Assembly: GCA_003584625.1 (NCBI GenBank)
Contig: AP017647.1
Span: 854,603 to 918,602 of the forward strand
Direction: 5' to 3'
Origin: Methanothermobacter sp. MT-2
GTDB lineage: Archaea > Methanobacteriota > Methanobacteria > Methanobacteriales > DSM-23052
Length of the DNA stretch: 64,000 nt
A program made the position numbers and the translations under genes. Numbering within the stretch: the stretch's first letter is position 1; every line of letters begins with the position of its first letter. This document shows, piece by piece, positions 1 through 64,000 of the stretch. The notes below the pieces were generated by a model. That model did no database searches. It was given only the letters and a program-made list of their open reading frames with translations, and was not told the DNA's origin.

Positions 1-319
1 CTATTATAACTGGGAGGCCTATGTTAATAGCGTTTCGGTAGAATATTCTCGCGAAGGATTTTGCTATTATTGCTGATATACCTGCATGTTTGAGTGCGCG
101 GGGTGCTTGTTCCCTTGATGAGCCGCATCCGAAATTTTTACCTGCTACTATTATATCCCCTTTTCTTATTTTATCTGCGAAGTCTGGTCTTATACCTTCC
201 ATAACGTGACTTGCAAGTTCGTCTAAACTGAAGGTTCTAAGGTATCTTCCAGGTATTATAACATCGGTGTCGATGTTATCTGGGAATTTCCATGTTCTTC
301 CTTGGATTATCTTATTCAT
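1..319 (-). CDS. hacB: Homoaconitase/isopropylmalate isomerase small subunit (partial)
   Basis: Small (swivel) subunit of an aconitase-family hydro-lyase; the 3' end lies outside the window, so about 106 codons are visible. The translation starts [19 protein letters not shown] and carries the swivel-domain motif [12 protein letters not shown]. The substrate-loop segment reads YLRT. In methanogens this loop is reported for HacB (homoaconitase of the 2-oxosuberate/coenzyme B pathway), while LeuD proteins carry YLV-type loops, so HacB is preferred. The ATG at 319 overlaps the end of the upstream GHMP-kinase gene by 8 bp, so the two are probably translationally coupled. LeuD remains the alternative if the loop rule fails here. 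Confidence 0.8.
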
Positions 320-1304
320 ATTTAGCCCCGCTGTTTTGAGCATTTGTTATGAGGGCCATGCCCCCAATGTCTTTTATTGTTTCTTCAGCCGCTTTTAGAA
401 CGTCTTTGGGGTTTGTGTCTGTGATAGCATAAACTGCTGGTCCGAATGAGCTCATACCAGCGCCTACAGCTCCGCTTGATAACATGTTTTCTATTGTCTT
501 GTCTATAATTGGATGTTGGAGTTTTCTTTCAACCCTTTTGAATCCTATCCTTTGGATTTCATTTATGGCTTCTCCGAATGAGTCAATGTCTTCTTCGAGG
601 ACTGATGGCATCATTTTCATCAGGATTATATGGGATAGTCTTTCAACTTCTTTTAGGGGGATTGGACAATATTCTTGGAATATGTTAACCTCTTTTTTAC
701 CAGATACTACTTTGTCTATCCTTGGAACTGCTACTATGATTTTCCAGTCTTCTGGGAAATCGTATCTGGCTATTACGGGTGGTGGTGATGCCTGGGATGC
801 TGATGATGGTAGAAAATCTGTTTTTTCCCTTCTATTATGGCCTCCGTCAACTATAAAACCTCCGTATTCAAATGAGGCCACTCCTATCCCTGAAGTCCCT
901 CCCCTACCAACTATCTTTGCAAGTTCCCATGAGTCCATTTCCATCCCAGATAAACTTGTTATAAGCTTTGCTGTGGCAAGGGAAACCTGAGTCCCTGATC
1001 CCAGACCAGAATGCGCAGGGAAGGTCTTCTCTATAATGAAATCGAATTTTTCAACGTTTTTAAGGCGAGTTAGCGTGTTCTTGGCTGCTTTTTCTATCTT
1101 GGCTGTGTATTCTCTGATGAGTTCTTCTTCAAGGTTTTCTTCGGCGAATATTGTTTTGAATTCTCCATTGGATACTGCTTTTATAATTAGATTGGGTTTT
1201 TTGAGTGTGATGCCAACGCCACCATCAATACGACCCCTTTCACCGTTAAGATCTATTAGGGTTAAATGCAATCTCGAGGATGTTATGATCCTTCCATTCA
1301 TCAT
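312..1304 (-). CDS. Beta-ribofuranosylaminobenzene 5'-phosphate synthase (beta-RFAP synthase)
   Basis: GHMP-kinase-fold enzyme that condenses PRPP with 4-hydroxybenzoate or pAB in the first committed step of tetrahydromethanopterin synthesis. The 330-residue length fits the family. The glycine-rich GHMP loop ([10 protein letters not shown]) lies at residues 96-105, and the N-terminus ([17 protein letters not shown]) is typical of the archaeal family. Two consecutive ATGs (1304 and 1301) are preceded by AAGTGAG. It sits between the aconitase-type small subunit downstream and a tetraether-synthase-like radical SAM gene upstream, all on the minus strand with gaps under 10 bp. I recall the same order in M. 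thermautotrophicus (MTH829-831). Confidence 0.9.
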
Positions 1305-1312
1305 ATCTCACT

Positions 1313-2797
1313 TTAAGCGGATTTTTCTTTAAATGGTTTGGCGAATTTCCTCTCAACAGATTCCCTGTAGATGGAGTTCATGGTACAGAATGGGATTATA
1401 CGCCCATCAGGCGTGGCATAATGGATCACGCACCTTTTAACCCTGTCAATGTCGAAATTCCATGGGTCCATGAAATGCATGCAAGATATTAGAAGTGTCC
1501 TCTTGTGGAATTCTCCAAGGGCCTTGTATGATCTTTCTTTAAATATTGATATTAATATATTTTTTATATCAATAGACTTTGGGGCCTTTGATGTGTCAAG
1601 GGTTTTAGGGAGTTCTATTGCAGATTTTGCGATCGCCTTAGCCTTCCCAGTTATACCACCCTCTTTAAGATATTGAGTGTCCTTTTCGAGTATCTTGAAG
1701 AATTTATCCACATCAATGAAACGTGTTATAGGTATCATGTGGCTGTTTTCCACGAAGATGTATGTTGCTGTGCCACAATGAGGATGGCAAGTGAATGTGA
1801 CCTGTGGTTCGCCTTCTAATGCAGATACGAAATCTGAGATTGGACAGACAGAAGATGCAGGATAGAAATCATCTATTTTTATCTTGCCATTTGTCTGTTC
1901 CTCGATCAGCCTTTGAAAGTCTGGTATTGTTATCCTCTGTTCCTCAACCTTATTGGCTGGTGTTCTACCAGTAAATGATACTGGTTGGAAGTTAACACCC
2001 CTTATTATATCAATGTTTTTTATGGCGAATCTTATTATGTCCCCTACCTGCTGGTCATTGATACCCTTTACGAGGGTTGGTACAAGTACTATGCCAAGTT
2101 TGGCCTTCCTGCAATTTTCTATAGCCTTTAATTTAATGGGTAAAAGGTTCCTACCCCTAGATTCTAGGTATGGTTCCTCTGTAACACCATCAAATTGTAG
2201 ATAGACCGTGTTTAAGCCGGCTTCTCTGAGTTCTCTTGCAAGTTCTGGTTTCATGGCCAGTTTAACACCATTCGTAGCTATTTGGACATGTGTGAAGCCC
2301 TCGTCCCTGGCGAGTTTGACAAGTTCCACAATATCTTTTCTAACTGTAGGTTCTCCTCCTGCATATTGGATTGCTGGGGTTGGCACCGGCATGTTACTCC
2401 TGAGGTTGCGTAGCATCTCTTTTATTTCTTCATAGGATGGCTCATAGAGGTATTTTGAAACAGCGGCATTGGCGAAACAGATGGGACAATTTAAATTGCA
2501 ACGATTGGTAACATCAATAAGACCAAGAATGGTGTGACTTTCATGTTGAGGGCAGATTCCACAGTCAAGTGGGCAGCCCTTTTCGGTTTCTGTATGGGGG
2601 TTTAGTAGGCCTTCACCCTTGTAATCATATTTGGAGAATCTTTCATAGAGGCTTTTATCACTCCAGTAAACGTTCTTGAAGGTGCCATGTTCTGGGCATT
2701 CTTTTTTTATGATCACCTTTTCGCTTCCTTCTAGTATCTCTGCCTTGATCTTCTTAAGACATACTGGACAGAGACTGTCTGTTTTTTTGATAACCAC
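1313..2797 (-). CDS. tes: Radical SAM protein, tetraether lipid synthase (Tes) family
   Basis: 494-residue radical SAM enzyme. The cluster motif CNLNCPIC is at residues 100-107, preceded by extra cysteines at about 10, 13 and 34 and a second group GCPLDCGIC at 74-82. More cysteines follow in the C-terminal half (TFTCHPHC, LISCMHF, IIPFCTM). This multi-cysteine layout fits the MJ0619 family, shown to couple two diether lipids into tetraethers and earlier proposed to methylate methanopterin. Translation probably starts at GTG 2797, with GGTGGGAG just upstream. The divergent neighbour is carS, another membrane-lipid gene, and the downstream neighbour is a methanopterin gene, so context supports both proposals. 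Tetraether synthesis is preferred. Confidence 0.8.
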   Translation of the reverse strand: MVIKKTDSLCPVCLKKIKAEILEGSEKVIIKKECPEHGTFKNVYWSDKSLYERFSKYDYKGEGLLNPHTETEKGCPLDCGICPQHESHTILGLIDVTNRCNLNCPICFANAAVSKYLYEPSYEEIKEMLRNLRSNMPVPTPAIQYAGGEPTVRKDIVELVKLARDEGFTHVQIATNGVKLAMKPELARELREAGLNTVYLQFDGVTEEPYLESRGRNLLPIKLKAIENCRKAKLGIVLVPTLVKGINDQQVGDIIRFAIKNIDIIRGVNFQPVSFTGRTPANKVEEQRITIPDFQRLIEEQTNGKIKIDDFYPASSVCPISDFVSALEGEPQVTFTCHPHCGTATYIFVENSHMIPITRFIDVDKFFKILEKDTQYLKEGGITGKAKAIAKSAIELPKTLDTSKAPKSIDIKNILISIFKERSYKALGEFHKRTLLISCMHFMDPWNFDIDRVKRCVIHYATPDGRIIPFCTMNSIYRESVERKFAKPFKEKSA

Positions 2798-2870
2798 ACT
2801 CCCACCTAAATATAATTTTTTTTCTTGAACACTCTCTTTTTTTCGAGTAAACTTTTAATAGGATATTGGG

Positions 2871-2880
2871 TTTTATATAC
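2871..2880 (+). promoter_or_regulatory. TATA box of carS
   Basis: TTTTATATAC lies 50-59 bp before the preferred carS start at 2930, placing transcription start near 2897. It falls inside the longer open frame that begins at 2825, which argues against that longer start. Confidence 0.55.
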
Positions 2881-2929
2881 ATCAACCCCTTTGATTCATA
2901 GAATCTTTCGGGATGTTATGGTGACTACA

Positions 2930-3445
2930 ATGGAAATTAGTGCTATCAATATTTTAAATATTGTCTATGTAATATACTTTATGCTACCAGCTTATATAGC
3001 AAATGTAACCGCCCTTATCTTTGGGGGGGGCCCACCCCTTGATCTTGGGTATCAGTTCATTGATAAAAGGCGCTTGATAGGTGATGGGGTTACATGGCAG
3101 GGGACTATAATAGGAACGTTACTAGGAACGCTAACTGGGATGATTCAAGGCATTTTCATGGACAACATAGCATATGGGATCCTTTTAGGTTTTCTATTAG
3201 CCCTTGGCGCTGTTATTGGTGATGCGGTTGGCAGTTTCTTGAAGAGGCGTCTTAATATAGAAAGGGGGCGGCCTGCTCCCATCCTAGATCAGATAGATTT
3301 TGCTTTGGGTGCTATGCTCTTTGCGTCAATTATCTTCGATTTTACCTATGAAATGATAATCCTAATACTAATAATAACTATAGTTTTACATCTTTCAACT
3401 AATATTATAGCCTATTTGATTGGTGTTAAGGATGTATGGTACTAG
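2930..3445 (+). CDS. carS: CDP-archaeol synthase
   Basis: Integral membrane enzyme (DUF46 family) that transfers CMP from CTP to digeranylgeranylglyceryl phosphate in archaeal phospholipid synthesis. The 171-residue form starting at ATG 2930 fits family length and has GGTG 6 bp upstream. ATG 2918 is possible. An in-frame extension to 2825 would cover the promoter and is rejected. Family signatures are the GGGPPLDLG segment after the first hydrophobic helix, then FIDKRRLIGDG, and the acidic RGRPAPILDQIDFALGA loop. Four to five hydrophobic helices are visible. It is divergent from the Tes-family gene and its stop overlaps convergent mfnF by 4 bp. Confidence 0.88.
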   Translation: MEISAINILNIVYVIYFMLPAYIANVTALIFGGGPPLDLGYQFIDKRRLIGDGVTWQGTIIGTLLGTLTGMIQGIFMDNIAYGILLGFLLALGAVIGDAVGSFLKRRLNIERGRPAPILDQIDFALGAMLFASIIFDFTYEMIILILIITIVLHLSTNIIAYLIGVKDVWY

Positions 3446-4467
3446 ATTTCTTGTGTGAGGTGGTCTCCCATCATTATAGCGGTTCCTATCGCTGGTGCGA
3501 CTACACACTGACGGGGGGATAGGAATATGTCCATGCTCTCACATTCCATCCCTAGGTGTTCGGCTGCTTTTTTCCCAAGGATGTGCATTCCAAGTCCTGT
3601 TGTAACTATCTTATCTAAATTTTCCCTCTCTGAAACTTCCTTGATCGCCTCAGCTATCTTTAAGGTTTGTTGATGGTGAATATAAGCTGCTATCTCTGTT
3701 ATATCCCTTTGACTTAAAAGTTTAAGGTCGGCGCAGACTAGCCGCGCTATCCTCCTCATGGAATCTCTAATGGTTTTACCAGCCCCGTCAGGTGTGTTGC
3801 AAGTGTAATCCTTGTAGTCTATGTTTCCGAGTACGAGGTGGATGTCTGCACTGATGGCGAAGAGTTCAGATGAAACCCTGTACCATTTACCATTTAATGG
3901 TACTCGGTCTACGATAGTTGCCAGGTTACTCCTTAATACGCCAGTGTATACTAGTTCGCCTGTTGACAATCTTTCCATGTCTGATCTGCCCTTTGCACAT
4001 TCTTCGCGGTCTTTTATCGGGATTATGTCAGTGGTTGTGCTGCCAACATCTACCATTATACAGTCGCTGCTTATGGCAGCGGCTAGCTGGGATGTTGCAA
4101 TCCAGTTTGCAGCCGCCACTTCCATGGGTTTTGCTAGAGCCTCCTCTGAATCTATCATCCCTGAAAGGCTAACATAAGCCACTGGAACCTCGAATATCCC
4201 CTCCACCTGTCCTATTATATCCTTCACACCCTCTTCTTTATCCTTGTATGCATCAACGAGCTCTGCTGTCATTGTAACACCAACAGCATCGATTTCATCG
4301 ATTTCATCACCTAGAAGTTCTCTTAGCGTGTCTTTGAGTTCATTTTTCCTAGTCCACATTGGAAGGTATCTGAAATCTACCTTTATGTTCTTTAGTTCAC
4401 TGTCTTCTATTTCTATTATGGCCATGTCAGTGTTAGCGCCACCTATATCAATTCCCGCGACCTTCAT
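3442..4467 (-). CDS. mfnF: Methanofuran biosynthesis protein MfnF
   Basis: ASKHA-fold protein of the hydantoinase/oxoprolinase type. In methanogens this family (MfnF) joins the furan methylamine phosphate unit to gamma-glutamyltyramine in methanofuran synthesis. Nucleotide-binding motifs are visible: GIDIGGANTDMAII at the N-terminus and a second phosphate loop DVGSTTTDIIPI near residue 140. I place the start at ATG 4467, which has AGGTTGAT 4 bp upstream. A TTG at 4476 in frame would overlap mfnD by 4 bp. The preceding gene is mfnD, so two methanofuran steps are adjacent. It is the last gene of a minus-strand run beginning at truA. Confidence 0.85.
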   Translation of the reverse strand: MKVAGIDIGGANTDMAIIEIEDSELKNIKVDFRYLPMWTRKNELKDTLRELLGDEIDEIDAVGVTMTAELVDAYKDKEEGVKDIIGQVEGIFEVPVAYVSLSGMIDSEEALAKPMEVAAANWIATSQLAAAISSDCIMVDVGSTTTDIIPIKDREECAKGRSDMERLSTGELVYTGVLRSNLATIVDRVPLNGKWYRVSSELFAISADIHLVLGNIDYKDYTCNTPDGAGKTIRDSMRRIARLVCADLKLLSQRDITEIAAYIHHQQTLKIAEAIKEVSERENLDKIVTTGLGMHILGKKAAEHLGMECESMDIFLSPRQCVVAPAIGTAIMMGDHLTQEI

Positions 4468-4472
4468 ATGAA

Positions 4473-5438
4473 TCAACCTAAAAATATTTTCATGGAATTT
4501 TTCCCCTTTTTAAATTCCGCAAACCCTTCTATATTCCATCTTGTAGGTGTTCTTCCATCAACTGCCTCTATGATAGCCTCTCCAAGGTTTATATCCATGA
4601 GTTTTCTAAGTGCTATATATGGTGTGGTTATTCTAGAATTTAATTCCACTACATAAATTTTATCTGATAATATGAGATCAACACCCACATATCCCCTAAG
4701 CCCCTTTATGGATTCAACAGCCCTTTTAGCTACAAGCAAGGCATCATCTGCCATTTCATGCCTAAATGGTGTGATACCACCCTCGTATTCTAATCTCCCA
4801 TCATCATATCTTATATACTGTTTGTTCAAGGAGATTGGTATTGCTTTTTTTCCGTTGGATAATATGCTGGCACTTGCAGCTTCACCCCCCACAAACCTTT
4901 GTAATATCATCTGGGAGTCTGATGATCCCATCACACCTCTAAGTTCTTCAGTTGAACTTATAATCTTTATACCCTGGCATGCAACCCCATCAACAGGTTT
5001 AACCACCATCTTCCCATCAATTTTAACATCACCCACTTTATAAGTTTCTATGATAGGTACCCTGTTTTTAAGGGCATTATAGGTTTTAAGTTTATCTGAA
5101 CATGTGAGAACAGCCTCAGAGGTCGACCCCATAACTTTTACGCCTTCTGATTCTAATATACAAGTTAAATTGTATAATTCCATGTTTTCTTCTGGTGCTA
5201 TGAAAAGAGCTGCATCAAATTCACTTGCATGTTCACTAAGCCATGAATAAAGATCCCCTTCAAGTATAATAGGATTAGGATAATTAATTAGACCATTAAA
5301 CTTTTTAGAGATAAGATAAGATGGTTTAAATTTTCCCAGGTCACAGAGTAGGGCTTCTAACATGGCCTTGCCTTCTAATAAGATCTCTGGATCCTGGATG
5401 CCCTGGGCGGTTGCATATTCAAATATTAGTAGTTTCAA
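4473..5438 (-). CDS. mfnD: Tyramine-glutamate ligase, ATP-grasp
   Basis: 321-residue ATP-grasp enzyme assigned to gamma-glutamylation of tyramine in methanofuran synthesis. ATP-grasp features include the [16 protein letters not shown] strand-loop near residue 150, the [15 protein letters not shown] segment, and the C-terminal metal-binding [11 protein letters not shown]. It begins at a TTG whose last two bases overlap the wecC stop (CCTTGA), with GGAGTGGG upstream, so it is translationally coupled to wecC. The next gene is mfnF, which supports MfnD over other ATP-grasp ligases. Confidence 0.85.
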
Positions 5439-6730
5439 GGACGACCCACTCCCCTGAATATTATACCCTTCTCTCTAAATTTTTCAGGTCTTAGGATGGG
5501 TCTTGCGCAGATGAAAATTTTCCCATTAACCATTTCAGGTTCTATTTCACGGTATTCATCATGATCTGTCATTAGAACTGTGCAGTCACAGTTTAGAGCT
5601 TCCTTTAATGTAACTGGTTCCGCTCCCATACCCTCTATGATCTCCTTTTTTACATATGGGTCGTGTACCATTACCTTCGACCCTTTTCGGAGCAGCGCAT
5701 CTATCAGAGGCTTTGAAGGTGTTTCTCTTGTATCAGCCACATTACCTTTATATGCCACTCCAAGGATTCCGATAGTAACATCTCTAATATCCACATGAAT
5801 ATCATTTAAGGCATCTTCTAGGATCTCTAGAACATGGTATGGCATTTCCTCGTTTATCTGTCGTGCTGTTTTAATCAACCTTGCAGGGACTTTATTGGCT
5901 TCCGCCATTTCAACTATAAAGTAAGGGTCAATGGAAAGACAATGCCCCCCGACTCCAGGGCCGGGTGTGTGCAGGTTAACCCTTGGATGATAATTCGCAG
6001 CTTCTATGGCATCTATGGCATCTATGCCAAGTGATTCACATATTATGGCGAGTTCATTAGCCAATGCAATATTAGTGTCACGGTAGGTGTTCTCCATTAA
6101 TTTAACCATCTCGGCAGTCATTATATCTTTAACTTTCACGATTTCTCCTTTTGTTATCTTATGATAGAGTTTAGCGGCTCTTTCTGCACTTTCCCTGTCC
6201 ATGCCCCCTATAACCCTTGCATTGTTTGTCATCTCATAGATTGTATTATTTGGCAGCGCCCTTTCAGGTGTGTATACAAGTCCAAAATCCCTTGAAACCT
6301 TCAAACCACTTTCTTCAAGTATTGGTAGGACAATCCTTTCACAAGTAGATGGGGGGACTGTGCTTTCAACTATGACAAGATCCCCCTCTTTAAGGCCCTT
6401 GGAGATAGTCTTTGATGCTGATATGACTGCTGAGAGGTCTGATGATCTATCAGCGCTCAAGGGTGTTGGGACCACGACTATCATTGTATTGGCTTCCTTT
6501 GCAGCATATTCACCATCGATTGTGGCTTTTAATTTTCCTTTTTTAACAACTTCAAGTAAAAGTTCGTCTAATCCCGGTTCTATTATGGGTGATATTCCTT
6601 TATTGATGGAATCAATGATATGAGGGTTTATATCAACACCAATAACATTGAAACCTACTTTGGCGAAAAGTGCAGCGGTTGGAAGTCCTATGTGGCCCAG
6701 TCCAAAAACAGCTATTAAAGTTTCATCCAT
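5435..6730 (-). CDS. wecC: UDP-N-acetyl-D-mannosamine dehydrogenase
   Basis: NAD-dependent 4-electron dehydrogenase converting UDP-ManNAc to UDP-ManNAcA. Its 431 residues show an N-terminal Rossmann fold ([18 protein letters not shown]), the conserved middle domain with catalytic cysteine in [15 protein letters not shown], and the C-terminal UDP-binding domain ([18 protein letters not shown]). The next upstream gene is the 2-epimerase that makes its substrate, 24 bp away. ATG 6730 has GGAGATC just upstream. The product could feed S-layer glycans or pseudomurein-related uronic sugars; the sequence does not say which. The stop overlaps mfnD. Confidence 0.92.
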
Positions 6731-6754
6731 ATGATCTCCTCGTGGATTTATTTA

Positions 6755-8056
6755 TCATATCTTATAAATGTCGCATATTACCTGTTTTCCCTTTAGGTTC
6801 ATTGTCTGATGGGGGAATTTCGGTTTAAACCCATCATAGACTATCCTAACCTTACAATCCTCTCTTTCCTCCAATGATTCCACTGTTATATCCTCTTCTA
6901 TTAGGCGTAATTCCCTCTGGAGATCGGATAAGATATTCTCGGGTGGTTTTATCGTTAATTTACCTTTTCTATAGAAATCAAATGTTGCATTGATTATCTT
7001 CTCAGAGGCTTTACCATCACCATAAGGGTTTGGGGCGTTTATCATCTTCCTTCTGAAATTTTGGTCTTCTTGAATTAATTTGAGGGTGTCTATTATCCTT
7101 TTTTTATCAGCCCCAACGAGGATGTTGCCACCAGCTTCAACTGTCTCTGGACGCTCTGTATTATATCTTAATGTTAAACATGGTATGTTGAGTGTTATGG
7201 CCTCTTCTTGTAGGCCGCCAGAGTCTGTGAGGACTGCGTATGAATTTGATAATAGCAGGAGGAAATCGAGATAGCCTAAAGGTTTCAGTAACTTTATATG
7301 TTCTGCCTTAGCTAAGAGCTTATAAAGGTGGAATTTTTCAAGATTTTTGCGTGTACGTGGATGTACAGGGAATATTATTAGAAATTCGTCTAATTCTAAT
7401 AGAGCATGGATTATTGATTCGAGTCTGGTCTTGTTATCAACGTTCTCGGCTCTGTGCATTGTGAGTGTGATGATTTTATCAGATGGAAGGTTTATTTTAG
7501 ATTTGCGTTTAGCAATTTTAAGATTTCTAAGACAAGCATCAACTATGGTGTTCCCTGTTATGATAATATTATCAGGGCAAGCACCCTCGAATAGGAGGTT
7601 TAAGGCTGCTTTTTCTGTTGGGGCGTAATAGATGTGTGTACAGGTATCTGCGACTATCCTGTTTATTTCTTCAGGCATTGTCTTGTCAAATGATCTTAGA
7701 CCAGCTTCTACGTGGCCTACTGGTATGTGCATTTTTGATGCTACTAGGGCTCCGGCTAGTACTGCGTTTGTGTCTCCTTGTACCATGACTATGTCTGGAT
7801 TTTCTTCCTTTAGGATGTCTTCGAGGCCTTTCATCATTGCGGCTGTCATCTTTGCATGGGTTCCCGAGCCCACTCCTATATTATGGTCTGGTTTTGGGAG
7901 TTCGAGGTCCTGGAAGAATTGTTGGGACATTTCATGGTCATAGTGTTGGCCTGTGTGTATTATGGAGAGTTCTATGTTCTTTTTTTGGATTTCGTCGATT
8001 ACTGGCGCCATTTTTATTATTTCTGGGCGGGTGCCGATTACTATGGCAATTTTCAT
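6755..8056 (-). CDS. wecB: UDP-N-acetylglucosamine 2-epimerase
   Basis: Non-hydrolysing epimerase interconverting UDP-GlcNAc and UDP-ManNAc. Motifs seen: [12 protein letters not shown] at the N-terminus, [31 protein letters not shown] and [11 protein letters not shown]. At 433 residues it is longer than the usual 365-380. The extra is a C-terminal tail of about 60 residues (after ATFDFYRKG) found before the stop, of unknown role. The start is taken as ATG 8056, which has AGAGTGAT 5 bp upstream. A GTG at 8065 is in frame but lacks a site. Together with wecC it supplies UDP-ManNAcA for surface polysaccharide. Confidence 0.92.
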
Positions 8057-8066
8057 GCTGATCACT

Positions 8067-9449
8067 CTATTGATGGTTCCTCCGTCTTTTAGCCCGGTAT
8101 TCGTCTATTATCTTCCATAATTTCTGTTTTTCTTTTTTTCTTCTATTTTCTCTCATCTTTTTTTCCCATTTTTCTATTTCATTTTCAAGGTCTCTTTTTT
8201 TGATTAGGGCGAAATTTTCGCGCATTTCAAGTGCTATATTCTGGGTTGGGATTATGGGTATTTCATTATCTTCGAATATTTTAATGGCCTGATGTGACAT
8301 GTTTTCTCTTGTTATTATGGCTTTTGGGGCGAGTTTGGCGAGTATTTTCGCGGTTTGGGATCCTCCACCCTTGGCATTGTATAAGAGGATTGTATCATCC
8401 TTTTTTATTTTCCATTCTTGACAGGCTTTTTTTATACCTTCTTTGGTGAATGATTTCACGATTTTTACAGGGACTTTTTCACCTTCATGTTCAAAATCTT
8501 TCATTTCTAATAGTGAATTGATGTTTTTCTCTAATTTTTCCCTTAATTTTTTTTCTTTGTTATACTTTTCCTGTAATTTTTTTATCAGTTTGATTTTTGA
8601 TGATAATTCCTTGTTTAAGAGTATGTCCTTTGAATATTCATAATGTAATCTTTCGATTTTTCTTTTTAATTTGATGTTTTCCCTTTTTTGTTTTCCTAGT
8701 TTATCTTTTAATTTTCTGTTTTGTCGTTTAAGTCTGTCTATTAAAAGTTTCTGATGTTTAATTTTCTGTTCTTGCACTTTAACTCGACTTTTTAACTTTG
8801 ACAATTCTTCCAGGGCCTCTTTTGGTTTTTCCTTTATATGGGGGGCTGGTACTGTTTCTTCAACGACTTTTGGTTTTCTAATTTTCTTTATGGCGTTGGT
8901 TATTGGCGTGCCCCTGATCACTAGTCCTTTTATTTCATCAACTTCTCTCTTACTAATAGTTGAATTTTCGAGACGGGATTCTACCTGTCTTAGTTTGTTC
9001 TCATAATGTCTATATGTTTTGATCGCGGCTGCAAGAGCGTCTCTTTCATGGGCATCCAATGACACTTCTAACTTTTTCTCCATTAAAAATGTGTTAACAA
9101 GCTCATTCTTTAACGCCACAGAAAATATCTTCTCAGGAGTGTATAATCTAGAATTTAATGCTGTTGCAATCTTTTTAACCATCCTAGGTGGGGGATGAAC
9201 ATCAGAACCTATTATAATGGCCTTCCCATGATCCATGATCTCCATTATAACCTCTGAGTGTGAGGCCTCTTTTATACTCTTAAGATGTATGAGGTTTCCT
9301 TCAAGATCGAGAATAGCAATCCCCACGGTTAAACCAGGATCTAAACCTACTATAACAGGAGATTTAACCTCTATACTTTTAGTTTTTAATTTATCATCCT
9401 CCATTACAAGCTTGTGTTGGGAATTGTATCTGGAACACTTTTTTTCCAC
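8067..9449 (-). CDS. DUF460 protein, RNase H/RuvC-like fold with coiled coil
   Basis: Conserved archaeal protein of unknown function, 460 residues. Residues about 30-170 form a predicted RNase H/RuvC-like domain ([14 protein letters not shown], then an acidic [11 protein letters not shown] helix). Residues about 200-310 are a highly charged lysine-rich coiled coil. The C-terminal 120 residues form the second conserved block ([19 protein letters not shown] and following). The acidic residues in the first and last blocks of domain one fit a metal-dependent nuclease, but activity is not shown by sequence. The start is GTG 9449, or ATG 9404. It is 1 bp from truA upstream and 10 bp from wecB downstream. 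Confidence 0.8.
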
Positions 9450-9450
9450 A

Positions 9451-10272
9451 TTAATTGTTTTGTTTTATAATATTATTTATACTGTCCCTCATAACCTTTC
9501 TGACAATAGATGCCTTCTTATATTCTAGGAATTCTTCATCTAACATAGATTTAAACGAGGATATTGCATATTCATCCTCTTTAAATTTGATCTTAACACC
9601 ATATTCGAGTCCCATTAAGATCAGGTTTTCTGGGGGCATTGGTTCTATATGGATTCTCTCTCCTGGATTTAAGAGTTCATCAACATTTTCCGGTTCAATC
9701 TTTCCCCTTCCAACATCAGCTATGACTTTAACCATTTTTCTCACCATCTGCCATAAGAAACTTTCACCAACAACATCAATAATATAATAATCATCTTCCC
9801 CCTGGATTTTAACAGATTCTATCCTCCTTATAGGGTTTCTTTCAACTCTCTTGGAAAAATTCGTGAAATCATGTGTTCCCTCAAATTTCGAAGCTGCTAA
9901 GCTCATAAGTTCCATGTCAAGGTCCCCATCAAATAAAATATAACGGTAATATCTCCGTATAGGATATCTTACCTTGAAACCATAATATACAGAGGCACTT
10001 GCCAATACTTTAATGTCACGGGGCAGAATATCATTTATCTGGTTCACATGAACCTCGTAGGGTGTGAAAAACGCCACAAGATTGCCAAGTGAATGCACTC
10101 CCTTATCAGTTCTCCCAGCAGCCTGGAATCTCGCCTCTCTCGGACTTTCAATAATATTAGCTTCCTTTAGCGCGTTTATAAGTTCAGATTCGACTGTGGG
10201 AAGATCTGGTTGTCTCTGGAATCCATGATAGGCCGTTCCTATGTATGCTACCTTCAACACTATCTTTTTCAT
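9451..10272 (-). CDS. truA: tRNA pseudouridine(38-40) synthase
   Basis: Modifies uridines 38-40 in the tRNA anticodon stem. The catalytic aspartate motif AAGRTDKGVHSLGN lies near residue 50. The C-terminal region carries the family segment FLWQMVRKMVKV. At 273 residues it matches the family. ATG 10272 is preceded by GGGAGGTTTGAT, a near-complete anti-Shine-Dalgarno match. It heads the minus-strand run that continues into DUF460, wecB, wecC, mfnD and mfnF, and is divergent from a DMT transporter. Confidence 0.93.
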   Translation of the reverse strand: MKKIVLKVAYIGTAYHGFQRQPDLPTVESELINALKEANIIESPREARFQAAGRTDKGVHSLGNLVAFFTPYEVHVNQINDILPRDIKVLASASVYYGFKVRYPIRRYYRYILFDGDLDMELMSLAASKFEGTHDFTNFSKRVERNPIRRIESVKIQGEDDYYIIDVVGESFLWQMVRKMVKVIADVGRGKIEPENVDELLNPGERIHIEPMPPENLILMGLEYGVKIKFKEDEYAISSFKSMLDEEFLEYKKASIVRKVMRDSINNIIKQNN

Positions 10273-10370
10273 GTATCAAACCTCCCATCCTGTAAAAGGT
10301 GGGGCTATTTTATAAATTGTGTACAATCATATAATGAGGTTAATGCCCAACCTTGTGGGAGTGATCCAAG

Positions 10371-11276
10371 TTGAAACGTCTATGGGGATATGTGAGTGTA
10401 ATACTCGCCACCATCTTTTTCGGTTTATCAGCACCCCTTAACAAGATAATGGTCAGTGAAATGGATCCCATCCAAATTGGAGCTTTAACCTATTTTATAG
10501 CAGGAATATTCCTGCTAGTGGTAAGACAGTCCCCATTAAAGAATTTCATATTAGACATGCTTGATCGTGAAAATGATGCAGAAGTGTCCATAAAACCTTC
10601 AGATTATCTCATCTTGGCTGTAACAGCGATTTTAAGTTCAGCTGCAGCCCCACTACTTTTTCTCAGGGGGCTTAGTGAAACTAGTGCCGTGAATGCAGCT
10701 CTTCTTTTAAATGTTGAAGTTTTCTTCATAATATTACTTGGTTTAGCCATTTTTAATGAATCTTTAAAATTGAAGGACACTATAGGCATCTTTTTATTAA
10801 TCACAGGTGCTTTTTCGATAGCAACAAATGGAGAATTCCAACATATAATTTTAACCCAGAATATTAGGGGTAATCTCCTTGTTATTGGAGCGGCGTTTTT
10901 CTGGAGCCTTGACACAGTATTAAGCAAATTCCTGAGCAAAAAAAGGGATCTTATAGGGATATCGGCTATAAAAAGTTTTATTGGCGGCCTGATATTAATG
11001 TTGATCCTATTAGCCCTTAATATGAGCCTAAGTTTCCCATTTGAAATGTTACCATTTCTATTTTCTGTTTCGATATTTAGTATAGGTTGTGCTTTTATAT
11101 TAATCTATTTCGCCCTTCGAGAAATAGGATCAACAAGAGTAGGATCATTATTCCCACTATCCTCATTATTTGGGGCGTTCTTCGCATTTTTAATCCTCAG
11201 GGAACCATTCGGTGGTCTTCAAATCATCTCCGCTTTTATCATGATCCTTGGAATTTTTATATTATACCACAAGTGA
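10371..11276 (+). CDS. EamA/DMT family transporter
   Basis: 301-residue membrane protein with ten predicted hydrophobic helices in two repeated EamA halves: GYVSVILATIFFGLSAPLNK at the start and GNLLVIGAAFFWSLDTVLSK at about residue 165. The family exports or imports small metabolites such as amino acids, nucleotide-sugars or drugs; the substrate cannot be deduced. The start is TTG 10371, with GGGAGTGAT 6 bp upstream. It is divergent from truA, with the TATA-like TTTTATAAATTG between them. Its stop codon lies within a motif (CAAGTGAACTATC) repeated at 46516. Confidence 0.8.
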   Translation: MKRLWGYVSVILATIFFGLSAPLNKIMVSEMDPIQIGALTYFIAGIFLLVVRQSPLKNFILDMLDRENDAEVSIKPSDYLILAVTAILSSAAAPLLFLRGLSETSAVNAALLLNVEVFFIILLGLAIFNESLKLKDTIGIFLLITGAFSIATNGEFQHIILTQNIRGNLLVIGAAFFWSLDTVLSKFLSKKRDLIGISAIKSFIGGLILMLILLALNMSLSFPFEMLPFLFSVSIFSIGCAFILIYFALREIGSTRVGSLFPLSSLFGAFFAFLILREPFGGLQIISAFIMILGIFILYHK

Positions 11277-11734
11277 ACTATCTCATCCTTAAAGAGTGTG
11301 ACTCCCACAGAAGACTTACCACCCCCCATATCCTTGCATAAAAGGGGACTTATAAGGGCAAAACTCTCCATTGTTATAATGGATACTACAATATAAACCT
11401 ATTCTCATCCACAGCAAGACCATTAACCCGGCCTCTGTACCAAGATTACTATAAAGTTATACCCTTAGTCCAATCCTTTCATTGTTGTACTTTTCTCTCT
11501 CGCAGAGGGAAACTTAGCAGCAACGGTAAGTTAAAGTCTAAAAAAACATCTTTTAAATGTCAATGTATTTTTTGTGGAAAGGGCAGAACTTCATTAGTTT
11601 ATAGACTTACCAACCCCCACGAAAAAAAAATTTAAATACTATTCAACGATAAAAGCCAATAGTTTTCTGGAACATCCAATACCGGGAAGAGTTGAGTATC
11701 AGAAAATGATAGGTAACGGTACGGGTGAAAGACA
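11277..11734. other. 458-bp intergenic region with direct repeats
   Basis: No credible gene. It contains the 18-bp segment at 11312-11329 repeated at 11603-11620 with 16 of 18 identities (core ACTTACC followed by a C-run). The start (11270-11282) matches 46516-46528 over 13 bp. A frame open from 11342 to 11635 lacks any ATG, GTG or TTG codon but encodes a CQCIFCGKG cysteine cluster, possibly a gene relic. The promoter of the PIG-L gene lies at the right end (TTTAAATA at 11631-11638). A decayed mobile element is one explanation, not proven. Confidence 0.45.
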
Positions 11735-13066
11735 ATGAACCTCAAAAAGACACTAATACTGACACTGATATTATTAGGTGGAATTTCATTTATATTAGCT
11801 TTCGTGCACATCCCTTCCGCCATTCGAAGCGGAAAAACAGTTTATCCTCTACTTTCCTTTAAAAAGTCTGATAGGGTGATGATAATAGCACCCCACCCAG
11901 ATGATGAAGCCCTTGCAGCCGCTGGGATTATAAGATATTGTGTCAATCACAACATACCAGTTGAAGTGGTTATTGTAACCAACGGAGGCTCTGGTCTAGC
12001 ATGGCAAAGGCACACTGAAAGTTTAGAGGCGATGAAAAAATTAGGTTTGAATGATAATATCACATTTCTTGACTATCCCCAGATGGGACTTACCCATCTT
12101 CTGGCTCAAAACTGGAATAAACCATACATGGACCCTAAAGGTATCTCCCATTCCATGGATAAATTCTCGCACAATCCAGGCGCCCCATATACAGGTGAAT
12201 CTTTAGCCATGGAACTAGAAGATATTATATACGATTTCAAGCCTACAGTAATAATATATCCCGATTCAAATGATGTGCACCAGGATCATTGGGCAACAAG
12301 TGCATTTGTAGAATATGCCATCACAAAACTCAATTACAACTGCACAACCCTAGGTTATATGATCCATACCCCATCAAACTCATGGCCATCACCACGTTCC
12401 TATTCTCCAAGCTCCTATCTGACTCCACCATCTTATCTTTCAGCACAAGAAAATTGGGTTGAATTTCCATTAACAGAAAAAGATGAAGAGTTTAAAGCTT
12501 CAGCAATAAAATCTTATAAGTCCCAATTAAAAAGAGGCTCATACTTCCTCCTCTCCTTTGTAAGGAAAAATGAACTATTCTCAATCCAGCACCCCATAAC
12601 CATATCTAAAAATTCAAGCACAGGTTACCCTCATCTCATATTTAAGGACCCGGAAAATGATGTGAAAAAGCTTACCACTTCCATAGAAACCGACATGAAA
12701 ACGTCTGAAAGTTCTGTAGATCTTACAAATATAAGCTTTGAAACCGATAACAATGGCACTTGCATTTCTTTACAAACAAAAGACAAAATATCAGCTAATA
12801 ACATATATGAATTTCACCTTTTAATCATATATGGAAATAACACAACAGCAGAAATGGACATACAAATCAAAAACGGAAAATACCATATCAACCAATATGG
12901 GACTACATTATCAAATCTCACCATTATCAACACAGGAAATGCTATAATAATAAAAATCCCCATAATATTTAAAAAAGGTGACAATGTTATCCTAAGCGCA
13001 GATACAATAGACTCAAAAAGAAAGAGTACAGATATGAGTCCCTGGCAAATAATAGAAATAAGATAA
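11735..13066 (+). CDS. Membrane-anchored PIG-L family deacetylase
   Basis: 443-residue protein: an N-terminal hydrophobic segment (residues 5-24) acting as uncleaved anchor or signal, then a PIG-L/LmbE zinc deacetylase domain at about 45-250. Metal-binding motifs are APHPDDEALAAAG near residue 52 and DVHQDHWATS near 180. The family removes N-acetyl groups from GlcNAc-type sugars. Residues about 290-443 are a low-homology, Thr/Asn-rich beta domain, probably extracytoplasmic. ATG 11735 has GGGTG 8 bp upstream. A cell-surface role on acetylated glycans (pseudomurein or glycoprotein sugars) is inferred. It stands alone, with its own promoter. Confidence 0.8.
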   Translation: MNLKKTLILTLILLGGISFILAFVHIPSAIRSGKTVYPLLSFKKSDRVMIIAPHPDDEALAAAGIIRYCVNHNIPVEVVIVTNGGSGLAWQRHTESLEAMKKLGLNDNITFLDYPQMGLTHLLAQNWNKPYMDPKGISHSMDKFSHNPGAPYTGESLAMELEDIIYDFKPTVIIYPDSNDVHQDHWATSAFVEYAITKLNYNCTTLGYMIHTPSNSWPSPRSYSPSSYLTPPSYLSAQENWVEFPLTEKDEEFKASAIKSYKSQLKRGSYFLLSFVRKNELFSIQHPITISKNSSTGYPHLIFKDPENDVKKLTTSIETDMKTSESSVDLTNISFETDNNGTCISLQTKDKISANNIYEFHLLIIYGNNTTAEMDIQIKNGKYHINQYGTTLSNLTIINTGNAIIIKIPIIFKKGDNVILSADTIDSKRKSTDMSPWQIIEIR

Positions 13067-13114
13067 CACACAATAATATTCCACCCAATAAGATAAAGTT
13101 TCTAGTGATATAAA

Positions 13115-13837
13115 ATGTTAATAATACCAGCAGTTGATATAAAAGATGGTAAATGCGTCCAATTAGTACAAGGCATACCAGGCACCGAACAAGTCATCAT
13201 AGACGATCCAGTAGGCATGGCAATGAAATGGGAAGAAATGGGTGCCAATACACTCCATCTCATCGACCTTGACGGCGCCCTCGAAACAGGCAGAAACCTT
13301 AACATCATAAAAAAGATTGTTAAATCATTATCTATCCCAGTACAATTAGGTGGCGGTATAAGAACGCGAGAATACGCCCAGAAACTCCTCGATATTGGTG
13401 TTGAAAGGATAATCCTAGGCACATTAGCCATCAAAAACCCAGAGATTGTGAAAAAATTATCAGATGAATATGGATCAGAACATATAATGGTATCCCTAGA
13501 CACCAAAGATTCAAAGGTAGTTATAAAAGGTTGGACAAAAAAGACATCCAAAGAAGCCCCCAAGTTAGCCAAATTATTCGAGAACAAAGGCGCAGGCAGC
13601 ATACTATTCACCAACGTAAACGTGGAAGGACTGTTAAAAGGAGTGGATATCAAACCCCTAACAGAACTCGTCAAAACAGTTAAAATACCCATCATATACT
13701 CCGGTGGCGTGACCACAATAAAAGACCTTAAAATCCTGAAAAAAACCGGTGTAAAAGGTGTTGTGATCGGATCAGCACTCTACAAGGGTAAAATAGACTT
13801 CAAAGAAGCCCTAAAATATCAAGATCCCCCAAGGTGA
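13115..13837 (+). CDS. hisA: ProFAR isomerase
   Basis: Phosphoribosylformimino-5-aminoimidazole carboxamide ribotide isomerase of histidine synthesis. A (beta/alpha)8 barrel of 240 residues with N-terminal [17 protein letters not shown], phosphate loops QLGGGIRT near residue 80 and IYSGGVTT near 195, and catalytic aspartates in AVDIKDG and SLDTKDS. Start ATG 13115 has AGTGAT 5-6 bp upstream. Its stop overlaps the ribosome-binding site of ribL, so the two are likely cotranscribed with argC. Confidence 0.93.
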
Positions 13838-13845
13838 AAACTACA

Positions 13846-14301
13846 ATGAAAACCGTTATGGCCACAGGAACCTTCGACATCATACACCCAGGACATATCT
13901 TCTTCCTAGAAGAAGCTAAAAAACTCGGCGGAAAAGACGCCAAGCTAGTCGTAGTCATTGCAAGAGACTCAACTGTAAGAGCAAAGAAAAGAATCCCAAT
14001 CATAGATGAAAAACAGAGACTAGAAGTCGTGAAAATGTTAAAACCAGTTGATGAAGCCTACCTTGGGAGTGAAACAGACATGTTTGAGATAGTCCACAAA
14101 ATAAAACCCGACATCATAGCCATAGGCCCAGACCAGGACTTCAGCATAAAAGAACTTAAAGGCGAACTTAGAAAAAGAGGTCTTAACTGTGAAGTTAAAA
14201 GAATAAAAAAGTATAAAAAAGCCCCACTAGACAGCACCTGCAAAATAATCAAAAAAATAAAAAACATGAAATTTGATGATAAAACATTCAAACACTGTTA
14301 A
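13846..14301 (+). CDS. ribL: FAD synthetase, archaeal RibL type
   Basis: Cytidylyltransferase-fold enzyme of about 151 residues that adenylates FMN to FAD in methanogens. Motifs: [21 protein letters not shown] with the HxGH signature and the C-terminal [10 protein letters not shown] segment carrying cysteine, as in RibL proteins. ATG 13846 is preferred because AGGTG lies 9 bp upstream; a GTG at 13834 in frame is part of that site. It lies between hisA and argC on the same strand. A glycerol-3-phosphate cytidylyltransferase is the main alternative by fold. Confidence 0.85.
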
Positions 14302-14314
14302 TTTGGTGATTTTA

Positions 14315-15322
14315 ATGATAGATGTAGGTATCATAGGAGCCAGCGGATATACAGGCGGTGAACTTTTAAGATTTTTAAGTAAACACCCCCATGTAGAGAT
14401 AGTGGCAGCCACATCCAGACAATATGCTGGTAAACCCCTGAAAAAAGTGCATCCACACCTCCAAGAACTCGAACTCGAATTTACAGATGATATCCATAAC
14501 ATTGATGCCGACCTCATATTCACAGCAACACCACACGGAGCCTCCATGAAAATCGTGCCAAGGATCATAGAACAAGATATAAAAGTCGTCGACTTAAGTG
14601 GCGATTACAGATTCGATAATATAAAAACCTATGAAAAATGGTATGGAATGAAACAAGAAAATCCCCTAGACGCCATCTACGGACTGCCAGAAATTCACAG
14701 AGAAGAAATAAAGAACGCCCAACTAGTCGCAAACCCTGGATGCTTCCCAACCGGGGCGATACTAGCCTGCATGCCATTAGTACACGAAAAATTGGCCGAA
14801 ACATTCATAATAGATTCAAAGACTGGTGTAAGCGGCGCCGGAATAAAACCCACCCCAATAACACATTACCCAAATTGTAGCGATAATGTTATACCCTATA
14901 ATGTGACAGATCATAGACACACCCCAGAAATACGCCAAGAACTATCAAAGATAAACCCAGTCAAGATAAGCTTCACACCACACCTCGTACCAGTCATCAG
15001 AGGAATACTAACAACAGTACACACATTCCTAAATGAAGACCTCAACCCAGATGAACTCGAAAGCATATACAGTGGATTCTACGAAGGCGAACCATTCACA
15101 AAAATAATAGAAAATGGTGAAATACCACGTCTAAGCGCTGTCAGAGGATCTAACGACTGCCATATAGGCTGCTTTGAAATCGACGATAATGGAAGAGCCG
15201 TTATAATATCAGCAATCGACAACCTAGTAAAAGGAGCCTCTGGCCAGGCAATCCAAAACATGAATATAATGTTCGGCTTCGATGAAAAAACATCCCTAGA
15301 CTTTCCAGCAGTACACCCCTAA
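14315..15322 (+). CDS. argC: N-acetyl-gamma-glutamyl-phosphate reductase
   Basis: NADPH-dependent reductase of arginine synthesis, 335 residues. It has an N-terminal Rossmann motif ([16 protein letters not shown]) and the active-site cysteine in [12 protein letters not shown] near residue 145, followed by SKTGVSGAG. The histidine region is [11 protein letters not shown] 14315 has GGTGAT 6 bp upstream, while the open frame extends uninterrupted to 14273 inside ribL. Cotranscription with hisA and ribL is likely from the 13-bp spacing. Confidence 0.93.
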
Positions 15323-15417
15323 AGTTATCAATATTAAATTGGCTGGATAAGGCTCTTACGATTTCCCTTGGTGGTTTAACCCTGGGTACCAATAAAATGG
15401 GTGAAAGGTGACATATT

Positions 15418-15915
15418 ATGAAAACACTAATCATCTATTATTCAAGGACAAAAAAGACTGAAACAGTAGCAAAAACCCTTGCAGACGAACTATCAGCCGA
15501 AACAATAGAAATAAAAGACTTAAAGGACAGATACAGTTTCCTAAGTACTATGGGGTCTATTATAGATGCTATAAGAGAGAAAAAAACCAAAATAGACCCC
15601 GAAAATATCGATTTAAAAGACTACAACCTCTTATATATAGGATCACCCACATGGGCTGGTAAGCCAGCACCAGCCATAATAACATTAATAGATAACCTAA
15701 ACCTAAAAGGTAAAGATGTCATACTATTCAGTACAATGGGCCGCCAAGGCGGAAACAACGTCATAGAAAGAATGGCCGAAAAAATAAAAGCAAGAGGGGG
15801 CCGCATAATAAACTCCTTCATAATAAAAACCGGTGGAAAGCAATTTAACGAGATCAAAGAGGACACATTAAAGGTTATAGCAGAAAAAGACCTTAAAATA
15901 TACTCCATAGGATAG
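15418..15915 (+). CDS. Flavodoxin-family protein
   Basis: 165-residue flavodoxin-like FMN protein. The phosphate-binding loop is YYSRTKKTETVAKTLADEL at residues 7-25, and the aromatic and glycine loops are IGSPTWAGKPAPA near 77 and STMGRQGGNN near 105. The redox partner cannot be deduced. ATG 15418 follows AGGTGACATATT. The 95 bp upstream contain no gene. It ends in direct contact with secF. Confidence 0.8.
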   Translation: MKTLIIYYSRTKKTETVAKTLADELSAETIEIKDLKDRYSFLSTMGSIIDAIREKKTKIDPENIDLKDYNLLYIGSPTWAGKPAPAIITLIDNLNLKGKDVILFSTMGRQGGNNVIERMAEKIKARGGRIINSFIIKTGGKQFNEIKEDTLKVIAEKDLKIYSIG

Positions 15916-15923
15916 TGTGGATA

Positions 15924-16763
15924 ATGTTAACAAGAAAATTCATAGAATCTTACAAGGCGCTTATGATCATACCACTACTCGTAACACTATTAGCACTAGG
16001 CATAATATTCTCAAATGGACTAGAACAGAGCGTTGACCTAAAAGGGGGATCCATCACAGAAATAACACTAGAAAAGAAGATAAGCCAGACAGAACTTAAA
16101 TCCCTCATCGAAGAAAAATTAAATATCAAAGACGTTAATGTTGTCTCAATCACAGGATCGGAAGCAACAGTACAAATGGGTAGCGAAGTCCAAGTTGATC
16201 AATTCGCAAATGCTCTTGAAGGCACAGCAAAAATCAAAAGTTACAAATCAGTAGGGCCAATACTTAGTAAGGAAGCCATGAAACAAATTTACTGGGCAGT
16301 GGGATTCGCCTTCCTTTTCATGTCAATAACAGTACTCATAGTATTCAGAAACCTAGTACCATCCCTTGCAGTTATAATGGCGGCGCTCTGCGATATCATA
16401 ATCGCACTAGGTGGAATGTCAGCCTTCAAAATCCCATTATCACTCGCATCAATTGGCGCAATCCTCATGCTAATAGGTTACAGTGTAGACACCGACATCC
16501 TACTCACAACAAGATTACTCAAACAAAAAAAAGGCAAAATAACCGAGAGAGCAATAGGGGCTATGAAGACAGGGATCACAATGTCAGCAGCAGCAATAGC
16601 AGCCATGGGAGCGCTCTACATTGTAACGGTCTTCATCATACCAGAAGCCGAAGTTTTAAGTAATATAGCCGCGGTCCTCATCATTGGATTGTCTGCTGAC
16701 ATCATAACAACTTGGCTCATGAACCTTGGCATACTAAGATGGTACTTGGAGGCAAAACAATGA
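15924..16763 (+). CDS. secF: Protein-export membrane protein SecF
   Basis: RND-fold accessory subunit of the Sec translocon, about 279 residues and six membrane helices. The first helix is followed by the extracytoplasmic P1-like domain ([13 protein letters not shown]), and the conserved helix-4 motif includes [16 protein letters not shown] 15924 is preferred over GTG 15915, which abuts the flavodoxin stop. The stop overlaps the secD start by 4 bp (ATGA), so the pair is translationally coupled in the order secF-secD. Confidence 0.92.
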
Positions 16764-17959
16764 AAAAAGGATTCTCAGGATTTATACGAGAACCAAGAAC
16801 TATCATCCTCATATTATTAGTAGCGGCAAGCCTAGTAGCTATCTCAATCCTCGGAATCCCACAGGGCCTCGACCTTAAAGGAGGAGCCATTATACAAATA
16901 CAATTGGAAAAGCCCGTGGATTCCGCGACAATGAACACCATAACCAGCGTCCTTGATAAAAGACTTAACATTTTCGGCGTGAAAGACGTTAAAGTAAGGG
17001 CTAGTGGAAACCAGAACGTTATCATCGAAATCGCAGGCGCAAAACCCGAGGAAGTGGCTAGGATAATAGGTTCGCCAGGTAAATTCGAGGCGAAAATCGA
17101 TAATAAAACAGTGCTTACAGGAGCCGATATCGTAAGCGTCCAATCCCCTATAATACAAGGAAACCAATGGCAAGTCCCATTCCGCATATCAACCAATGGA
17201 GCGAAACGTTTTGCAGAAGCCGCCAAGGGCAAGGCAGGAGACAAGGTTGACATGTACTTGGATGATCGTCTCATAACTTCACCTGAAATATCACCTGATG
17301 TGGCAGCTGGTAAACCAGTGACTGACGTCGCCATAACAGGCGGTGAAAGCACAAAAGAAGCTGCGCAGCTAAAAGCAAAGGAAGTTGAAACCCTCCTAAA
17401 GTCAGGTTCTCTACCTGTGAAGGTCAAGATTGTTGGGGTGAGCAGCGTATCAGCAGAACTCGGGGAAGAATTCATTAAAGGGGCTATGATAGCGGGTTTA
17501 CTTGCTATTATCGCCATAATCCTAATCTTGGTTATACGCTACAGGAGTCCTCTACTCGTGCTTCCCATTTTCTTCACAACATTGGCAGAACTCATACTCA
17601 TACTGGGTGTTGCTGCCATTATAAGATGGAACATAGACTTGGCCGCCATAGCAGGTATACTAGCAGCAATAGGTACTGGGGTGGATGATCAGATAATCAT
17701 AACAGATGAAGTGCTTGGCAGTGGAAAGGTAAAAAGGCGTAGGAGAAGGTTCCGGATCAGGGAAGCATTCTTTATAATATTCGCATCTGCTGGCACGTTA
17801 ATCGCTGCAATGCTACCATTGGCTTATGTAGGTTTCGCTAGGGGTGCTACCGGTATAGGAATGTTATCTGGTTTCGCATTCACAACAGTCCTAGGAGTCC
17901 TTATAGGAGTTTTTATAACACGTCCAGTATATGTAAAGTTCATGGAATATGTAAAATAG
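16760..17959 (+). CDS. secD: Protein-export membrane protein SecD
   Basis: Partner of SecF, 399 residues. The first helix (residues 12-32) is followed by a large extracytoplasmic domain ([17 protein letters not shown] to about residue 240), then five hydrophobic helices with the conserved [16 protein letters not shown] segment. ATG 16760 overlaps the secF stop; the longer frame to 16712 lies inside secF and is rejected. Archaeal SecDF is thought to aid late steps of protein export, although its energy coupling is unclear. It lies 14 bp upstream of pyrI. Confidence 0.92.
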
Positions 17960-17973
17960 GGTGGGGGTTAAAT

Positions 17974-18438
17974 TTGAGGAAACCCATGGAACTTAGGGTT
18001 AAACCAATAAAAAATGGGACTGTTATAGACCATATAACTTCAAATAAAGCCTTGCATGTCCTGAATATATTAGGTCTTCCAGATGGTAAAAGTAGGGTTA
18101 CCGTGGGTATTAACATGGAATCCTCCCGTTATGGTTCGAAGGACATCGTTAAAGTGGAAAATAGGGAACTAGAATCAAGTGAAGTTGATCAGATAGCGCT
18201 CATAGCACCCAAGGCAACCATAAACATAATAAGGGATTATGAGATAGTGGAAAAGTGGAAGGTTCACCTTCTCGATGAAATACATGGGATTTTGAAGTGT
18301 CCTAACCCAAATTGCATAACCAACAAGAAGGAGCCGGTGAAAACACGATTCTATGTTATCAATAGGGAACCTGTCATTTTGAGGTGTCATTTTTGCGAAA
18401 GGATCATGGAAGAAGATGAAATCGAATCCCAATTCTAG
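17974..18438 (+). CDS. pyrI: Aspartate carbamoyltransferase regulatory chain
   Basis: 154-residue allosteric subunit of pyrimidine-pathway ATCase. It has an N-terminal nucleotide-binding domain ([13 protein letters not shown], then [19 protein letters not shown]) and a C-terminal zinc domain with four cysteines (CPNPNC near residue 109 and CHFC near 137). The start is TTG 17974 after GGGTGGGGG, with ATG 17986 as an alternative. The catalytic chain PyrB is not in the window. It is convergent with the M14-type gene, overlapping by 4 bp. Confidence 0.92.
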
Positions 18439-19646
18439 ATGGTCACATAACCCGGCAGCCTAGCATTAGCCCTGTAAAAATCTAAGATTTTACTGTACAT
18501 GTAAACGAGTTGCTTGAATGGTATTCTGCCCAGGCTTGTGCTGGCATAATTTGGCGCGCGACCATAATTTTCAATGAACCTTAGAATCTTTGTCGCAACA
18601 TTCAAATACACTGATTTATAAACTTTCCCAGGTTTATAACTTCCAGATGATGATGTGGCGCTGTTAGCATTTACTGCGGCTATGTTGGAGGTGCTGCCGC
18701 TGTTTATGTTCACTGTAACCTTACAGAAAAGGTACAATAATTGGCCCATGTTATAATCTTGGTTATTGATGGTGATATTGTTAGGCAACCCTTTATAGGA
18801 TTCATAGTATCCTTTTATAGTATTCGCGGTTGTAAGTATCTGTGAGACTGTTAAACTAGTATTTGGGAGTATATTATTATATTCTAGGAATAGGAGCATC
18901 TGTTTAAATGATCTGTCAACACTGCCTGAAGCTACTGTTCCATGGGGTGATAGAACCTCACATGTAACACTGGGTATGCCCGCAAGGTTACACACATCCT
19001 CAAGGGCTCCTAGATACTCTTCACCGGCTTTATCATATGCCAACAGTTTAGAAGGGCTGTTTTTACTTATATAGTATGCTATATTGTAACTTTCATAGGT
19101 TGGTGTTCTTGAGCAGAACACCGCATCTTCTCCTGGGGTGCCGCCGGGTTGGGTTGAATGGAAATCTCCTAGAGCCTGGATTGAACGTTCCTTGGCAATT
19201 TTCAGTATCCTATTTGTTGGTGTTCCATTCAAATGGGCTATACTATTGGGGTTCTGGTTATTCCAGTAACGTGAGGAGGTTGCTGTTGATGATGGGATTA
19301 GGAATGGTACTATATAAACTGTGCCATTAATTTCTTTATCTGCAAGGTAATCTATGAGTTTGAGAGCCGCTAACTGTGGGGGTAATTCACTACCATGGAC
19401 TCCTGCAACTATCATAACCCTTTTACCAGAGCCGTTGCCGAATACTACCATTGGAGTGCCATTTTTAGCTGCTGTTATAACCTCCTGGGTTATAGTGGTC
19501 TGGGGTGTGTACTGCCTAATATAATAGTTCCCTGTGACGTTTCCTCCAGTTCCATTGTATATGATTTCTATATCAGCAGCTGAAACTTGCGCTATTGAGA
19601 AAAGGCCGATAAGTAATATTATGATTAATGGAATATTTCTAGACAT
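18435..19646 (-). CDS. Secreted M14-like zinc peptidase with pseudomurein-binding repeats
   Basis: 403 residues: a signal peptide (residues 1-23, ending QVSA), then a zinc-carboxypeptidase fold of the succinylglutamate desuccinylase/aspartoacylase type. Metal and catalytic positions look intact: the HGSE motif in [18 protein letters not shown], and the glutamate in TCEVLSPHG. Residues about 285-403 contain two pseudomurein-binding-type repeats ([14 protein letters not shown] and [13 protein letters not shown], each followed by a (Q)LLYL/QLVYMYS helix). The start is ATG 19646, with GAGGAT upstream; the frame to 19760 lies inside the next gene. I infer a cell-wall peptidase or amidase acting on pseudomurein cross-bridges. 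It follows the GMC-type gene by 10 bp. Confidence 0.78.
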
Positions 19647-19656
19647 GAGAAATCCT

Positions 19657-20850
19657 CTATTTTTTTTGTATGATATGCTTAGCGAGTTTGAGTGCGAGTG
19701 CCATGATTGTGAGGATTGGTGGGGCGCCTGGAGCCCTTGGAAGCACGCTCGCATCTGCAATATAAAGTCCTTTTATCCTTGTTTCAAGGTTCTGATCCAC
19801 TATTCTGCCTATAGGGGCTGTTCCTCCTGGATGAGCGCCTCTTGGATGGGTTGAGACTATGGTGGATGCTTCCACACCCATATTTGAGAGTATGGAACCT
19901 GCTATTGCAGATCCTCGTGCAAGTAACCTTATATCTCCCAGGGTGTTTTCTTTGAAAATTTCTTCTAGATTAACCCTTCCTTTTGATTCGTCTGCTATTT
20001 TCACCATTAATCCTATGATATCCTCTTCTTTATAACCTTTTCTTTTAAGTTCTTTTGCGATTAATGTTGAAAAGTGTGGTGCTAATATGAAATTTTCCAT
20101 TTCGATAATGGCATTCATCTGCACTTCTTCCTTGAATCTGATATCTTCTAGTATGCCCCCTACTGTTATGAAGGTGTCCATGAAGAATGTTTCACCGGCT
20201 TTTATACCAGATCTTAAGAGTATCCTTGGAGTTTCAACCGCCCCCGCAGCAAGAACCACGATTTCATCATATAATTGTCCATTTAAGGTTTTAACCCCCT
20301 TTATCCTATTATCTTTGATAATGAGATTTTTCACTTCAGTCTCAGGTATGAGTTCAGCACCCCATCCTATGGCATCTTCTATGAATTCCTTGGCAGACCA
20401 TTTAGCATCCCTCGGACACCCAAATGAACATTTCCCACAAGGTTTGCATTTTTCAGGGTTGATGAATTTGGGCATCCTTCTTATGGGTAAACCAAGTGAA
20501 TGGGCGCTGTCTATTATAAGCTGTGTTCCCTTACCAACATGTGTTTTTGGGAGTGGTTTAACATTTAATTCCTTTTCTATCTCATCAAGTTCTCTTGTAA
20601 CATCTATACCATAACTTTTAAGATCGTCTTCAAGGACTCTTACAGCATTTCCAGCCGCTACAAGGGTGGAACCACCCACACATGAAGTTTTAAGAAGATC
20701 CACCTTGGGGGGTGAATCATCATAACATTTAAACGCATTCTTTGAAGGGACAAAGGGCCCCTTCTCTATTATGGTAACTGGAATGTCACTTCTTGCAAGT
20801 TCCCTTGCAAGTGTGGCGCCACCAGCCCCTGAACCGACAACTATAACCAT
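19657..20850 (-). CDS. GMC-type FAD-dependent oxidoreductase
   Basis: 397-residue flavoprotein. It has an N-terminal dinucleotide motif (VVGSGAGGATLARELA), a cysteine-rich insertion at about residue 135 (CKPCGKCSFGCPRDAKWS) and the C-terminal GMC-like signature HPRGAHPGGTAPIG followed by LYIADASVLP. The CxxCxxCxxxCP pattern occurs in alcohol-oxidase relatives and also looks like an iron-sulfur motif; which applies is open. ATG 20850 lies 7 bp after the ferredoxin-type gene, so it is likely cotranscribed with the homocysteine genes. The substrate is unknown; electron exchange with the ferredoxin protein is an inference. Confidence 0.72.
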   Translation of the reverse strand: MVIVVGSGAGGATLARELARSDIPVTIIEKGPFVPSKNAFKCYDDSPPKVDLLKTSCVGGSTLVAAGNAVRVLEDDLKSYGIDVTRELDEIEKELNVKPLPKTHVGKGTQLIIDSAHSLGLPIRRMPKFINPEKCKPCGKCSFGCPRDAKWSAKEFIEDAIGWGAELIPETEVKNLIIKDNRIKGVKTLNGQLYDEIVVLAAGAVETPRILLRSGIKAGETFFMDTFITVGGILEDIRFKEEVQMNAIIEMENFILAPHFSTLIAKELKRKGYKEEDIIGLMVKIADESKGRVNLEEIFKENTLGDIRLLARGSAIAGSILSNMGVEASTIVSTHPRGAHPGGTAPIGRIVDQNLETRIKGLYIADASVLPRAPGAPPILTIMALALKLAKHIIQKK

Positions 20851-20857
20851 AGAATCA

Positions 20858-21244
20858 CTATTCGAATAACATTATAGATTTTGTGGGACAAGATTTGGTG
20901 CAGAAACCACAACCTATACATACCTGGTCATCTATTTCCACTGTAAAATCCTCTTCCATGTTAATTGCCTTAACTGGACAAAGTGATATGCACGCTCCAC
21001 AATCTATACACTTATCTTTATCCTTTTTAACAACCTTTATTATAGGCTTTACTTCTATTCCCCTCTCCTCTATAAATTTTATACTTTCCCTTTCCTCGGG
21101 GCCGCTGATATCAACTAACATTTTGCCTCCGCGGGGGGTTATATGCGCCCTTAGGATGTTGAACTCGATATCATATTTTTTAATAGCCTCTGAGATTATG
21201 GCTTTTCCTATGATACTTGGAAGGAACCTTAACCATGCCTTCAT
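20858..21244 (-). CDS. NIL domain-ferredoxin protein of homocysteine synthesis
   Basis: 128 residues: an N-terminal NIL (ACT-like) domain to about residue 72, then two [4Fe-4S] motifs, [12 protein letters not shown] and [12 protein letters not shown]. In methanogens this family pairs with the DUF39 protein (MA1822 with MA1821) in reductive conversion of aspartate semialdehyde and sulfide to homocysteine. Its ATG overlaps the stop of the DUF39 gene by 4 bp, so the subunits are translationally coupled. It probably delivers electrons for sulfur transfer. Confidence 0.88.
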
Positions 21245-22788
21245 ATGGATTCTCCCCCTTTATCTATCTTCCCAACCAGCCTTGATATGTCCTCTGCTGT
21301 TATAATACCCTTAACCCTGTTATCTGAGTCGACGATTGGCAGGCCTGAAATATTATATTTGTCTATTCTACGGGCAACCACTTCCACGGGCTCGTCTTCC
21401 CTTGCAATTATAACCTTTTTTGTCATAACATCCCTTAGCCTAGTTTTACCCTTTGCAACGGCATCGGCAACATCCCATGATGTTACAATCCCCTTAAGCA
21501 CGCCTTTTTTGTCAACAACAGGAATGTGGTTAATGTTGTTATCCACGAGTTTCCTTGCAACATCTTTAATATCATCATCAGGGTGCGTCACTATAACTGG
21601 TTTGCTTTCCAATTCACGTACCATCATTGAAGGTTTTCTGATTTCAAGGGGGTTTAGGGTATAACCTCTTGATGGCAACCTATAAACTGGTGATGTGAGT
21701 AGGAATTCTCCTTTTTCTATCAACTTTTTAAGTTCTTCTGCTATTATCCTAGCCCTTTTCAATGATGATAATGGTGAAGTTGGAACCTCCATCCCATTTA
21801 TCTCAATCTTACCAGTTTTAAGCTCCCTATAATTCGTCTCCTTGACTATTGGCCTCTCTCTACGGGGCACACCATAATCAACAACCTTACATATTATGTC
21901 CTCGTCACTTATACCTGTAGATGCTGCTACATCCTCATTGAGTACTGGTATGGGTATGCCGACTCCAACATAGAGTGTTGGTCCATATTTTGGCATTGTA
22001 GCAGCCTTTAAAAATTCTGGTTTCATCTTTTTCATATCACCCTTTAACATTAATGTACCAGCAGATGTTGTGGGCACACCATGTCTCCTTTCCACGTCGG
22101 TTGAATGTTGCGTCCCTTCACCGACAATGTAACCTTCTGTTCCACATAAAAAGACCCTTGTACCAAAGCCGATTGTCTGAAAGTATGGATCATTTATAAG
22201 TGGGCTGAGCTCCCCAGCACTTGAATAGGTTACATTACCATAATTGGGTAAAAGTGTGCCCATATAAGTATAAAGTGTCTCATCGGTGGAATTCACTGCA
22301 ACAGCATAATTCTGATAACAATTACGGGGATTAAGCATTATAGCCTGGTTAAGTTTATCTAAGGTTATCAATGTTTCAACATGCTTTAAAGGGTAACAGT
22401 CAGTCCCATATGCCTCCGCAACCAAATTTATTTCCTCACCTTTTATAAGATCTTCTATAACATGCGCGCCACCATAATCTAATCCAAGTTCAGGGTCTTT
22501 GTTAGGCTGCGCCGCCCCTATATACGCATCAACTGCCGCAAGACCCGAATAAGCTTCAACACCATTAAGATAGGTCTTAGACATTTTAATAGGTGGATCA
22601 GAATGGCCAAAGTTTAAAAAAGCCCCTGATGAGCACATAGCACCGAATGTACCTGTTGTTACAACATCCACTTCACGGGCCGCCTCTCTAGGCCCATACT
22701 CAGCCACTATCTCTGTCATTTCAGATGCTGTGACTACAACAGCATCTCCATCCTTGATTTTCTGGTTTATTTCCTCTATGGTCTTCAA
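21241..22788 (-). CDS. DUF39 homocysteine synthase (aspartate semialdehyde sulfurtransferase) with CBS pair
   Basis: About 515 residues. The DUF39 domain (residues 1-360) holds the conserved cysteines in [10 protein letters not shown] and [10 protein letters not shown] tandem CBS pair occupies about 385-510 ([19 protein letters not shown], then [16 protein letters not shown]) and is a likely adenosyl-ligand sensor. The family makes homocysteine in methanogens lacking the classical O-acetylhomoserine route. I prefer TTG 22788 because GTGAT lies just upstream; a GTG at 22803 is in frame. A TATA box at 22831-22840 fits transcription start about 20 bp before the TTG. It is the first gene of a four-gene unit. 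Confidence 0.88.
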
Positions 22789-22803
22789 AATATCACATCC
22801 CAC

Positions 22804-23106
22804 AAAGGGCTAGGGTTTATGTTTATGTAAGTATATAATTTGGTTTGTAAATACCAATAAATGCAAGGGGGGCTCCCAGCTACTATGAAACTTGCAAGAA
22901 CATGACCCCTAAAGAACATTTTTCACAGGATCAGAGGGCTGCTTTGACCCTGGAAATTGTTCCAACAGCTCTACCAGTCCCTCTAGGATAATTTGTACAT
23001 ATATTCATGTCATAGTATATAATATATGTTTCGGCTCCTATCCACCACTTAGAGGAGGGGGAAGTTTTCGCCGAGAGACTTAAAATATTATCTAAGGGTT
23101 GATACA
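22804..23106. ncRNA. Divergent promoter region with possible structured RNA element
   Basis: 303 bp between two divergent genes. TATA boxes face outward: 22831-22840 for the DUF39 gene and 23016-23027 for tldD. Between them, 22933-22984 can fold into a nested hairpin: AGAGGG with CCCTCT, CTG with CAG, and a tip TGGAA-ATTG-TTCCA. A GGGGGGCTCCC run lies at about 22865-22876. No open frame of note is present. It may encode a small RNA or only hold regulatory sites; there is no homology evidence. Confidence 0.3.
23016..23027 (+). promoter_or_regulatory. TATA box of tldD
   Basis: TATATAATATAT lies about 80 bp before the tldD ATG. It predicts a transcript start near 23045 and a leader of about 60 nt containing GAGGAGGGGG, too far from the ATG to be its ribosome-binding site. 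Confidence 0.4.
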
Positions 23107-24468
23107 ATGGACATTAGTGCTTTTGAGAAGACAATCCATCGGCTTGAAGGGAAAGCCGATTATACAGATATAAGGTTTGGTGAATCCAAGATCAATTCTC
23201 TTCTTATGAAGGATGGTAAAATACAGGAGATCAGAACAGGCCACGAGACCGGTATAAGTATCAGAGTCCTTAATGGGGGATCATGGGGGCTTGCTTACAC
23301 TTCAGATCCCTCCAAGGTTGATGAAACGGCTGAGAAGGCCCTTAGATTATCTGAGAGAGTTGGTGGGGATGCTGAAATCGTATCATATCCTCCAATAGTC
23401 GACAATATAAGCTCCAAGGCTAAAATACCACCCTCTAATGTACCCTCTGAGGATAAAAAAAGAACTCTACTAGACATACATAAAGCAGCTACCATAGACA
23501 AGATCATAAGCACAACAATAAACTACATAGACATAGAAACAAAAAACATTTTCTTAAATTCTGAAGGATCCTCTATAGAATCAGAAGAAGTTAGAGTAGC
23601 CCTATTCTTAAATACAGTGGCCTCAGATGGTCTACAAATCCAAATGGGACATGATAACATTGGAGGATGCCATGGCTACGAGATAATTGAAGGAGAAGAC
23701 CTCGAAAGATTAGGTAGAACAACCAGCGAAAAAGCTGTTAGATTATTATCAGCCCATGCCCCACCCTCAGGCAAATTCACCATCTTAACAGACCCTAAAC
23801 TTACAGGAGTTTTTATACATGAAGCGCTAGGACATGCAACAGAAGCAGACCTCATACTCCAAGATGATTCAATACTTAAAGATCGTCTCGGTGAAACTAT
23901 AGGATCAAAACACGTGAAAATAATAGATAACCCTACTATGGACGCCTTCGGACATTACAATTATGATGTAGAAGGTGTGAAGGCATCACCCACAATACTC
24001 GTGGAAAACGGAATCCTAAAATCCTATTTAACATCAAGGGAAACCGCGCAAAAATTGGGTCTCGAACCAACAGGTAATGCACGTTCAAACATCAGCGAAA
24101 ATCCCATTGTAAGGATGAGTAACACCTACATAGAACCTGGAACTTGGAACTTCGAGGAGATGATCGAAGACATAAAAGAGGGAATATACCTTAAGGGTTC
24201 AAGAGGTGGGCAAGTTGACACAGGCAAAGGCATATTCCAATTCAATGCTGCAGAGTCCTTCATGATAAAAAATGGGGAGATAAAAGAACCCCTCAGGGAT
24301 GTTTCACTTTCAGGGAATATTACAGAAACCCTCAAAAAAGTCGATGCTATAGGATCAGATTTCAAAATGAACATTGGATTTTGCGGTAAAGCAGGGCAAA
24401 TAGTACCTGTAGGTGATGGTGGACCCCACCTAAGGGTTAGAGAAGTGGTGGTGGGTGGAAGCGGATAA
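23107..24468 (+). CDS. TldD/PmbA-family metalloprotease
   Basis: 453 residues. The zinc-binding HExxxH motif is at residues 238-243 (HEALGHATEADL), and the C-terminal GFCGKAGQIVPVGDGGPHLRV block is typical of TldD rather than PmbA. In bacteria TldD-TldE degrade unfolded peptides and process some ribosomally made peptides. No TldE/PmbA partner is in the window. ATG 23107 follows AGGGTTGAT. AMMECR1 and the Nog1-like GTPase follow closely on the same strand. Confidence 0.9.
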   Translation: MDISAFEKTIHRLEGKADYTDIRFGESKINSLLMKDGKIQEIRTGHETGISIRVLNGGSWGLAYTSDPSKVDETAEKALRLSERVGGDAEIVSYPPIVDNISSKAKIPPSNVPSEDKKRTLLDIHKAATIDKIISTTINYIDIETKNIFLNSEGSSIESEEVRVALFLNTVASDGLQIQMGHDNIGGCHGYEIIEGEDLERLGRTTSEKAVRLLSAHAPPSGKFTILTDPKLTGVFIHEALGHATEADLILQDDSILKDRLGETIGSKHVKIIDNPTMDAFGHYNYDVEGVKASPTILVENGILKSYLTSRETAQKLGLEPTGNARSNISENPIVRMSNTYIEPGTWNFEEMIEDIKEGIYLKGSRGGQVDTGKGIFQFNAAESFMIKNGEIKEPLRDVSLSGNITETLKKVDAIGSDFKMNIGFCGKAGQIVPVGDGGPHLRVREVVVGGSG

Positions 24469-24479
24469 AGGTGATAAGA

Positions 24480-25043
24480 ATGCTCTCAAAAGAAGATGGA
24501 GAACTACTTATAAAAGTTGCAAGGAAAGCCATCAAAACATACCTAGAAAATAAGATGAAAATAGAACCTCCAATGGTCCCATCCCATCTAAAGGAAAAAA
24601 GAGGAGTTTTCGTAACACTAAATAAAAATGGAGATCTTAGAGGGTGTATAGGATTCCCAGAGCCGATAAAACCTCTAATAGATGGTGTTATTGAGGCTGC
24701 GATAGCAGCAGCCACATCAGATCCAAGATTTCCCCCAGTAACCCTAGATGAACTCAACAAAATCCGAATAGAAGTTAGCGTGCTCACAAAACCAGAACCC
24801 ATAGAAGTGGAAGACCCCAGAGAATATCCCAAGATGATAAAAGTGGGAAAAGACGGGCTCATCATCGAAAGAGGATTCTACAAGGGACTACTATTACCCC
24901 AAGTCGCAATTGAATGGGGTTTCGACGAAGAAGAATTCCTCTGCAACACCTGCCTAAAAGCGGGCCTCCCACCTGATTGCTGGTATGACAATGAAACAAA
25001 AATCTACAAGTTCCAAGCCCAGATATTCCATGAAAAAACCTAG
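24480..25043 (+). CDS. AMMECR1-domain protein
   Basis: 187-residue conserved protein of unknown molecular function, with the universal AMMECR1 motif LRGCIGFPEP near residue 58 and a C-terminal CNTCLKAGLPPDCW cysteine segment. ATG 24480 follows AAGGTGAT by 5 bp; the frame extends to a GTG at 24471 that is part of that site. It is adjacent to tldD (11 bp) and the GTPase gene (11 bp), suggesting cotranscription. Confidence 0.88.
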   Translation: MLSKEDGELLIKVARKAIKTYLENKMKIEPPMVPSHLKEKRGVFVTLNKNGDLRGCIGFPEPIKPLIDGVIEAAIAAATSDPRFPPVTLDELNKIRIEVSVLTKPEPIEVEDPREYPKMIKVGKDGLIIERGFYKGLLLPQVAIEWGFDEEEFLCNTCLKAGLPPDCWYDNETKIYKFQAQIFHEKT

Positions 25044-25054
25044 AGTGGAAAACC

Positions 25055-26086
25055 ATGAAGATACCCCCAATCCCTACAACTGAAGAACTTTTAAACAAGG
25101 CATTCAGTAGAGCTAGAAAAGCCGCCTCAGCCGCCCGCACATCAAAAATGCCAAGTCAAAAAAAAGCAAAGACAATAGAAATTATAAGAGTACAAACCGC
25201 CTGCAACGTCATCAGAGACAAATTAAAATTGATAATAGAAAGCACACCAAACATAGAAAGCCTGCCAGAATTCTACCAAGACTATATAGATGTAACAGTG
25301 GGGATTGACCCCCTGAAAAAATCATTAGGCGCTATTAACTGGGCCGCTAGTATAATAGGACAACTCGAAGGCGAATATAGGAGACGTATAAAAAAATCAA
25401 GGCCTTCATTAGCATCATCCATTAGAAGAGAAGCATATGGCAGAATATCATCTGTCATAAAAAAAGTTGAAGATGATCTCGATTTTCTAGATTTCGCAAG
25501 GAACAAGTTGAAAAACATGCCCACAGTAGATTTTGACGCCTTCACCGTAGTTATAGCAGGGTTTCCAAATGTTGGAAAATCAACAATATTGCGGAGATTA
25601 ACCAGTGCAAAGCCAAAGGTTGCTGAATATCCATTCACAACAAAGGGGATTCAAATAGGATACTTTGAAATGAAATGGAATAAAATCCAAGTCATAGACA
25701 CTCCTGGTCTATTGGATCGTCCAGTCGATGAAATGAACAACATAGAATTAAAGGCAATGGTTGCATTGGAAAATTTGGCTGATGTGATACTATTCATCTT
25801 TGACGCGTCAGAAACATGTGGTTATCCCATGAAAAGCCAATATAATCTATTCAAAGACTTGAAGAGAATATTTAGGATACCCTTCATCTGCGTATTTAAC
25901 AAGATGGATCTCATAGAAAATATTAAGTATATCAAAAAATATACTATAAAGGTTGAGGATCCTATATTAATTTCGGCAATAGAAGATGAGGGAGTCTCTA
26001 GGTTAATAAAAAAATTGGAGGGTCTCCATGAAACGCAGATTAGAAAAACCATTAAGTATGTTGGAAAAAAGAAGATTGATGGCTGA
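25055..26086 (+). CDS. Nog1-like ribosome-assembly GTPase
   Basis: 343-residue Obg/Nog1-type GTPase. An N-terminal helical domain (residues 1-160) precedes the G domain: G1 GFPNVGKST at about 169, G3 DTPGLLDRP and G4 NKMD. Archaeal and eukaryotic Nog1 act in large-subunit maturation. It lacks the long eukaryotic C-terminal extension, as usual in archaea. Its 3' end overlaps the heat shock gene by 59 bp in another frame. Confidence 0.87.
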   Translation: MKIPPIPTTEELLNKAFSRARKAASAARTSKMPSQKKAKTIEIIRVQTACNVIRDKLKLIIESTPNIESLPEFYQDYIDVTVGIDPLKKSLGAINWAASIIGQLEGEYRRRIKKSRPSLASSIRREAYGRISSVIKKVEDDLDFLDFARNKLKNMPTVDFDAFTVVIAGFPNVGKSTILRRLTSAKPKVAEYPFTTKGIQIGYFEMKWNKIQVIDTPGLLDRPVDEMNNIELKAMVALENLADVILFIFDASETCGYPMKSQYNLFKDLKRIFRIPFICVFNKMDLIENIKYIKKYTIKVEDPILISAIEDEGVSRLIKKLEGLHETQIRKTIKYVGKKKIDG

Positions 26087-26495
26087 GAAAATGATAGAAG
26101 ACATGATAAAGAATATGAAAGAGATGCAAAAAGAATTTGAAAAGAGAATATCAGAGTATTCAGAAGTTTTACCCGAAAAACCAACCCTAGACCTTATAGA
26201 AACTGATGATAAACTAATCGTAAAGACAGATCTTCCAGGGGTTAAAAAGGAGGATATAAACATAGAATTAACAGAGGATACCATTACTATATCAGCAGAG
26301 TTTAAAGAAGAAATAGAAGTGGAAGAAGCCAATTATGTGAAAAAAGAGCGCAGATACGGTGAAGCAAAAAGAGAACTGAGATTACCAGCCAAGATAAAAG
26401 TGGATGAAGCTACAGCAACATTCGAAGACGGTGTGTTAACCGTAGAACTTCCAAAGGTGGAAGTCAAAAAGAAACACACCATAAAAGTAGAATAA
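26028..26495 (+). CDS. Small heat shock protein (Hsp20)
   Basis: 155 residues. The N-terminal 50 residues are helical and charged; the alpha-crystallin domain occupies about 52-150 (LIETDDKLIVKTDLPGVKK, then LPAKIKVDEATATFEDGVL), ending in the I-x-V-like KHTIKVE. ATG 26028 has a strong GGAGGG site 5 bp upstream although it lies inside the nog1 frame; ATG 26079 would shorten the overlap but has no good site. ATP-independent chaperone of the cytoplasm. A T-rich tract at 26508-26520 follows and probably terminates the unit. Confidence 0.9.
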   Translation: MKRRLEKPLSMLEKRRLMAEKMIEDMIKNMKEMQKEFEKRISEYSEVLPEKPTLDLIETDDKLIVKTDLPGVKKEDINIELTEDTITISAEFKEEIEVEEANYVKKERRYGEAKRELRLPAKIKVDEATATFEDGVLTVELPKVEVKKKHTIKVE

Positions 26496-26507
26496 CCCCC
26501 TTTACAT

Positions 26508-26521
26508 TTTTTTCTTATTTT
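26508..26521 (+). terminator. Poly-T terminator after hsp20
   Basis: TTTTTTTCTTATTTTT-type tract directly after the Hsp20 stop in a convergent junction with the SIS gene. Archaeal RNA polymerase terminates at such U-runs without a hairpin. Confidence 0.5.
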
Positions 26522-27526
26522 TCAGAACCTTACCTTCCCTATATGTCTAGTGGCCCCAGGGTCCTTGTTATTGTAATATGCAAGGTAATATATGAACCAT
26601 TCAAGTGGTATGGCTAATATAAAAGGTGATAGTAGCCTGTTAAGGTCACTGTAATCTTCCATTGAAAAAATTATATTCTTAGCATTGATTTCTTCGCAGA
26701 ATTTGATGGATTTTCTTGTGATAACATCACCTGGAAGATCAGCATCTAAGAATATTACTGGGATGCCTTCTTCAACTCTTTCAATCAGCCCATGTCTGAA
26801 TTCTCCTGAATAAAGTGGACAGGCATGTTTGAGCGCTCCTTCCATGAACATTGTCATCGCAAGTTTATAGGCAAGACCATAATTCGGACCGCTCCCCATA
26901 CAATAAAATATATCATAATCTTTGAATTCAAATGCAAGGAGTTTATTATCCTCTCTCGTCTCACTTATAAGTTCATTCACAACAGTTGGCAACTTCTCAA
27001 GATCTTTGAGTATATTCTTGGAAAGTTCATCATCATAGGTTCCGAAAAAAATATGGTATAGGCAGAGTAATTGGGTTAAATATGTTTTTGTCGCTACTAT
27101 TGCATCTTCATGTTGACAATAGGTTAGTATAATCTCATCCGACTCCCTTGCCATGGTACTTGCAGCCTCATTGGTTATTGTTATGGTTTTAAGGTTATTT
27201 TTTTTCGCTTTTCGCAATGCTGCGAGGGTGTCTGCTGTTTCACCTGACTGTGAAGTTAATATGACAATGGAATCCTGGTCTTGGATTTTTTTGTGGTAAA
27301 GGAATTCATAGCCTGTGAATATGCTTATATCCATATCATAATATATGTTGATGGCGTCACGTACAGAATAACATGTTGATAGGGAGCTTCCACACCCTAA
27401 TAGGTATATTTTGTTATATTCTCTCAGTTCACTGGAGATTTCATCCATATGGGATCCTTCATTTTTTAATGTTTCCTGCATTGATTCTGGTTGTTGGAAG
27501 ATCTCATAGTACATCCCATACTTCAT
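26522..27526 (-). CDS. Double-SIS-domain phosphosugar isomerase/deaminase-like protein
   Basis: 334 residues with two SIS domains. Phosphosugar-binding motifs [13 protein letters not shown] near residue 43 and [12 protein letters not shown] near 90 are present, and a second-half glycine motif [12 protein letters not shown] near 210. The layout resembles the isomerase half of GlmS and archaeal glucosamine-6-phosphate deaminases; no glutaminase domain is present. It begins 3 bp after the thiN stop, with GGGGGTT upstream. A role in aminosugar metabolism is likely; the exact reaction is undetermined. Confidence 0.78.
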
Positions 27527-27529
27527 ATT

Positions 27530-28099
27530 TTAACCCCCACTGTATTTTTCACCTATTTTAATGGCCGTTTTAGCAGCTTCAATGGCATCAGCTGCTAACA
27601 ATATTATCATTGGCTCTTTCCCCCAATCCCCTTTATGGTAGATGACATCAGGGACTCTCCCTATCCTTTTTATCGCGACTTTAACACCCCATGGGATTGT
27701 CGCACCCTCCTCCTCTTTAATATTCTCCGGCTCTTTTCTCCTATCATAATATGATACCCTAAGTCCCATTCCATCACAGATCTCTATGATTTTCTCATCA
27801 TATTTTAGGTTAATGGCACTCCTAAGACTAGGATCATATTTTCGTATCTCTATTATAAGACGTGCTAGATGAGAGGATGCCCCATAATCTGGTTCTCTGC
27901 ATGCGAAAACCTCCGTTTTATGGACTGTGATCCTCCCAGGGATCCCTGCCACGTCATCAATTGTCCTAGCCTTTTCTTTCGCCATCACTATATTAGTTCT
28001 CACTTCTGGGATGAGCCTATAAAATCCCCTTGATGAAGTTACCATCTCAAGGGCCTTTTTTAAATTTTCAATTTCTGATAGTATACCATAACCCCCCAA
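27530..28099 (-). CDS. ThiN-domain protein, probable thiamine-phosphate synthase
   Basis: 189 residues comprising one ThiN domain. This archaeal domain makes thiamine phosphate when alone or fused to ThiD, and acts as a ligand sensor when fused to an HTH (ThiR). No HTH is present here, and the block EVFACREPDYGASSHLARLI keeps a histidine and arginine as in enzymatic forms, so the enzyme role is preferred. The start is TTG 28099, though initiation is not well defined. A perfect 22-bp palindrome (28118-28139) lies in its promoter. Confidence 0.75.
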   Translation of the reverse strand: MGGYGILSEIENLKKALEMVTSSRGFYRLIPEVRTNIVMAKEKARTIDDVAGIPGRITVHKTEVFACREPDYGASSHLARLIIEIRKYDPSLRSAINLKYDEKIIEICDGMGLRVSYYDRRKEPENIKEEEGATIPWGVKVAIKRIGRVPDVIYHKGDWGKEPMIILLAADAIEAAKTAIKIGEKYSGG

Positions 28100-28117
28100 T
28101 TTTTCTAGCCTTATGTT

Positions 28118-28139
28118 TTATATGATTATAATCATATAA
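28118..28139. promoter_or_regulatory. Perfect 22-bp palindrome between divergent genes
   Basis: Half-site TTATATGATTA is followed directly by its exact reverse complement, ending TCATATAA. It is centred at 28128/28129 in the 60-bp gap between the ThiN gene and the small conserved gene at 28160. It overlaps TATA-like sequence for both directions, so a dimeric regulator bound here would block or co-control both genes. Confidence 0.6.
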
Positions 28140-28159
28140 GTTTTGATGGAGGTTGTATC

Positions 28160-28618
28160 ATGGAAAGGGTTAAGGAATTTAAGGGTATAAAAGGTAATTT
28201 AACTGTTTTCAAGGAAGAAGTTGAGGATGTTGAAACAATTGCATATGCAGGTGTTCCAGGTGTTTGCACACCCTTCGCAGAACTTTTCGCATATGCTGCA
28301 AGGGACAAAAAAAGCATATTCATCCCAAATACAGACTTCGAGAAGGCAAGGGAACTTGTACTGACAGAGTATGGTGTTGAATTAGGTGATGTCAAACCTT
28401 ATAAAGTGGATGCCATTGTACTCCTTGGAGGGCTTGCAATGCCTGGAATAGGGGCTGAAATAGAAGATATTAAAAAGTTGATAGATGAGGCCCTAAAAGA
28501 GAATGGGAAAGTTATTGGCACCTGTTTCATGGACATGTTCAGAAAAGCGGGCTGGTATGAAGAAATCGACTTCGACTCTGTTATAAATGCAGACATTGAA
28601 GGCTTCGTGGTAAAATAA
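28160..28618 (+). CDS. Conserved archaeal protein, possibly DUF2124
   Basis: 152 residues with no function I can name. Alternating alpha/beta pattern; motifs include YAGVPGVCTPFAELFAYAARDK near residue 30, VLLGGLAMPGIG near 95 and GTCFMDMFRKAGW near 120. The two conserved cysteines and the glycine-rich strand-loop suggest a Rossmann-like fold. The match to Pfam DUF2124 is from memory and unsure. ATG 28160 has GGAGGT 6 bp upstream. It shares the palindromic promoter region with the ThiN gene and is followed after 8 bp by a DUF447 gene. Confidence 0.6.
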   Translation: MERVKEFKGIKGNLTVFKEEVEDVETIAYAGVPGVCTPFAELFAYAARDKKSIFIPNTDFEKARELVLTEYGVELGDVKPYKVDAIVLLGGLAMPGIGAEIEDIKKLIDEALKENGKVIGTCFMDMFRKAGWYEEIDFDSVINADIEGFVVK

Positions 28619-28626
28619 AGGGTGAG

Positions 28627-29274
28627 GTGGAAGAAATAAAAGATTACAAGGAAGTTAAAAGTCTAGAATCTCTTAAAATGGAAAAAGGCATGTTATATGA
28701 GACAATAATAACAAGCATAGACGAGAATGGGAAGGGTAATGCAGCGCCCATTGGTGTGGTGTGTAAAAATCCAAGCGAGATCATATTATACCTCTATGAA
28801 GGAAGCCACACCCTATCCAATATATTAAACAGTGGAAATTTCACGGTTAATATTACACACGACCCCCTATTATTTACAGAGGCCACCCTAGGAGATCTTA
28901 GAGGTGATTTTTTCATACCATATTCTCAATATTTGATTTTGAAGGGCGCTTCCTCGTTTTTCACAGCCACCACAAAAGATGTGAAGAGTGTTAAAAGAAG
29001 GGATCGATACGGGGAATCCAAACTATTCATCATAAAAGCAGATGTTAAAAATATATTCAAGGGCAAAAACTTCAAAGAACCATTAAATAGGGGTATATAT
29101 GCTGTTATAGAATCTCTGATCAATTATACTCGTATAGATCGTGCTGAGAATAAAGAGGATATTCTAGGCCGTATATTAGATATGAAGAGGGTGGTTGATA
29201 AGGTAGGAGGTTCCAGGGAAAAATTAGCCATGAAAAAAATAGTAGATTCCCTTAGAAATCTAAAAGTGGATTAA
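28627..29274 (+). CDS. DUF447 family flavin-reductase-like protein
   Basis: 215 residues, probably a split-barrel FMN-binding protein. The N-terminal block MLYETIITSIDENGKGNAAPIG resembles DUF447 proteins, followed by NILNSGNFTVNIT. The reaction is unknown. The start is GTG 28627 after AAAGGGTGA. The 3' end overlaps the convergent adenine deaminase gene by 23 bp. Likely cotranscribed with the preceding gene. Confidence 0.72.
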   Translation: MEEIKDYKEVKSLESLKMEKGMLYETIITSIDENGKGNAAPIGVVCKNPSEIILYLYEGSHTLSNILNSGNFTVNITHDPLLFTEATLGDLRGDFFIPYSQYLILKGASSFFTATTKDVKSVKRRDRYGESKLFIIKADVKNIFKGKNFKEPLNRGIYAVIESLINYTRIDRAENKEDILGRILDMKRVVDKVGGSREKLAMKKIVDSLRNLKVD

Positions 29275-30874
29275 CAAATCGTTGTTCTTCAACATTAAAC
29301 ATGCCCCTGTCACTTATACGCAACTGTGGAATCACAAGCAATGATAAAAATGACATTGTCATAAAAGGTTTAGATAGTTTTGATCCCATATCACATACAA
29401 ATTCGTTAAGTTGTCTAGCTTTACAGGCTAATATGTTCACCCGTTCATGTGACATGAGCCCTGCAACTGGCAATCTAAGATACATATATTCATCAGGGTT
29501 TACTGCTACGAGTCCACCCCCTCCTTTTCTGATGATATTAACAGCTTCCATCATATGATCTGTGGAGCTGCCGACAACTATCAGGTTATGTGAATCATGG
29601 GCGACTGTTGAGGCAATTGCACCATCTTGTATACCGAAACCTTCAACAAAACCGTTTCCTATGTTTCCATGACCATATCTGTCGATAACTGACACTTTCA
29701 GGATGTCATCATCTGGTAGTGGTTGGACTATCCCATCAACTATGGGAAGTTCATGTGCAGACTCTAAACTTATAATTTGCCCCTCAGATATTTTCATAAC
29801 CCTTACTAATGCTTCACGGCCCCTAGCTTGTATTTCCAATTTGGATGATTCAAACTCATCTATAGTTAGTTTCCCCTTTAGTGGGATTCTCCTCTTTCCC
29901 TTTATCTTGAATAATCCTTCACCGTCCTTTGCCACGAGTTCACCATCAATAAATACCTTCTTCACTGTGAAATTTTTCAAATTATCAACTAAGATAATAT
30001 CAGCGCTTCTTCCAGGGGCTATGGCACCAATATCCAAGGAATAGTGACTTGCAGGGTTTATTGTGACCATCTGAACGGCTTCCACTTCATCAATACCATA
30101 TTCCACTGCTTTCCTTAAAATTGAGTTCATATGGCCTTCAATAAGGTCCTCTGGCTCCACATCATCAGATACTAGGAAGTCTCCACCAACATTGGCAAGT
30201 TCTTTAAGATTCTTTGCAGAGGAACCCTCTCTTATCATGATCTTAATCCCTAGTTCCCTTTTTTCTCGGGCTTCGTCCGCGTATACACATTCATGGTCGG
30301 TTGATATCCCCTTTTCAACATATTTACAAAGTTCATCCCCTGATAATAAGGGTGCATGGCCATCTACTGGTTTACGCGCCTTTTTCGCAGCTTTTATCTT
30401 TTTGATAACTTCTGGTTCCTCTGAGATCACACCTGGAAAGTTCATCATTTCGCCCAAGGCTACTATTTCATCTCTTTCAAGCAATGCTTTTATTTCATTG
30501 ACTCCTAGCTTCGCACCTGCCGTTTCGAATTCTGTTGCGGGTACGCATGAAGGTGCTGTGAAAAAGAATTTTAGTGGGACGCTCTTTGAATCTTCTATCA
30601 TGAAATTTATCCCTTCAAGTCCCATTACATTGGCTATTTCATGGGGGTCGCTTATCACTGCTGTGGTTCCATGGGGTATGGTGGCTTCTGCAAAGGATGA
30701 TGGTGTCATAAGTGAACTTTCGATGTGCGCGTGGGAATCGATGAAACCTGGGAGTAGGACCCCCTCGAAATTTCCCTGTATTTTCCTTACAATTTTTATT
30801 ATACCATTTTCTATGATGATTTCAGCGGGATATATGTCTCCCGTGAAAACATTTAGTATATTCCCCTTTAACAA
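29252..30874 (-). CDS. ade: Adenine deaminase
   Basis: 540-residue amidohydrolase converting adenine to hypoxanthine in purine salvage. Metal-site motif GFIDSHAHIESSLMTP near residue 50, then GHAPLLSG and the aspartate-containing SDDVEPEDL; the C-terminal adenine-deaminase domain includes TVAHDSHNLIVVG. I favour TTG 30874, which follows AAGTGATAATA and starts LKGNILNVFTG as in relatives. A longer ATG at 30907 would overlap the upstream gene by 28 bp. It is the last gene of the aIF5A-speB-TIGR00300-ade run. Confidence 0.9.
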   Translation of the reverse strand: MLKGNILNVFTGDIYPAEIIIENGIIKIVRKIQGNFEGVLLPGFIDSHAHIESSLMTPSSFAEATIPHGTTAVISDPHEIANVMGLEGINFMIEDSKSVPLKFFFTAPSCVPATEFETAGAKLGVNEIKALLERDEIVALGEMMNFPGVISEEPEVIKKIKAAKKARKPVDGHAPLLSGDELCKYVEKGISTDHECVYADEAREKRELGIKIMIREGSSAKNLKELANVGGDFLVSDDVEPEDLIEGHMNSILRKAVEYGIDEVEAVQMVTINPASHYSLDIGAIAPGRSADIILVDNLKNFTVKKVFIDGELVAKDGEGLFKIKGKRRIPLKGKLTIDEFESSKLEIQARGREALVRVMKISEGQIISLESAHELPIVDGIVQPLPDDDILKVSVIDRYGHGNIGNGFVEGFGIQDGAIASTVAHDSHNLIVVGSSTDHMMEAVNIIRKGGGGLVAVNPDEYMYLRLPVAGLMSHERVNILACKARQLNEFVCDMGSKLSKPFMTMSFLSLLVIPQLRISDRGMFNVEEQRFVNPLLDF

Positions 30875-30879
30875 TATTA

Positions 30880-32103
30880 TCACTTGTTCTTTTTGATTTC
30901 CTCCCATAGTATGGGTAGGAATGCTCCCACGTCTGTTACAACACCAACGACTTGGGAGCTGCCACGATCAGCGAGTTTTGTTACTGTGGCAGGGTTTATA
31001 TCTACGCATATGCTTTTGACATGGGATGGTAGGAGGTTTCCAACGGCTATTGAATGGAGCATGGTGGCTATCATCAATACCATGTCAACTTCTCTAATGT
31101 AGCGTCTCATTTCATTCTGGGCTTCCACAACATCTGTTATAACATCTGGGAGTGGTCCGTCGTCTCTTATGGATCCAGCTAATACAAATGGGATGTTATT
31201 CTTAACACATTCATACATTATACCCTTTTTCAGTACGCCTTTTTTAACCGCTTCTTTTATGGAACCGGCCCTGTTAATTTCATTTATGGCATATATATGA
31301 TGGTGGTGTCCTCTGCTCACTGATTCTCCCGTTTCAATGCAAATGCCGAGGGATGTGCCATAGAGGGCGTTTTCGATGTCATGGGTTGCAATGGCATTAC
31401 CTGCTAATAGTACGTCAATGAAACCTTCACGTATCATCTCGGCGATTATAGGGGCAGATCCTGTGTGTACAATGGCGGGTCCTGCTACAAGGGCTATTTT
31501 ACCCCCATTTTTCTTCACGTTTATGATTTCAGAGGCTATCCTTTTTATGGTGGTGATTAGGGGTTTTTCTGATGAAACAGCACTCCCCATGAATTCAAAG
31601 ATGCCTTTTTTTCCACGGGGCCTTTCTGGTGGGGAGACTTTTATACCTTCCCTTCCAACGACTACTAGGTCTCCCTTTTTTATTTCTCCGATTGGTTTAC
31701 ACTTCGCAGTTTTTGTCTTGGGGTCTACTGTTATCATGCAATCCATTTCGATGTTCTGGACTTCCCTCCATTCCCCTTTATAGAAGATGTAGGTGGGATG
31801 ATTTGTTGTGGAGTAAAAACCAGAAGGTAATACTTTATCTTTTTCAGCTGCCTGGAGTTCCACTTCTTTTATCTCGGCTATGGACGCGCCTATTTCGCTT
31901 AATTCATCGAGTATTTCATTTAAATGTGAGGGTGTCTTTGCTGATACAAGTATCCTAGCATAACTGGGATCTGTTTTGCGTTTACCCACCTCAAATTCAA
32001 GTATTTTGAAATCTCCACCCATGTCCATTATTATGTCAAGGGCTTTTGGGAGTATTAGACTGTCGATTATATGACCTGAAAGTTCAACTTCTCTTGTATT
32101 CAT
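30880..32103 (-). CDS. TIGR00300 family protein (LOR/SDH domain; archaeal ornithine cyclodeaminase-type)
   Basis: 407 residues. The N-terminal third ([35 protein letters not shown]) matches the LOR/SDH bifunctional conserved region; the C-terminal part carries [23 protein letters not shown] and the [18 protein letters not shown] segment. A methanogen member has been reported as an ornithine cyclodeaminase, which would make proline from ornithine. Position between agmatinase and adenine deaminase is consistent with arginine/ornithine metabolism but not decisive. ATG 32103 follows GGGTG. Confidence 0.7.
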
Positions 32104-32115
32104 TACAGCACCCTT

Positions 32116-32994
32116 TTATGATTTTAGGGATAGAAGATCGTGGAGGATCTTGGCAGCGTTGATGGAAGTCTGATCGCCTTTACTTGAAGATGCAACTTCC
32201 ACTATATCAACACCGACTAGTTCTTTTTCAGCTATAATTTTGATGAGTTTTTCCATTTGGAATGGTGTGAGGCCACATGGGCTTGGGTTACCCACCATTG
32301 GAGCGTAGGATGGGTCGAGGACGTCGATGTCAATTGTCAGATATATAGGTTTTTTTATGCTTTTGAGTCTACTTGTAAGTTCTTCTGCATTTTCTCGGAT
32401 CATTTGTGGTGTGTAATATTCGATGTTATGTTCTCTAGCAAATCTTGTTTCTTCCTTTGATGCTGATCTAACCCCTATCATGATCATATTCTGAGGTTCG
32501 AGTTCATATACTCTTCTCATTACTGTTGCATGGGAGAATCTCCCATTGTAGTAGTCTCTGAGGTCCATGTGCGCATCGAAATGGATGATAATAGGATTTG
32601 TGTGTTTGAGGGCTTTTATGATTGGATAGGTTATTGTATGTTCTCCTCCGAGTATTAATGGTTTAATGTGTGGTGTCAGCTCGTTTAGGGTGTCTACTAT
32701 CCTCTTTGATGTTTCTTTGAAGTTGCCTGGTGTAACTTCAATATCGCCTAGGTCAAAGTTTGGTATCTCAAGCTCCTTATTAAAGGTTAGATTGTACCTT
32801 TCAAAATTATAGGATGCTTCTCTGATGGCTGAGGGGCCGAATCTGGCTCCCGGCATATAAGTTGCTGTGGAGTCAAAGGGGACGCCAATTACCCCGAAAA
32901 CGTCCCCTTCCCATTTTTGGGATGATAAAAATTCTTTAAGGGGTTCTCTCCTTGAAAAAGCGAATTTTGAGGAATCCTCTAAGTATAGGAGCAT
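32116..32994 (-). CDS. speB: Agmatinase
   Basis: 292-residue ureohydrolase converting agmatine to putrescine and urea. All manganese ligand motifs are present: LGGEHTITYP near residue 115, HFDAHMDLRDYY near 140 and TIDIDVLDPSYAP near 220. ATG 32994 lies 4 bp after the aIF5A stop, so the two are cotranscribed. Together with the divergent arginine decarboxylase gene 500 bp away it completes arginine to putrescine. Confidence 0.93.
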   Translation of the reverse strand: MLLYLEDSSKFAFSRREPLKEFLSSQKWEGDVFGVIGVPFDSTATYMPGARFGPSAIREASYNFERYNLTFNKELEIPNFDLGDIEVTPGNFKETSKRIVDTLNELTPHIKPLILGGEHTITYPIIKALKHTNPIIIHFDAHMDLRDYYNGRFSHATVMRRVYELEPQNMIMIGVRSASKEETRFAREHNIEYYTPQMIRENAEELTSRLKSIKKPIYLTIDIDVLDPSYAPMVGNPSPCGLTPFQMEKLIKIIAEKELVGVDIVEVASSSKGDQTSINAAKILHDLLSLKS

Positions 32995-32998
32995 TTTA

Positions 32999-33388
32999 TC
33001 ATTTGACTCTCATAAGTTTATTTTTACCCATTGTAGTGATGTATTCTACCTCGCTCCCAGCAGACAATTTATCTTTCAAATCTTCTGGGATAGGAGTCTC
33101 GAATGTCTCATAGGTTTCAAGGTCCATTAATTGCACGTCATCACCCATTATAGCCAATACTTGGGCCGTTCTCTTGTCAATTATGGGTATTTCTATCTTA
33201 GCATCAACAGGTTTTACTATGCTCCTCTTCTGGTTGTCAAATATGCCTATCGCCTCGATACGGGCCTTTGCAGAGCCGTGCTTTCCTGGTGATGACGTTG
33301 ATATGTTCATGATCTTTGATGGTTCGTCATCTATGATCACATATTTTCCAACCTTCAAATTTTTGACTTCCACTACCTTCTTTGACAT
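32999..33388 (-). CDS. Translation initiation factor aIF5A
   Basis: 129 residues. N-terminal SH3-like domain with the hypusination loop [12 protein letters not shown] (lysine of KHG modified) and a C-terminal OB fold. It promotes translation through proline-rich stretches and carries deoxyhypusine or hypusine derived from spermidine. ATG 33388 has GGGAGGTTAAAG upstream; the open frame to 33523 overlaps the divergent gene and is rejected. Agmatinase follows after 4 bp, linking polyamine supply to its target. Confidence 0.93.
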
Positions 33389-33460
33389 TGCCTTTAACCT
33401 CCCATAATAAATTATAGAAAAAGCTGGATGAATGGGTTTTATATTATTAGTGTTATCAAC

Positions 33461-33470
33461 CCTATATAAA
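33461..33470 (+). promoter_or_regulatory. TATA box of pdaD
   Basis: CCTATATAAA lies about 45 bp before ATG 33511, giving a predicted start near 33492. It probably drives the seven-gene plus-strand run through gfcR. Confidence 0.5.
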
Positions 33471-33510
33471 AGCTCTCCCCACAATATACCCCCCAGGGCT
33501 AGTGATAAAA

Positions 33511-33954
33511 ATGAAAGTTTCAATTACATCAGGGAAAAGTGAAGGGCCAAGCCGGTTAAACGCCCTTGATAACGCCCTACTAGACGCTGGGATAGGTGAT
33601 GTGAACCTTATAAAAGTTTCAAGCATAATCCCACCTAATACGCGGATAATTAGACTACCCCCACTCGAACCGGGTTCCATGGTGAATTGCGTTCTTTCAC
33701 ACAGCATCTCAGATAATAAAGGTGATATTATATCAGCGGCTATCGCAGTCGCATTATCAGATAACATTGGGTGCGTCGCTGAAAACAGTGGGATAAACAA
33801 GGATCCTAAAATTATAAGAGAGGAGGCCATTTTCATGGTTGAATACATGATGAAAAGACGGGGTGAAAAAATAAAGAACTTAATAGTAGAAGAGATAAAC
33901 CATAAAGTCAAGGAATGTGGTGCTGTAGTAGCAGCTTTAATATACCTAAAATGA
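33511..33954 (+). CDS. pdaD: Pyruvoyl-dependent arginine decarboxylase
   Basis: 147-residue proenzyme that self-cleaves at a Ser-Ser bond to form the pyruvoyl cofactor; the site is in [11 protein letters not shown] near residue 42. The product agmatine is the substrate of the agmatinase at 32994. Conserved segments [13 protein letters not shown] and CVAENSG are present. ATG 33511 follows AGTGATAAAA. It starts the plus-strand run that continues with an NADP phosphatase-type protein 17 bp on. Confidence 0.93.
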
Positions 33955-33971
33955 TCCTGGGTGTCATGAGA

Positions 33972-34817
33972 ATGAAAAAATCTGACATTTACTATTGGAG
34001 GAGCATCGCGATCAAAATGGCTGAAAAGGTGCAAAAGGCCATATCACCCCTAGTTGGTAAAGAAGAAGCTGGTGAAATAATAAAAATGGGCGCTGATGGG
34101 ACGCCGACAAAATTAATAGATCTTGTGGCCGAGGACGAGACCATAAATGTGCTGGAGAATACAGGAAGACCCGCCACATTAATCAGTGAAGAGATAGGAT
34201 ACCTCAAGATAGGTCAACAAGAAGGTTCAGAGCCTAGGATAATATTCGTTGTTGACCCCCTAGATGGTACGACAAACGCTATCAAAAATATACCATTCTA
34301 TGGCATATCCATTGCAATTGCAGAATATCATCCAGGGGATGTTCTACCATCACTAGCAGATGTTAAAATGGGATTCGTTAAAAATTTCGCCACAGACGAC
34401 ATCTATGAGGCCCTAAAAGGGCGTGGAGCATTCTTAAACAATGAGAGGATAAAACCATCCAAACAAGAGGCAATAGAGGAATCTTCCATGGGCGCCTTCA
34501 TATATGGTACCAAATTCCCCAAAATAGATAACATATGTCGTATCATCCGTAGGATGCGAATCCTAGGCTCAGTAGCATTAGAACTCTCATATGTTGCCAA
34601 TGGTTCATATGATGCATTCATGGACCTGCGAGGCAATCTAAGGATAGTTGACATAGCCGCCTCAAAGTTAATAGTTGAAGAAGCCGGGGGCATAGTCACC
34701 AATGAGAAGGGAGAACCCATAGATGGTCTTCTAAATGTTAAGGAGCGCACTTCACTTATAGCAGCTGGTAACAAGCGCTTACACCATGAAATAATGAAGA
34801 CATTGGAGGTTATCTAA
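33972..34817 (+). CDS. Inositol monophosphatase-family phosphatase (probable NADP phosphatase/FBPase)
   Basis: 281-residue metal-dependent phosphatase. Motifs: ISEEIGYL near residue 78, VDPLDGTTNAIKNIPFYGISIA near 95 and IVDIAASKLIVEEAGG near 230. Archaeal members act on fructose 1,6-bisphosphate, inositol phosphate or NADP. The gene overlaps NAD kinase by 1 bp, and in M. jannaschii the same pair is fused as a bifunctional NADP phosphatase/NAD kinase (MJ0917), so NADP phosphatase is likely one activity. ATG 33972 has GGGTG 8 bp upstream; ATG 33966 is too close to the site. Confidence 0.85.
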   Translation: MKKSDIYYWRSIAIKMAEKVQKAISPLVGKEEAGEIIKMGADGTPTKLIDLVAEDETINVLENTGRPATLISEEIGYLKIGQQEGSEPRIIFVVDPLDGTTNAIKNIPFYGISIAIAEYHPGDVLPSLADVKMGFVKNFATDDIYEALKGRGAFLNNERIKPSKQEAIEESSMGAFIYGTKFPKIDNICRIIRRMRILGSVALELSYVANGSYDAFMDLRGNLRIVDIAASKLIVEEAGGIVTNEKGEPIDGLLNVKERTSLIAAGNKRLHHEIMKTLEVI

Positions 34818-35665
34818 TGCGCATGGGTGTTGTGGCGCGCCTAGACATTCCCAAGGCCATTAAAATGGCAGAGAAAGTAATCGAATTTCTAATAGAAAAT
34901 GGTGTTGAAGTCTCCATTGACACTTCACTAGCAGAGAAAATCCCAGAATTCAAAGACTTGGCAAAAGAATTAAAGGATATGGATGTTGACATCATATTAA
35001 CAATTGGAGGGGATGGGACAATACTACGCGCCCAAAGTTTCATAGATGGGAAGAAAATACCACTACTTGGGATAAACATGGGTACAGTCGGATTTCTAAC
35101 AGAGATAGACCCCAAGAGCGTGTTCTCAGACCTCAAAGAGGTTTTGAAAGGACGTTATACAATCGAGGAGCGCACACGATTAGATGTCTATCACCATGAT
35201 AAGTTACCATCAGCCCTCAACGAAGTTGTTATGATGACAAGAGAACCTGCAAAAATGTTACACATCCAAATACTAGTCGACAACGAAGTCGTTGAAGAAT
35301 TAAGGGCTGATGGGATAATAGTAGCCACTCCAAGCGGCTCCACAGCATACTCCATGTCAGCCGGCGGCCCCATTGTCGACCCAAGAGTAGAAGCATTCCT
35401 AATAGTCCCAATATGCCCCTTCAAATTAAGTGCAAGGCCCCTAGTAGTATCTGATGAAAGCAAAATAAAAATAAGACTATTAAAAAAGGGTAAAAAGGCA
35501 GTGGCAGTTGTAGACGGCCAATTCAAAGAAGAGATAAACTACATGGAAGAACTAGTCTTCCAAAAATCAGAAAACAGAGCATACTTTGTAAGACTAACCA
35601 AGAATTTTTACAAGAAAGTTAGGGAAAAACTAATCGAAGGTGGCATAAAACCCAACAAAGAATAG
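34817..35665 (+). CDS. nadK: NAD kinase
   Basis: 282 residues. The GGDGT motif (LTIGGDGTILRAQS) is near residue 58, with NMGTVGFLTE near 85 and the TPSGSTAYSMSAGGPIV block near 168. It phosphorylates NAD to NADP with ATP or polyphosphate. The ATG shares one base with the stop of the upstream phosphatase, so relative expression of these opposing activities is coupled. cfbE follows 17 bp downstream. Confidence 0.92.
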   Translation: MRMGVVARLDIPKAIKMAEKVIEFLIENGVEVSIDTSLAEKIPEFKDLAKELKDMDVDIILTIGGDGTILRAQSFIDGKKIPLLGINMGTVGFLTEIDPKSVFSDLKEVLKGRYTIEERTRLDVYHHDKLPSALNEVVMMTREPAKMLHIQILVDNEVVEELRADGIIVATPSGSTAYSMSAGGPIVDPRVEAFLIVPICPFKLSARPLVVSDESKIKIRLLKKGKKAVAVVDGQFKEEINYMEELVFQKSENRAYFVRLTKNFYKKVREKLIEGGIKPNKE

Positions 35666-35682
35666 TCCAAGGGTGCATTATA

Positions 35683-37011
35683 ATGGAAGCACTCGTAGTG
35701 GATCTCACCCACGGTGGCATCACCATCGCACTCGAACTCAAAAAACAATTTAACCAAGTGCTGGCCTGGGACATCTACAACAGCCTAGATCAAAAAAAGA
35801 AGAAACTTCTAGAAGAAAATGGCATCAAACTCGTTGACAAAATCCCAAAATCAGATAACCTGAAGATAATAGCACCCATACACTGCCCCCTCAACCTAAA
35901 AATTGACTACACACACCATGAAATGGTAAAAATCCTATTATCAGATGATGAAAGACTGGCCAAAACACCCATAATAGAAGTTACAGGGGTTAAAGGCAAA
36001 ACAAGTGTTGTATGGATGCTTAAAGAGATCCTGAAACCAAAAAAGCCGCTTACACTCAGCAGCCTAGGAGTTTTTCTATCCTCAGAAAAGGGTGATGAAA
36101 AACTTAAAGAAGACATCAGCATAACACCCGCCAGCATAATAGAAGCCGTGAAACTTGCCAATGGCCGAAACTACCAAACATGCATATTCGAATCTTCACT
36201 AGGAGGAACAGGTCTTGCAGATGTTGGAATACTAACCAACATAGTAGAAGACTACAATATACAAGGGGGTAGAGAAAAAGCAAGCACAGCCAAAACCCAG
36301 ATATTCAAGAGTAAAATCACCTGCTGTGAACATACAGCCTACAAAAAATACTATAACTCATTTAAAAATGTGAACACATTCTCCCTAACAGAAAATGATG
36401 CTAATCTCCACCCACATGATATAAACTACGGTCTTGAGAAAACTAACCTAAAAGTACATGTGAAAAACCTCAAAACAGTAACAGGCAAAATATATGACAT
36501 GAAATTTCCCATTGAAAGTTTCGCCCCAGCCCCACATTACCTACTCAACCTACTAGCAGCAATAGCAGGCGCCCTAACCCTCGATACCAATATAAACTTG
36601 ATAAAAGAAGGGCTTAGAAACTTCAAAGGTGTTAAGGGTAGGAGTTCCCGGCGCCACATTGGAGAAAAGATAATAATAGAAGAGATAAACCCGGGTATAA
36701 ATTCAGAGGCGATAAAATACACCCTAAAGATGGTGGAGAACATCAAGGACCCTATAATAATACTAGGAGGAGACTATGGGGTCACCTGCGAAGAAATAGA
36801 TGAAAATAAAACCGCCAGTATACTTAAAAATTTTACAAAGGAAATTATATTAACCGGAGAACTAGGAAAAAACATCCGAAAAAAACTCGGCAAAAAAACA
36901 ATTCCATATATTAAAAATAGAGAGGATGCGCTAAGACATGCGCTTTCAACCACCAAAAAGCATATCATACTAATTTACCGCTCAGAATATTCTAAACTCC
37001 AAGAAAGATAA
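35683..37011 (+). CDS. cfbE: Coenzyme F430 synthetase, Mur-ligase family
   Basis: 442-residue ATP-dependent ligase-type enzyme catalysing the last step of F430 formation, closing the carbocyclic six-membered ring on 15,17(3)-seco-F430-17(3)-acid. The P-loop EVTGVKGKTSVVWML is near residue 100, the Mur central-domain acid block is TCIFESSLGGTG near 165, and the C-terminal ligase domain carries GVKGRSSRRHIGEKIIIEE. Lack of any other Mur gene nearby and adjacency to hemC support CfbE. ATG 35683 follows GGGTG. Confidence 0.88.
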   Translation: MEALVVDLTHGGITIALELKKQFNQVLAWDIYNSLDQKKKKLLEENGIKLVDKIPKSDNLKIIAPIHCPLNLKIDYTHHEMVKILLSDDERLAKTPIIEVTGVKGKTSVVWMLKEILKPKKPLTLSSLGVFLSSEKGDEKLKEDISITPASIIEAVKLANGRNYQTCIFESSLGGTGLADVGILTNIVEDYNIQGGREKASTAKTQIFKSKITCCEHTAYKKYYNSFKNVNTFSLTENDANLHPHDINYGLEKTNLKVHVKNLKTVTGKIYDMKFPIESFAPAPHYLLNLLAAIAGALTLDTNINLIKEGLRNFKGVKGRSSRRHIGEKIIIEEINPGINSEAIKYTLKMVENIKDPIIILGGDYGVTCEEIDENKTASILKNFTKEIILTGELGKNIRKKLGKKTIPYIKNREDALRHALSTTKKHIILIYRSEYSKLQER

Positions 37012-37026
37012 AAAGGGAGGATAATC

Positions 37027-37896
37027 TTGAAAGTAGGGACAAGAGGAAGCCGACTCGCACTCATACAAACAGATGATATCATAACCAAACTTTCAAATAT
37101 AAAACCCATCCAAATAAAAAAGATCATAATAAAAACAAGTGGCGACAAAATAAAAAATTCACAATTATATAAAATCGACAGAAAAGGAATATTCACAAGA
37201 GAACTAGACAAAGCAGTGCTAGAAGAAAAAGTGGACTTCGCAGTCCACAGCCTAAAAGACGTTCCAACAGAACTAAACGAAGACTTAACAATAGCAGCAG
37301 TCCCCAAAAGGGAATCACCACACGAAGTCCTAGTATCAAAATTAGACTGGGACGAACTACCAGCCAACTCAAAAATAGGCACCAGCAGCCTCCGAAGAGA
37401 AGCCTTCTGCAAACACCATAAAAAAGAATTCAAACTAGAACCCCTACGCGGAAACATAGACACCAGAATAAAAAAGGTCAGAGAAGGGGAAATAGACGCC
37501 ACTATAATGGCAGAAGCCGGATTAAAACGCCTAGGACTAGAAGAAAACATTAAAAGGAGATTCCCCCTCAAATATATAACTCCACCCGCCGGTCAAGGAG
37601 CCCTAGCAATCATAACAAGAAAAGACAACCCACACCTCAACCTAATAAAAAAACTAAACCACTATAAGTCATTGCAAGAAGTTAAAGCCGAAAAAACTGT
37701 CCTCAAAGAATTAGGAGTTGGCTGCCAATGGCCCCTAGGTGTTGTGGCCCAAACAAAAGGTAAAAAACTATGCTTATATAGTATCCTTTTATCAAGGGAA
37801 GGTGATATATTATCCCAGATAACCTTAAATGGTCCGATCAATAAAGCCCAAGAGTTGGGTAAAAGAGTTGCGAATAAAATGGAGGATTACATTTGA
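37027..37896 (+). CDS. hemC: Porphobilinogen deaminase (hydroxymethylbilane synthase)
   Basis: 289 residues. Polymerises four porphobilinogens on a dipyrromethane cofactor bound to the cysteine of GVGCQWPLG near residue 233. Other motifs: GTRGSRLALIQTDD at the N-terminus, DFAVHSLKDVPTEL near 75, GTSSLRREAF near 120 and PAGQGALAI near 190. The start is TTG 37027 after AAGGGAGGATAATC, a strong site that decides the start. Supplies tetrapyrrole precursors for F430 and corrinoids, fitting the cfbE neighbour. Confidence 0.93.
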   Translation: MKVGTRGSRLALIQTDDIITKLSNIKPIQIKKIIIKTSGDKIKNSQLYKIDRKGIFTRELDKAVLEEKVDFAVHSLKDVPTELNEDLTIAAVPKRESPHEVLVSKLDWDELPANSKIGTSSLRREAFCKHHKKEFKLEPLRGNIDTRIKKVREGEIDATIMAEAGLKRLGLEENIKRRFPLKYITPPAGQGALAIITRKDNPHLNLIKKLNHYKSLQEVKAEKTVLKELGVGCQWPLGVVAQTKGKKLCLYSILLSREGDILSQITLNGPINKAQELGKRVANKMEDYI

Positions 37897-38849
37897 GAAA
37901 GGTAAATGTAGGAGTAATCGGCGTAGGAGCAATGGGTTACAATCATGCAAGAGTCTATCATCGCCTTAAAAACGCCAATCTTATAGCAGTAGCTGATATA
38001 ATGGAGAAAACGTTGCAGAAAACTTCAAAAAAATATGGCGTCCGTGGTTACCTAGAATATAATAACCTACTCAAAATACCGGAGATAGAAGCTGTAAGCA
38101 TCTGCGTCCCCACAACAAAACACTACAATGTGGTCATGGATGCGATAGAACATGGAAAACACGTACTCGTGGAAAAACCCATCGCATTCACACTAAAAGA
38201 AGCCAAGGATATGGTGAAAGCCGCCCAAGAAAAAGGGGTGAAACTCGCCACAGGACACGTTGAAAGATTCAACCCAGCCGTGAAAAAAGCAAAAGAGCTC
38301 ATAGAAAATGATGTTATCGGTGACGTGGTATCAGCATCCGCAAAGAGAGTTGGACCATTCCCACCAAGGATAAAAGATGTTGGCGTGACAATAGACCTCG
38401 CCATACATGACCTAGATGTGATGCATTACTTATTCGACGAACCAGTAACCGAAATCTACGCCACCATGGGAAGCATACTCGAAAAATCCCAATTCGAAGA
38501 TCATGCAGAGATAATGGCAAAATTTGAAAGTGGAATAACAGGCATGCTAGAAGCTAACTGGTTAACCCCCTATAAAAGGAGGAAACTAGCAATCACAGGC
38601 ACCGACGGGATAATAAACATAGATTACATAGATCAAAGCATAGATGTTTATGGTAAATTTGCCCAGGACGTGGAAATAGAACATGAAGAACCATTAAAAA
38701 ATGAGATAAAATCATTCCTCATGGCAATCATAAACGATAAAAAACCAGAAATAACAGGAGAAGATGGAATATATGCTCTTAGAACAGCCCTCGCAGCTAT
38801 AAAATCGGCGAAGGAACATCGCCCCATAACATTAAATGGGGATTTATAA
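37893..38849 (+). CDS. Gfo/Idh/MocA family oxidoreductase
   Basis: 318-residue NAD(P)-dependent sugar dehydrogenase-type protein: Rossmann motif [19 protein letters not shown], dinucleotide EKP motif (VLVEKPIAF near residue 92) and the C-terminal catalytic [13 protein letters not shown]. Methanococcal relatives oxidise the 3-position of UDP-GlcNAc for glycan synthesis; substrate is not certain here. The start is TTG 37893, overlapping the hemC stop (TTGA). Confidence 0.85.
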
Positions 38850-38860
38850 GGTGTGGAAAA

Positions 38861-39466
38861 ATGACTGAAAAACTTATAAAAAAAGCTCAAAAGCTCCGAG
38901 AGAGAGGTTTCACCACAGGAGAAATTGCAGATGAACTCAACGTCTCAAAAGACACAGCAAGATGGTTAACCCTCCAAACAAGTGTTAAATCCATAAAAAA
39001 GGCCCCATTAGATTTCGCTATAAACTGGGAAAGCCTTGGTGGGAGCTCCACTCGCATGAGACATGTTTCAGCTGCCATGGCAGACATGGCACTAGAATAC
39101 GGTAAGATAGATGTAGTACTCGGGATCGCGATTAGTGGCATACCATTCGCCACCCTCATGGCCGATGAAATAGCCTCAAAGATGAAAAAAGACATATCAC
39201 TAGCAGTTTTCCACCCAAGAAAACATAGGAAGGGTGAAGATGCTCAAGGAGCTATAAGTAGCAATTTTGCAAAGGTTAAAAATAGGAAGGTTCTAATAGT
39301 AGATGACGTGATAACAAGTGGAAGAACCATAAAAGAAGCCGTAACAGTGTTAAAAAGTCAAAAGGCAACTCCAATCGTGGTAACTGTACTTATAGACAAG
39401 AAAGGTATTTCAAAAGTTGATAACGTTCCCGTAGCATCGCTAATAAAAGTAAAAAGGCTAGGATAA
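38861..39466 (+). CDS. gfcR: GfcR-type PRTase transcriptional regulator
   Basis: 201 residues: an N-terminal HTH ([23 protein letters not shown], residues 18-40) fused to a phosphoribosyltransferase-like domain with the PRPP loop [17 protein letters not shown] near residue 145. The family regulates sugar metabolism in haloarchaea and resembles PyrE and PurR-type regulators; its ligand may be a phosphorylated sugar or PRPP. ATG 38861 follows GGTGTGG. Last gene of the plus-strand run; targets unknown. Confidence 0.82.
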
Positions 39467-39476
39467 AAGAAAACTT

Positions 39477-40697
39477 TTAGGGTCTGTATCTTAAAATCGC
39501 CCCTATACCACCAAAAGCCTTTAAAAGTTGTATTCCCTCCTCAGTCTCAGTTGATATTATCTCAACCTCAGAACCCACCATCTCAGCGATTTCCACAAGG
39601 TCATCAACAAGATCTCGAGAATCTAGCATCTTCATTTCATCATTACACTTAGGACAAGGCCTAGATTCATCACCCTTTACAGTTACATCCATTTTATATC
39701 CACAAGATGGACATTCATAGGTAGCTCTCCTTGCCTTAAGATCCTCTGATAATAAAAGCACCTCCACCGCACCCATTTGCAGATAATTTCTCACCTCATC
39801 TTCTCCATAAGCTGCAAGTCCATCCTCGTTTATGAGTTCACTGAGAAACCTCTGGACTAATTTCTTCTCCCTCATCACATCAATTTCCGTTAAAACATCC
39901 ATTGATTTGTCGATAACTTCCCTTATACCAAATTCGCCAGTATAAGATGTGTCAACAGTTGTTATAATCTTCTTCTTAACCTCATGATGAAGGTAATCGC
40001 CCTTGACGAAATCTTCCTTAGTATGACCAGGCCCTCCAATTATAACCCCTTTAAGATCAGGTATTGATAAAAAAGCCTCATTCATATGCTCCCCTATCCT
40101 TTTAAGGAATTCATGGGCTGCTAATTCTATCAGTCGATCGAATCTTCGCTGTGACTGGCCTCCTGCCTTGTGTTTTCCTGGAACGCCACTGGTAAGGGTT
40201 TTCAAGATTTCAATCCTCTTACCCTTTAAGAGTGCTAGTGTAGCCTCTTTACGGTCCAAAACAGCCAAACCATAAATTTCCTTCTCTTCCAGCATCTCTT
40301 TTAGGGGTTCGAGATAAAATTCAGAATTACAATGATATATATAAGTTTTTATAGGTTCTGGTGGCTCGAAGACATATGTTTCCATCTTTTCTGTGCCTGG
40401 TCCTCCCCTGGGTATCATACCAACGAACATTACCAGACCATTCTCTGGCGGACGGGGGAACAGTTTCAAACGTTGCATTATAACCTCTATAGCTGACTGA
40501 ACGTTTTTTCTAGTCTGTTTACTTTTAATATTAGCACTTTGGCTCAGCTCTTCCCTCATATGCTTAGCCACGTCACTTATCTGCCTATCAGGTGGTATGT
40601 ATACTGATACAAGCTCAGTACCTCTACCCTTCTTTCCTGCGAGTTCCTCTAAAGTCCTCCTAAATTCATAGAGTCTCTTTGATGATACTTTACCCAA
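39477..40697 (-). CDS. prf1: Peptide chain release factor aRF1
   Basis: 406 residues. Recognises all three stop codons. The NIKS motif (ANIKSKQTR) lies near residue 60, the GGQ motif is in [13 protein letters not shown] near 180, and domain 3 carries a zinc finger ([17 protein letters not shown]). I place the start at TTG 40697, which is preceded by GGAGTGAT 4 bp upstream and gives [12 protein letters not shown]; the longer ATG at 40733 lacks support. It is divergent from pyrH. Confidence 0.94.
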
Positions 40698-40780
40698 ATA
40701 GATCACTCCTTTCATGAGAAAAATTTCAGCCAAATGTCTAAACTTTATAATAGATTATAACATTACAAACTAATATAATC

Positions 40781-40800
40781 CCCCCCAAAATTTAAATAAA
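40781..40800 (+). promoter_or_regulatory. BRE/TATA promoter of pyrH
   Basis: A CCCCCCAAAA element directly precedes TTTAAATAAA. It predicts a transcript start near 40822, leaving a very short leader that still contains GGGTGAAG before ATG 40829. Confidence 0.5.
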
Positions 40801-40828
40801 TTTCTCATCAAAAAAAAGGGTGAAGCTC

Positions 40829-41503
40829 ATGAAGATAGTGATTACAATCGGCGGATCCGTCATAATGGAGAAATTCAATCCAAAAATCTTCAAGGAATAT
40901 GCCAGGATTTTAACCTCCTTACAAGATGGTAACAGGATATTCATAGTTGTAGGTGGGGGTAACCCTGCAAGAGATTATATAAGATTAGCAAGGGGACTCG
41001 GAGCAAACGAAGCCCAATGTGACAATGTTGGGATAGAAGTCACACGCCTCAATGCGAAAATGCTTATAATAGCCCTTGGTGAAAACGCTTATCCAATCGC
41101 ACCCCATAATTTCAATGAAGTACTTCAATATTCTGCAACAGGTAAGATCGTGGTTATGGGTGGAACAGAACCCGCCCATAGTACAGATGCAGTTGGCGCC
41201 ATACTCGCCGAACTTGTAGATGCTGACATACTCATCAATCTAACCTCAGTAGACGGGTTCTATGACAAGGATCCCCACAAATACCCTGATGCCCGCCTCT
41301 ATAAGAAGATAACAGCCACAGAGATGCTTAACCGATTCAAAGATAAAGACTGGAAGGCGGGAACCTATGAATTCCTCGACTTAACAGCAATACATCTCAT
41401 AAAAAGATCAAATATCAAGAGCATAATAACAAATGGTAAGGATCCCATGAACCTTATAAAAGCCCTAAAAGGCGAGGTTGGCACTAAAATAATCCCAGAG
41501 TGA
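40829..41503 (+). CDS. pyrH: Uridylate kinase, archaeal type
   Basis: 224-residue amino-acid-kinase-fold UMP kinase. Motifs: [13 protein letters not shown] at the N-terminus, [15 protein letters not shown] near residue 38, [16 protein letters not shown] near 108 and the C-terminal [17 protein letters not shown] 40829 has GGGTGA 6 bp upstream; GTG 40820 is part of that site. MfnE (methanofuran kinase) shares this fold, but the motifs and length match archaeal PyrH better. Confidence 0.9.
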
Positions 41504-41722
41504 CCTCCCTCCCAATATGAAACTTTGCAAATTTGAGGAGACCCCATGGCTTCACACCCCCTCCCGGGGACTGTCATGGGCCCCGCACCTTTTATTAAGG
41601 AGTGGGCTGCAAAAAAAGGGTAGTATTCAAATTTAACTTATCTCGCCCGTCCCAATTGTGCATCCCCCATTTGGGGGGGTTTTTTACAAGTAACAGTAAA
41701 TAAAAAAAGTGGAGGCTGAATT
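41504..41722. repeat. Intergenic region with GC-rich hairpins and shared repeat
   Basis: 219 bp without a gene. CCCATG at about 41543-41548 can pair with CATGGG at 41575-41580 around a C-rich loop. A second hairpin CCCCC-ATTT-GGGGG at 41664-41678 is followed by T6, resembling an intrinsic terminator. The 13-mer TTACAAGTAACAG (41684-41696) recurs at 46753-46765, there also after a CCCC-AT-GGGG hairpin. CTCCCGGGGACTGTC (41561-41575) resembles 57987-58000. Origin is unknown; relics of a mobile element are possible. Confidence 0.45.
41664..41686 (+). terminator. Hairpin plus poly-T, terminator-like
   Basis: CCCCCATTTGGGGG followed by GG and TTTTTT, 160 bp after pyrH. It could end the pyrH transcript or belong to the repeat described for this region. 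Confidence 0.35.
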
Positions 41723-41908
41723 ATGGTAGAACCACATAGACATTGCCCAGTTTGTGGCAAACCCATACCCTTAGAGGAGGGAACATGTTCCAAGAAATGT
41801 GCAGAAGTTCTAATAAAAAACCAGCAAAGGGTTATGAGAACACGACTCATATTCTATATTCTACTAGCAGTATTCGTAATCATCTGGCTATTCGTAGTAT
41901 TAAAATAA
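41723..41908 (+). CDS. DUF2116 zinc-ribbon membrane protein
   Basis: 61 residues: an N-terminal zinc ribbon (CPVCGKPIPLEEGTCSKKC, residues 8-26) followed by a single membrane helix (about 41-60). This small archaeal family has no known function. ATG 41723 follows GGAGGCTGAATT. It is convergent with the DUF308 gene, 4 bp apart. Confidence 0.78.
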   Translation: MVEPHRHCPVCGKPIPLEEGTCSKKCAEVLIKNQQRVMRTRLIFYILLAVFVIIWLFVVLK

Positions 41909-41912
41909 GGTT

Positions 41913-42386
41913 TTAGAGTATAATAAGCCCATAGATGATCAAGATCACCCCTATGATTATCCCTAGGAATACTGGGTTAAGGGCGAGTATACCCACAACA
42001 ATGTATACTATTCCAACAAGCACCCCCAGAAATCCGATTGTCCTTGTAACATGCGCATCCCATGCAGAAAAAACAATTATAAGACCTGCTATCATGAAAA
42101 GCAAACCTGTAAGATACAACCAAATTCCTAAAAGAACACTTATAGATATAACCTGGAATGCTAACAAAGCCCCAATAATGATTAATATAACCGCGAATAT
42201 GAACCATAAAACCGAAGTTCTCCTATAATATCTCTCTCTCAGAGCATTTAAGACCATCCAAAGTCCAATAAGAAGCAAGATTACACCAGAGAACATGCTA
42301 ATAGCCTTAACCCCACCCATGGGAGATAACAAAAAAATAATACCTATAATAATAGAGAGTAAACCAGCCCATTTCCTAGATACCAT
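41913..42386 (-). CDS. DUF308/HdeD-like membrane protein
   Basis: 157 residues made up of about six short hydrophobic helices in the repeated GIIFLLSP, GVILLLIGLWMVL, AVILIIIGALLAF and GILALNPVFLGIIIG pattern of DUF308. Bacterial relatives are linked to acid or membrane stress; the archaeal function is unknown. No soluble domain is present. Confidence 0.75.
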   Translation of the reverse strand: MVSRKWAGLLSIIIGIIFLLSPMGGVKAISMFSGVILLLIGLWMVLNALRERYYRRTSVLWFIFAVILIIIGALLAFQVISISVLLGIWLYLTGLLFMIAGLIIVFSAWDAHVTRTIGFLGVLVGIVYIVVGILALNPVFLGIIIGVILIIYGLIIL

Positions 42387-42478
42387 TCACTTCACCAGTT
42401 ATTTTATATTTCCTTAATGATTCATAAATGTTATCCCAGAGTATACCAGCAAAGAAACTATCTGAAAAAAGTGTTAAT

Positions 42479-43432
42479 ATGAACCGTTTAACCATCACAG
42501 GCATAATATTCATGATAATAGGGATTATATTATTCGCATCAGACGTTATAGACCTATTTATAACACCATTCACCCACATATTCCTCACAGGATCCTCAGA
42601 AGGAAAAGACATTATACTATTCCTGTTAATGGGAAGCATGCTAATCCTAAGCCCATATATTAAGCCCAAGAGGGATAAAAATTTTTATCTTCTCATCACA
42701 ATAATATTAACCATTTCAAGTTACATTATAATAATCATAACAGAGTTCCTCATAAGGGCCAGGATGGGTGTTAATCCATTCACAACATTCATAACTTTCA
42801 ATCCACCGGCCACAACAAGCATTACCCACAGCCACGTTTTTAAAGCGTCTTTAAGCCCCCTTACAAGTTTAATAGCCCCCACCCATATACATACAGCATC
42901 ATCTCTCAACAGTTACATCCCACCATTCCTATTACCCTGGCTCCTGATAACTTTACCCCTCATCTACCTTTTTGGTGTTCTTTCCCTTGGTGATCGTCGA
43001 GACTTCCATAAGATGATATTGATATTCGCAATAGCCACAACCATCATAGGCATAATAGATGGAGGTCTTTTCTCCACACCAGCCATGGTAGGCCTAGCAG
43101 GGATGCTGGGTATGAGGGCTTTAAAGGTCCCATTCTCTCCAAAGAATCTTATAAATCCTTCAATAATAATAGCATCCCTCATAATCCTAAGGATAGTAAT
43201 GGGTTTAATATTATCAACTCCAGGATACTATGAAGTGACCATCCTACAACCAAAAGAAAACATAGAACTAAAAGATTTTAAGATAGTTTCAACTGAAAAA
43301 CTAGATGATAAAATGATAATAAGATTGTCACCAGATTACAATGAAATCATATTAATAAACCAGCTCATAAAAGCCCTTAATGGCAAGTGTCAAGGTTTCC
43401 TCATCACATGGAACTTCTATTCATTCTTCTAG
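42479..43432 (+). CDS. Polytopic membrane protein of unknown function
   Basis: 317 residues with about seven hydrophobic helices. I do not recognise the family. A central extracytoplasmic stretch is rich in His, Thr, Ser and Pro (about residues 105-150, with HSH and HIH). A C-terminal soluble segment of about 70 residues begins at about 245. ATG 42479 is preferred; the frame to 42428 covers the promoter gap. The fused glycosyltransferase gene follows 16 bp downstream, so a role in envelope assembly is possible. Confidence 0.65.
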   Translation: MNRLTITGIIFMIIGIILFASDVIDLFITPFTHIFLTGSSEGKDIILFLLMGSMLILSPYIKPKRDKNFYLLITIILTISSYIIIIITEFLIRARMGVNPFTTFITFNPPATTSITHSHVFKASLSPLTSLIAPTHIHTASSLNSYIPPFLLPWLLITLPLIYLFGVLSLGDRRDFHKMILIFAIATTIIGIIDGGLFSTPAMVGLAGMLGMRALKVPFSPKNLINPSIIIASLIILRIVMGLILSTPGYYEVTILQPKENIELKDFKIVSTEKLDDKMIIRLSPDYNEIILINQLIKALNGKCQGFLITWNFYSFF

Positions 43433-43448
43433 GAGGGCTGATAAAAAA

Positions 43449-45206
43449 ATGAAACTCAGTATAATCATACCAACATACAATGAAGAAGAGTATCTTCCAG
43501 GGCTTCTTGAAAGCATAAAAGGTCAAGAATTCAATGATTATGAGATTATAGTAGCCGATGCCAATTCAAAAGACAAAACTAGAAAAATAGCTGAAAATTA
43601 TGGTTGCAAGATCGTTAAAGGAGGTCTTCCGGCTGAGGGTAGGAATAATGGGGCTGCCATCGCCAAAGGAGAACTCCTATTATTCCTTGACGCAGATGTT
43701 ATCCTAACCAATGGTTATCTTAAAGAGGCCGTCGAAGAGTTTGAAAGAGAAAACCTTGGCATAGCAATAACACAAATGATACCATTATCAACCAAAAAAC
43801 GGGATAAAATACTCCACGAATTTGCTAACAGGTTCATGATACTCACAGAATCCATAAAACCGCACGGGGCTGGCTGTTGCGGTATATTAACACGGAAAGA
43901 ACTCCATGAAAAAGTTGGAGGTTTTGATGAATCTTTAGATTTCGGCGAAGACACCGACTATATAGAAAGAATAGGAAAGATAAGCAAATTCAAAGTCTTG
44001 AGAAAACCACGCCTACTCGTATCCATAAGAAGACTTGAAAAAGAGGGATTAAAAGACCTTGCATTCAAATACACGAAGAGCACACTCTGTGATTTCCTAG
44101 GTAAAAAGTTAAGCGCCTCAGAATTAAATTACACTTATGGGCACTCTGCAAAAAGACGGAAAAGGATCCTATATTCAGTATGTGGAGAGGGTATGGGGCA
44201 TGCTATAAGAAGCGGAGTAATACTAAAAGAACTCGTCAAAGACTATGACGTGCTAATATTCGCAAGCGACCGAGCCTACAAGTATCTTAAAAACAAATTT
44301 GATAACGTCTATGAAATATATGGTTTCAACACAGTATACGAAAACAATGAGGTTAACGACCTTAAAACCTTCCTACAAGCCATGAAAACCTTTCCAAGAG
44401 ACCTTAAAGAAAATCTCAGCCTACTATATAAGATGGCCCGAGATTTTAAACCAGAAGTCGTAATATCAGATTTTGAATTTTATGCAAGCCTCATAAGCAA
44501 CATGTTAAGAATACCCCTCATAAGCGTGGATAACATGCACGTAATCACAGAATGCAATATAGAATATCCAAAAAAATATAGAAAAGACAAGCTAAAGGCC
44601 GCGGCTGTTATAAGATCATTTATCATAAGACCAAAAAGATATATTATAACAAGTTATTTCTTCCCAAAAATCAAAAACCCTGAAAAGGTTGTTATGTTCC
44701 CACCCATCCTAAGAAAAAAGATAATGAATCTGAAACCATACTATGGCGATCATATACTTGTTTATCAGACAAGCAAATCCAATATAAAACTATTAAAGAC
44801 CCTTAAAAAGATCAATAGAAAATTCATCATATATGGTTTCAATAAGAATAAAATCGATGGTAACCTATATTTCAGAAGATTTAATGAGAGTGAATTTTTC
44901 AATGATCTTAAATCAGCTGCTGCAGTGATCACCAACGGAGGATTCACACTTATAAGTGAGGCTCTTTACCTTAAAAAGCCAATTTATAGCGTCCCGGTTA
45001 AAGGACAGTTTGAACAAATCATTAATGCAGTCTACCTTGAAAAACTAGGCTATGGCGAATTCCATGAAGAAGCAGATAAAAAATCCATTGAAACATTCCT
45101 AGAAAAACTGCCAGTTTATAGAAAAAATTTGGAAAAATATGAGGGAGGAGATAACACAGCCCTCATAAGGGAACTTAAAAGGACCATTGAAGAATTCTCA
45201 AGATAA
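43449..45206 (+). CDS. Fused glycosyltransferase: GT2 domain plus MJ1255/MurG-like domain
   Basis: 585 residues. Residues 1-225 are a GT2 domain: LSIIIPTYNEEEYLPGLL, ADANSKDKTR, the DxD motif LFLDADV near residue 80 and GGFDESLDFGEDTDY. Residues about 238-585 resemble the MJ1255 family of GT-B, MurG-like transferases: ILYSVCGEGMGHAIRSGVI near 240, ISDFEFYAS and the donor-site block ITNGGFTLISEALYLKKPIYSVPV near 500. So two transferases are joined in one chain, suggesting consecutive sugar additions. ATG 43449 lies 12 bp after AGGAGG. Sugar donor and acceptor unknown. Confidence 0.82.
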   Translation: MKLSIIIPTYNEEEYLPGLLESIKGQEFNDYEIIVADANSKDKTRKIAENYGCKIVKGGLPAEGRNNGAAIAKGELLLFLDADVILTNGYLKEAVEEFERENLGIAITQMIPLSTKKRDKILHEFANRFMILTESIKPHGAGCCGILTRKELHEKVGGFDESLDFGEDTDYIERIGKISKFKVLRKPRLLVSIRRLEKEGLKDLAFKYTKSTLCDFLGKKLSASELNYTYGHSAKRRKRILYSVCGEGMGHAIRSGVILKELVKDYDVLIFASDRAYKYLKNKFDNVYEIYGFNTVYENNEVNDLKTFLQAMKTFPRDLKENLSLLYKMARDFKPEVVISDFEFYASLISNMLRIPLISVDNMHVITECNIEYPKKYRKDKLKAAAVIRSFIIRPKRYIITSYFFPKIKNPEKVVMFPPILRKKIMNLKPYYGDHILVYQTSKSNIKLLKTLKKINRKFIIYGFNKNKIDGNLYFRRFNESEFFNDLKSAAAVITNGGFTLISEALYLKKPIYSVPVKGQFEQIINAVYLEKLGYGEFHEEADKKSIETFLEKLPVYRKNLEKYEGGDNTALIRELKRTIEEFSR

Positions 45207-45208
45207 AA

Positions 45209-46132
45209 TTATAAGGTTACACCCATATCCAACTGTTCTGTAAGTTCCTTGTATCTGTTCCTTATCGTTACTTCGGTCACACCTGCAACCTCTGCAACAT
45301 CCCTCTGGGTTTTCCTTTCACCAAGCAATACTGATGCTATGTAAAGTGCTGCTGCCGCAACCCCAGTAGGGCCTCTACCTGATGTAAGACCCTTTTTCAT
45401 GGCCTTTTCGATTATTTCAATGGCCTTTGATTGGACTTCCCCAGATAATCCTAGTTCTGTTGCGAATCTTGGCACATAATCCACAGGTGATGTTGGAGGC
45501 AATTTAATATTCAATTCACGTGTTAAGAACCTGTAGGTGCGGCCAACCTCTTTTTTACTCACTCTTGAAATTTCCGCGATCTCATCAAGTGTCCTTGGGA
45601 CGTTGCATCTTCTGCATGCTGCATATAGTGATGCTGCGACCACTCCTTCGATGCTTCTACCTCTTATAAGTTTATTTTCAACTGCTTTTCTATATATCAT
45701 TGATGCAGCTTCTCTCACGCTCCTTGGGAGTCCAAGATTTGAAGAGTCGCGATCTAATTCGCTTAGGGCATAGGCTAGGTTTCTCTCTGTAGCACCAGAG
45801 ATTCTGATTTTTCTTTGCCATTTCCTTAACCTGTACCATTGGGCTCTGTTTCTCGCTGGGATGTCTCTGCCGTAGATGTCCTTGTTTCTCCAGTCTATCA
45901 TTGTTGATAGTCCCTTGTCGTGGATTGTGTAGGTTAGGGGTGCTCCTACTCTTGTTCTTTTGTCGCGTTGTTCATGGTCGAATGCTCTCCATTCTGGTCC
46001 CATGTCTAATAGATTATCATCTATGACTAATCCGCATTTCCCGCAGACAATCTCGGCTCTTTCATAGTCTCCTCTAAGGTCTCCTGATCCGCATTCTGGG
46101 CATTTTTCGATCTCTGATAGGTCAGTTTTCAT
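45209..46132 (-). CDS. tfb: Transcription initiation factor TFB
   Basis: 307 residues. N-terminal zinc ribbon (CPECGSGDL and VCGKCGLV), B-finger/linker region (GPEWRAFD) and two cyclin-like repeats (about 110-200 and 205-300). The core HTH segment is [20 protein letters not shown] near the end. It binds BRE and recruits RNA polymerase to TATA-TBP. ATG 46132 is chosen because it starts 3 bp after the gar1 stop; a longer start at 46168 would overlap gar1. The pair shares one promoter. Confidence 0.94.
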
Positions 46133-46134
46133 TT

Positions 46135-46404
46135 TTATTTTTTCCTTCTTCGTTTTTTTCGCCCCCATTCTCTTTCTATATATAAAGTCTTTCCAACTCG
46201 GTTCTCAAATTTTTTTAAATTTATTGCACGAATTGGTTTTATAAGAATATATGGCATTTTCGTCGGACCGAAGATATCCTGGACTTTACCAATTAATTGC
46301 CTCTGGGAAGTGAAGACCTTGGCTCCGAAAGGTGGTGTGCTCTTTGAACGTGCTATGATATTCCCTCGATTAGAAATGTGTGAAATTTTTCCAAGCACCT
46401 TCAT
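46135..46404 (-). CDS. gar1: H/ACA RNP component Gar1
   Basis: 89 residues of the Gar1/Naf1 beta-barrel: [17 protein letters not shown], then [20 protein letters not shown], with a basic C-terminal tail (RKKRRRKK). Part of the Cbf5-Nop10-L7Ae-Gar1 complex for guided pseudouridylation of rRNA. It precedes tfb by 2 bp and is driven by the promoter at 46447-46462. Confidence 0.88.
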
Positions 46405-46411
46405 AGTACAA

Positions 46412-46427
46412 CCGAAAATTTTATATA
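46412..46427 (+). promoter_or_regulatory. Strong BRE/TATA promoter, rightward
   Basis: CCGAAAATTTTATATA is a near-ideal archaeal BRE plus TATA box reading to the right, away from gar1, with a predicted start near 46451. The only downstream sequence is the 46.45-46.8 kb gap, followed by a gene on the opposite strand. Confidence 0.5.
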
Positions 46428-46446
46428 TTATATGTTTCAGAGGTAG

Positions 46447-46462
46447 TATATAAAGTTTTCGG
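46447..46462 (-). promoter_or_regulatory. BRE/TATA promoter of gar1-tfb
   Basis: On the minus strand this reads CCGAAAACTTTATATA, identical at 15 of 16 positions to the element at 46412-46427. It predicts a gar1-tfb transcript start near 46423, about 20 bp before the gar1 ATG. Confidence 0.6.
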
Positions 46463-46797
46463 TGTCAAAATTTATATTACACCAAAATGATCCTTCAAGA
46501 TTTCTGAACCCTTGACAAGTGAACTATCCCTTGCTTACACAAGCGGCTTCTCCAGATCTATTGACTTTGCATTAAAGACTTCATTTTGAAATTCTGGGGG
46601 GTACGGATCCCCCCACGCTTCTCATTAATACATGGACTATACTCTACTCTCTGTTCGGATGACTTGATGGGGAGTATCACCCTTAAGATTTCCTTAACAC
46701 GCAGAATATCTAAACTTACCCCCACACACTATGTAATCCCCATGGGGGGTACTTACAAGTAACAGAAAAATAAATTCCCTCTGTGCCCTTGTTCAGA

Positions 46798-47874
46798 TTA
46801 TCCTTGGCGATTTTTCACGATTAACCTTCCATAATATATAGCGGCTAGAAAACCAAGGAAAGTTGGGGTTATATAACTAGCTAACCTGTCAATCACACTC
46901 GCCGCCATAACATGATCCGCGGATACGCCAGCAACTGCAAAAAGAGCGACAAGTATACCCTCCCTCAATCCAAGGGAACCTGGAAGTAATGGTAAAAGCG
47001 ATATTAGAATCCCCACAGTATAAATTATAATCAAGGGGGCGACAGGTACTTCCACACCAATAGCCCAAAAACAAATATAAATGCGGGCTAAATCTAAAAA
47101 CCACATAATCAAAGAAAACAAAAAACCCGCCACTAACACTTTCCTGTCAGTTAATGCCATGGAAAATCCACGACTAAACCTGTTAACATAAAATATTATT
47201 CTATCCTTCAAATTCTTGAATTCGAACTTTCTACGGGTTATATTCCTGATAAAAGGTAAAACAGATTTCGCTATGCCTAAAACTATCCTCTGGGCAACAT
47301 CTCGCCTAGCCCCAGCATAAATCACCAAAGAAAAAACTATTATAGTGAATATTATAAGGAAACTAACGATTAAACGCGTCCAAATAGAAACTTTCCATGT
47401 CATGATAAGAACAGCTGAAAGTAAGGATATTATAGCGAATGGTATGAACTCAAACACCCTATCAGCAGTTGAAGACGCGAAGCCTATCTCAAATGGCGTT
47501 CCCGTAACCTCAAAGAGAAGATAAGCCCTTAAAGGTTCTCCACCAGCAGAACCCGGCGTTATATTATTCCCAAAAATGCTCGCCAGTAACATAAGGAATA
47601 ACGAAAAAAAATCAGGCGCCTCATCAACAAGATTAAGTATCAACCTCCAACGTAAAGTCCACACAACAAGAATCATAGCCTCAAAAACAAAATTCAAAGC
47701 CAAGAAAAATGGATCAGTCCTTTCCAAAGCAGAAAGTATCCCCTCAAACCCGGCAAAGAAACTTAGAATAAATATTAAAATTGCAACAACCAAAAATGAT
47801 AATATAATCGTCTTTTTATGCTCTCTTATATAATCAAAAATGTTTCGGCTTTCCTCCATCCTATAAACATCCAA
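46798..47874 (-). CDS. UPF0104/flippase-like integral membrane protein
   Basis: 358 residues with about eight hydrophobic helices of the lysylphosphatidylglycerol-synthase transmembrane (UPF0104) family. Signatures: FGNNITPGSAGGEPLRAYLL near residue 100 and SLLPLLPGSLGLREGILVALF near 290. Family members are proposed lipid or lipid-glycan flippases. The start could be ATG 47874 or ATG 47859 (GGATG 8 bp upstream of the latter). It follows the RraA-type gene by 4 bp. Confidence 0.82.
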   Translation of the reverse strand: MDVYRMEESRNIFDYIREHKKTIILSFLVVAILIFILSFFAGFEGILSALERTDPFFLALNFVFEAMILVVWTLRWRLILNLVDEAPDFFSLFLMLLASIFGNNITPGSAGGEPLRAYLLFEVTGTPFEIGFASSTADRVFEFIPFAIISLLSAVLIMTWKVSIWTRLIVSFLIIFTIIVFSLVIYAGARRDVAQRIVLGIAKSVLPFIRNITRRKFEFKNLKDRIIFYVNRFSRGFSMALTDRKVLVAGFLFSLIMWFLDLARIYICFWAIGVEVPVAPLIIIYTVGILISLLPLLPGSLGLREGILVALFAVAGVSADHVMAASVIDRLASYITPTFLGFLAAIYYGRLIVKNRQG

Positions 47875-47878
47875 AAAA

Positions 47879-48532
47879 TTATTTTAAGCCGAGTATCCTT
47901 GAAAGCGGAACCCCATCCTCAATCTGCCATTCTATATTAGATTCTTTCATCTTAATTTTTAATGCCCTTTCTATAACCATATTAAAGAGTTCCTTTGGGA
48001 TTATCACTATACCTGACTCATCACCAAAAACATAATCTCCAGGTCTGATCCTTACACCTTCACACTCTAATTCAATGTTAACTTCACCCATGGCCAAGGG
48101 TTTCCCAGCATTCGGCACAACCTTTTTTGAAAAAACAGGAAAATCTAATCTGCTAATGGCATCAAGATCCCTGCAAGCCCCATATATTATTGTGCCAGCG
48201 ATTTTCTTTTTCCTAGCAGTCTTAGATGTTAATTCGCCCCACACCGCATTTTCATCCCCTTCTGTCATTATAAAGATAACATCTGATTCGCTTGCATGGT
48301 CAATGGCCTTCACTGATGTCCCCCAGTCATGATCTTTTGTCTTTGCAGTTACTAGGGGTCCGAAGATTTTCATCCTGTTTAATGGTTTTAGGGAGTGTAT
48401 TGCACCATTATAACCGGATATTTCGTTTAGGGCATCGGAAACTTGGGGTGTTGAAAGTTTGAAAATTTGGGTTTTTTCACCCGTAAAATTCTTGAGAAGA
48501 TTTTTAGGCGATATTCTCCCTTCTATCTTCAT
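47879..48532 (-). CDS. RraA-family protein
   Basis: 217 residues of the RraA/HMG-aldolase fold: LSTPQVSDALNEISG near residue 27, the GELTSKTARKKKIAGTIIYGACRD block near 100 and DYVFGDESGIVIIP near 165. The GxxxxxxAxxxGxxGxxxxGxxRD-like block binds a divalent metal in aldolase members. In other methanogens the domain is fused to hexulose-phosphate synthase; here it stands alone. Function is undetermined: aldolase, decarboxylase or RNase E-like regulator by name only. Confidence 0.78.
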   Translation of the reverse strand: MKIEGRISPKNLLKNFTGEKTQIFKLSTPQVSDALNEISGYNGAIHSLKPLNRMKIFGPLVTAKTKDHDWGTSVKAIDHASESDVIFIMTEGDENAVWGELTSKTARKKKIAGTIIYGACRDLDAISRLDFPVFSKKVVPNAGKPLAMGEVNIELECEGVRIRPGDYVFGDESGIVIIPKELFNMVIERALKIKMKESNIEWQIEDGVPLSRILGLK

Positions 48533-48536
48533 AGGA

Positions 48537-48842
48537 TCAATCCTGTGGTGTTGTAACCTCTTCTACCATGACTTTACCAGCCACTACCTCATCTACGCTG
48601 TGTATCGAACCGCCATATTTTTCTATGGCCTCTGTTATCTCTTCGAAATCCAGATCATTCCCTTGGATGGTTACTTTAATGTTTTCTGTCTCTTTGTCGA
48701 TTTCCATGAGGGTTATGTTAACTCCCTCAACACCTTTAAGTTCGCTCAAGTATACTGCATAGTATGGTATTATAGGATCATGGGGTTTTAGTATATCTAA
48801 TACAATCCTAATAAGGCCCTTCGCCACCTTATTTTCCTCCAA
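48537..48842 (-). CDS. DUF211 family protein (MTH889-like)
   Basis: 101 residues with a ferredoxin-like beta-alpha-beta fold: GLIRIVLDILKPHDP, then LKGVEGVNITLMEID and GGSIHSVDEVVAG. The M. thermautotrophicus homologue MTH889 has been structurally solved, as I recall as a ring-like oligomer, but its function is unknown. It lies 4 bp upstream of the RraA gene on the minus strand, forming a three-gene run with the UPF0104 gene. Confidence 0.82.
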   Translation of the reverse strand: MEENKVAKGLIRIVLDILKPHDPIIPYYAVYLSELKGVEGVNITLMEIDKETENIKVTIQGNDLDFEEITEAIEKYGGSIHSVDEVVAGKVMVEEVTTPQD

Positions 48843-48995
48843 AAAATTTATTATCTTTTCCCTAATTTTCTCTATTAACTGAGGGGATATTTAAAGTTTA
48901 TAGCCTCACTAGAGGGTGATGGCCTATTCCTCTTTAGATTTATATATTAGTATATCATATAATTATAGATACTAATGGTTATTAAAGGTTTTAAA

Positions 48996-49424
48996 ATGAC
49001 ACTGGGAAGATTACAGCGTTTAACTGAAGAATTGGATGAAATCAGATATTACAGCGAACAGGGAGTTCCGATTTTAATAGAAGGGAAAAGAGACGAGGAA
49101 GCTCTTCAAGAACTTGGAATCAGAGGCGAATTCATAAAAGTTTCAGGGTCATCATCAAATTTATCCGAAATTGCAGATTCAGTCGCCAGATTATCATCAA
49201 TGGTGATAATTCTCACAGATTTTGATAGGAAGGGTAACCAGTTGGCAAAAAGACTCCAAATGGAGATAGAGAGCCTAGGCTGTTACCCAAATTTACAGAT
49301 ACGCAAAAGGATAATGGGGATGACAAGGAAATACATAAAAGACATACAAAGTCTTCCCAAGTACATACAAAGGTTACAGATGGAGATCTCTCCATACCCT
49401 TTTCAATACAACTCCATCTATTAG
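48996..49424 (+). CDS. Toprim-domain protein (UPF0292-like)
   Basis: 142 residues. Toprim motifs: [17 protein letters not shown] near residue 24 (catalytic glutamate) and [18 protein letters not shown] near 70 (DxD). Short stand-alone Toprim proteins resemble the RNase M5 catalytic core. ATG 48996 (AAAGG upstream) is preferred over ATG 48975, which may be too near the TATA box at about 48949-48962. dnaG follows 27 bp downstream. Confidence 0.78.
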
Positions 49425-49451
49425 CCATCAAAACTTCATAGGGGGATTATC

Positions 49452-50594
49452 ATGGGAAAAGAAGAAATAAGCACAACTAAATATCTTATTCACGCTCAAA
49501 TTAACGCTAATGGGATTGTTGAAAAACCGGATGTGGTAGGTGCAATATTCGGACAAACAGAAGGACTACTAAGTAATGATCTCGACCTTAGAGAACTGCA
49601 AAAAACCGGAAGAATAGGAAGAATCAAAGTCAACATAACATCAAGAGGCGGTAAATCAAAAGGGGAAATAATAATACCCTCAAGCCTAGACAGAGTCGAA
49701 ACAGCCATACTAGCAGCATCACTAGAAACCATAAACAGAGTAGGACCATGCGAAGCCTACATCCAAGTTACAAAGGTCGAAGACGTGAGGGCTGTGAAAA
49801 GAAAAAAAGTAGTTGAACGTGCAAAGGAAATCTACGCCACTATGATGGAAGAAGTGACACCAGAAAGTCTTAAAATGATCGAAGAAGTGAAAGAGGCTAT
49901 GAGAGTCCATGAAATAACAGAATACGGCGAGGAGAAACTGCCAGCAGGCCCCAATGTAGCCACATCCGATGCAATCCTAGTCGTGGAAGGAAGATCAGAC
50001 GTCCTAAACCTGCTAAAACACGGCATCAAAAATGCAATCGCAGTAGAAGGCGTGAACATACCAAAAACCGTGGCAGAACTCACCCATAAAAAAACAGCAA
50101 CGGCCTTCGTAGATGGTGACAGGGGCGGAGAACTCATCCTAAAAGAACTCCTACAAGTAGCAGACATAGACTATGTCACAAGAGCCCCAAAAGGAAAAGA
50201 AGTGGAAGAACTCGGAAAAGACGAGATAATGGTCGCCCTCAGAAACAAGGTGCCAGTAGAACAAATCTACCACGAACTAGGCATGCCAGCAAAGAGCAAA
50301 AAAGCAGAAGACAAAATGTTATTATTAAAAAACATCCTCACTGAACTAGAAGGTTCAGGTAACGCCGAAATCCTAGATGACGCGCTTAACATCCTAAAAG
50401 AAGTTAGAGTCGAAAACCTTTACGACGAACTAAAACATGTCAACAACCACCCCTATGCCATAGTATTTGATGGAGTGGTAACCCAACGCCTAGTTGACAT
50501 GTCACACGAAAAAGGGGTGAAATATCTAGTCGCCATCAGAAGCGGCGAAATCGTGAAAAAACCCCAAGACATCAAGATAATAACAAATAATTGA
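49452..50594 (+). CDS. dnaG: Archaeal DnaG primase/exosome subunit
   Basis: 380 residues. The archaeal N-terminal domain (EISTTKYLIHAQINANGIVEK to about 165) precedes a Toprim domain with ILVVEGRSDVLNLLKHG near 178 and AFVDGDRGGELILKEL near 220. The protein makes short primers in vitro and in archaea is a stable part of the RNA exosome. It is shorter than some relatives, which have a longer C-terminus. ATG 49452 follows GGGGGATTATC. Cotranscribed with the Toprim and AAA+ genes. Confidence 0.92.
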   Translation: MGKEEISTTKYLIHAQINANGIVEKPDVVGAIFGQTEGLLSNDLDLRELQKTGRIGRIKVNITSRGGKSKGEIIIPSSLDRVETAILAASLETINRVGPCEAYIQVTKVEDVRAVKRKKVVERAKEIYATMMEEVTPESLKMIEEVKEAMRVHEITEYGEEKLPAGPNVATSDAILVVEGRSDVLNLLKHGIKNAIAVEGVNIPKTVAELTHKKTATAFVDGDRGGELILKELLQVADIDYVTRAPKGKEVEELGKDEIMVALRNKVPVEQIYHELGMPAKSKKAEDKMLLLKNILTELEGSGNAEILDDALNILKEVRVENLYDELKHVNNHPYAIVFDGVVTQRLVDMSHEKGVKYLVAIRSGEIVKKPQDIKIITNN

Positions 50595-50604
50595 AGGATT
50601 TAAA

Positions 50605-52110
50605 ATGTATGTTGACATGCGAAAAGAAACCCTCAATGACATCGAAAGCACAAAAGATATAAAAATACCAGAGGACCCCCTCGAAAGAGTCATAGGCCAC
50701 GACAATATAATGCCAATGATTAAAATCGCCGCGAAACAGAAAAGGAATCTCTTACTAGTCGGCCCCCCGGGCATAGGTAAATCACTCCTTGCACAAGCAA
50801 TCTCATTCCATCTCCCCCCACCATCCGAAGAGATAATAGTCGTACACAACCCAGAACAACCCGAAAGGCCATTCGTAGAAGTTAAAAACAGAAAAGAGAT
50901 AGAAAACGAACTACTAGAAATGGAAATGGCCGAAGGAGAGCTAATAGACCCTCAAAGCGCGCCAGACGCGGTTGCGGAGAGACTAGGGTTCAAATGTGTG
51001 CACTGCGGTGAATACAGCAGCGCATACACCAGCATCTGCCCCAAATGTGGAGGCGAAAAATTCGCCCACATCAACGCCCGACGAAAACACCTTGGAGACC
51101 TGCTGGGAATGTTTGAGATGAGCTCAAACAACCTCAAAGTCCCCCAGAAAAGAGTTACAACAACAAGAATCATCAACGGCGTTGAAGAAGTAGTTATCTA
51201 CGAAAGAGTGGGTGGAGACGAAATAAAAGTCCTAGATCAGAGAGCATTAGAAAAAAGACGACAGATCGTGGAAGAAAAACCAAGAAACGTAATAGTACCC
51301 CTAGAACGTAAAACATTCATCCAAGCCACAGGAGCCAGCGAAACAGAACTTCTAGGAGATGTGAGACACGACCCCTACGGCGGACACCCAGACCTCGGAT
51401 CACAACCCTACGAAAGAGTAGTACCAGGAGCAATACATGAAGCACACGAAGGAGTACTATTCATAGACGAAATAGTCCACATAGCAAGCCTACAAAGATA
51501 CATCCTAAGTGCAATGCAAGACAAAACATTCCCAATCATAGGAAGAAACCCACAAAGCGCCGGCAGCTCAGTTAAAGTCGAAGACGTCCCCTGCGACTTC
51601 ATATTCATAGGAGCATGCAACATCATAGACCTACAATACATACTACCACCCCTCAGATCAAGGATACAAGGAGAAGGCTACGAGATACTAATGAACACAA
51701 CAATGCCAGACACCGAAGAAAACCAGGCCAAACTAGCACAATTCGTAGCCCAAGAAATAGAAATGGACGGTAAAATCCCACCAGCAAAAGTAGACGCGAT
51801 CAAACTCATAATAGAAGAAGCAAAAAAGCGTGCAAGACTCATAGATGACATGGAAGACTCATTAACATTAAGACTCAGAGACCTCGGTGGAGTGGTGAGA
51901 ATGGCCGGAGACCTCGCTGTAATGCAAGAAAGCGAATATATAACAGCTAAACACGTTGAAACCGCGATAAAAAAGGCCATACCAGTAGAAGAACAGATAA
52001 TAAAAAAATATAAAACCTATGAAAACGCGCTCCAAAAAGACCTCTCAAGCTCTCAACACATACGCAAATTCCAAGGCCACCATGAAAACATAGACAGAAG
52101 CTACATGTAA
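50605..52110 (+). CDS. LonB-related AAA+ ATPase lacking the protease domain, with zinc ribbon
   Basis: 501 residues. Walker A LVGPPGIGKSLLAQAI near residue 52, Walker B GVLFIDEIVHI near 285 and the arginine-finger segment LPPLRSRIQGEGYEI near 350 match archaeal LonB. Between Walker A and B, where LonB has its membrane helices, there is instead a four-cysteine zinc ribbon (CVHCGEYSSAYTSICPKCGGE, about 132-152 and shown here in parts: CVHCG and CPKCG). The chain ends at residue 501, before any Ser-Lys protease domain. A soluble remodelling ATPase is inferred. It lies 10 bp after dnaG and 43 bp before xerA. Confidence 0.82.
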   Translation: MYVDMRKETLNDIESTKDIKIPEDPLERVIGHDNIMPMIKIAAKQKRNLLLVGPPGIGKSLLAQAISFHLPPPSEEIIVVHNPEQPERPFVEVKNRKEIENELLEMEMAEGELIDPQSAPDAVAERLGFKCVHCGEYSSAYTSICPKCGGEKFAHINARRKHLGDLLGMFEMSSNNLKVPQKRVTTTRIINGVEEVVIYERVGGDEIKVLDQRALEKRRQIVEEKPRNVIVPLERKTFIQATGASETELLGDVRHDPYGGHPDLGSQPYERVVPGAIHEAHEGVLFIDEIVHIASLQRYILSAMQDKTFPIIGRNPQSAGSSVKVEDVPCDFIFIGACNIIDLQYILPPLRSRIQGEGYEILMNTTMPDTEENQAKLAQFVAQEIEMDGKIPPAKVDAIKLIIEEAKKRARLIDDMEDSLTLRLRDLGGVVRMAGDLAVMQESEYITAKHVETAIKKAIPVEEQIIKKYKTYENALQKDLSSSQHIRKFQGHHENIDRSYM

Positions 52111-52153
52111 AATCTCCAAATCCACAAAATAGAATTTTTTCGGGATAACAAAC

Positions 52154-53062
52154 ATGAAAACAGAAAGTAGTCGCCATAAAACTCAAGGTATATTAAAACA
52201 TTTCCCTGAGATGATGGAAGACTACCTAATCGAACTTGAAATCAGAAACTACTCCCTAAACACAATAAAAACTTATAAATCCATCCTAAATAATTTCCAC
52301 AAATTCCTAGAGGATGAGGAAAACTTAGATGACAACATTTCAAGATCATTCAAAAAATATATAAGGTACTTGAAAAGGGAGAAGAAGGTATCCCAAAATT
52401 ATATATACCTTGTAACCATCGTTATTAAAAAATTCTTCGAATTCCATAAAATGGACCACCTAAAAGATATTAAAACCCCAAAAAGGGCAAAATCACTCCC
52501 AAAATCATTGAACGAAGATGAAGTGAAAAAATTAATAGATGCTGTGCATGTCATAGGCAATTCAAAACAGCAAAAATTTACAAAAACACGAGACAAACTC
52601 ATACTCTCACTACTTTATTCCTCAGGATTAAGAGTCTCGGAGCTTGTATCCCTCAAAGTAAATGACATAGACCTTAAAGATAGGACAATACGCATAAGGG
52701 GTAAAGGTAACAAAGACCGCATAGTACTATTCGACCAAAAAACAAAAAAACTAATCAAAGACTACCTCAATGAGAGAATCCATGAAAGCGAATACTTATT
52801 CATAAACCGCTTCGGCAAACCACTAACAGCACGCTATGTCCAGATAACCATAAAAAATTATGCGAAAAAGGCAGGGATCAAGAAAAAAGTGACACCGCAC
52901 ATACTAAGACATTCATTCGCAACACACCTCCTAAAAAACGGTGTTGACATAAGAGCCATACAACAACTCCTCGGACACTCCAACTTGTCAACAACACAAA
53001 TCTATACAAGCGTAGACATGGTAACACTAAAAAACCTTTATGACAAGGCCAAACTCCTATAA
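52154..53062 (+). CDS. xerA: Tyrosine recombinase XerA
   Basis: 302 residues. SAM-like N-terminal domain ([20 protein letters not shown]) and a catalytic domain with the RHRHY set: [11 protein letters not shown] near residue 158, the lysine in [19 protein letters not shown] near 253, [15 protein letters not shown] with the nucleophilic tyrosine near 288. Resolves chromosome dimers at dif in archaea. No dif site could be identified by eye. ATG 52154 has no strong ribosome-binding site. Confidence 0.92.
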
Positions 53063-53119
53063 AAACCATACTTCCACTGTAAAAAAATTGCTCTTCCAGT
53101 TAGGGGATAAGTTTTATAT

Positions 53120-53134
53120 ACTATAATATAGTAA
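53120..53134. promoter_or_regulatory. Palindromic operator before the permease operon
   Basis: TACTATA-A-TATAGTA is a perfect 7-1-7 inverted repeat overlapping TATA-like sequence, flanked on both sides by AAGTTTTAT or AGTTTTATA. It is 54-68 bp before the GTG of the permease gene. The ArsR-type protein encoded at the end of the operon is the natural candidate ligand. Confidence 0.55.
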
Positions 53135-53187
53135 GTTTTATACCACATATATCAATAAATTTAGATATATTAATGGAGGTATTTTCT

Positions 53188-54159
53188 GTGGTGCTGCAAG
53201 AACTCGCCGATTACATAACATACAATCTCCTGGGACTTGAACCTTCCTCACACCTTGGAAGTGCTGTGAACTTCTTTATCTATGACACGACAAAAATACT
53301 CATACTCCTCACAGTCCTAATATTCGCCATATCATTTATCAGAACATATATACCACCACATAAGGTTAAAGAAACCTTGGAAAAGAGGCATAAATATACA
53401 GGGAATATAGCAGCAGCCCTTGTAGGAATAATAACACCATTCTGTTCATGCTCAGCAGTACCACTATTCATCGGGTTCGTCGAAGCAGGAGTACCACTCG
53501 GCGCAACATTCTCATTCCTCATATCATCACCCCTAATAAACGAAATAGCAATAATACTCCTCCTAGGTTTATTCGGCTGGGAAATAACAGCCATATACAT
53601 AATATCAGGTTTGATAATAGCCATAATCGGCGGCATAATAATAGGAGAACTAAGATTAGAAAACCAACTCGAAGATTATGTATATGAAACGCTCGAAAAG
53701 CTGAAGAAACTTGGAAATCCAAACATTGAAACACCAGACCCCACTTTGAAGGAAAGGTACATCATAGCAAAAAACGAAACAAAAGACATACTACGAAGAG
53801 TAACACTCTATATTATCATAGCAATCGCTATAGGCGCATGGATCCACGGATACGTGCCACAAGAGTTCCTCATAAAATATGCCGGTCAAGAAAACTTCCT
53901 AGCGGTCCCTGTAGCTGTTCTAATAGGAGTACCATTATATTCAAATGCAGCAGGAACCATACCATTAATATCAGCCCTCATCGAAAAAGGCATGGCCATT
54001 GGAACAGCACTAGCACTTATGATGTCAATAACTGCACTTTCACTCCCAGAGATGATAATATTAAGGAAGGTTATGAAACCAAGACTACTCGCTCTATTCA
54101 TAGCAATACTTGCAATTTCTATAACAATAACCGGTTACATATTCAATTTCATATTATAG
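53188..54159 (+). CDS. ArsP-type permease (PF03773-like)
   Basis: About 323 residues with eight or more membrane helices. The hallmark CSC motif lies in TPFCSCSAVPLFIGF near residue 92, and its second-half counterpart is GVPLYSNAAGTIPLISALI near 255. This family exports organoarsenicals, metals or other soft ligands; the substrate is not deducible. I place the start at GTG 53188, because a perfect GGAGGT lies 7 bp upstream at 53175-53180; the in-frame ATG 53173 overlaps that site. First gene of an eight-gene run ending in ArsR. Confidence 0.83.
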   Translation: MVLQELADYITYNLLGLEPSSHLGSAVNFFIYDTTKILILLTVLIFAISFIRTYIPPHKVKETLEKRHKYTGNIAAALVGIITPFCSCSAVPLFIGFVEAGVPLGATFSFLISSPLINEIAIILLLGLFGWEITAIYIISGLIIAIIGGIIIGELRLENQLEDYVYETLEKLKKLGNPNIETPDPTLKERYIIAKNETKDILRRVTLYIIIAIAIGAWIHGYVPQEFLIKYAGQENFLAVPVAVLIGVPLYSNAAGTIPLISALIEKGMAIGTALALMMSITALSLPEMIILRKVMKPRLLALFIAILAISITITGYIFNFIL

Positions 54160-54172
54160 AGGTGAAGAAGAG

Positions 54173-54403
54173 ATGAAATTAAGAATCTACGGAGTTGGAT
54201 GCGCAAACTGCGAAATACTTGAAAAAAACACCAAAGAAGCCGTAAAAGAGCTTGGAATCGAAGCAGAAATCGAAAAAATAGACGACATTGACGCGATATT
54301 AGAATCTGGTATAACAGCCCTCCCAGCGCTTGCAATAGAAGGTGAAATTAAAGTTATGGGTAGAATAGCGTCAAAAGAGGAGATAAAAAACCTCCTATCC
54401 TAA
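54173..54403 (+). CDS. Thioredoxin-like redox-active disulfide protein (MTH895-like)
   Basis: 76 residues in a minimal thioredoxin/glutaredoxin fold. The active-site motif is GVGCANCEILEKN at residues 6-18, and the cis-proline region is TALPALAIEGE near 50. The family (TIGR00412) is typically encoded beside ArsP-type permeases, as here (13 bp). It may reduce a substrate or the CSC motif of the permease; that is an inference. Confidence 0.85.
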   Translation: MKLRIYGVGCANCEILEKNTKEAVKELGIEAEIEKIDDIDAILESGITALPALAIEGEIKVMGRIASKEEIKNLLS

Positions 54404-54417
54404 TGGTGGTGATATTA

Positions 54418-54612
54418 ATGGCAAAAGAAGAGAAAGGTTTCGAAGCCAAAATCAAAGCCATGACAACAGGTGGCTGCGCATGCATGACAGGAATCTTAGA
54501 AAAGAAGGCCTCAAACCTAAAAAAGGTGATATGTAAAGGATGCGGGAAAATCTTCAGAACAAACCGAGACACAGAATACTGCTACGACTGTCAAAAGAAA
54601 TTAAGGAGATAA
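54418..54612 (+). CDS. Small cysteine-rich protein with zinc-ribbon motif
   Basis: 64 residues, no family I can name. A GGCACM motif near residue 20 precedes a C-x2-C...C-x2-C ribbon (CKGCGKIFRT then YCYDC) at about 40-59, with a basic tail. ATG 54418 has GGTGAT 5 bp upstream, which decides the start. Sits between the thioredoxin-like gene and the reductase gene with gaps of 14 and 1 bp. Metal binding or chaperoning in the efflux operon is possible. Confidence 0.68.
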   Translation: MAKEEKGFEAKIKAMTTGGCACMTGILEKKASNLKKVICKGCGKIFRTNRDTEYCYDCQKKLRR

Positions 54613-54613
54613 T

Positions 54614-55372
54614 ATGAAAATTGCCTTCATCGGCGGAGGGAGAATCGTAAGAATACTCCTAGAAGGACTTAAAAGAGCCGATAAACTACCGGAAAACATA
54701 TCAGTTTATGACAAAGATGAAAAAGCCCTGGAAAAACTAAAAAAGTTCCCAGTGAAAACAGGGACAGATAACAAGAAAGCAGCGGAAGCAGAGATAATAT
54801 TCCTAGCAGTACACCCTCCCAACATAGGATCCGTCCTCCAAGAGATAAAAGAATCCCTAAAAAGAGATACCATAATAGTCTCATTAGCCCCTAAAGTGAC
54901 CATTAAACAAATACGCGACCAGACCAGATCAAAGAAAATAGTCCGCATAATACCAAACGCGCCCTCCATAATCAACAAAGGATACAATCCAATCACATTC
55001 TCCAAAAGTATAAAAACAAAAGAAAAAGAGAAACTACTAGAAATCTTAGAGCCCCTCGGAGAATTCCCAGAAGTCGACGAGAATAAACTCGAAGCATACG
55101 CTGTTATAACAGCAATGGGCCCCACCTATTTCTGGTTCCAATTCATAGAACTTGAAAAGTTAGCCAAATCCTTTGGAATGGATGCTGATGAGGCTAAAAA
55201 GGCCATAGAAAAGATGGTGAAAGGAGCAGTTGACGTCCTTTATCATTCCCAACTCAAAAGAGATGAAATCCTAGACCTTATACCAGTAAAACCTCTAGGT
55301 GAAAGTGAGGCTGAGATAAAATCCATTTACAAGAACAAGCTAGATGCCATCTTCAAACAATTAAAAGGATAA
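54614..55372 (+). CDS. Pyrroline-5-carboxylate reductase-like oxidoreductase
   Basis: 252 residues. Rossmann motif FIGGGRIVRILLEGL and the ProC-like PNAPSIINKGYNPI block near residue 115. The C-terminal dimerisation segment (MGPTYFWFQFIELEKLAKSFGM) resembles ProC but the family's usual substrate motif is altered, so it may act on another imine or with F420. ATG 54614 follows AAGGAGATAAT. Its place inside the efflux operon argues against a plain proline-synthesis role. Confidence 0.68.
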   Translation: MKIAFIGGGRIVRILLEGLKRADKLPENISVYDKDEKALEKLKKFPVKTGTDNKKAAEAEIIFLAVHPPNIGSVLQEIKESLKRDTIIVSLAPKVTIKQIRDQTRSKKIVRIIPNAPSIINKGYNPITFSKSIKTKEKEKLLEILEPLGEFPEVDENKLEAYAVITAMGPTYFWFQFIELEKLAKSFGMDADEAKKAIEKMVKGAVDVLYHSQLKRDEILDLIPVKPLGESEAEIKSIYKNKLDAIFKQLKG

Positions 55373-55376
55373 GATT

Positions 55377-56288
55377 ATGGTAATAGAAGTTAAAGGTCTC
55401 AGCAAAAAGTTCGGGGACATCCAAGCAGTAGACAATATAAGCTTCAACGTCAAAGAAGGTGAAATATTCGGGTTCCTCGGACCCAACGGAGCCGGTAAAA
55501 CCACCACCGTGAGGATGTTAACAGGCATAATAAAACCAGATAATGGCCAGATAAACATCCTAGGCCATGATATGATAAAAGATCCTATAAAAGTTAAAGA
55601 AAAGATAGGAGTCGTCCCAGAAACTTCCAATGCATACATAGATATCACAGGCTGGGAAAATATGATGCTCACCGCCGGACTCTATGACATGCCCAAGGAA
55701 ATGGCTACCAGACGCTCAAAAGAACTCCTAGAAGATTTCGACATTTACAATAGAAGAGACTACAAGGTTAAAGGTTATTCTAAGGGGATGAAACAGCGGC
55801 TAATACTCTGCATGGCACTTCTACACAACCCCCTAATTTTATTTCTTGACGAGCCCACAAGCGGCCTTGATGTTCAAAGCAGCATAAAAATAATAGAGAA
55901 ACTTAAAAAGATAAAAGAGGAAGGTAAAACAATCTTCCTGACAACCCATAACATGTGGGAGGCCGAAAAACTCTGCGACAGGATAGCCATAATAAACAAG
56001 GGAAAAATCGCGGCAATAGACAAACCAAGATTCCTTAAGGAGATAACAGAAGAAATGAAAGAGATTGAGGTAATATTCGAAGAAAAACCCGACTTTGAAA
56101 AACTAAAAGAGTTTGTCAGCATAATCCGTAGAGAAGATAAAAGTTTCATAATAGAATCTGAAGACATGACTGATACTATATGGAAGATAGGTAAATTTGC
56201 AATGGAAAATAATCTCCAGATAAAATCATTAAATACTCTCACACCCTCACTAGAAGAGGTCTTCATAAAAATAATAGAAGGGAAATAG
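55377..56288 (+). CDS. ABC transporter ATP-binding protein
   Basis: 303 residues. Walker A GPNGAGKTTTVRM near residue 38, signature YSKGMKQRL near 138 and Walker B LILFLDEPTSGLD near 158, followed by the histidine switch TTHNMWEAEKL. The C-terminal extension (about 220-303) is typical of DrrA-like drug/lipid exporters. It pairs with the ABC-2 permease that starts 1 bp downstream. Confidence 0.92.
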   Translation: MVIEVKGLSKKFGDIQAVDNISFNVKEGEIFGFLGPNGAGKTTTVRMLTGIIKPDNGQINILGHDMIKDPIKVKEKIGVVPETSNAYIDITGWENMMLTAGLYDMPKEMATRRSKELLEDFDIYNRRDYKVKGYSKGMKQRLILCMALLHNPLILFLDEPTSGLDVQSSIKIIEKLKKIKEEGKTIFLTTHNMWEAEKLCDRIAIINKGKIAAIDKPRFLKEITEEMKEIEVIFEEKPDFEKLKEFVSIIRREDKSFIIESEDMTDTIWKIGKFAMENNLQIKSLNTLTPSLEEVFIKIIEGK

Positions 56289-56289
56289 A

Positions 56290-57024
56290 TTGGGCCAATT
56301 AAACCGTGCGCTGACCATAACAAAAAAGAACATCCTTATATATTATCTGAAAGGGCCAGTTATAATATTCGGCGTTCTCATACCAGTATTCTTTTTCTTG
56401 GCCTTTATAACTGGGGGTAAACAGTTACCTTGGAGTTTCCTTATAAGTGGACTTACAGCCATGACAGTATTTTTCACCGCAACATCAGTATCCCCAGTAA
56501 TAATGCCCTGGGAAGCCCAAATGAACACATTAGAAAGACTCATAGCATCCCCAATTTCAATTTATGCGCTAATATTCGGCGACTTATTAGCATCTATTTG
56601 CTTCAGTTTCATGATAACCATCATACCCATAATATTAGCATTAGCCACGAATGTAACAATCATGGATCCGCTAACTTTCATCCTGGGGATAATATTGGCT
56701 TCTATATGTTTCTCAGCGCTTGGAACGCTATTATCAACCCCAAGAACAAATCTCCCATCTAATATCATGATGTTATCATCTTTAATCAAATTCCCCCTAG
56801 TATTTATAAGTGGCATATTCATACCAATAGAAAGGATGGGCTGGGGAAGCTACATAGCCCTATTCTCGCCACTAACCTACACCATGGATATTATAAGATA
56901 TTCAATGCAAGGAACCCATGCATATCCCATAAACATTGACATACTCGCCATAATCATCTCTATCATAATCTTCCTCACAGCCTCTGTAAAACTACACGAA
57001 GCAAACATACCATACAGAATATAG
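56290..57024 (+). CDS. ABC-2 type transporter permease
   Basis: 244 residues with six hydrophobic helices of the DrrB-like ABC-2 family, including LERLIASPISIYALIFGDLL near residue 78 and VFISGIFIPIERMGWGSYIALFSPLTY near 175. The start is TTG 56290, one base after the stop of the ATPase gene, implying coupling. Substrate unknown. Confidence 0.88.
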   Translation: MGQLNRALTITKKNILIYYLKGPVIIFGVLIPVFFFLAFITGGKQLPWSFLISGLTAMTVFFTATSVSPVIMPWEAQMNTLERLIASPISIYALIFGDLLASICFSFMITIIPIILALATNVTIMDPLTFILGIILASICFSALGTLLSTPRTNLPSNIMMLSSLIKFPLVFISGIFIPIERMGWGSYIALFSPLTYTMDIIRYSMQGTHAYPINIDILAIIISIIIFLTASVKLHEANIPYRI

Positions 57025-57039
57025 GGAGGTAAAAAAATT

Positions 57040-57486
57040 ATGTACAAGAAAATATTATTAGCCACCGATGGATCTAAATGTTCCAAGGTCGCTGCAGAAC
57101 ATGCTATTAAAATCGCTGAACAGAATAATGCAGAGTTAATAGTCCTAACAGTAACTGAAACATACCCAGTTGAAAAACTTCCAGTTGAAGACCTAACGCG
57201 TAAAGTGATCCAACTCTTCAAGGAAGAATCAGAAAAGGCCCTCCAGGATGTTGAGGAGATGATAAAGGAGAGAGGGTCCCCCATAAAATTTGTCTTGAAG
57301 AATGTTGAAGGAAAAGCTGCAGATTCAATCCTCAGAGTCGCTGAAGACGAAAATGTTGATCTTATAGTTGTTGGAGTTTCAGGAAAACACGCCCTTGAGA
57401 GATTCGTGCTTGGAAGCGTGTCCGAAAAAGTGGTGAGAAACGCACGAGTCCCAGTGCTCGTGGTTCGTTCAAAAAAAAAGAAATAG
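57040..57486 (+). CDS. Universal stress protein (UspA family)
   Basis: 148 residues. N-terminal LLATDGSKCSKVAAEHAI and the ATP-binding motif G-2x-G-9x-G(S/T) in GVSGKHALERFVLGS near residue 110, so it is the nucleotide-binding type. ATG 57040 follows GGGAGG with 12 bp spacing. It is the seventh gene of the permease-to-ArsR run; a stress role fits. Confidence 0.9.
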   Translation: MYKKILLATDGSKCSKVAAEHAIKIAEQNNAELIVLTVTETYPVEKLPVEDLTRKVIQLFKEESEKALQDVEEMIKERGSPIKFVLKNVEGKAADSILRVAEDENVDLIVVGVSGKHALERFVLGSVSEKVVRNARVPVLVVRSKKKK

Positions 57487-57495
57487 AGAGTTAAA

Positions 57496-57843
57496 ATGAA
57501 ATCCGATACTAAAAGGCCGACTAATGAACAGATCAAAGAACTTAAGGCGATTTTGTCAAAAATCCCAGATGATGAAACGCTTGAAAAGAATGCCTCCATT
57601 ATAAAAGCGTTGGCCGATCCTACAAGGCTTAAAATAGTATACCTTCTCCAACATGGGGAACGTTGCGTATGTGAAATAATAGAAGCCCTTAAAAGGCCCC
57701 AACCGACAATATCCCATCACTTAGCCATCCTAAAAAATGTTGGGATTCTTAAATGGAGAAAAGAGGGTATATGGATACATTACAGGTTAGCAGATGAAAA
57801 AATACTAGAGCTTATAGAAAAACTGCTCACGAAAATAAAATAA
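57496..57843 (+). CDS. ArsR-family metal(loid)-responsive regulator
   Basis: 115 residues. Winged HTH with LADPTRLKIVYLLQHGERCVCEI near residue 42 (written in parts: LADPTRLKI, ERCVCEI). The CVC pair in helix alpha-3 is the classic As/Sb/Cd-sensing site. The recognition helix is PQPTISHHLAIL. Such proteins repress their own operon and are released by the metal. ATG 57496 follows GAGTTAAA. As last gene, 9 bp after the stress protein, it would autoregulate through the palindrome at 53120. Confidence 0.9.
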   Translation: MKSDTKRPTNEQIKELKAILSKIPDDETLEKNASIIKALADPTRLKIVYLLQHGERCVCEIIEALKRPQPTISHHLAILKNVGILKWRKEGIWIHYRLADEKILELIEKLLTKIK

Positions 57844-57850
57844 ACGCCAA

Positions 57851-57866
57851 AAAAACCTTTTTTTTG
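57851..57866 (+). terminator. Poly-T terminator after arsR
   Basis: AAAAAAACC followed by eight Ts lies directly after the arsR stop and probably ends the eight-gene operon. Confidence 0.5.
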
Positions 57867-58112
57867 AAACCTACTAGTAATATCCCATCCCAAGGATGAG
57901 GTTTTCCTGTTTTTCCAGAAAGGGGTTCGCACCCTTGTCATCCCCTATTCAAAGGATTTCATGGTAGGGTCATGATCTCCAATAGACTCCTGGGACTGTC
58001 CCATCACCCTACACACATCCTATATAAAATTTCCGATAAGGACAGAAATATTGGGAAAGATTTCATATAAGATTCATATAAAATATTACACCTATTGGAT
58101 GGGAGAGGTTAA

Positions 58113-58124
58113 ATTTCATGAAAT
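58113..58124. promoter_or_regulatory. Palindrome upstream of bioY promoter
   Basis: ATTTCATGAAAT is a perfect 12-bp palindrome immediately before the BRE/TATA element (AAAAAATTTTATAAAA, 58131-58146). It is a candidate operator for biotin-responsive control; no regulator is encoded nearby. Confidence 0.4.
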
Positions 58125-58194
58125 ATAGGGAAAAAATTTTATAAAAGCTAATGATGAAATAGATCATTTGACAGTTCCCATTGGAGGACTTAAC

Positions 58195-58836
58195 GTGAAC
58201 TTGGAAAATTATTACAGGAAGCGTTACATGTTATTCAGATGGAGGAACAGCCAATCCTTCGTTAATAAATCTATCATGGCATTTTTCATGGCATGTCTAA
58301 CAGGTTTAATGGCCCAGATTGTAATCCCACTCCCATGGACACCAGTACCCATAACAGCCCAAACATTTGCTGTTCTAATTTCGGGAATACTCCTGGGAAG
58401 ATATTGGGGTGGTTTCAGCCAACTACTCTATGTATTATTGGGCATCAGCGGAATACCATGGTTCGCAGGAATGAAAGGCGGTTACAGCATCATACTGGGG
58501 GCTAGTGGAGGATACTTGATAGGTTTTATAATAGCAGCGCTTTTCTTAGGCCACTTCGTTGACAAATACGTGAAGTCTCGGAATTTCATTCCAATGTTTG
58601 GTCTAATGCTCTTTGCAAACTTCATCTTAATATATGTACCTGGACTCCTTGTTCTAGGTTTCTGGGTGTACACAGTAAAGGGAGTCATTCCAACAATATG
58701 GGAGCTTCTTGTCATGGGTCTTCTACCATTCATCGTCGGGGATATATTCAAAATTATGGGAGCTTCCGCACTCACAAAGGCTATAACACCCAAGGAACCC
58801 TATGGTGAAGAAGTTGACATCAAAACAGGATGGTGA
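58195..58836 (+). CDS. bioY: Biotin transporter S component BioY
   Basis: 213 residues, six membrane helices. BioY signatures: IPLPWTPVPITAQTFAVLISG near residue 43, GRYWGGFSQLLYVLLGISGIPWFAG near 68 (in parts: GGFSQLLY, GIPWFAG) and GGYLIGF near 103. It takes up biotin alone or with an ECF module; no EcfA or EcfT is in the window. Start GTG 58195 is set by GGAGG 7 bp upstream; the in-frame TTG at 58168 coincides with the predicted transcript start. Its end overlaps the DUF1284 gene by 35 bp. Confidence 0.9.
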   Translation: MNLENYYRKRYMLFRWRNSQSFVNKSIMAFFMACLTGLMAQIVIPLPWTPVPITAQTFAVLISGILLGRYWGGFSQLLYVLLGISGIPWFAGMKGGYSIILGASGGYLIGFIIAALFLGHFVDKYVKSRNFIPMFGLMLFANFILIYVPGLLVLGFWVYTVKGVIPTIWELLVMGLLPFIVGDIFKIMGASALTKAITPKEPYGEEVDIKTGW

Positions 58837-59245
58837 TTGCCCCGAACTTCAGATAAGAGCACACCATCTTTTATGTATGGAGGGATTCCAAGGGTATGGA
58901 TATGATAAGATTTTCACAGAAAACCTCCGAAATATCATCAAAGTTCTAAAAGAGTATCCTGGGATCCCAGTTACAATAATAAGTGAAACTGATGAAATTT
59001 GTAAAATGTGTCCCAATAAAAGCAAATGTGATGGGGATGAAAACCTAAAGGCCAAGGATCAGAGGCTAATTAGACACCTGAATCTCAATATGAGAGAAAC
59101 TAGATGTTACAATGAATTGCGTTCTTTAATTTATGAAAAGATAAATTTCAAAATCTTGGATGAGATCTGTGGCGCTTGTCAGTGGATCAACAAATGCAAA
59201 TTTTACCTTAGCCAAAAAGAAAAACTCATAGAAGATATTTTTTAA
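58802..59245 (+). CDS. DUF1284 family cysteine-rich protein
   Basis: 147 residues of unknown function. Conserved IRAHHLLCMEGFQGYGYD near residue 18, then a C-x2-C pair (CKMCPNKSKC) near 69 and CGACQWINKC near 127. The spaced cysteines suggest an iron-sulfur or zinc site. ATG 58802 lies inside the bioY end with AAGGAA upstream; no better in-frame start exists. Coupled to bioY by the overlap. Confidence 0.78.
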   Translation: MVKKLTSKQDGDCPELQIRAHHLLCMEGFQGYGYDKIFTENLRNIIKVLKEYPGIPVTIISETDEICKMCPNKSKCDGDENLKAKDQRLIRHLNLNMRETRCYNELRSLIYEKINFKILDEICGACQWINKCKFYLSQKEKLIEDIF

Positions 59246-59269
59246 GAATTTTGTATGGAGTGATAGAAA

Positions 59270-59803
59270 ATGAAAATACCAGAATATTTTAACCTTCTTG
59301 TAACCGTGTGCGGTCAGAAAGGTGGAGTTGGCGGCGAGGAACTTGTAGGGATGGAAGAACTTGAACTCGCACTACAAGATTATGAATCTCCACTCAACAT
59401 TAAAGATTGCCAGTTCCCTAATGTAATCTTGGTAGATCTTGCAATGGATCCTAGGGAAGCTGTGAAGATTCTTGAAAATTCACCCACAACAGTAATATCA
59501 AAGGTAGTGCCCATAGAAGTGGTGGTTAAAACAAGAAAAGACAGCATCTTGGAAAAAGCAATTGCACTTGCAAAAGAGAAAACCCAACCTGGAGACTCAT
59601 TCAAAGTCATATGCGACCTCAGAGGCAGAAAGTATATAAAAACGCCAGATGAGATAACAGAAGACCTTTCAGAGCTTCTAATGGATAAATTAAGCCTTGA
59701 AAGGGATGATAACAATCCAAAATGGATAATACAAATAGAAGTAGTAGGGGAGAACACAGGCATCAGCATACTAAAACCCGACGAAATTCTCAAAAAAACA
59801 TAA
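59270..59803 (+). CDS. THUMP-domain RNA-binding protein
   Basis: 177 residues. N-terminal part with GGVGGEELVGMEELELAL; the THUMP domain covers about 85-175 (GDSFKVICDLRGRKYIKT then WIIQIEVVGENTGISIL). No methyltransferase domain is fused, so it resembles Tan1-like adaptors that present tRNA for C12 acetylation. ATG 59270 follows GGAGTGAT. Partner unknown. Confidence 0.72.
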   Translation: MKIPEYFNLLVTVCGQKGGVGGEELVGMEELELALQDYESPLNIKDCQFPNVILVDLAMDPREAVKILENSPTTVISKVVPIEVVVKTRKDSILEKAIALAKEKTQPGDSFKVICDLRGRKYIKTPDEITEDLSELLMDKLSLERDDNNPKWIIQIEVVGENTGISILKPDEILKKT

Positions 59804-59889
59804 TAACCAGGGGAATTCCTCAAAGAAAGTCTGGAAAAGTCAAATACCACTTTAGAGTTGACCGCGAAGATATCATATGGGGCGTGAAA

Positions 59890-60669
59890 ATGGAAAAAAT
59901 CCGGGAAAAAATTAGCCTATTCCTACAAGTATTCATACTCGCCCTAATAATCCTCGACGGATTCTTCATACTAATAAGCATACCCCTACCCTTAAAACAT
60001 ATAACCTTCTCCACCATCATCATCTTCGACCTTGTTACAAGCATTGTTCTAGCCATCGTATACCTATTCCATTTGAGGCATAAAATCAACTGGAAAACCC
60101 TCGTTGTCTCCATCCCATTCTATTTTATCGGCATAAATCTTCTGGGCCTTGAACCAGCCTCATTAATCCTTAAATTATTGAATTTATTGAAGGTTTTCGG
60201 GTTATTTTTCGCTATAGAGGAACTTAGCGCATCTGTCATTGGATTTGTTAAAAAGAGCAGGTTAAGTTATGGATTGACCCTTTTCATATCCCTTTTAATC
60301 ATATTCACAATCATATTCTTTATAGAAGAGGCTCCTGTCAACCCAGCTGTTAATACCTATGAAGATTCCTTATGGTATGTGCTCCAGACGCTTACAACAG
60401 TCGGCTATGGTGACATCATCCCAGTGACTATACTAGGTCGCTTAACAGGTTTTCTGACAATGTTAAGTGCAATTGTAATTACAAGTCTTATAACAGCATC
60501 CGCAACCTCAACGCTCATCGAAAAAATGAGAGAGGAACGCGAAAAGCTCCTAGAGGAAAGAAAGTACCAGATAAAAAATCTAGAAAAGAAAATTGATGAA
60601 CTACAAAGACAGCTTGAAAGGATTGAAAAATATAACCATAAACTCATGGAAATCCTAAAGAAAAAATAG
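59890..60669 (+). CDS. Potassium channel-like membrane protein with C-terminal coiled coil
   Basis: 259 residues with six predicted helices and a pore loop carrying the K+ selectivity filter TTVGYGD near residue 175. The fourth helix (LILKLLNLLKVFGLFFAIEEL) has few arginines, so voltage sensing is doubtful. The last 60 residues are a charged coiled coil (EKMREEREKLLEERK and on) instead of an RCK domain. ATG 59890 is the chosen start; the frame is open upstream to 59722 inside the THUMP gene. Gating signal unknown. Confidence 0.85.
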   Translation: MEKIREKISLFLQVFILALIILDGFFILISIPLPLKHITFSTIIIFDLVTSIVLAIVYLFHLRHKINWKTLVVSIPFYFIGINLLGLEPASLILKLLNLLKVFGLFFAIEELSASVIGFVKKSRLSYGLTLFISLLIIFTIIFFIEEAPVNPAVNTYEDSLWYVLQTLTTVGYGDIIPVTILGRLTGFLTMLSAIVITSLITASATSTLIEKMREEREKLLEERKYQIKNLEKKIDELQRQLERIEKYNHKLMEILKKK

Positions 60670-60900
60670 CAGCCAATTTTCATTAAAATCACAGACCGCC
60701 CTTTTATTCCAGTTAGACTTGTCAAATAGATTATAATCTCCTTCCTAGGATCAAGTAAAGTTCATCCATTTACACTTAAGGATGAATTGAAAAAATTGTA
60801 TTCTTCTAAGATTGTGATGGTACCTCTAAAGGTTCCTTGAGAGTTAATCTAAAATCATTTATATTTTCCATGCAAAAAAAGTATGTTTGGGGGAATTTAT
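60670..60900. other. Intergenic region with inverted repeat and promoter
   Basis: 231 bp without a gene. TTCATCC (60761-60767) pairs with GGATGAA (60780-60786) across a 12-nt loop. A TATA-like ATTTATATTTT near 60858-60868 probably drives the TIGR04076 gene. Confidence 0.4.
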
Positions 60901-61197
60901 ATGTTGGAGATCACAGTTCATAGGATAAAAGGGGAATGTCCAGTTTATAAAGAAGGTGACAAGATTGTGGTGGATGACCCTGAAATACTCCTAGAGAAGA
61001 CTGATGCACTTTGTACTCACGCACTTTCCACCATACTCCATTATACAACCATCCTTGAGAGGAACTGGTGTCCCGTGGAACTCGGACTAACTAAAGAAAA
61101 TGACCCTAAAAATGCTTACATGCAATGTGTAGATCCCGGAGAACCATATACAAACGGTGGAACTGTAATATTCAAATGCAGGAGAATAAAGAAATGA
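60901..61197 (+). CDS. TIGR04076 family protein
   Basis: 98 residues of unknown function with three to four conserved cysteines: GECPVYKEGD near residue 13, DALCTHALSTIL near 38 and the C-terminal GGTVIFKCRR. The family is often found in anaerobes. ATG 60901 follows GGGGGAATTTAT; the frame to 60883 begins near the promoter. Its stop overlaps the next start (ATGA). Confidence 0.72.
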   Translation: MLEITVHRIKGECPVYKEGDKIVVDDPEILLEKTDALCTHALSTILHYTTILERNWCPVELGLTKENDPKNAYMQCVDPGEPYTNGGTVIFKCRRIKK

Positions 61198-61541
61198 AGT
61201 TCCAAGATTGCAAATTTGGAAGTGTGAAATACAATGGAAAAGAATACAAACATGACATTATAGTGCATGTAGACGGGACCATAACACCACGAAGAAAGGA
61301 AATTTCAAGGAAAAAATATGGCACTTCACACACCCTAGCACAAGAGGAAATCGAACCATTACTCAATGAAAACCCAGAAACTATAATAGTTGGATCAGGA
61401 GTCTACGGCGTCCTAAAACTTGGAGAAATTAACATAAAACCTGATATAATCAAATTACCAACGTGTAAAGCTATAAAAGAGTACAACAAGCTAATAGGGG
61501 CTGGTAAAAGAGTGGCCGCCATAATCCATGTAACATGTTAA
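61194..61541 (+). CDS. Mth938-domain protein (DUF498)
   Basis: 115 residues. Mth938 fold: FGSVKYNGKEYKHDIIVHVDG near the N-terminus, the IIVGSGVYGVLKL loop near residue 64 and KLPTCKAIKEYNKLIGAGKRVAAIIHVTC at the end (quoted here as KLPTCKAIKEYN and RVAAIIHVTC). Related human and bacterial proteins have unclear roles. Starts at ATG 61194, overlapping the TIGR04076 stop by 4 bp, so the two are coexpressed. Confidence 0.8.
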   Translation: MKFQDCKFGSVKYNGKEYKHDIIVHVDGTITPRRKEISRKKYGTSHTLAQEEIEPLLNENPETIIVGSGVYGVLKLGEINIKPDIIKLPTCKAIKEYNKLIGAGKRVAAIIHVTC

Positions 61542-61732
61542 AATGATAGATAAAAAGTCTCTGAAGATTTAACAGCAAAAAGACTCTTTGAAAGATGATG
61601 CCCTCTTTTATGGTTTCTGGGGTTATTAAAGGTTCTGATGTTATTTTTTTCGATTATTTTGAAGCCACAATTTTGACAATTGGCAGATTGTGCGTTTATG
61701 AAACCGTAATTAGGAAATGTCTTTCCAAGCAT
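61538..61732 (-). pseudogene. Decayed zinc-ribbon gene fragment
   Basis: A 64-codon frame starts MLGKTFPNYGFINAQSANC and continues QNCGFKIIEKN. Aligned with the start of the neighbouring gene (MSGKICPNCGFKNLEGAIFC then RKCGFKL), it has the same layout, but the first CxxC has become FPNYG, and the rest is unrelated. Probably the remnant of a duplicated copy of the gene at 61835-62848, lost from the first ribbon onward. It overlaps the Mth938 gene end by 4 bp. Confidence 0.5.
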
Positions 61733-61834
61733 GAAAATGCCCATACACATTTTTTGTGTTGTTCATGAATAGTGATATCCCTCCACACCCAATGAAATGT
61801 ATAGTATAACATGTCTAAGAGAAATTGCTGAACT

Positions 61835-62848
61835 TTAATGATAAGGTACATGAACTTCGATAGTTTTTATTATTATATATACTTCTTTGGGGATTTCCAC
61901 CCTACCTTCAGGGGTTTCTAGTGACTCCCATTGACTGCACATATCTTTTGGAAAATATGCATCCAAGAAATATATTGTAGTTTCGTTAATTGGGATGTAA
62001 ATAAACCAGTATTTGTTCTCTCCATCAAACTGGTCATATTGTACCATCTTTGCTGACCTGTCACTGATATTTAATGTAAAAGGTCCATGAGCTTCTATCA
62101 TATACCCTTCAAGTGCATCTTCTACAACAAACTCGTCAAGTGGTATAGGACCTTCAAGTTCTAATCTTTCAAAAAATATAAAGGAACTATCAGCTCCTTC
62201 TCCTTTTTCTAACTCAAAAAAGATATCATAGGAAGTACAATTAAGCTTTGGATACGTGCAAGAATACTGAGTATTTGTGGAAGATTTATTAACAGTAAGA
62301 CGATAGTCCGGAGGGTATTGAAAACTTATTATTTCGTCTTTATAGAATCCTAATACTGTTACTGTGCGAGTTACTGAATTCGATTCTTTTTTTGGTGCCT
62401 TCGCTTCAATTGTTATGGTGTTTTCTCCTATTTTGATTGGCACGTTTTGTGTGAAGTTACCATCGGGTTTAGTAGTTACGTTTTTTCCGTTTATCGTTAC
62501 CGTTGCATTTGGTTCTGTGCGACCTTTTATTGTTATGTTCTCAACGCCCGCTAATGTCGCACCATCGTCTGGTGAAGTGACTACTAATTCCGTGGTGGGC
62601 ACATCAGGTGTTAGCATGCCTATCACTACAATTAATAGGAACCCAAGACAACAAACACTGGTGAATGTTAAAAGTGTGATATTTTCGTCGGTTTGTTTGC
62701 CCCACCATTCTCTGAATTCACCTATTATGCCTTTTTTTGCTGTTGAAGGTTCTGATCCTATTTTTGATAGTTTGAAACCACATTTTCGGCAAAAAATAGC
62801 ACCTTCCAAATTTTTGAACCCACAATTAGGACATATTTTTCCGGACAT
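61835..62848 (-). CDS. Zinc-ribbon, single-TM surface protein with Ig-like domain
   Basis: 337 residues: a cytoplasmic double-CxxC zinc ribbon (ICPNCGFKN and FCRKCGFKL, residues 5-27), a linker, one membrane helix (about 58-80), then an extracytoplasmic Big/glucodextranase-like Ig domain (TSPDDGATLAGVENITIKGR, about 88-165) and a C-terminal domain of about 160 residues with cysteines (YSCTYPKLNC) that I cannot name. ATG 62848 follows GAGAGTGACC. Zinc-ribbon/TM/Ig proteins of this sort are common in methanogens, function unknown. Confidence 0.75.
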   Translation of the reverse strand: MSGKICPNCGFKNLEGAIFCRKCGFKLSKIGSEPSTAKKGIIGEFREWWGKQTDENITLLTFTSVCCLGFLLIVVIGMLTPDVPTTELVVTSPDDGATLAGVENITIKGRTEPNATVTINGKNVTTKPDGNFTQNVPIKIGENTITIEAKAPKKESNSVTRTVTVLGFYKDEIISFQYPPDYRLTVNKSSTNTQYSCTYPKLNCTSYDIFFELEKGEGADSSFIFFERLELEGPIPLDEFVVEDALEGYMIEAHGPFTLNISDRSAKMVQYDQFDGENKYWFIYIPINETTIYFLDAYFPKDMCSQWESLETPEGRVEIPKEVYIIIKTIEVHVPYH

Positions 62849-62956
62849 AAAAGGTCACTCTCTTTATGTAATCTTCCTTTTTCATATTTATTATTCGTCA
62901 ATCCCTAGATATAGAGATTTGCTTTTATTTATCTCTAAAATGCTCTCGAATGCTTT

Positions 62957-63208
62957 TTAAAATATTGAAACCTTTTTATTTTTTGGATCCCTGCTTTCTT
63001 CTATTATTATAATATTTGCATTGCCTTCATAGATTTCAAGTATAGGTTTGGTTTTACCAACCTTTTTATAATGGACCAATTGGCTGTTTTTTAAAGTCTT
63101 TTTCAATATCATTGAATCATAAACTTCTTTCAGCATCTTATAGATTCTTGTGAGAATGTCGAAATCATCGATGTAAGGTTTTAGGAATTTATCAAGTGAT
63201 ATGCCCAT
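62957..63208 (-). CDS. Orphan small protein
   Basis: 83 residues, not recognised. Mostly helical first half (KFLKPYIDDFDILTRIYKML), then a beta-rich lysine-rich part (KKVGKTKPILEIYEG, ANIIIIEESRD). No good ribosome-binding site before ATG 63208. It may be a real small gene or the surviving end of a larger lost gene. Confidence 0.4.
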   Translation of the reverse strand: MGISLDKFLKPYIDDFDILTRIYKMLKEVYDSMILKKTLKNSQLVHYKKVGKTKPILEIYEGNANIIIIEESRDPKNKKVSIF

Positions 63209-63330
63209 ATATCATAAAGATAATATAAAACCCATTGATACTCACAATTATAATTATTGGCTTTTTAGTTCTCACCACCCTTATATGTTCAGAAACTTTA
63301 TATTTTATCTGTGTGGATATCACCTTAATA

Positions 63331-64000
63331 ATGATAACAAGAAAATTTGCTGATTTTATAGTATCATTAAAGTATGATGATATACCCAGTGATGTTATAG
63401 AGAAAGCTAAATTATGTTTTATGGATTTCCTCGGGGTTTCGTTAAGAGGATCAAAGGAAAAGAGCGGAATTTCGGCATTAAAATCCATTCAACCATTCAT
63501 ATCCCATGGTAAAGCGACCATTATAGGTTATGGCTGTGGAGATCCTTTAAATGCAAGCCTGGTTAATGGTATATTTGCTCATAGCCTTGACTTGGATGAT
63601 GGCCATAGAATAGCCCACTTGCACCCTGGAGCATCTGTCATACCAGCAGCGCTTGCATTAGCAGAAAAAGAAAAGGTCAAAGGAAAAGAATTTCTCACAT
63701 CTATTATAATTGGCTATGAAATATGTCTAAGCCTAGGGATTATGATAAACCCACATCATCGTAACATGGGTTTTCATTCTACCGGCACATGTGGAACCAT
63801 TGGAGCTGCAGCAGCCAGTGCAAAGATTCTTGATTTGAACGGGGAAGAAACATTAAATTGTCTGGGATTGGCCGGCACTCAAGCTGCGGGTCTTCTTGAA
63901 TCAGATCATAAAGGTAGCATGGGAAAACATTTGCATGCTGGAAGAGCAGCCCAATCCGGAATATTATCAGCCCTCCTTGCCAGGGAAGGTTTCACTGGAG
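63331..64000 (+). CDS. MmgE/PrpD family protein (partial)
   Basis: N-terminal 223 codons of a 2-methylcitrate dehydratase/cis-aconitate decarboxylase-type protein; the 3' part is beyond the window. Family blocks: FMDFLGVSLRGSKE near residue 30, NGIFAHSLDLDDGHR near 80, HPGASVIPAALALAE near 97 and HHRNMGFHSTGTCGTIGAAAASA near 150 (cited as GFHSTGTCG). A TATA-like tract (about 63295-63305) is only about 30 bp upstream of the ATG, so the mRNA is probably leaderless. No methylcitrate-cycle gene is visible in the window, so the substrate is open. Confidence 0.85.
   Translation, partial: MITRKFADFIVSLKYDDIPSDVIEKAKLCFMDFLGVSLRGSKEKSGISALKSIQPFISHGKATIIGYGCGDPLNASLVNGIFAHSLDLDDGHRIAHLHPGASVIPAALALAEKEKVKGKEFLTSIIIGYEICLSLGIMINPHHRNMGFHSTGTCGTIGAAAASAKILDLNGEETLNCLGLAGTQAAGLLESDHKGSMGKHLHAGRAAQSGILSALLAREGFTG

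Follow-up and report, generated by a model that had tools for sequence, protein, structure and literature searches.

The gene at positions 50605-52110 (+) of the window (the whole analysed stretch of 64,000 nucleotides), which lies between dnaG (49452-50594) and xerA (52154-53062), encodes a protein that, judged from its sequence, is a LonB-type AAA+ motor without a protease domain and without a membrane anchor. It belongs to an archaeal family that carries a putative zinc ribbon and is encoded next to dnaG in distant lineages. The gene, its parts and its neighbours are as follows.

48975..49424 (+), small Toprim protein (PRK04017 family), 5' of dnaG; NF003093 above cut-off
49452..50594 (+), dnaG, exosome-cap/primase-like protein, with a 10-bp gap to the ATPase gene; NF003108, 551.5 bits
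50605..52110 (+), stop included, predicted LonB-type AAA+ ATPase without protease domain, 501 aa; open reading frame and profile matches
50761..50784 (+), Walker A, residues 53-60 (GPPGIGKS); G56, G58, K59 and S60 in 102/102 members
50881..51306 (+), insert, residues 93-234, at the site of the LonB membrane helices; alignments and hydropathy
50995..51048 (+), putative zinc ribbon C131xxC134...C145xxC148; 102/102 members, 40/40 inserts, 59/59 members of further lineages
51337..51348 (+), family signature S245-E-T-E248 (LonB: HAGA); E248 in 56/56 family rows versus A in 12/12 LonB rows
51451..51471 (+), Walker B, residues 283-289 (GVLFIDE); D288 and E289 in 102/102
51619..51663 (+), sensor 1 N339 and arginines R351/R353; 102, 101 and 102 of 102, respectively
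52012..52107 (+), C-terminal tail, residues 470-501, found where LonB has its protease domain and kept within phyla; alignment
52154..53062 (+), xerA, 3' neighbour of the ATPase gene; NF040815 above cut-off

Compared with the sister species (L006), the ATPase gene has 146 synonymous versus 24 non-synonymous codon differences; it is therefore under coding constraint and strong purifying selection. The ATPase motifs (Walker A, Walker B, sensor 1 and arginines) are complete in the sequence. The window also contains, about 10 kb from the ATPase gene, an ordinary aRF1 release factor gene at 39480-40754 (-) (TIGR03676, 630.9 bits).

A predicted LonB-type motor lacking protease domain and membrane anchor

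Residues 13-92 and 236-470 of the ATPase align with the AAA+ part of archaeal LonB (PDB 3k1j, E 3.1e-82; we take 3k1j and 4zpx to be the Lon of Thermococcus onnurineus). Across 56 family and 12 LonB rows, 79 alignment positions are conserved in both, including pore-region and Walker/sensor residues, and both cores are interrupted by an insert that separates Walker A from Walker B. The LonB layout proposed in the sequence-only reading is thus well founded. With the NCBIfam LonB model TIGR00764 the ATPase scores 342.7 bits, below the curated cut-off of 516.6. The same rows define residues by which the family differs from LonB: HAGA is replaced by S245-E246-T247-E248, H by Y269, Q by R298, Q by R314 and S by N315. 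Many members from lineage f40 read SPVE or SHVE at positions 245-248, with E248 retained.

The sequence-only reading had also held that the chain ends before a protease domain, and had asked whether a full-length LonB is present elsewhere. A single match to Lon_C (PF05362), the Ser-Lys protease domain, was found in the whole genome (one contig, 1.52 Mb), at C1:388160-388705. It lies in a 632-aa frame (C1:386948-388705), which is the separate full LonB of this genome, with a membrane helix and a protease domain; its ATPase part is 51% identical to the window ATPase. Because this sole match belongs to the separate LonB, protease-like sequence is absent 3' of the ATPase gene, and no degenerate protease domain was found there with the PF05362 profile (whole genome, E 1e-3). 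Family members have a short tail instead, which is conserved inside each group and differs from group to group; their open frames are mostly 470-550 aa, some are longer, and one of the longer frames is due to upstream read-through.

The replacement of the membrane insertion by a zinc ribbon, likewise proposed beforehand, agrees with the hydropathy of the insert. In a 19-residue scan of residues 93-235, the peak value was 0.41, versus 2.3-2.8 in four LonBs, so no membrane helix is predicted in this part of the ATPase, whereas LonB has membrane helices.

Among other AAA+ families, YifB and ChlI share a broad group with the ATPase, which scores 52.3 bits with the magnesium chelatase ChlI core model (PF01078, cut-off 20.3). 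It nevertheless stays below the cut-offs of Mg_chelatase_C (PF13335, 14.8 versus 26 bits) and of the whole-protein YifB model (TIGR00368, 41.2 versus 362.4 bits). MCM helicases belong to the same AAA+ superclade as the family ATPase, and weak matches, under the cut-off, were obtained for their P-loop (PF00493, 22.9 versus 23.3 bits) and lid (MCM_lid, 20.4 versus 27.4 bits). The MCM zinc ribbon sits in the N-terminal domain, whereas that of the family lies inside the AAA+ core.

A putative zinc ribbon in the insert

The pairs C131xxC134 and C145xxC148 fall in the stretch from Walker A to Walker B, at the site that membrane helices occupy in LonB. Their CxxC...CxxC pattern is of the ribbon type, and its invariant cysteines, conserved in 40/40 inserts across lineages, are putative zinc ligands. 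Generic ribbon models match many of these 40 inserts at E<=1, and for none of the models does the window insert score above cut-off. The origin-associated protein OapC (PF09845) was rejected as specific kin of the insert, as it scores 21.1 bits in the window insert versus a cut-off of 23 and reaches E<=1 in only 7/40 inserts. The AlphaFold model of the whole protein was poor (pLDDT 47.9). A model of the insert alone reached pLDDT 69.9; its best structural match had Z 3.3 and rmsd 3.0 over 59 aligned residues, and no Foldseek match to a known fold was obtained at E<=0.001. Bacterial RadA/Sms, whose ATPase is of the RecA type and is followed by a Lon-like C-terminal domain, is similar in that it joins a zinc ribbon to an ATPase with a nucleic-acid context (E 0.57-0.87 for the weak match to its ribbon), but its core and domain order are unlike those of the family ATPase.

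Distribution and age of the family

Members were found in 19/151 genomes of Methanobacteria, the window's own phylum (rows at E below 1e-230, as the search also listed LonB). With an E limit of 1e-75, which excludes LonBs (scoring at about 1e-53 to 1e-67), the family was present in 115/294 Thermoplasmatota and 82/196 Micrarchaeota genomes. In a domain-wide sample of 345 relatives it occurred in 30 of the 194 archaeal genomes outside the window's phylum, some of which are, by matching coordinates, identical to the Thermoplasmatota or Micrarchaeota ones. A low-sensitivity scan that included bacteria returned archaeal loci only. No phage or viral-contig relative of the ATPase was found, and the plasmid matches are the true LonB of Natrinema; a mobile-element origin was rejected.

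The four cysteines are invariant in 102 distinct members of the three groups, as are K59, D288, E289, N339, R353 and R425. Another 59 members, which come from other lineages, all retain the cysteines, the D288-E289 pair and R425; they also have Walker A, except for the L181 copy, which is cut by a contig end, and in L221 the position of the sensor-1 asparagine is irregular. In trees of the ATPase core (68 sequences and 53 sequences), the family was separated from LonB with 100% ultrafast bootstrap (UFBoot), which gives the separate clade that the sequence-only reading had proposed to look for. Mean identity to LonBs is 45-50%, versus about 60-64% between groups within the family. From these trees and identities, the split from LonB is judged to be old rather than a recent truncation. 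A recent truncation or decaying LonB copy might be suggested by the LonB-like sequence and the missing protease domain, but it is highly improbable: the tree and the conservation refute it, as the motifs are kept, purifying selection is strong and, among the outcomes named beforehand as damaging, neither a downstream protease domain nor clustering inside LonB was seen.

Linkage to dnaG and other neighbours

Loci were compared after removal of repeats and where at least 600 bp of upstream sequence was available (1 of 41 Micrarchaeota loci was left out). A dnaG gene on the same strand that ends within 600 bp upstream of the ATPase gene is present in 19/19 loci of Methanobacteria, 42/42 of Thermoplasmatota and 9/40 of Micrarchaeota. 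The loci of the latter two groups were not sampled at random; they are mostly top-scoring ones, together with picks for wider stretches. The other 31/40 Micrarchaeota loci have no dnaG inside 600 bp. In 20 loci of other lineages, dnaG is the next upstream gene in 11 and is separated from the ATPase gene by one small ORF in 3 (14/20); one of the remaining 6 starts at a contig edge. The pairing survives heavy rearrangement in the 9 Micrarchaeota loci and in lineages f12, f15, f40, f41, f50 and f114, and no neighbour other than dnaG was found to be common across lineages in the loci of several lineages compared. In contrast, xerA lies 3' of the ATPase gene in 18/19 Methanobacteria loci and in none of the other lineages compared. 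The placement between dnaG and xerA, offered earlier as functional context, is thus kept in its dnaG half only: the adjacency to dnaG is not local, and that to xerA is local to Methanobacteria and outside the conserved context.

A small Toprim gene precedes dnaG in 16/19 Methanobacteria and 4/40 Micrarchaeota loci. The Toprim-dnaG-ATPase trio also occurs in f50, and the Toprim protein has a weak RNase M5 match; it is possibly an RNA-processing partner.

DnaG was found in 140/151 Methanobacteria genomes versus the ATPase in 19/151. DnaG does not need the ATPase, because most Methanobacteria without the ATPase keep DnaG; given these counts, it is the ATPase that would depend on DnaG, if there is any dependence. 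A full-length DnaG match is seen in carriers and also in the non-carrier genera g2, g5, g7, g8, g11, g12 and g14, and since several non-carrier genera keep this full-length match, a simple correlation between DnaG and ATPase evolution was rejected. In the genera g6, g9, g10 and g13, which also lack the ATPase, DnaG of nearly all members matches that of the window no further than about residue 270-310, its C-terminal part being diverged or lengthened.

Lineage variants with Pelota, Gins51 or unlinked copies

In f40, the gene about 31 bp 3' of the ATPase gene encodes Pelota (TIGR00111, E 1.6e-84) in 33/35 genomes, and one of the two misses has only 110 bp downstream; dnaG is present in 31/35, the four misses all belonging to genus g160. 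These counts derive from 46 loci (36 with Pelota, 34 with dnaG), from which three repeats and eight f96/f102/f114 loci were removed to give the 35 f40 genomes. Past pelota, f40 loci (L174-L177, L225-L228) carry opposite-strand genes of about 371, 235 and 310 aa in constant order.

Two ATPase copies are present in three of four f41 genomes. The duplicate copy is followed by Gins51 in 4/4 loci (L178, L181, L183 and L184), identified by PF22090 in L183 and L178 and by likeness to a profile built from the four in L181 and L184. These Gins51-linked copies form a clade (UFBoot 99) with a shortened insert, and they may be a subfamily that belongs to the replisome. Neither dnaG nor pelota adjoins the f96/f102 copies (7 loci, L217-L223). 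A methyltransferase-cluster gene lies 3' in 7/7 of these loci, separated in L220 and L221 by one or two ORFs, and an XPB-like helicase or tRNA splicing endonuclease is encoded nearby. In f114 (1 locus), dnaG is split into two reading frames.

Proposed function and competing explanations

The reading that we favour, tentatively and at somewhat less than an even chance, is that of a non-proteolytic LonB-like remodelling ATPase that works with DnaG in RNA surveillance (exosome cap, stalled ribosomes). Because its ATPase motifs are complete and many of its core residues are those conserved in LonB, the protein may be read as a polypeptide-translocating ring that resembles LonB but has no protease chamber. 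In LonB structures, the membrane-helix side is the substrate-entry side. The ATPase would form a LonB-like hexamer, and six ribbons at the entry face, on the site of the LonB membrane helices, would recognise a partner. Given the dnaG linkage, this partner would be DnaG itself or its substrate, an RNA-protein complex marked by DnaG. ATP hydrolysis would then thread part of a polypeptide through the LonB-like pore; the product would be released remodelled, not cut.

The RNA-surveillance side is preferred because archaeal DnaG is an RNA-binding exosome subunit (PMC4227792), and because pelota lies 3' in one lineage and the Toprim gene, with its weak RNase M5 match, lies 5' of dnaG in others. Co-occurrence with the exosome was uninformative as a test of function, as Rrp41 is nearly universal: it was found in 144/151 Methanobacteria and 194/196 Micrarchaeota genomes, the majority of which lack the ATPase, and in the domain sample 12/194 genomes lack Rrp41, versus 0/30 carriers (P = 0.125, with lineages that are not independent). 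Against this reading stand the Gins51 neighbour of the f41 duplicate in 4/4 loci and the 31/40 Micrarchaeota loci unlinked to dnaG. The nucleic-acid or exosome-linked remodelling suggested at the outset therefore holds in part: the dnaG linkage and the f40 pelota speak for it, by inference, and Gins51 beside the duplicate points to replication too.

A motor for replication or repair, in which the ring, as a helicase or replisome remodeller, would act together with DnaG as primase and, in its duplicated form, with GINS, is possible but unlikely. It would account for the Gins51-linked clade of f41 and is in line with the weak MCM P-loop match; in addition, dnaG lies near the PolB3 and RPA genes in other archaea (Berthon 2008, PMC2643942). 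However, the conserved residues of the core follow LonB, the MCM score is under its cut-off, and no other replication gene was identified beside the main, dnaG-linked form. DnaG is moreover dispensable in Haloferax and regarded as unlikely to prime replication there (PMC7776575). We infer that RNA surveillance is the likelier of the two.

It is rather unlikely that the ATPase is a general or unrelated protein remodeller with its own clients and that its dnaG neighbourhood is merely an inherited operon. Most Micrarchaeota copies are indeed unlinked to dnaG, the f96/f102 copies lie beside methyltransferase and other genes, and constant gene order within a clade can be vertical inheritance, but the dnaG pairing outlasts rearrangement in lineages without any other common neighbour. 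We consider it improbable that the ATPase works with a protease in trans, unfolding clients for the LonB protease or another chamber in the manner of Clp ATPases. A LonB-type protein is also encoded in 19/19 Methanobacteria carriers and in 7/7 further-checked genomes (one being a Methanobacteria genome among the 19), but among the recurrent neighbours in the loci compared none was recognised as a protease gene, and the residues past 470 form a short tail that differs per phylum and corresponds to no known docking element.

The RNA-surveillance reading can be carried further, to a picture that is speculative and that we hold to be unlikely, in which DnaG, the ATPase and Pelota form one surveillance machine. 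Pelota would recognise the stalled ribosome, the ATPase ring would dismantle the complex by threading protein, and DnaG would pass the RNA to the exosome. Such a machine would correspond, in archaea, to the Dom34-Ski-exosome route of eukaryotes and would use a LonB-descended AAA+ motor, and the f41 duplicate would have been retooled for GINS at the replication fork.

Significance

An arCOG entry presumably exists for the ATPase family. A search of open-licence papers found no account of the ATPase or of its linkage to dnaG; the dnaG context survey of Berthon 2008 (PMC2643942), in the part available, names PolB3, RPA and PACE12 neighbours and not this ATPase.

Archaea may retain a bacterial-type DnaG as an exosome subunit, as a primase or in both roles. 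With a motor ATPase that is encoded alongside dnaG across deep archaeal lineages, a concrete partner is at hand for probing the role of DnaG. The annotation would change for the genes that are now sub-threshold 'LonB protease' in many of the sampled Thermoplasmatota and Micrarchaeota genomes. The family would also represent a LonB-type motor, with a putative zinc ribbon at its entry face, that became independent of proteolysis and of the membrane at an early stage of archaeal evolution.
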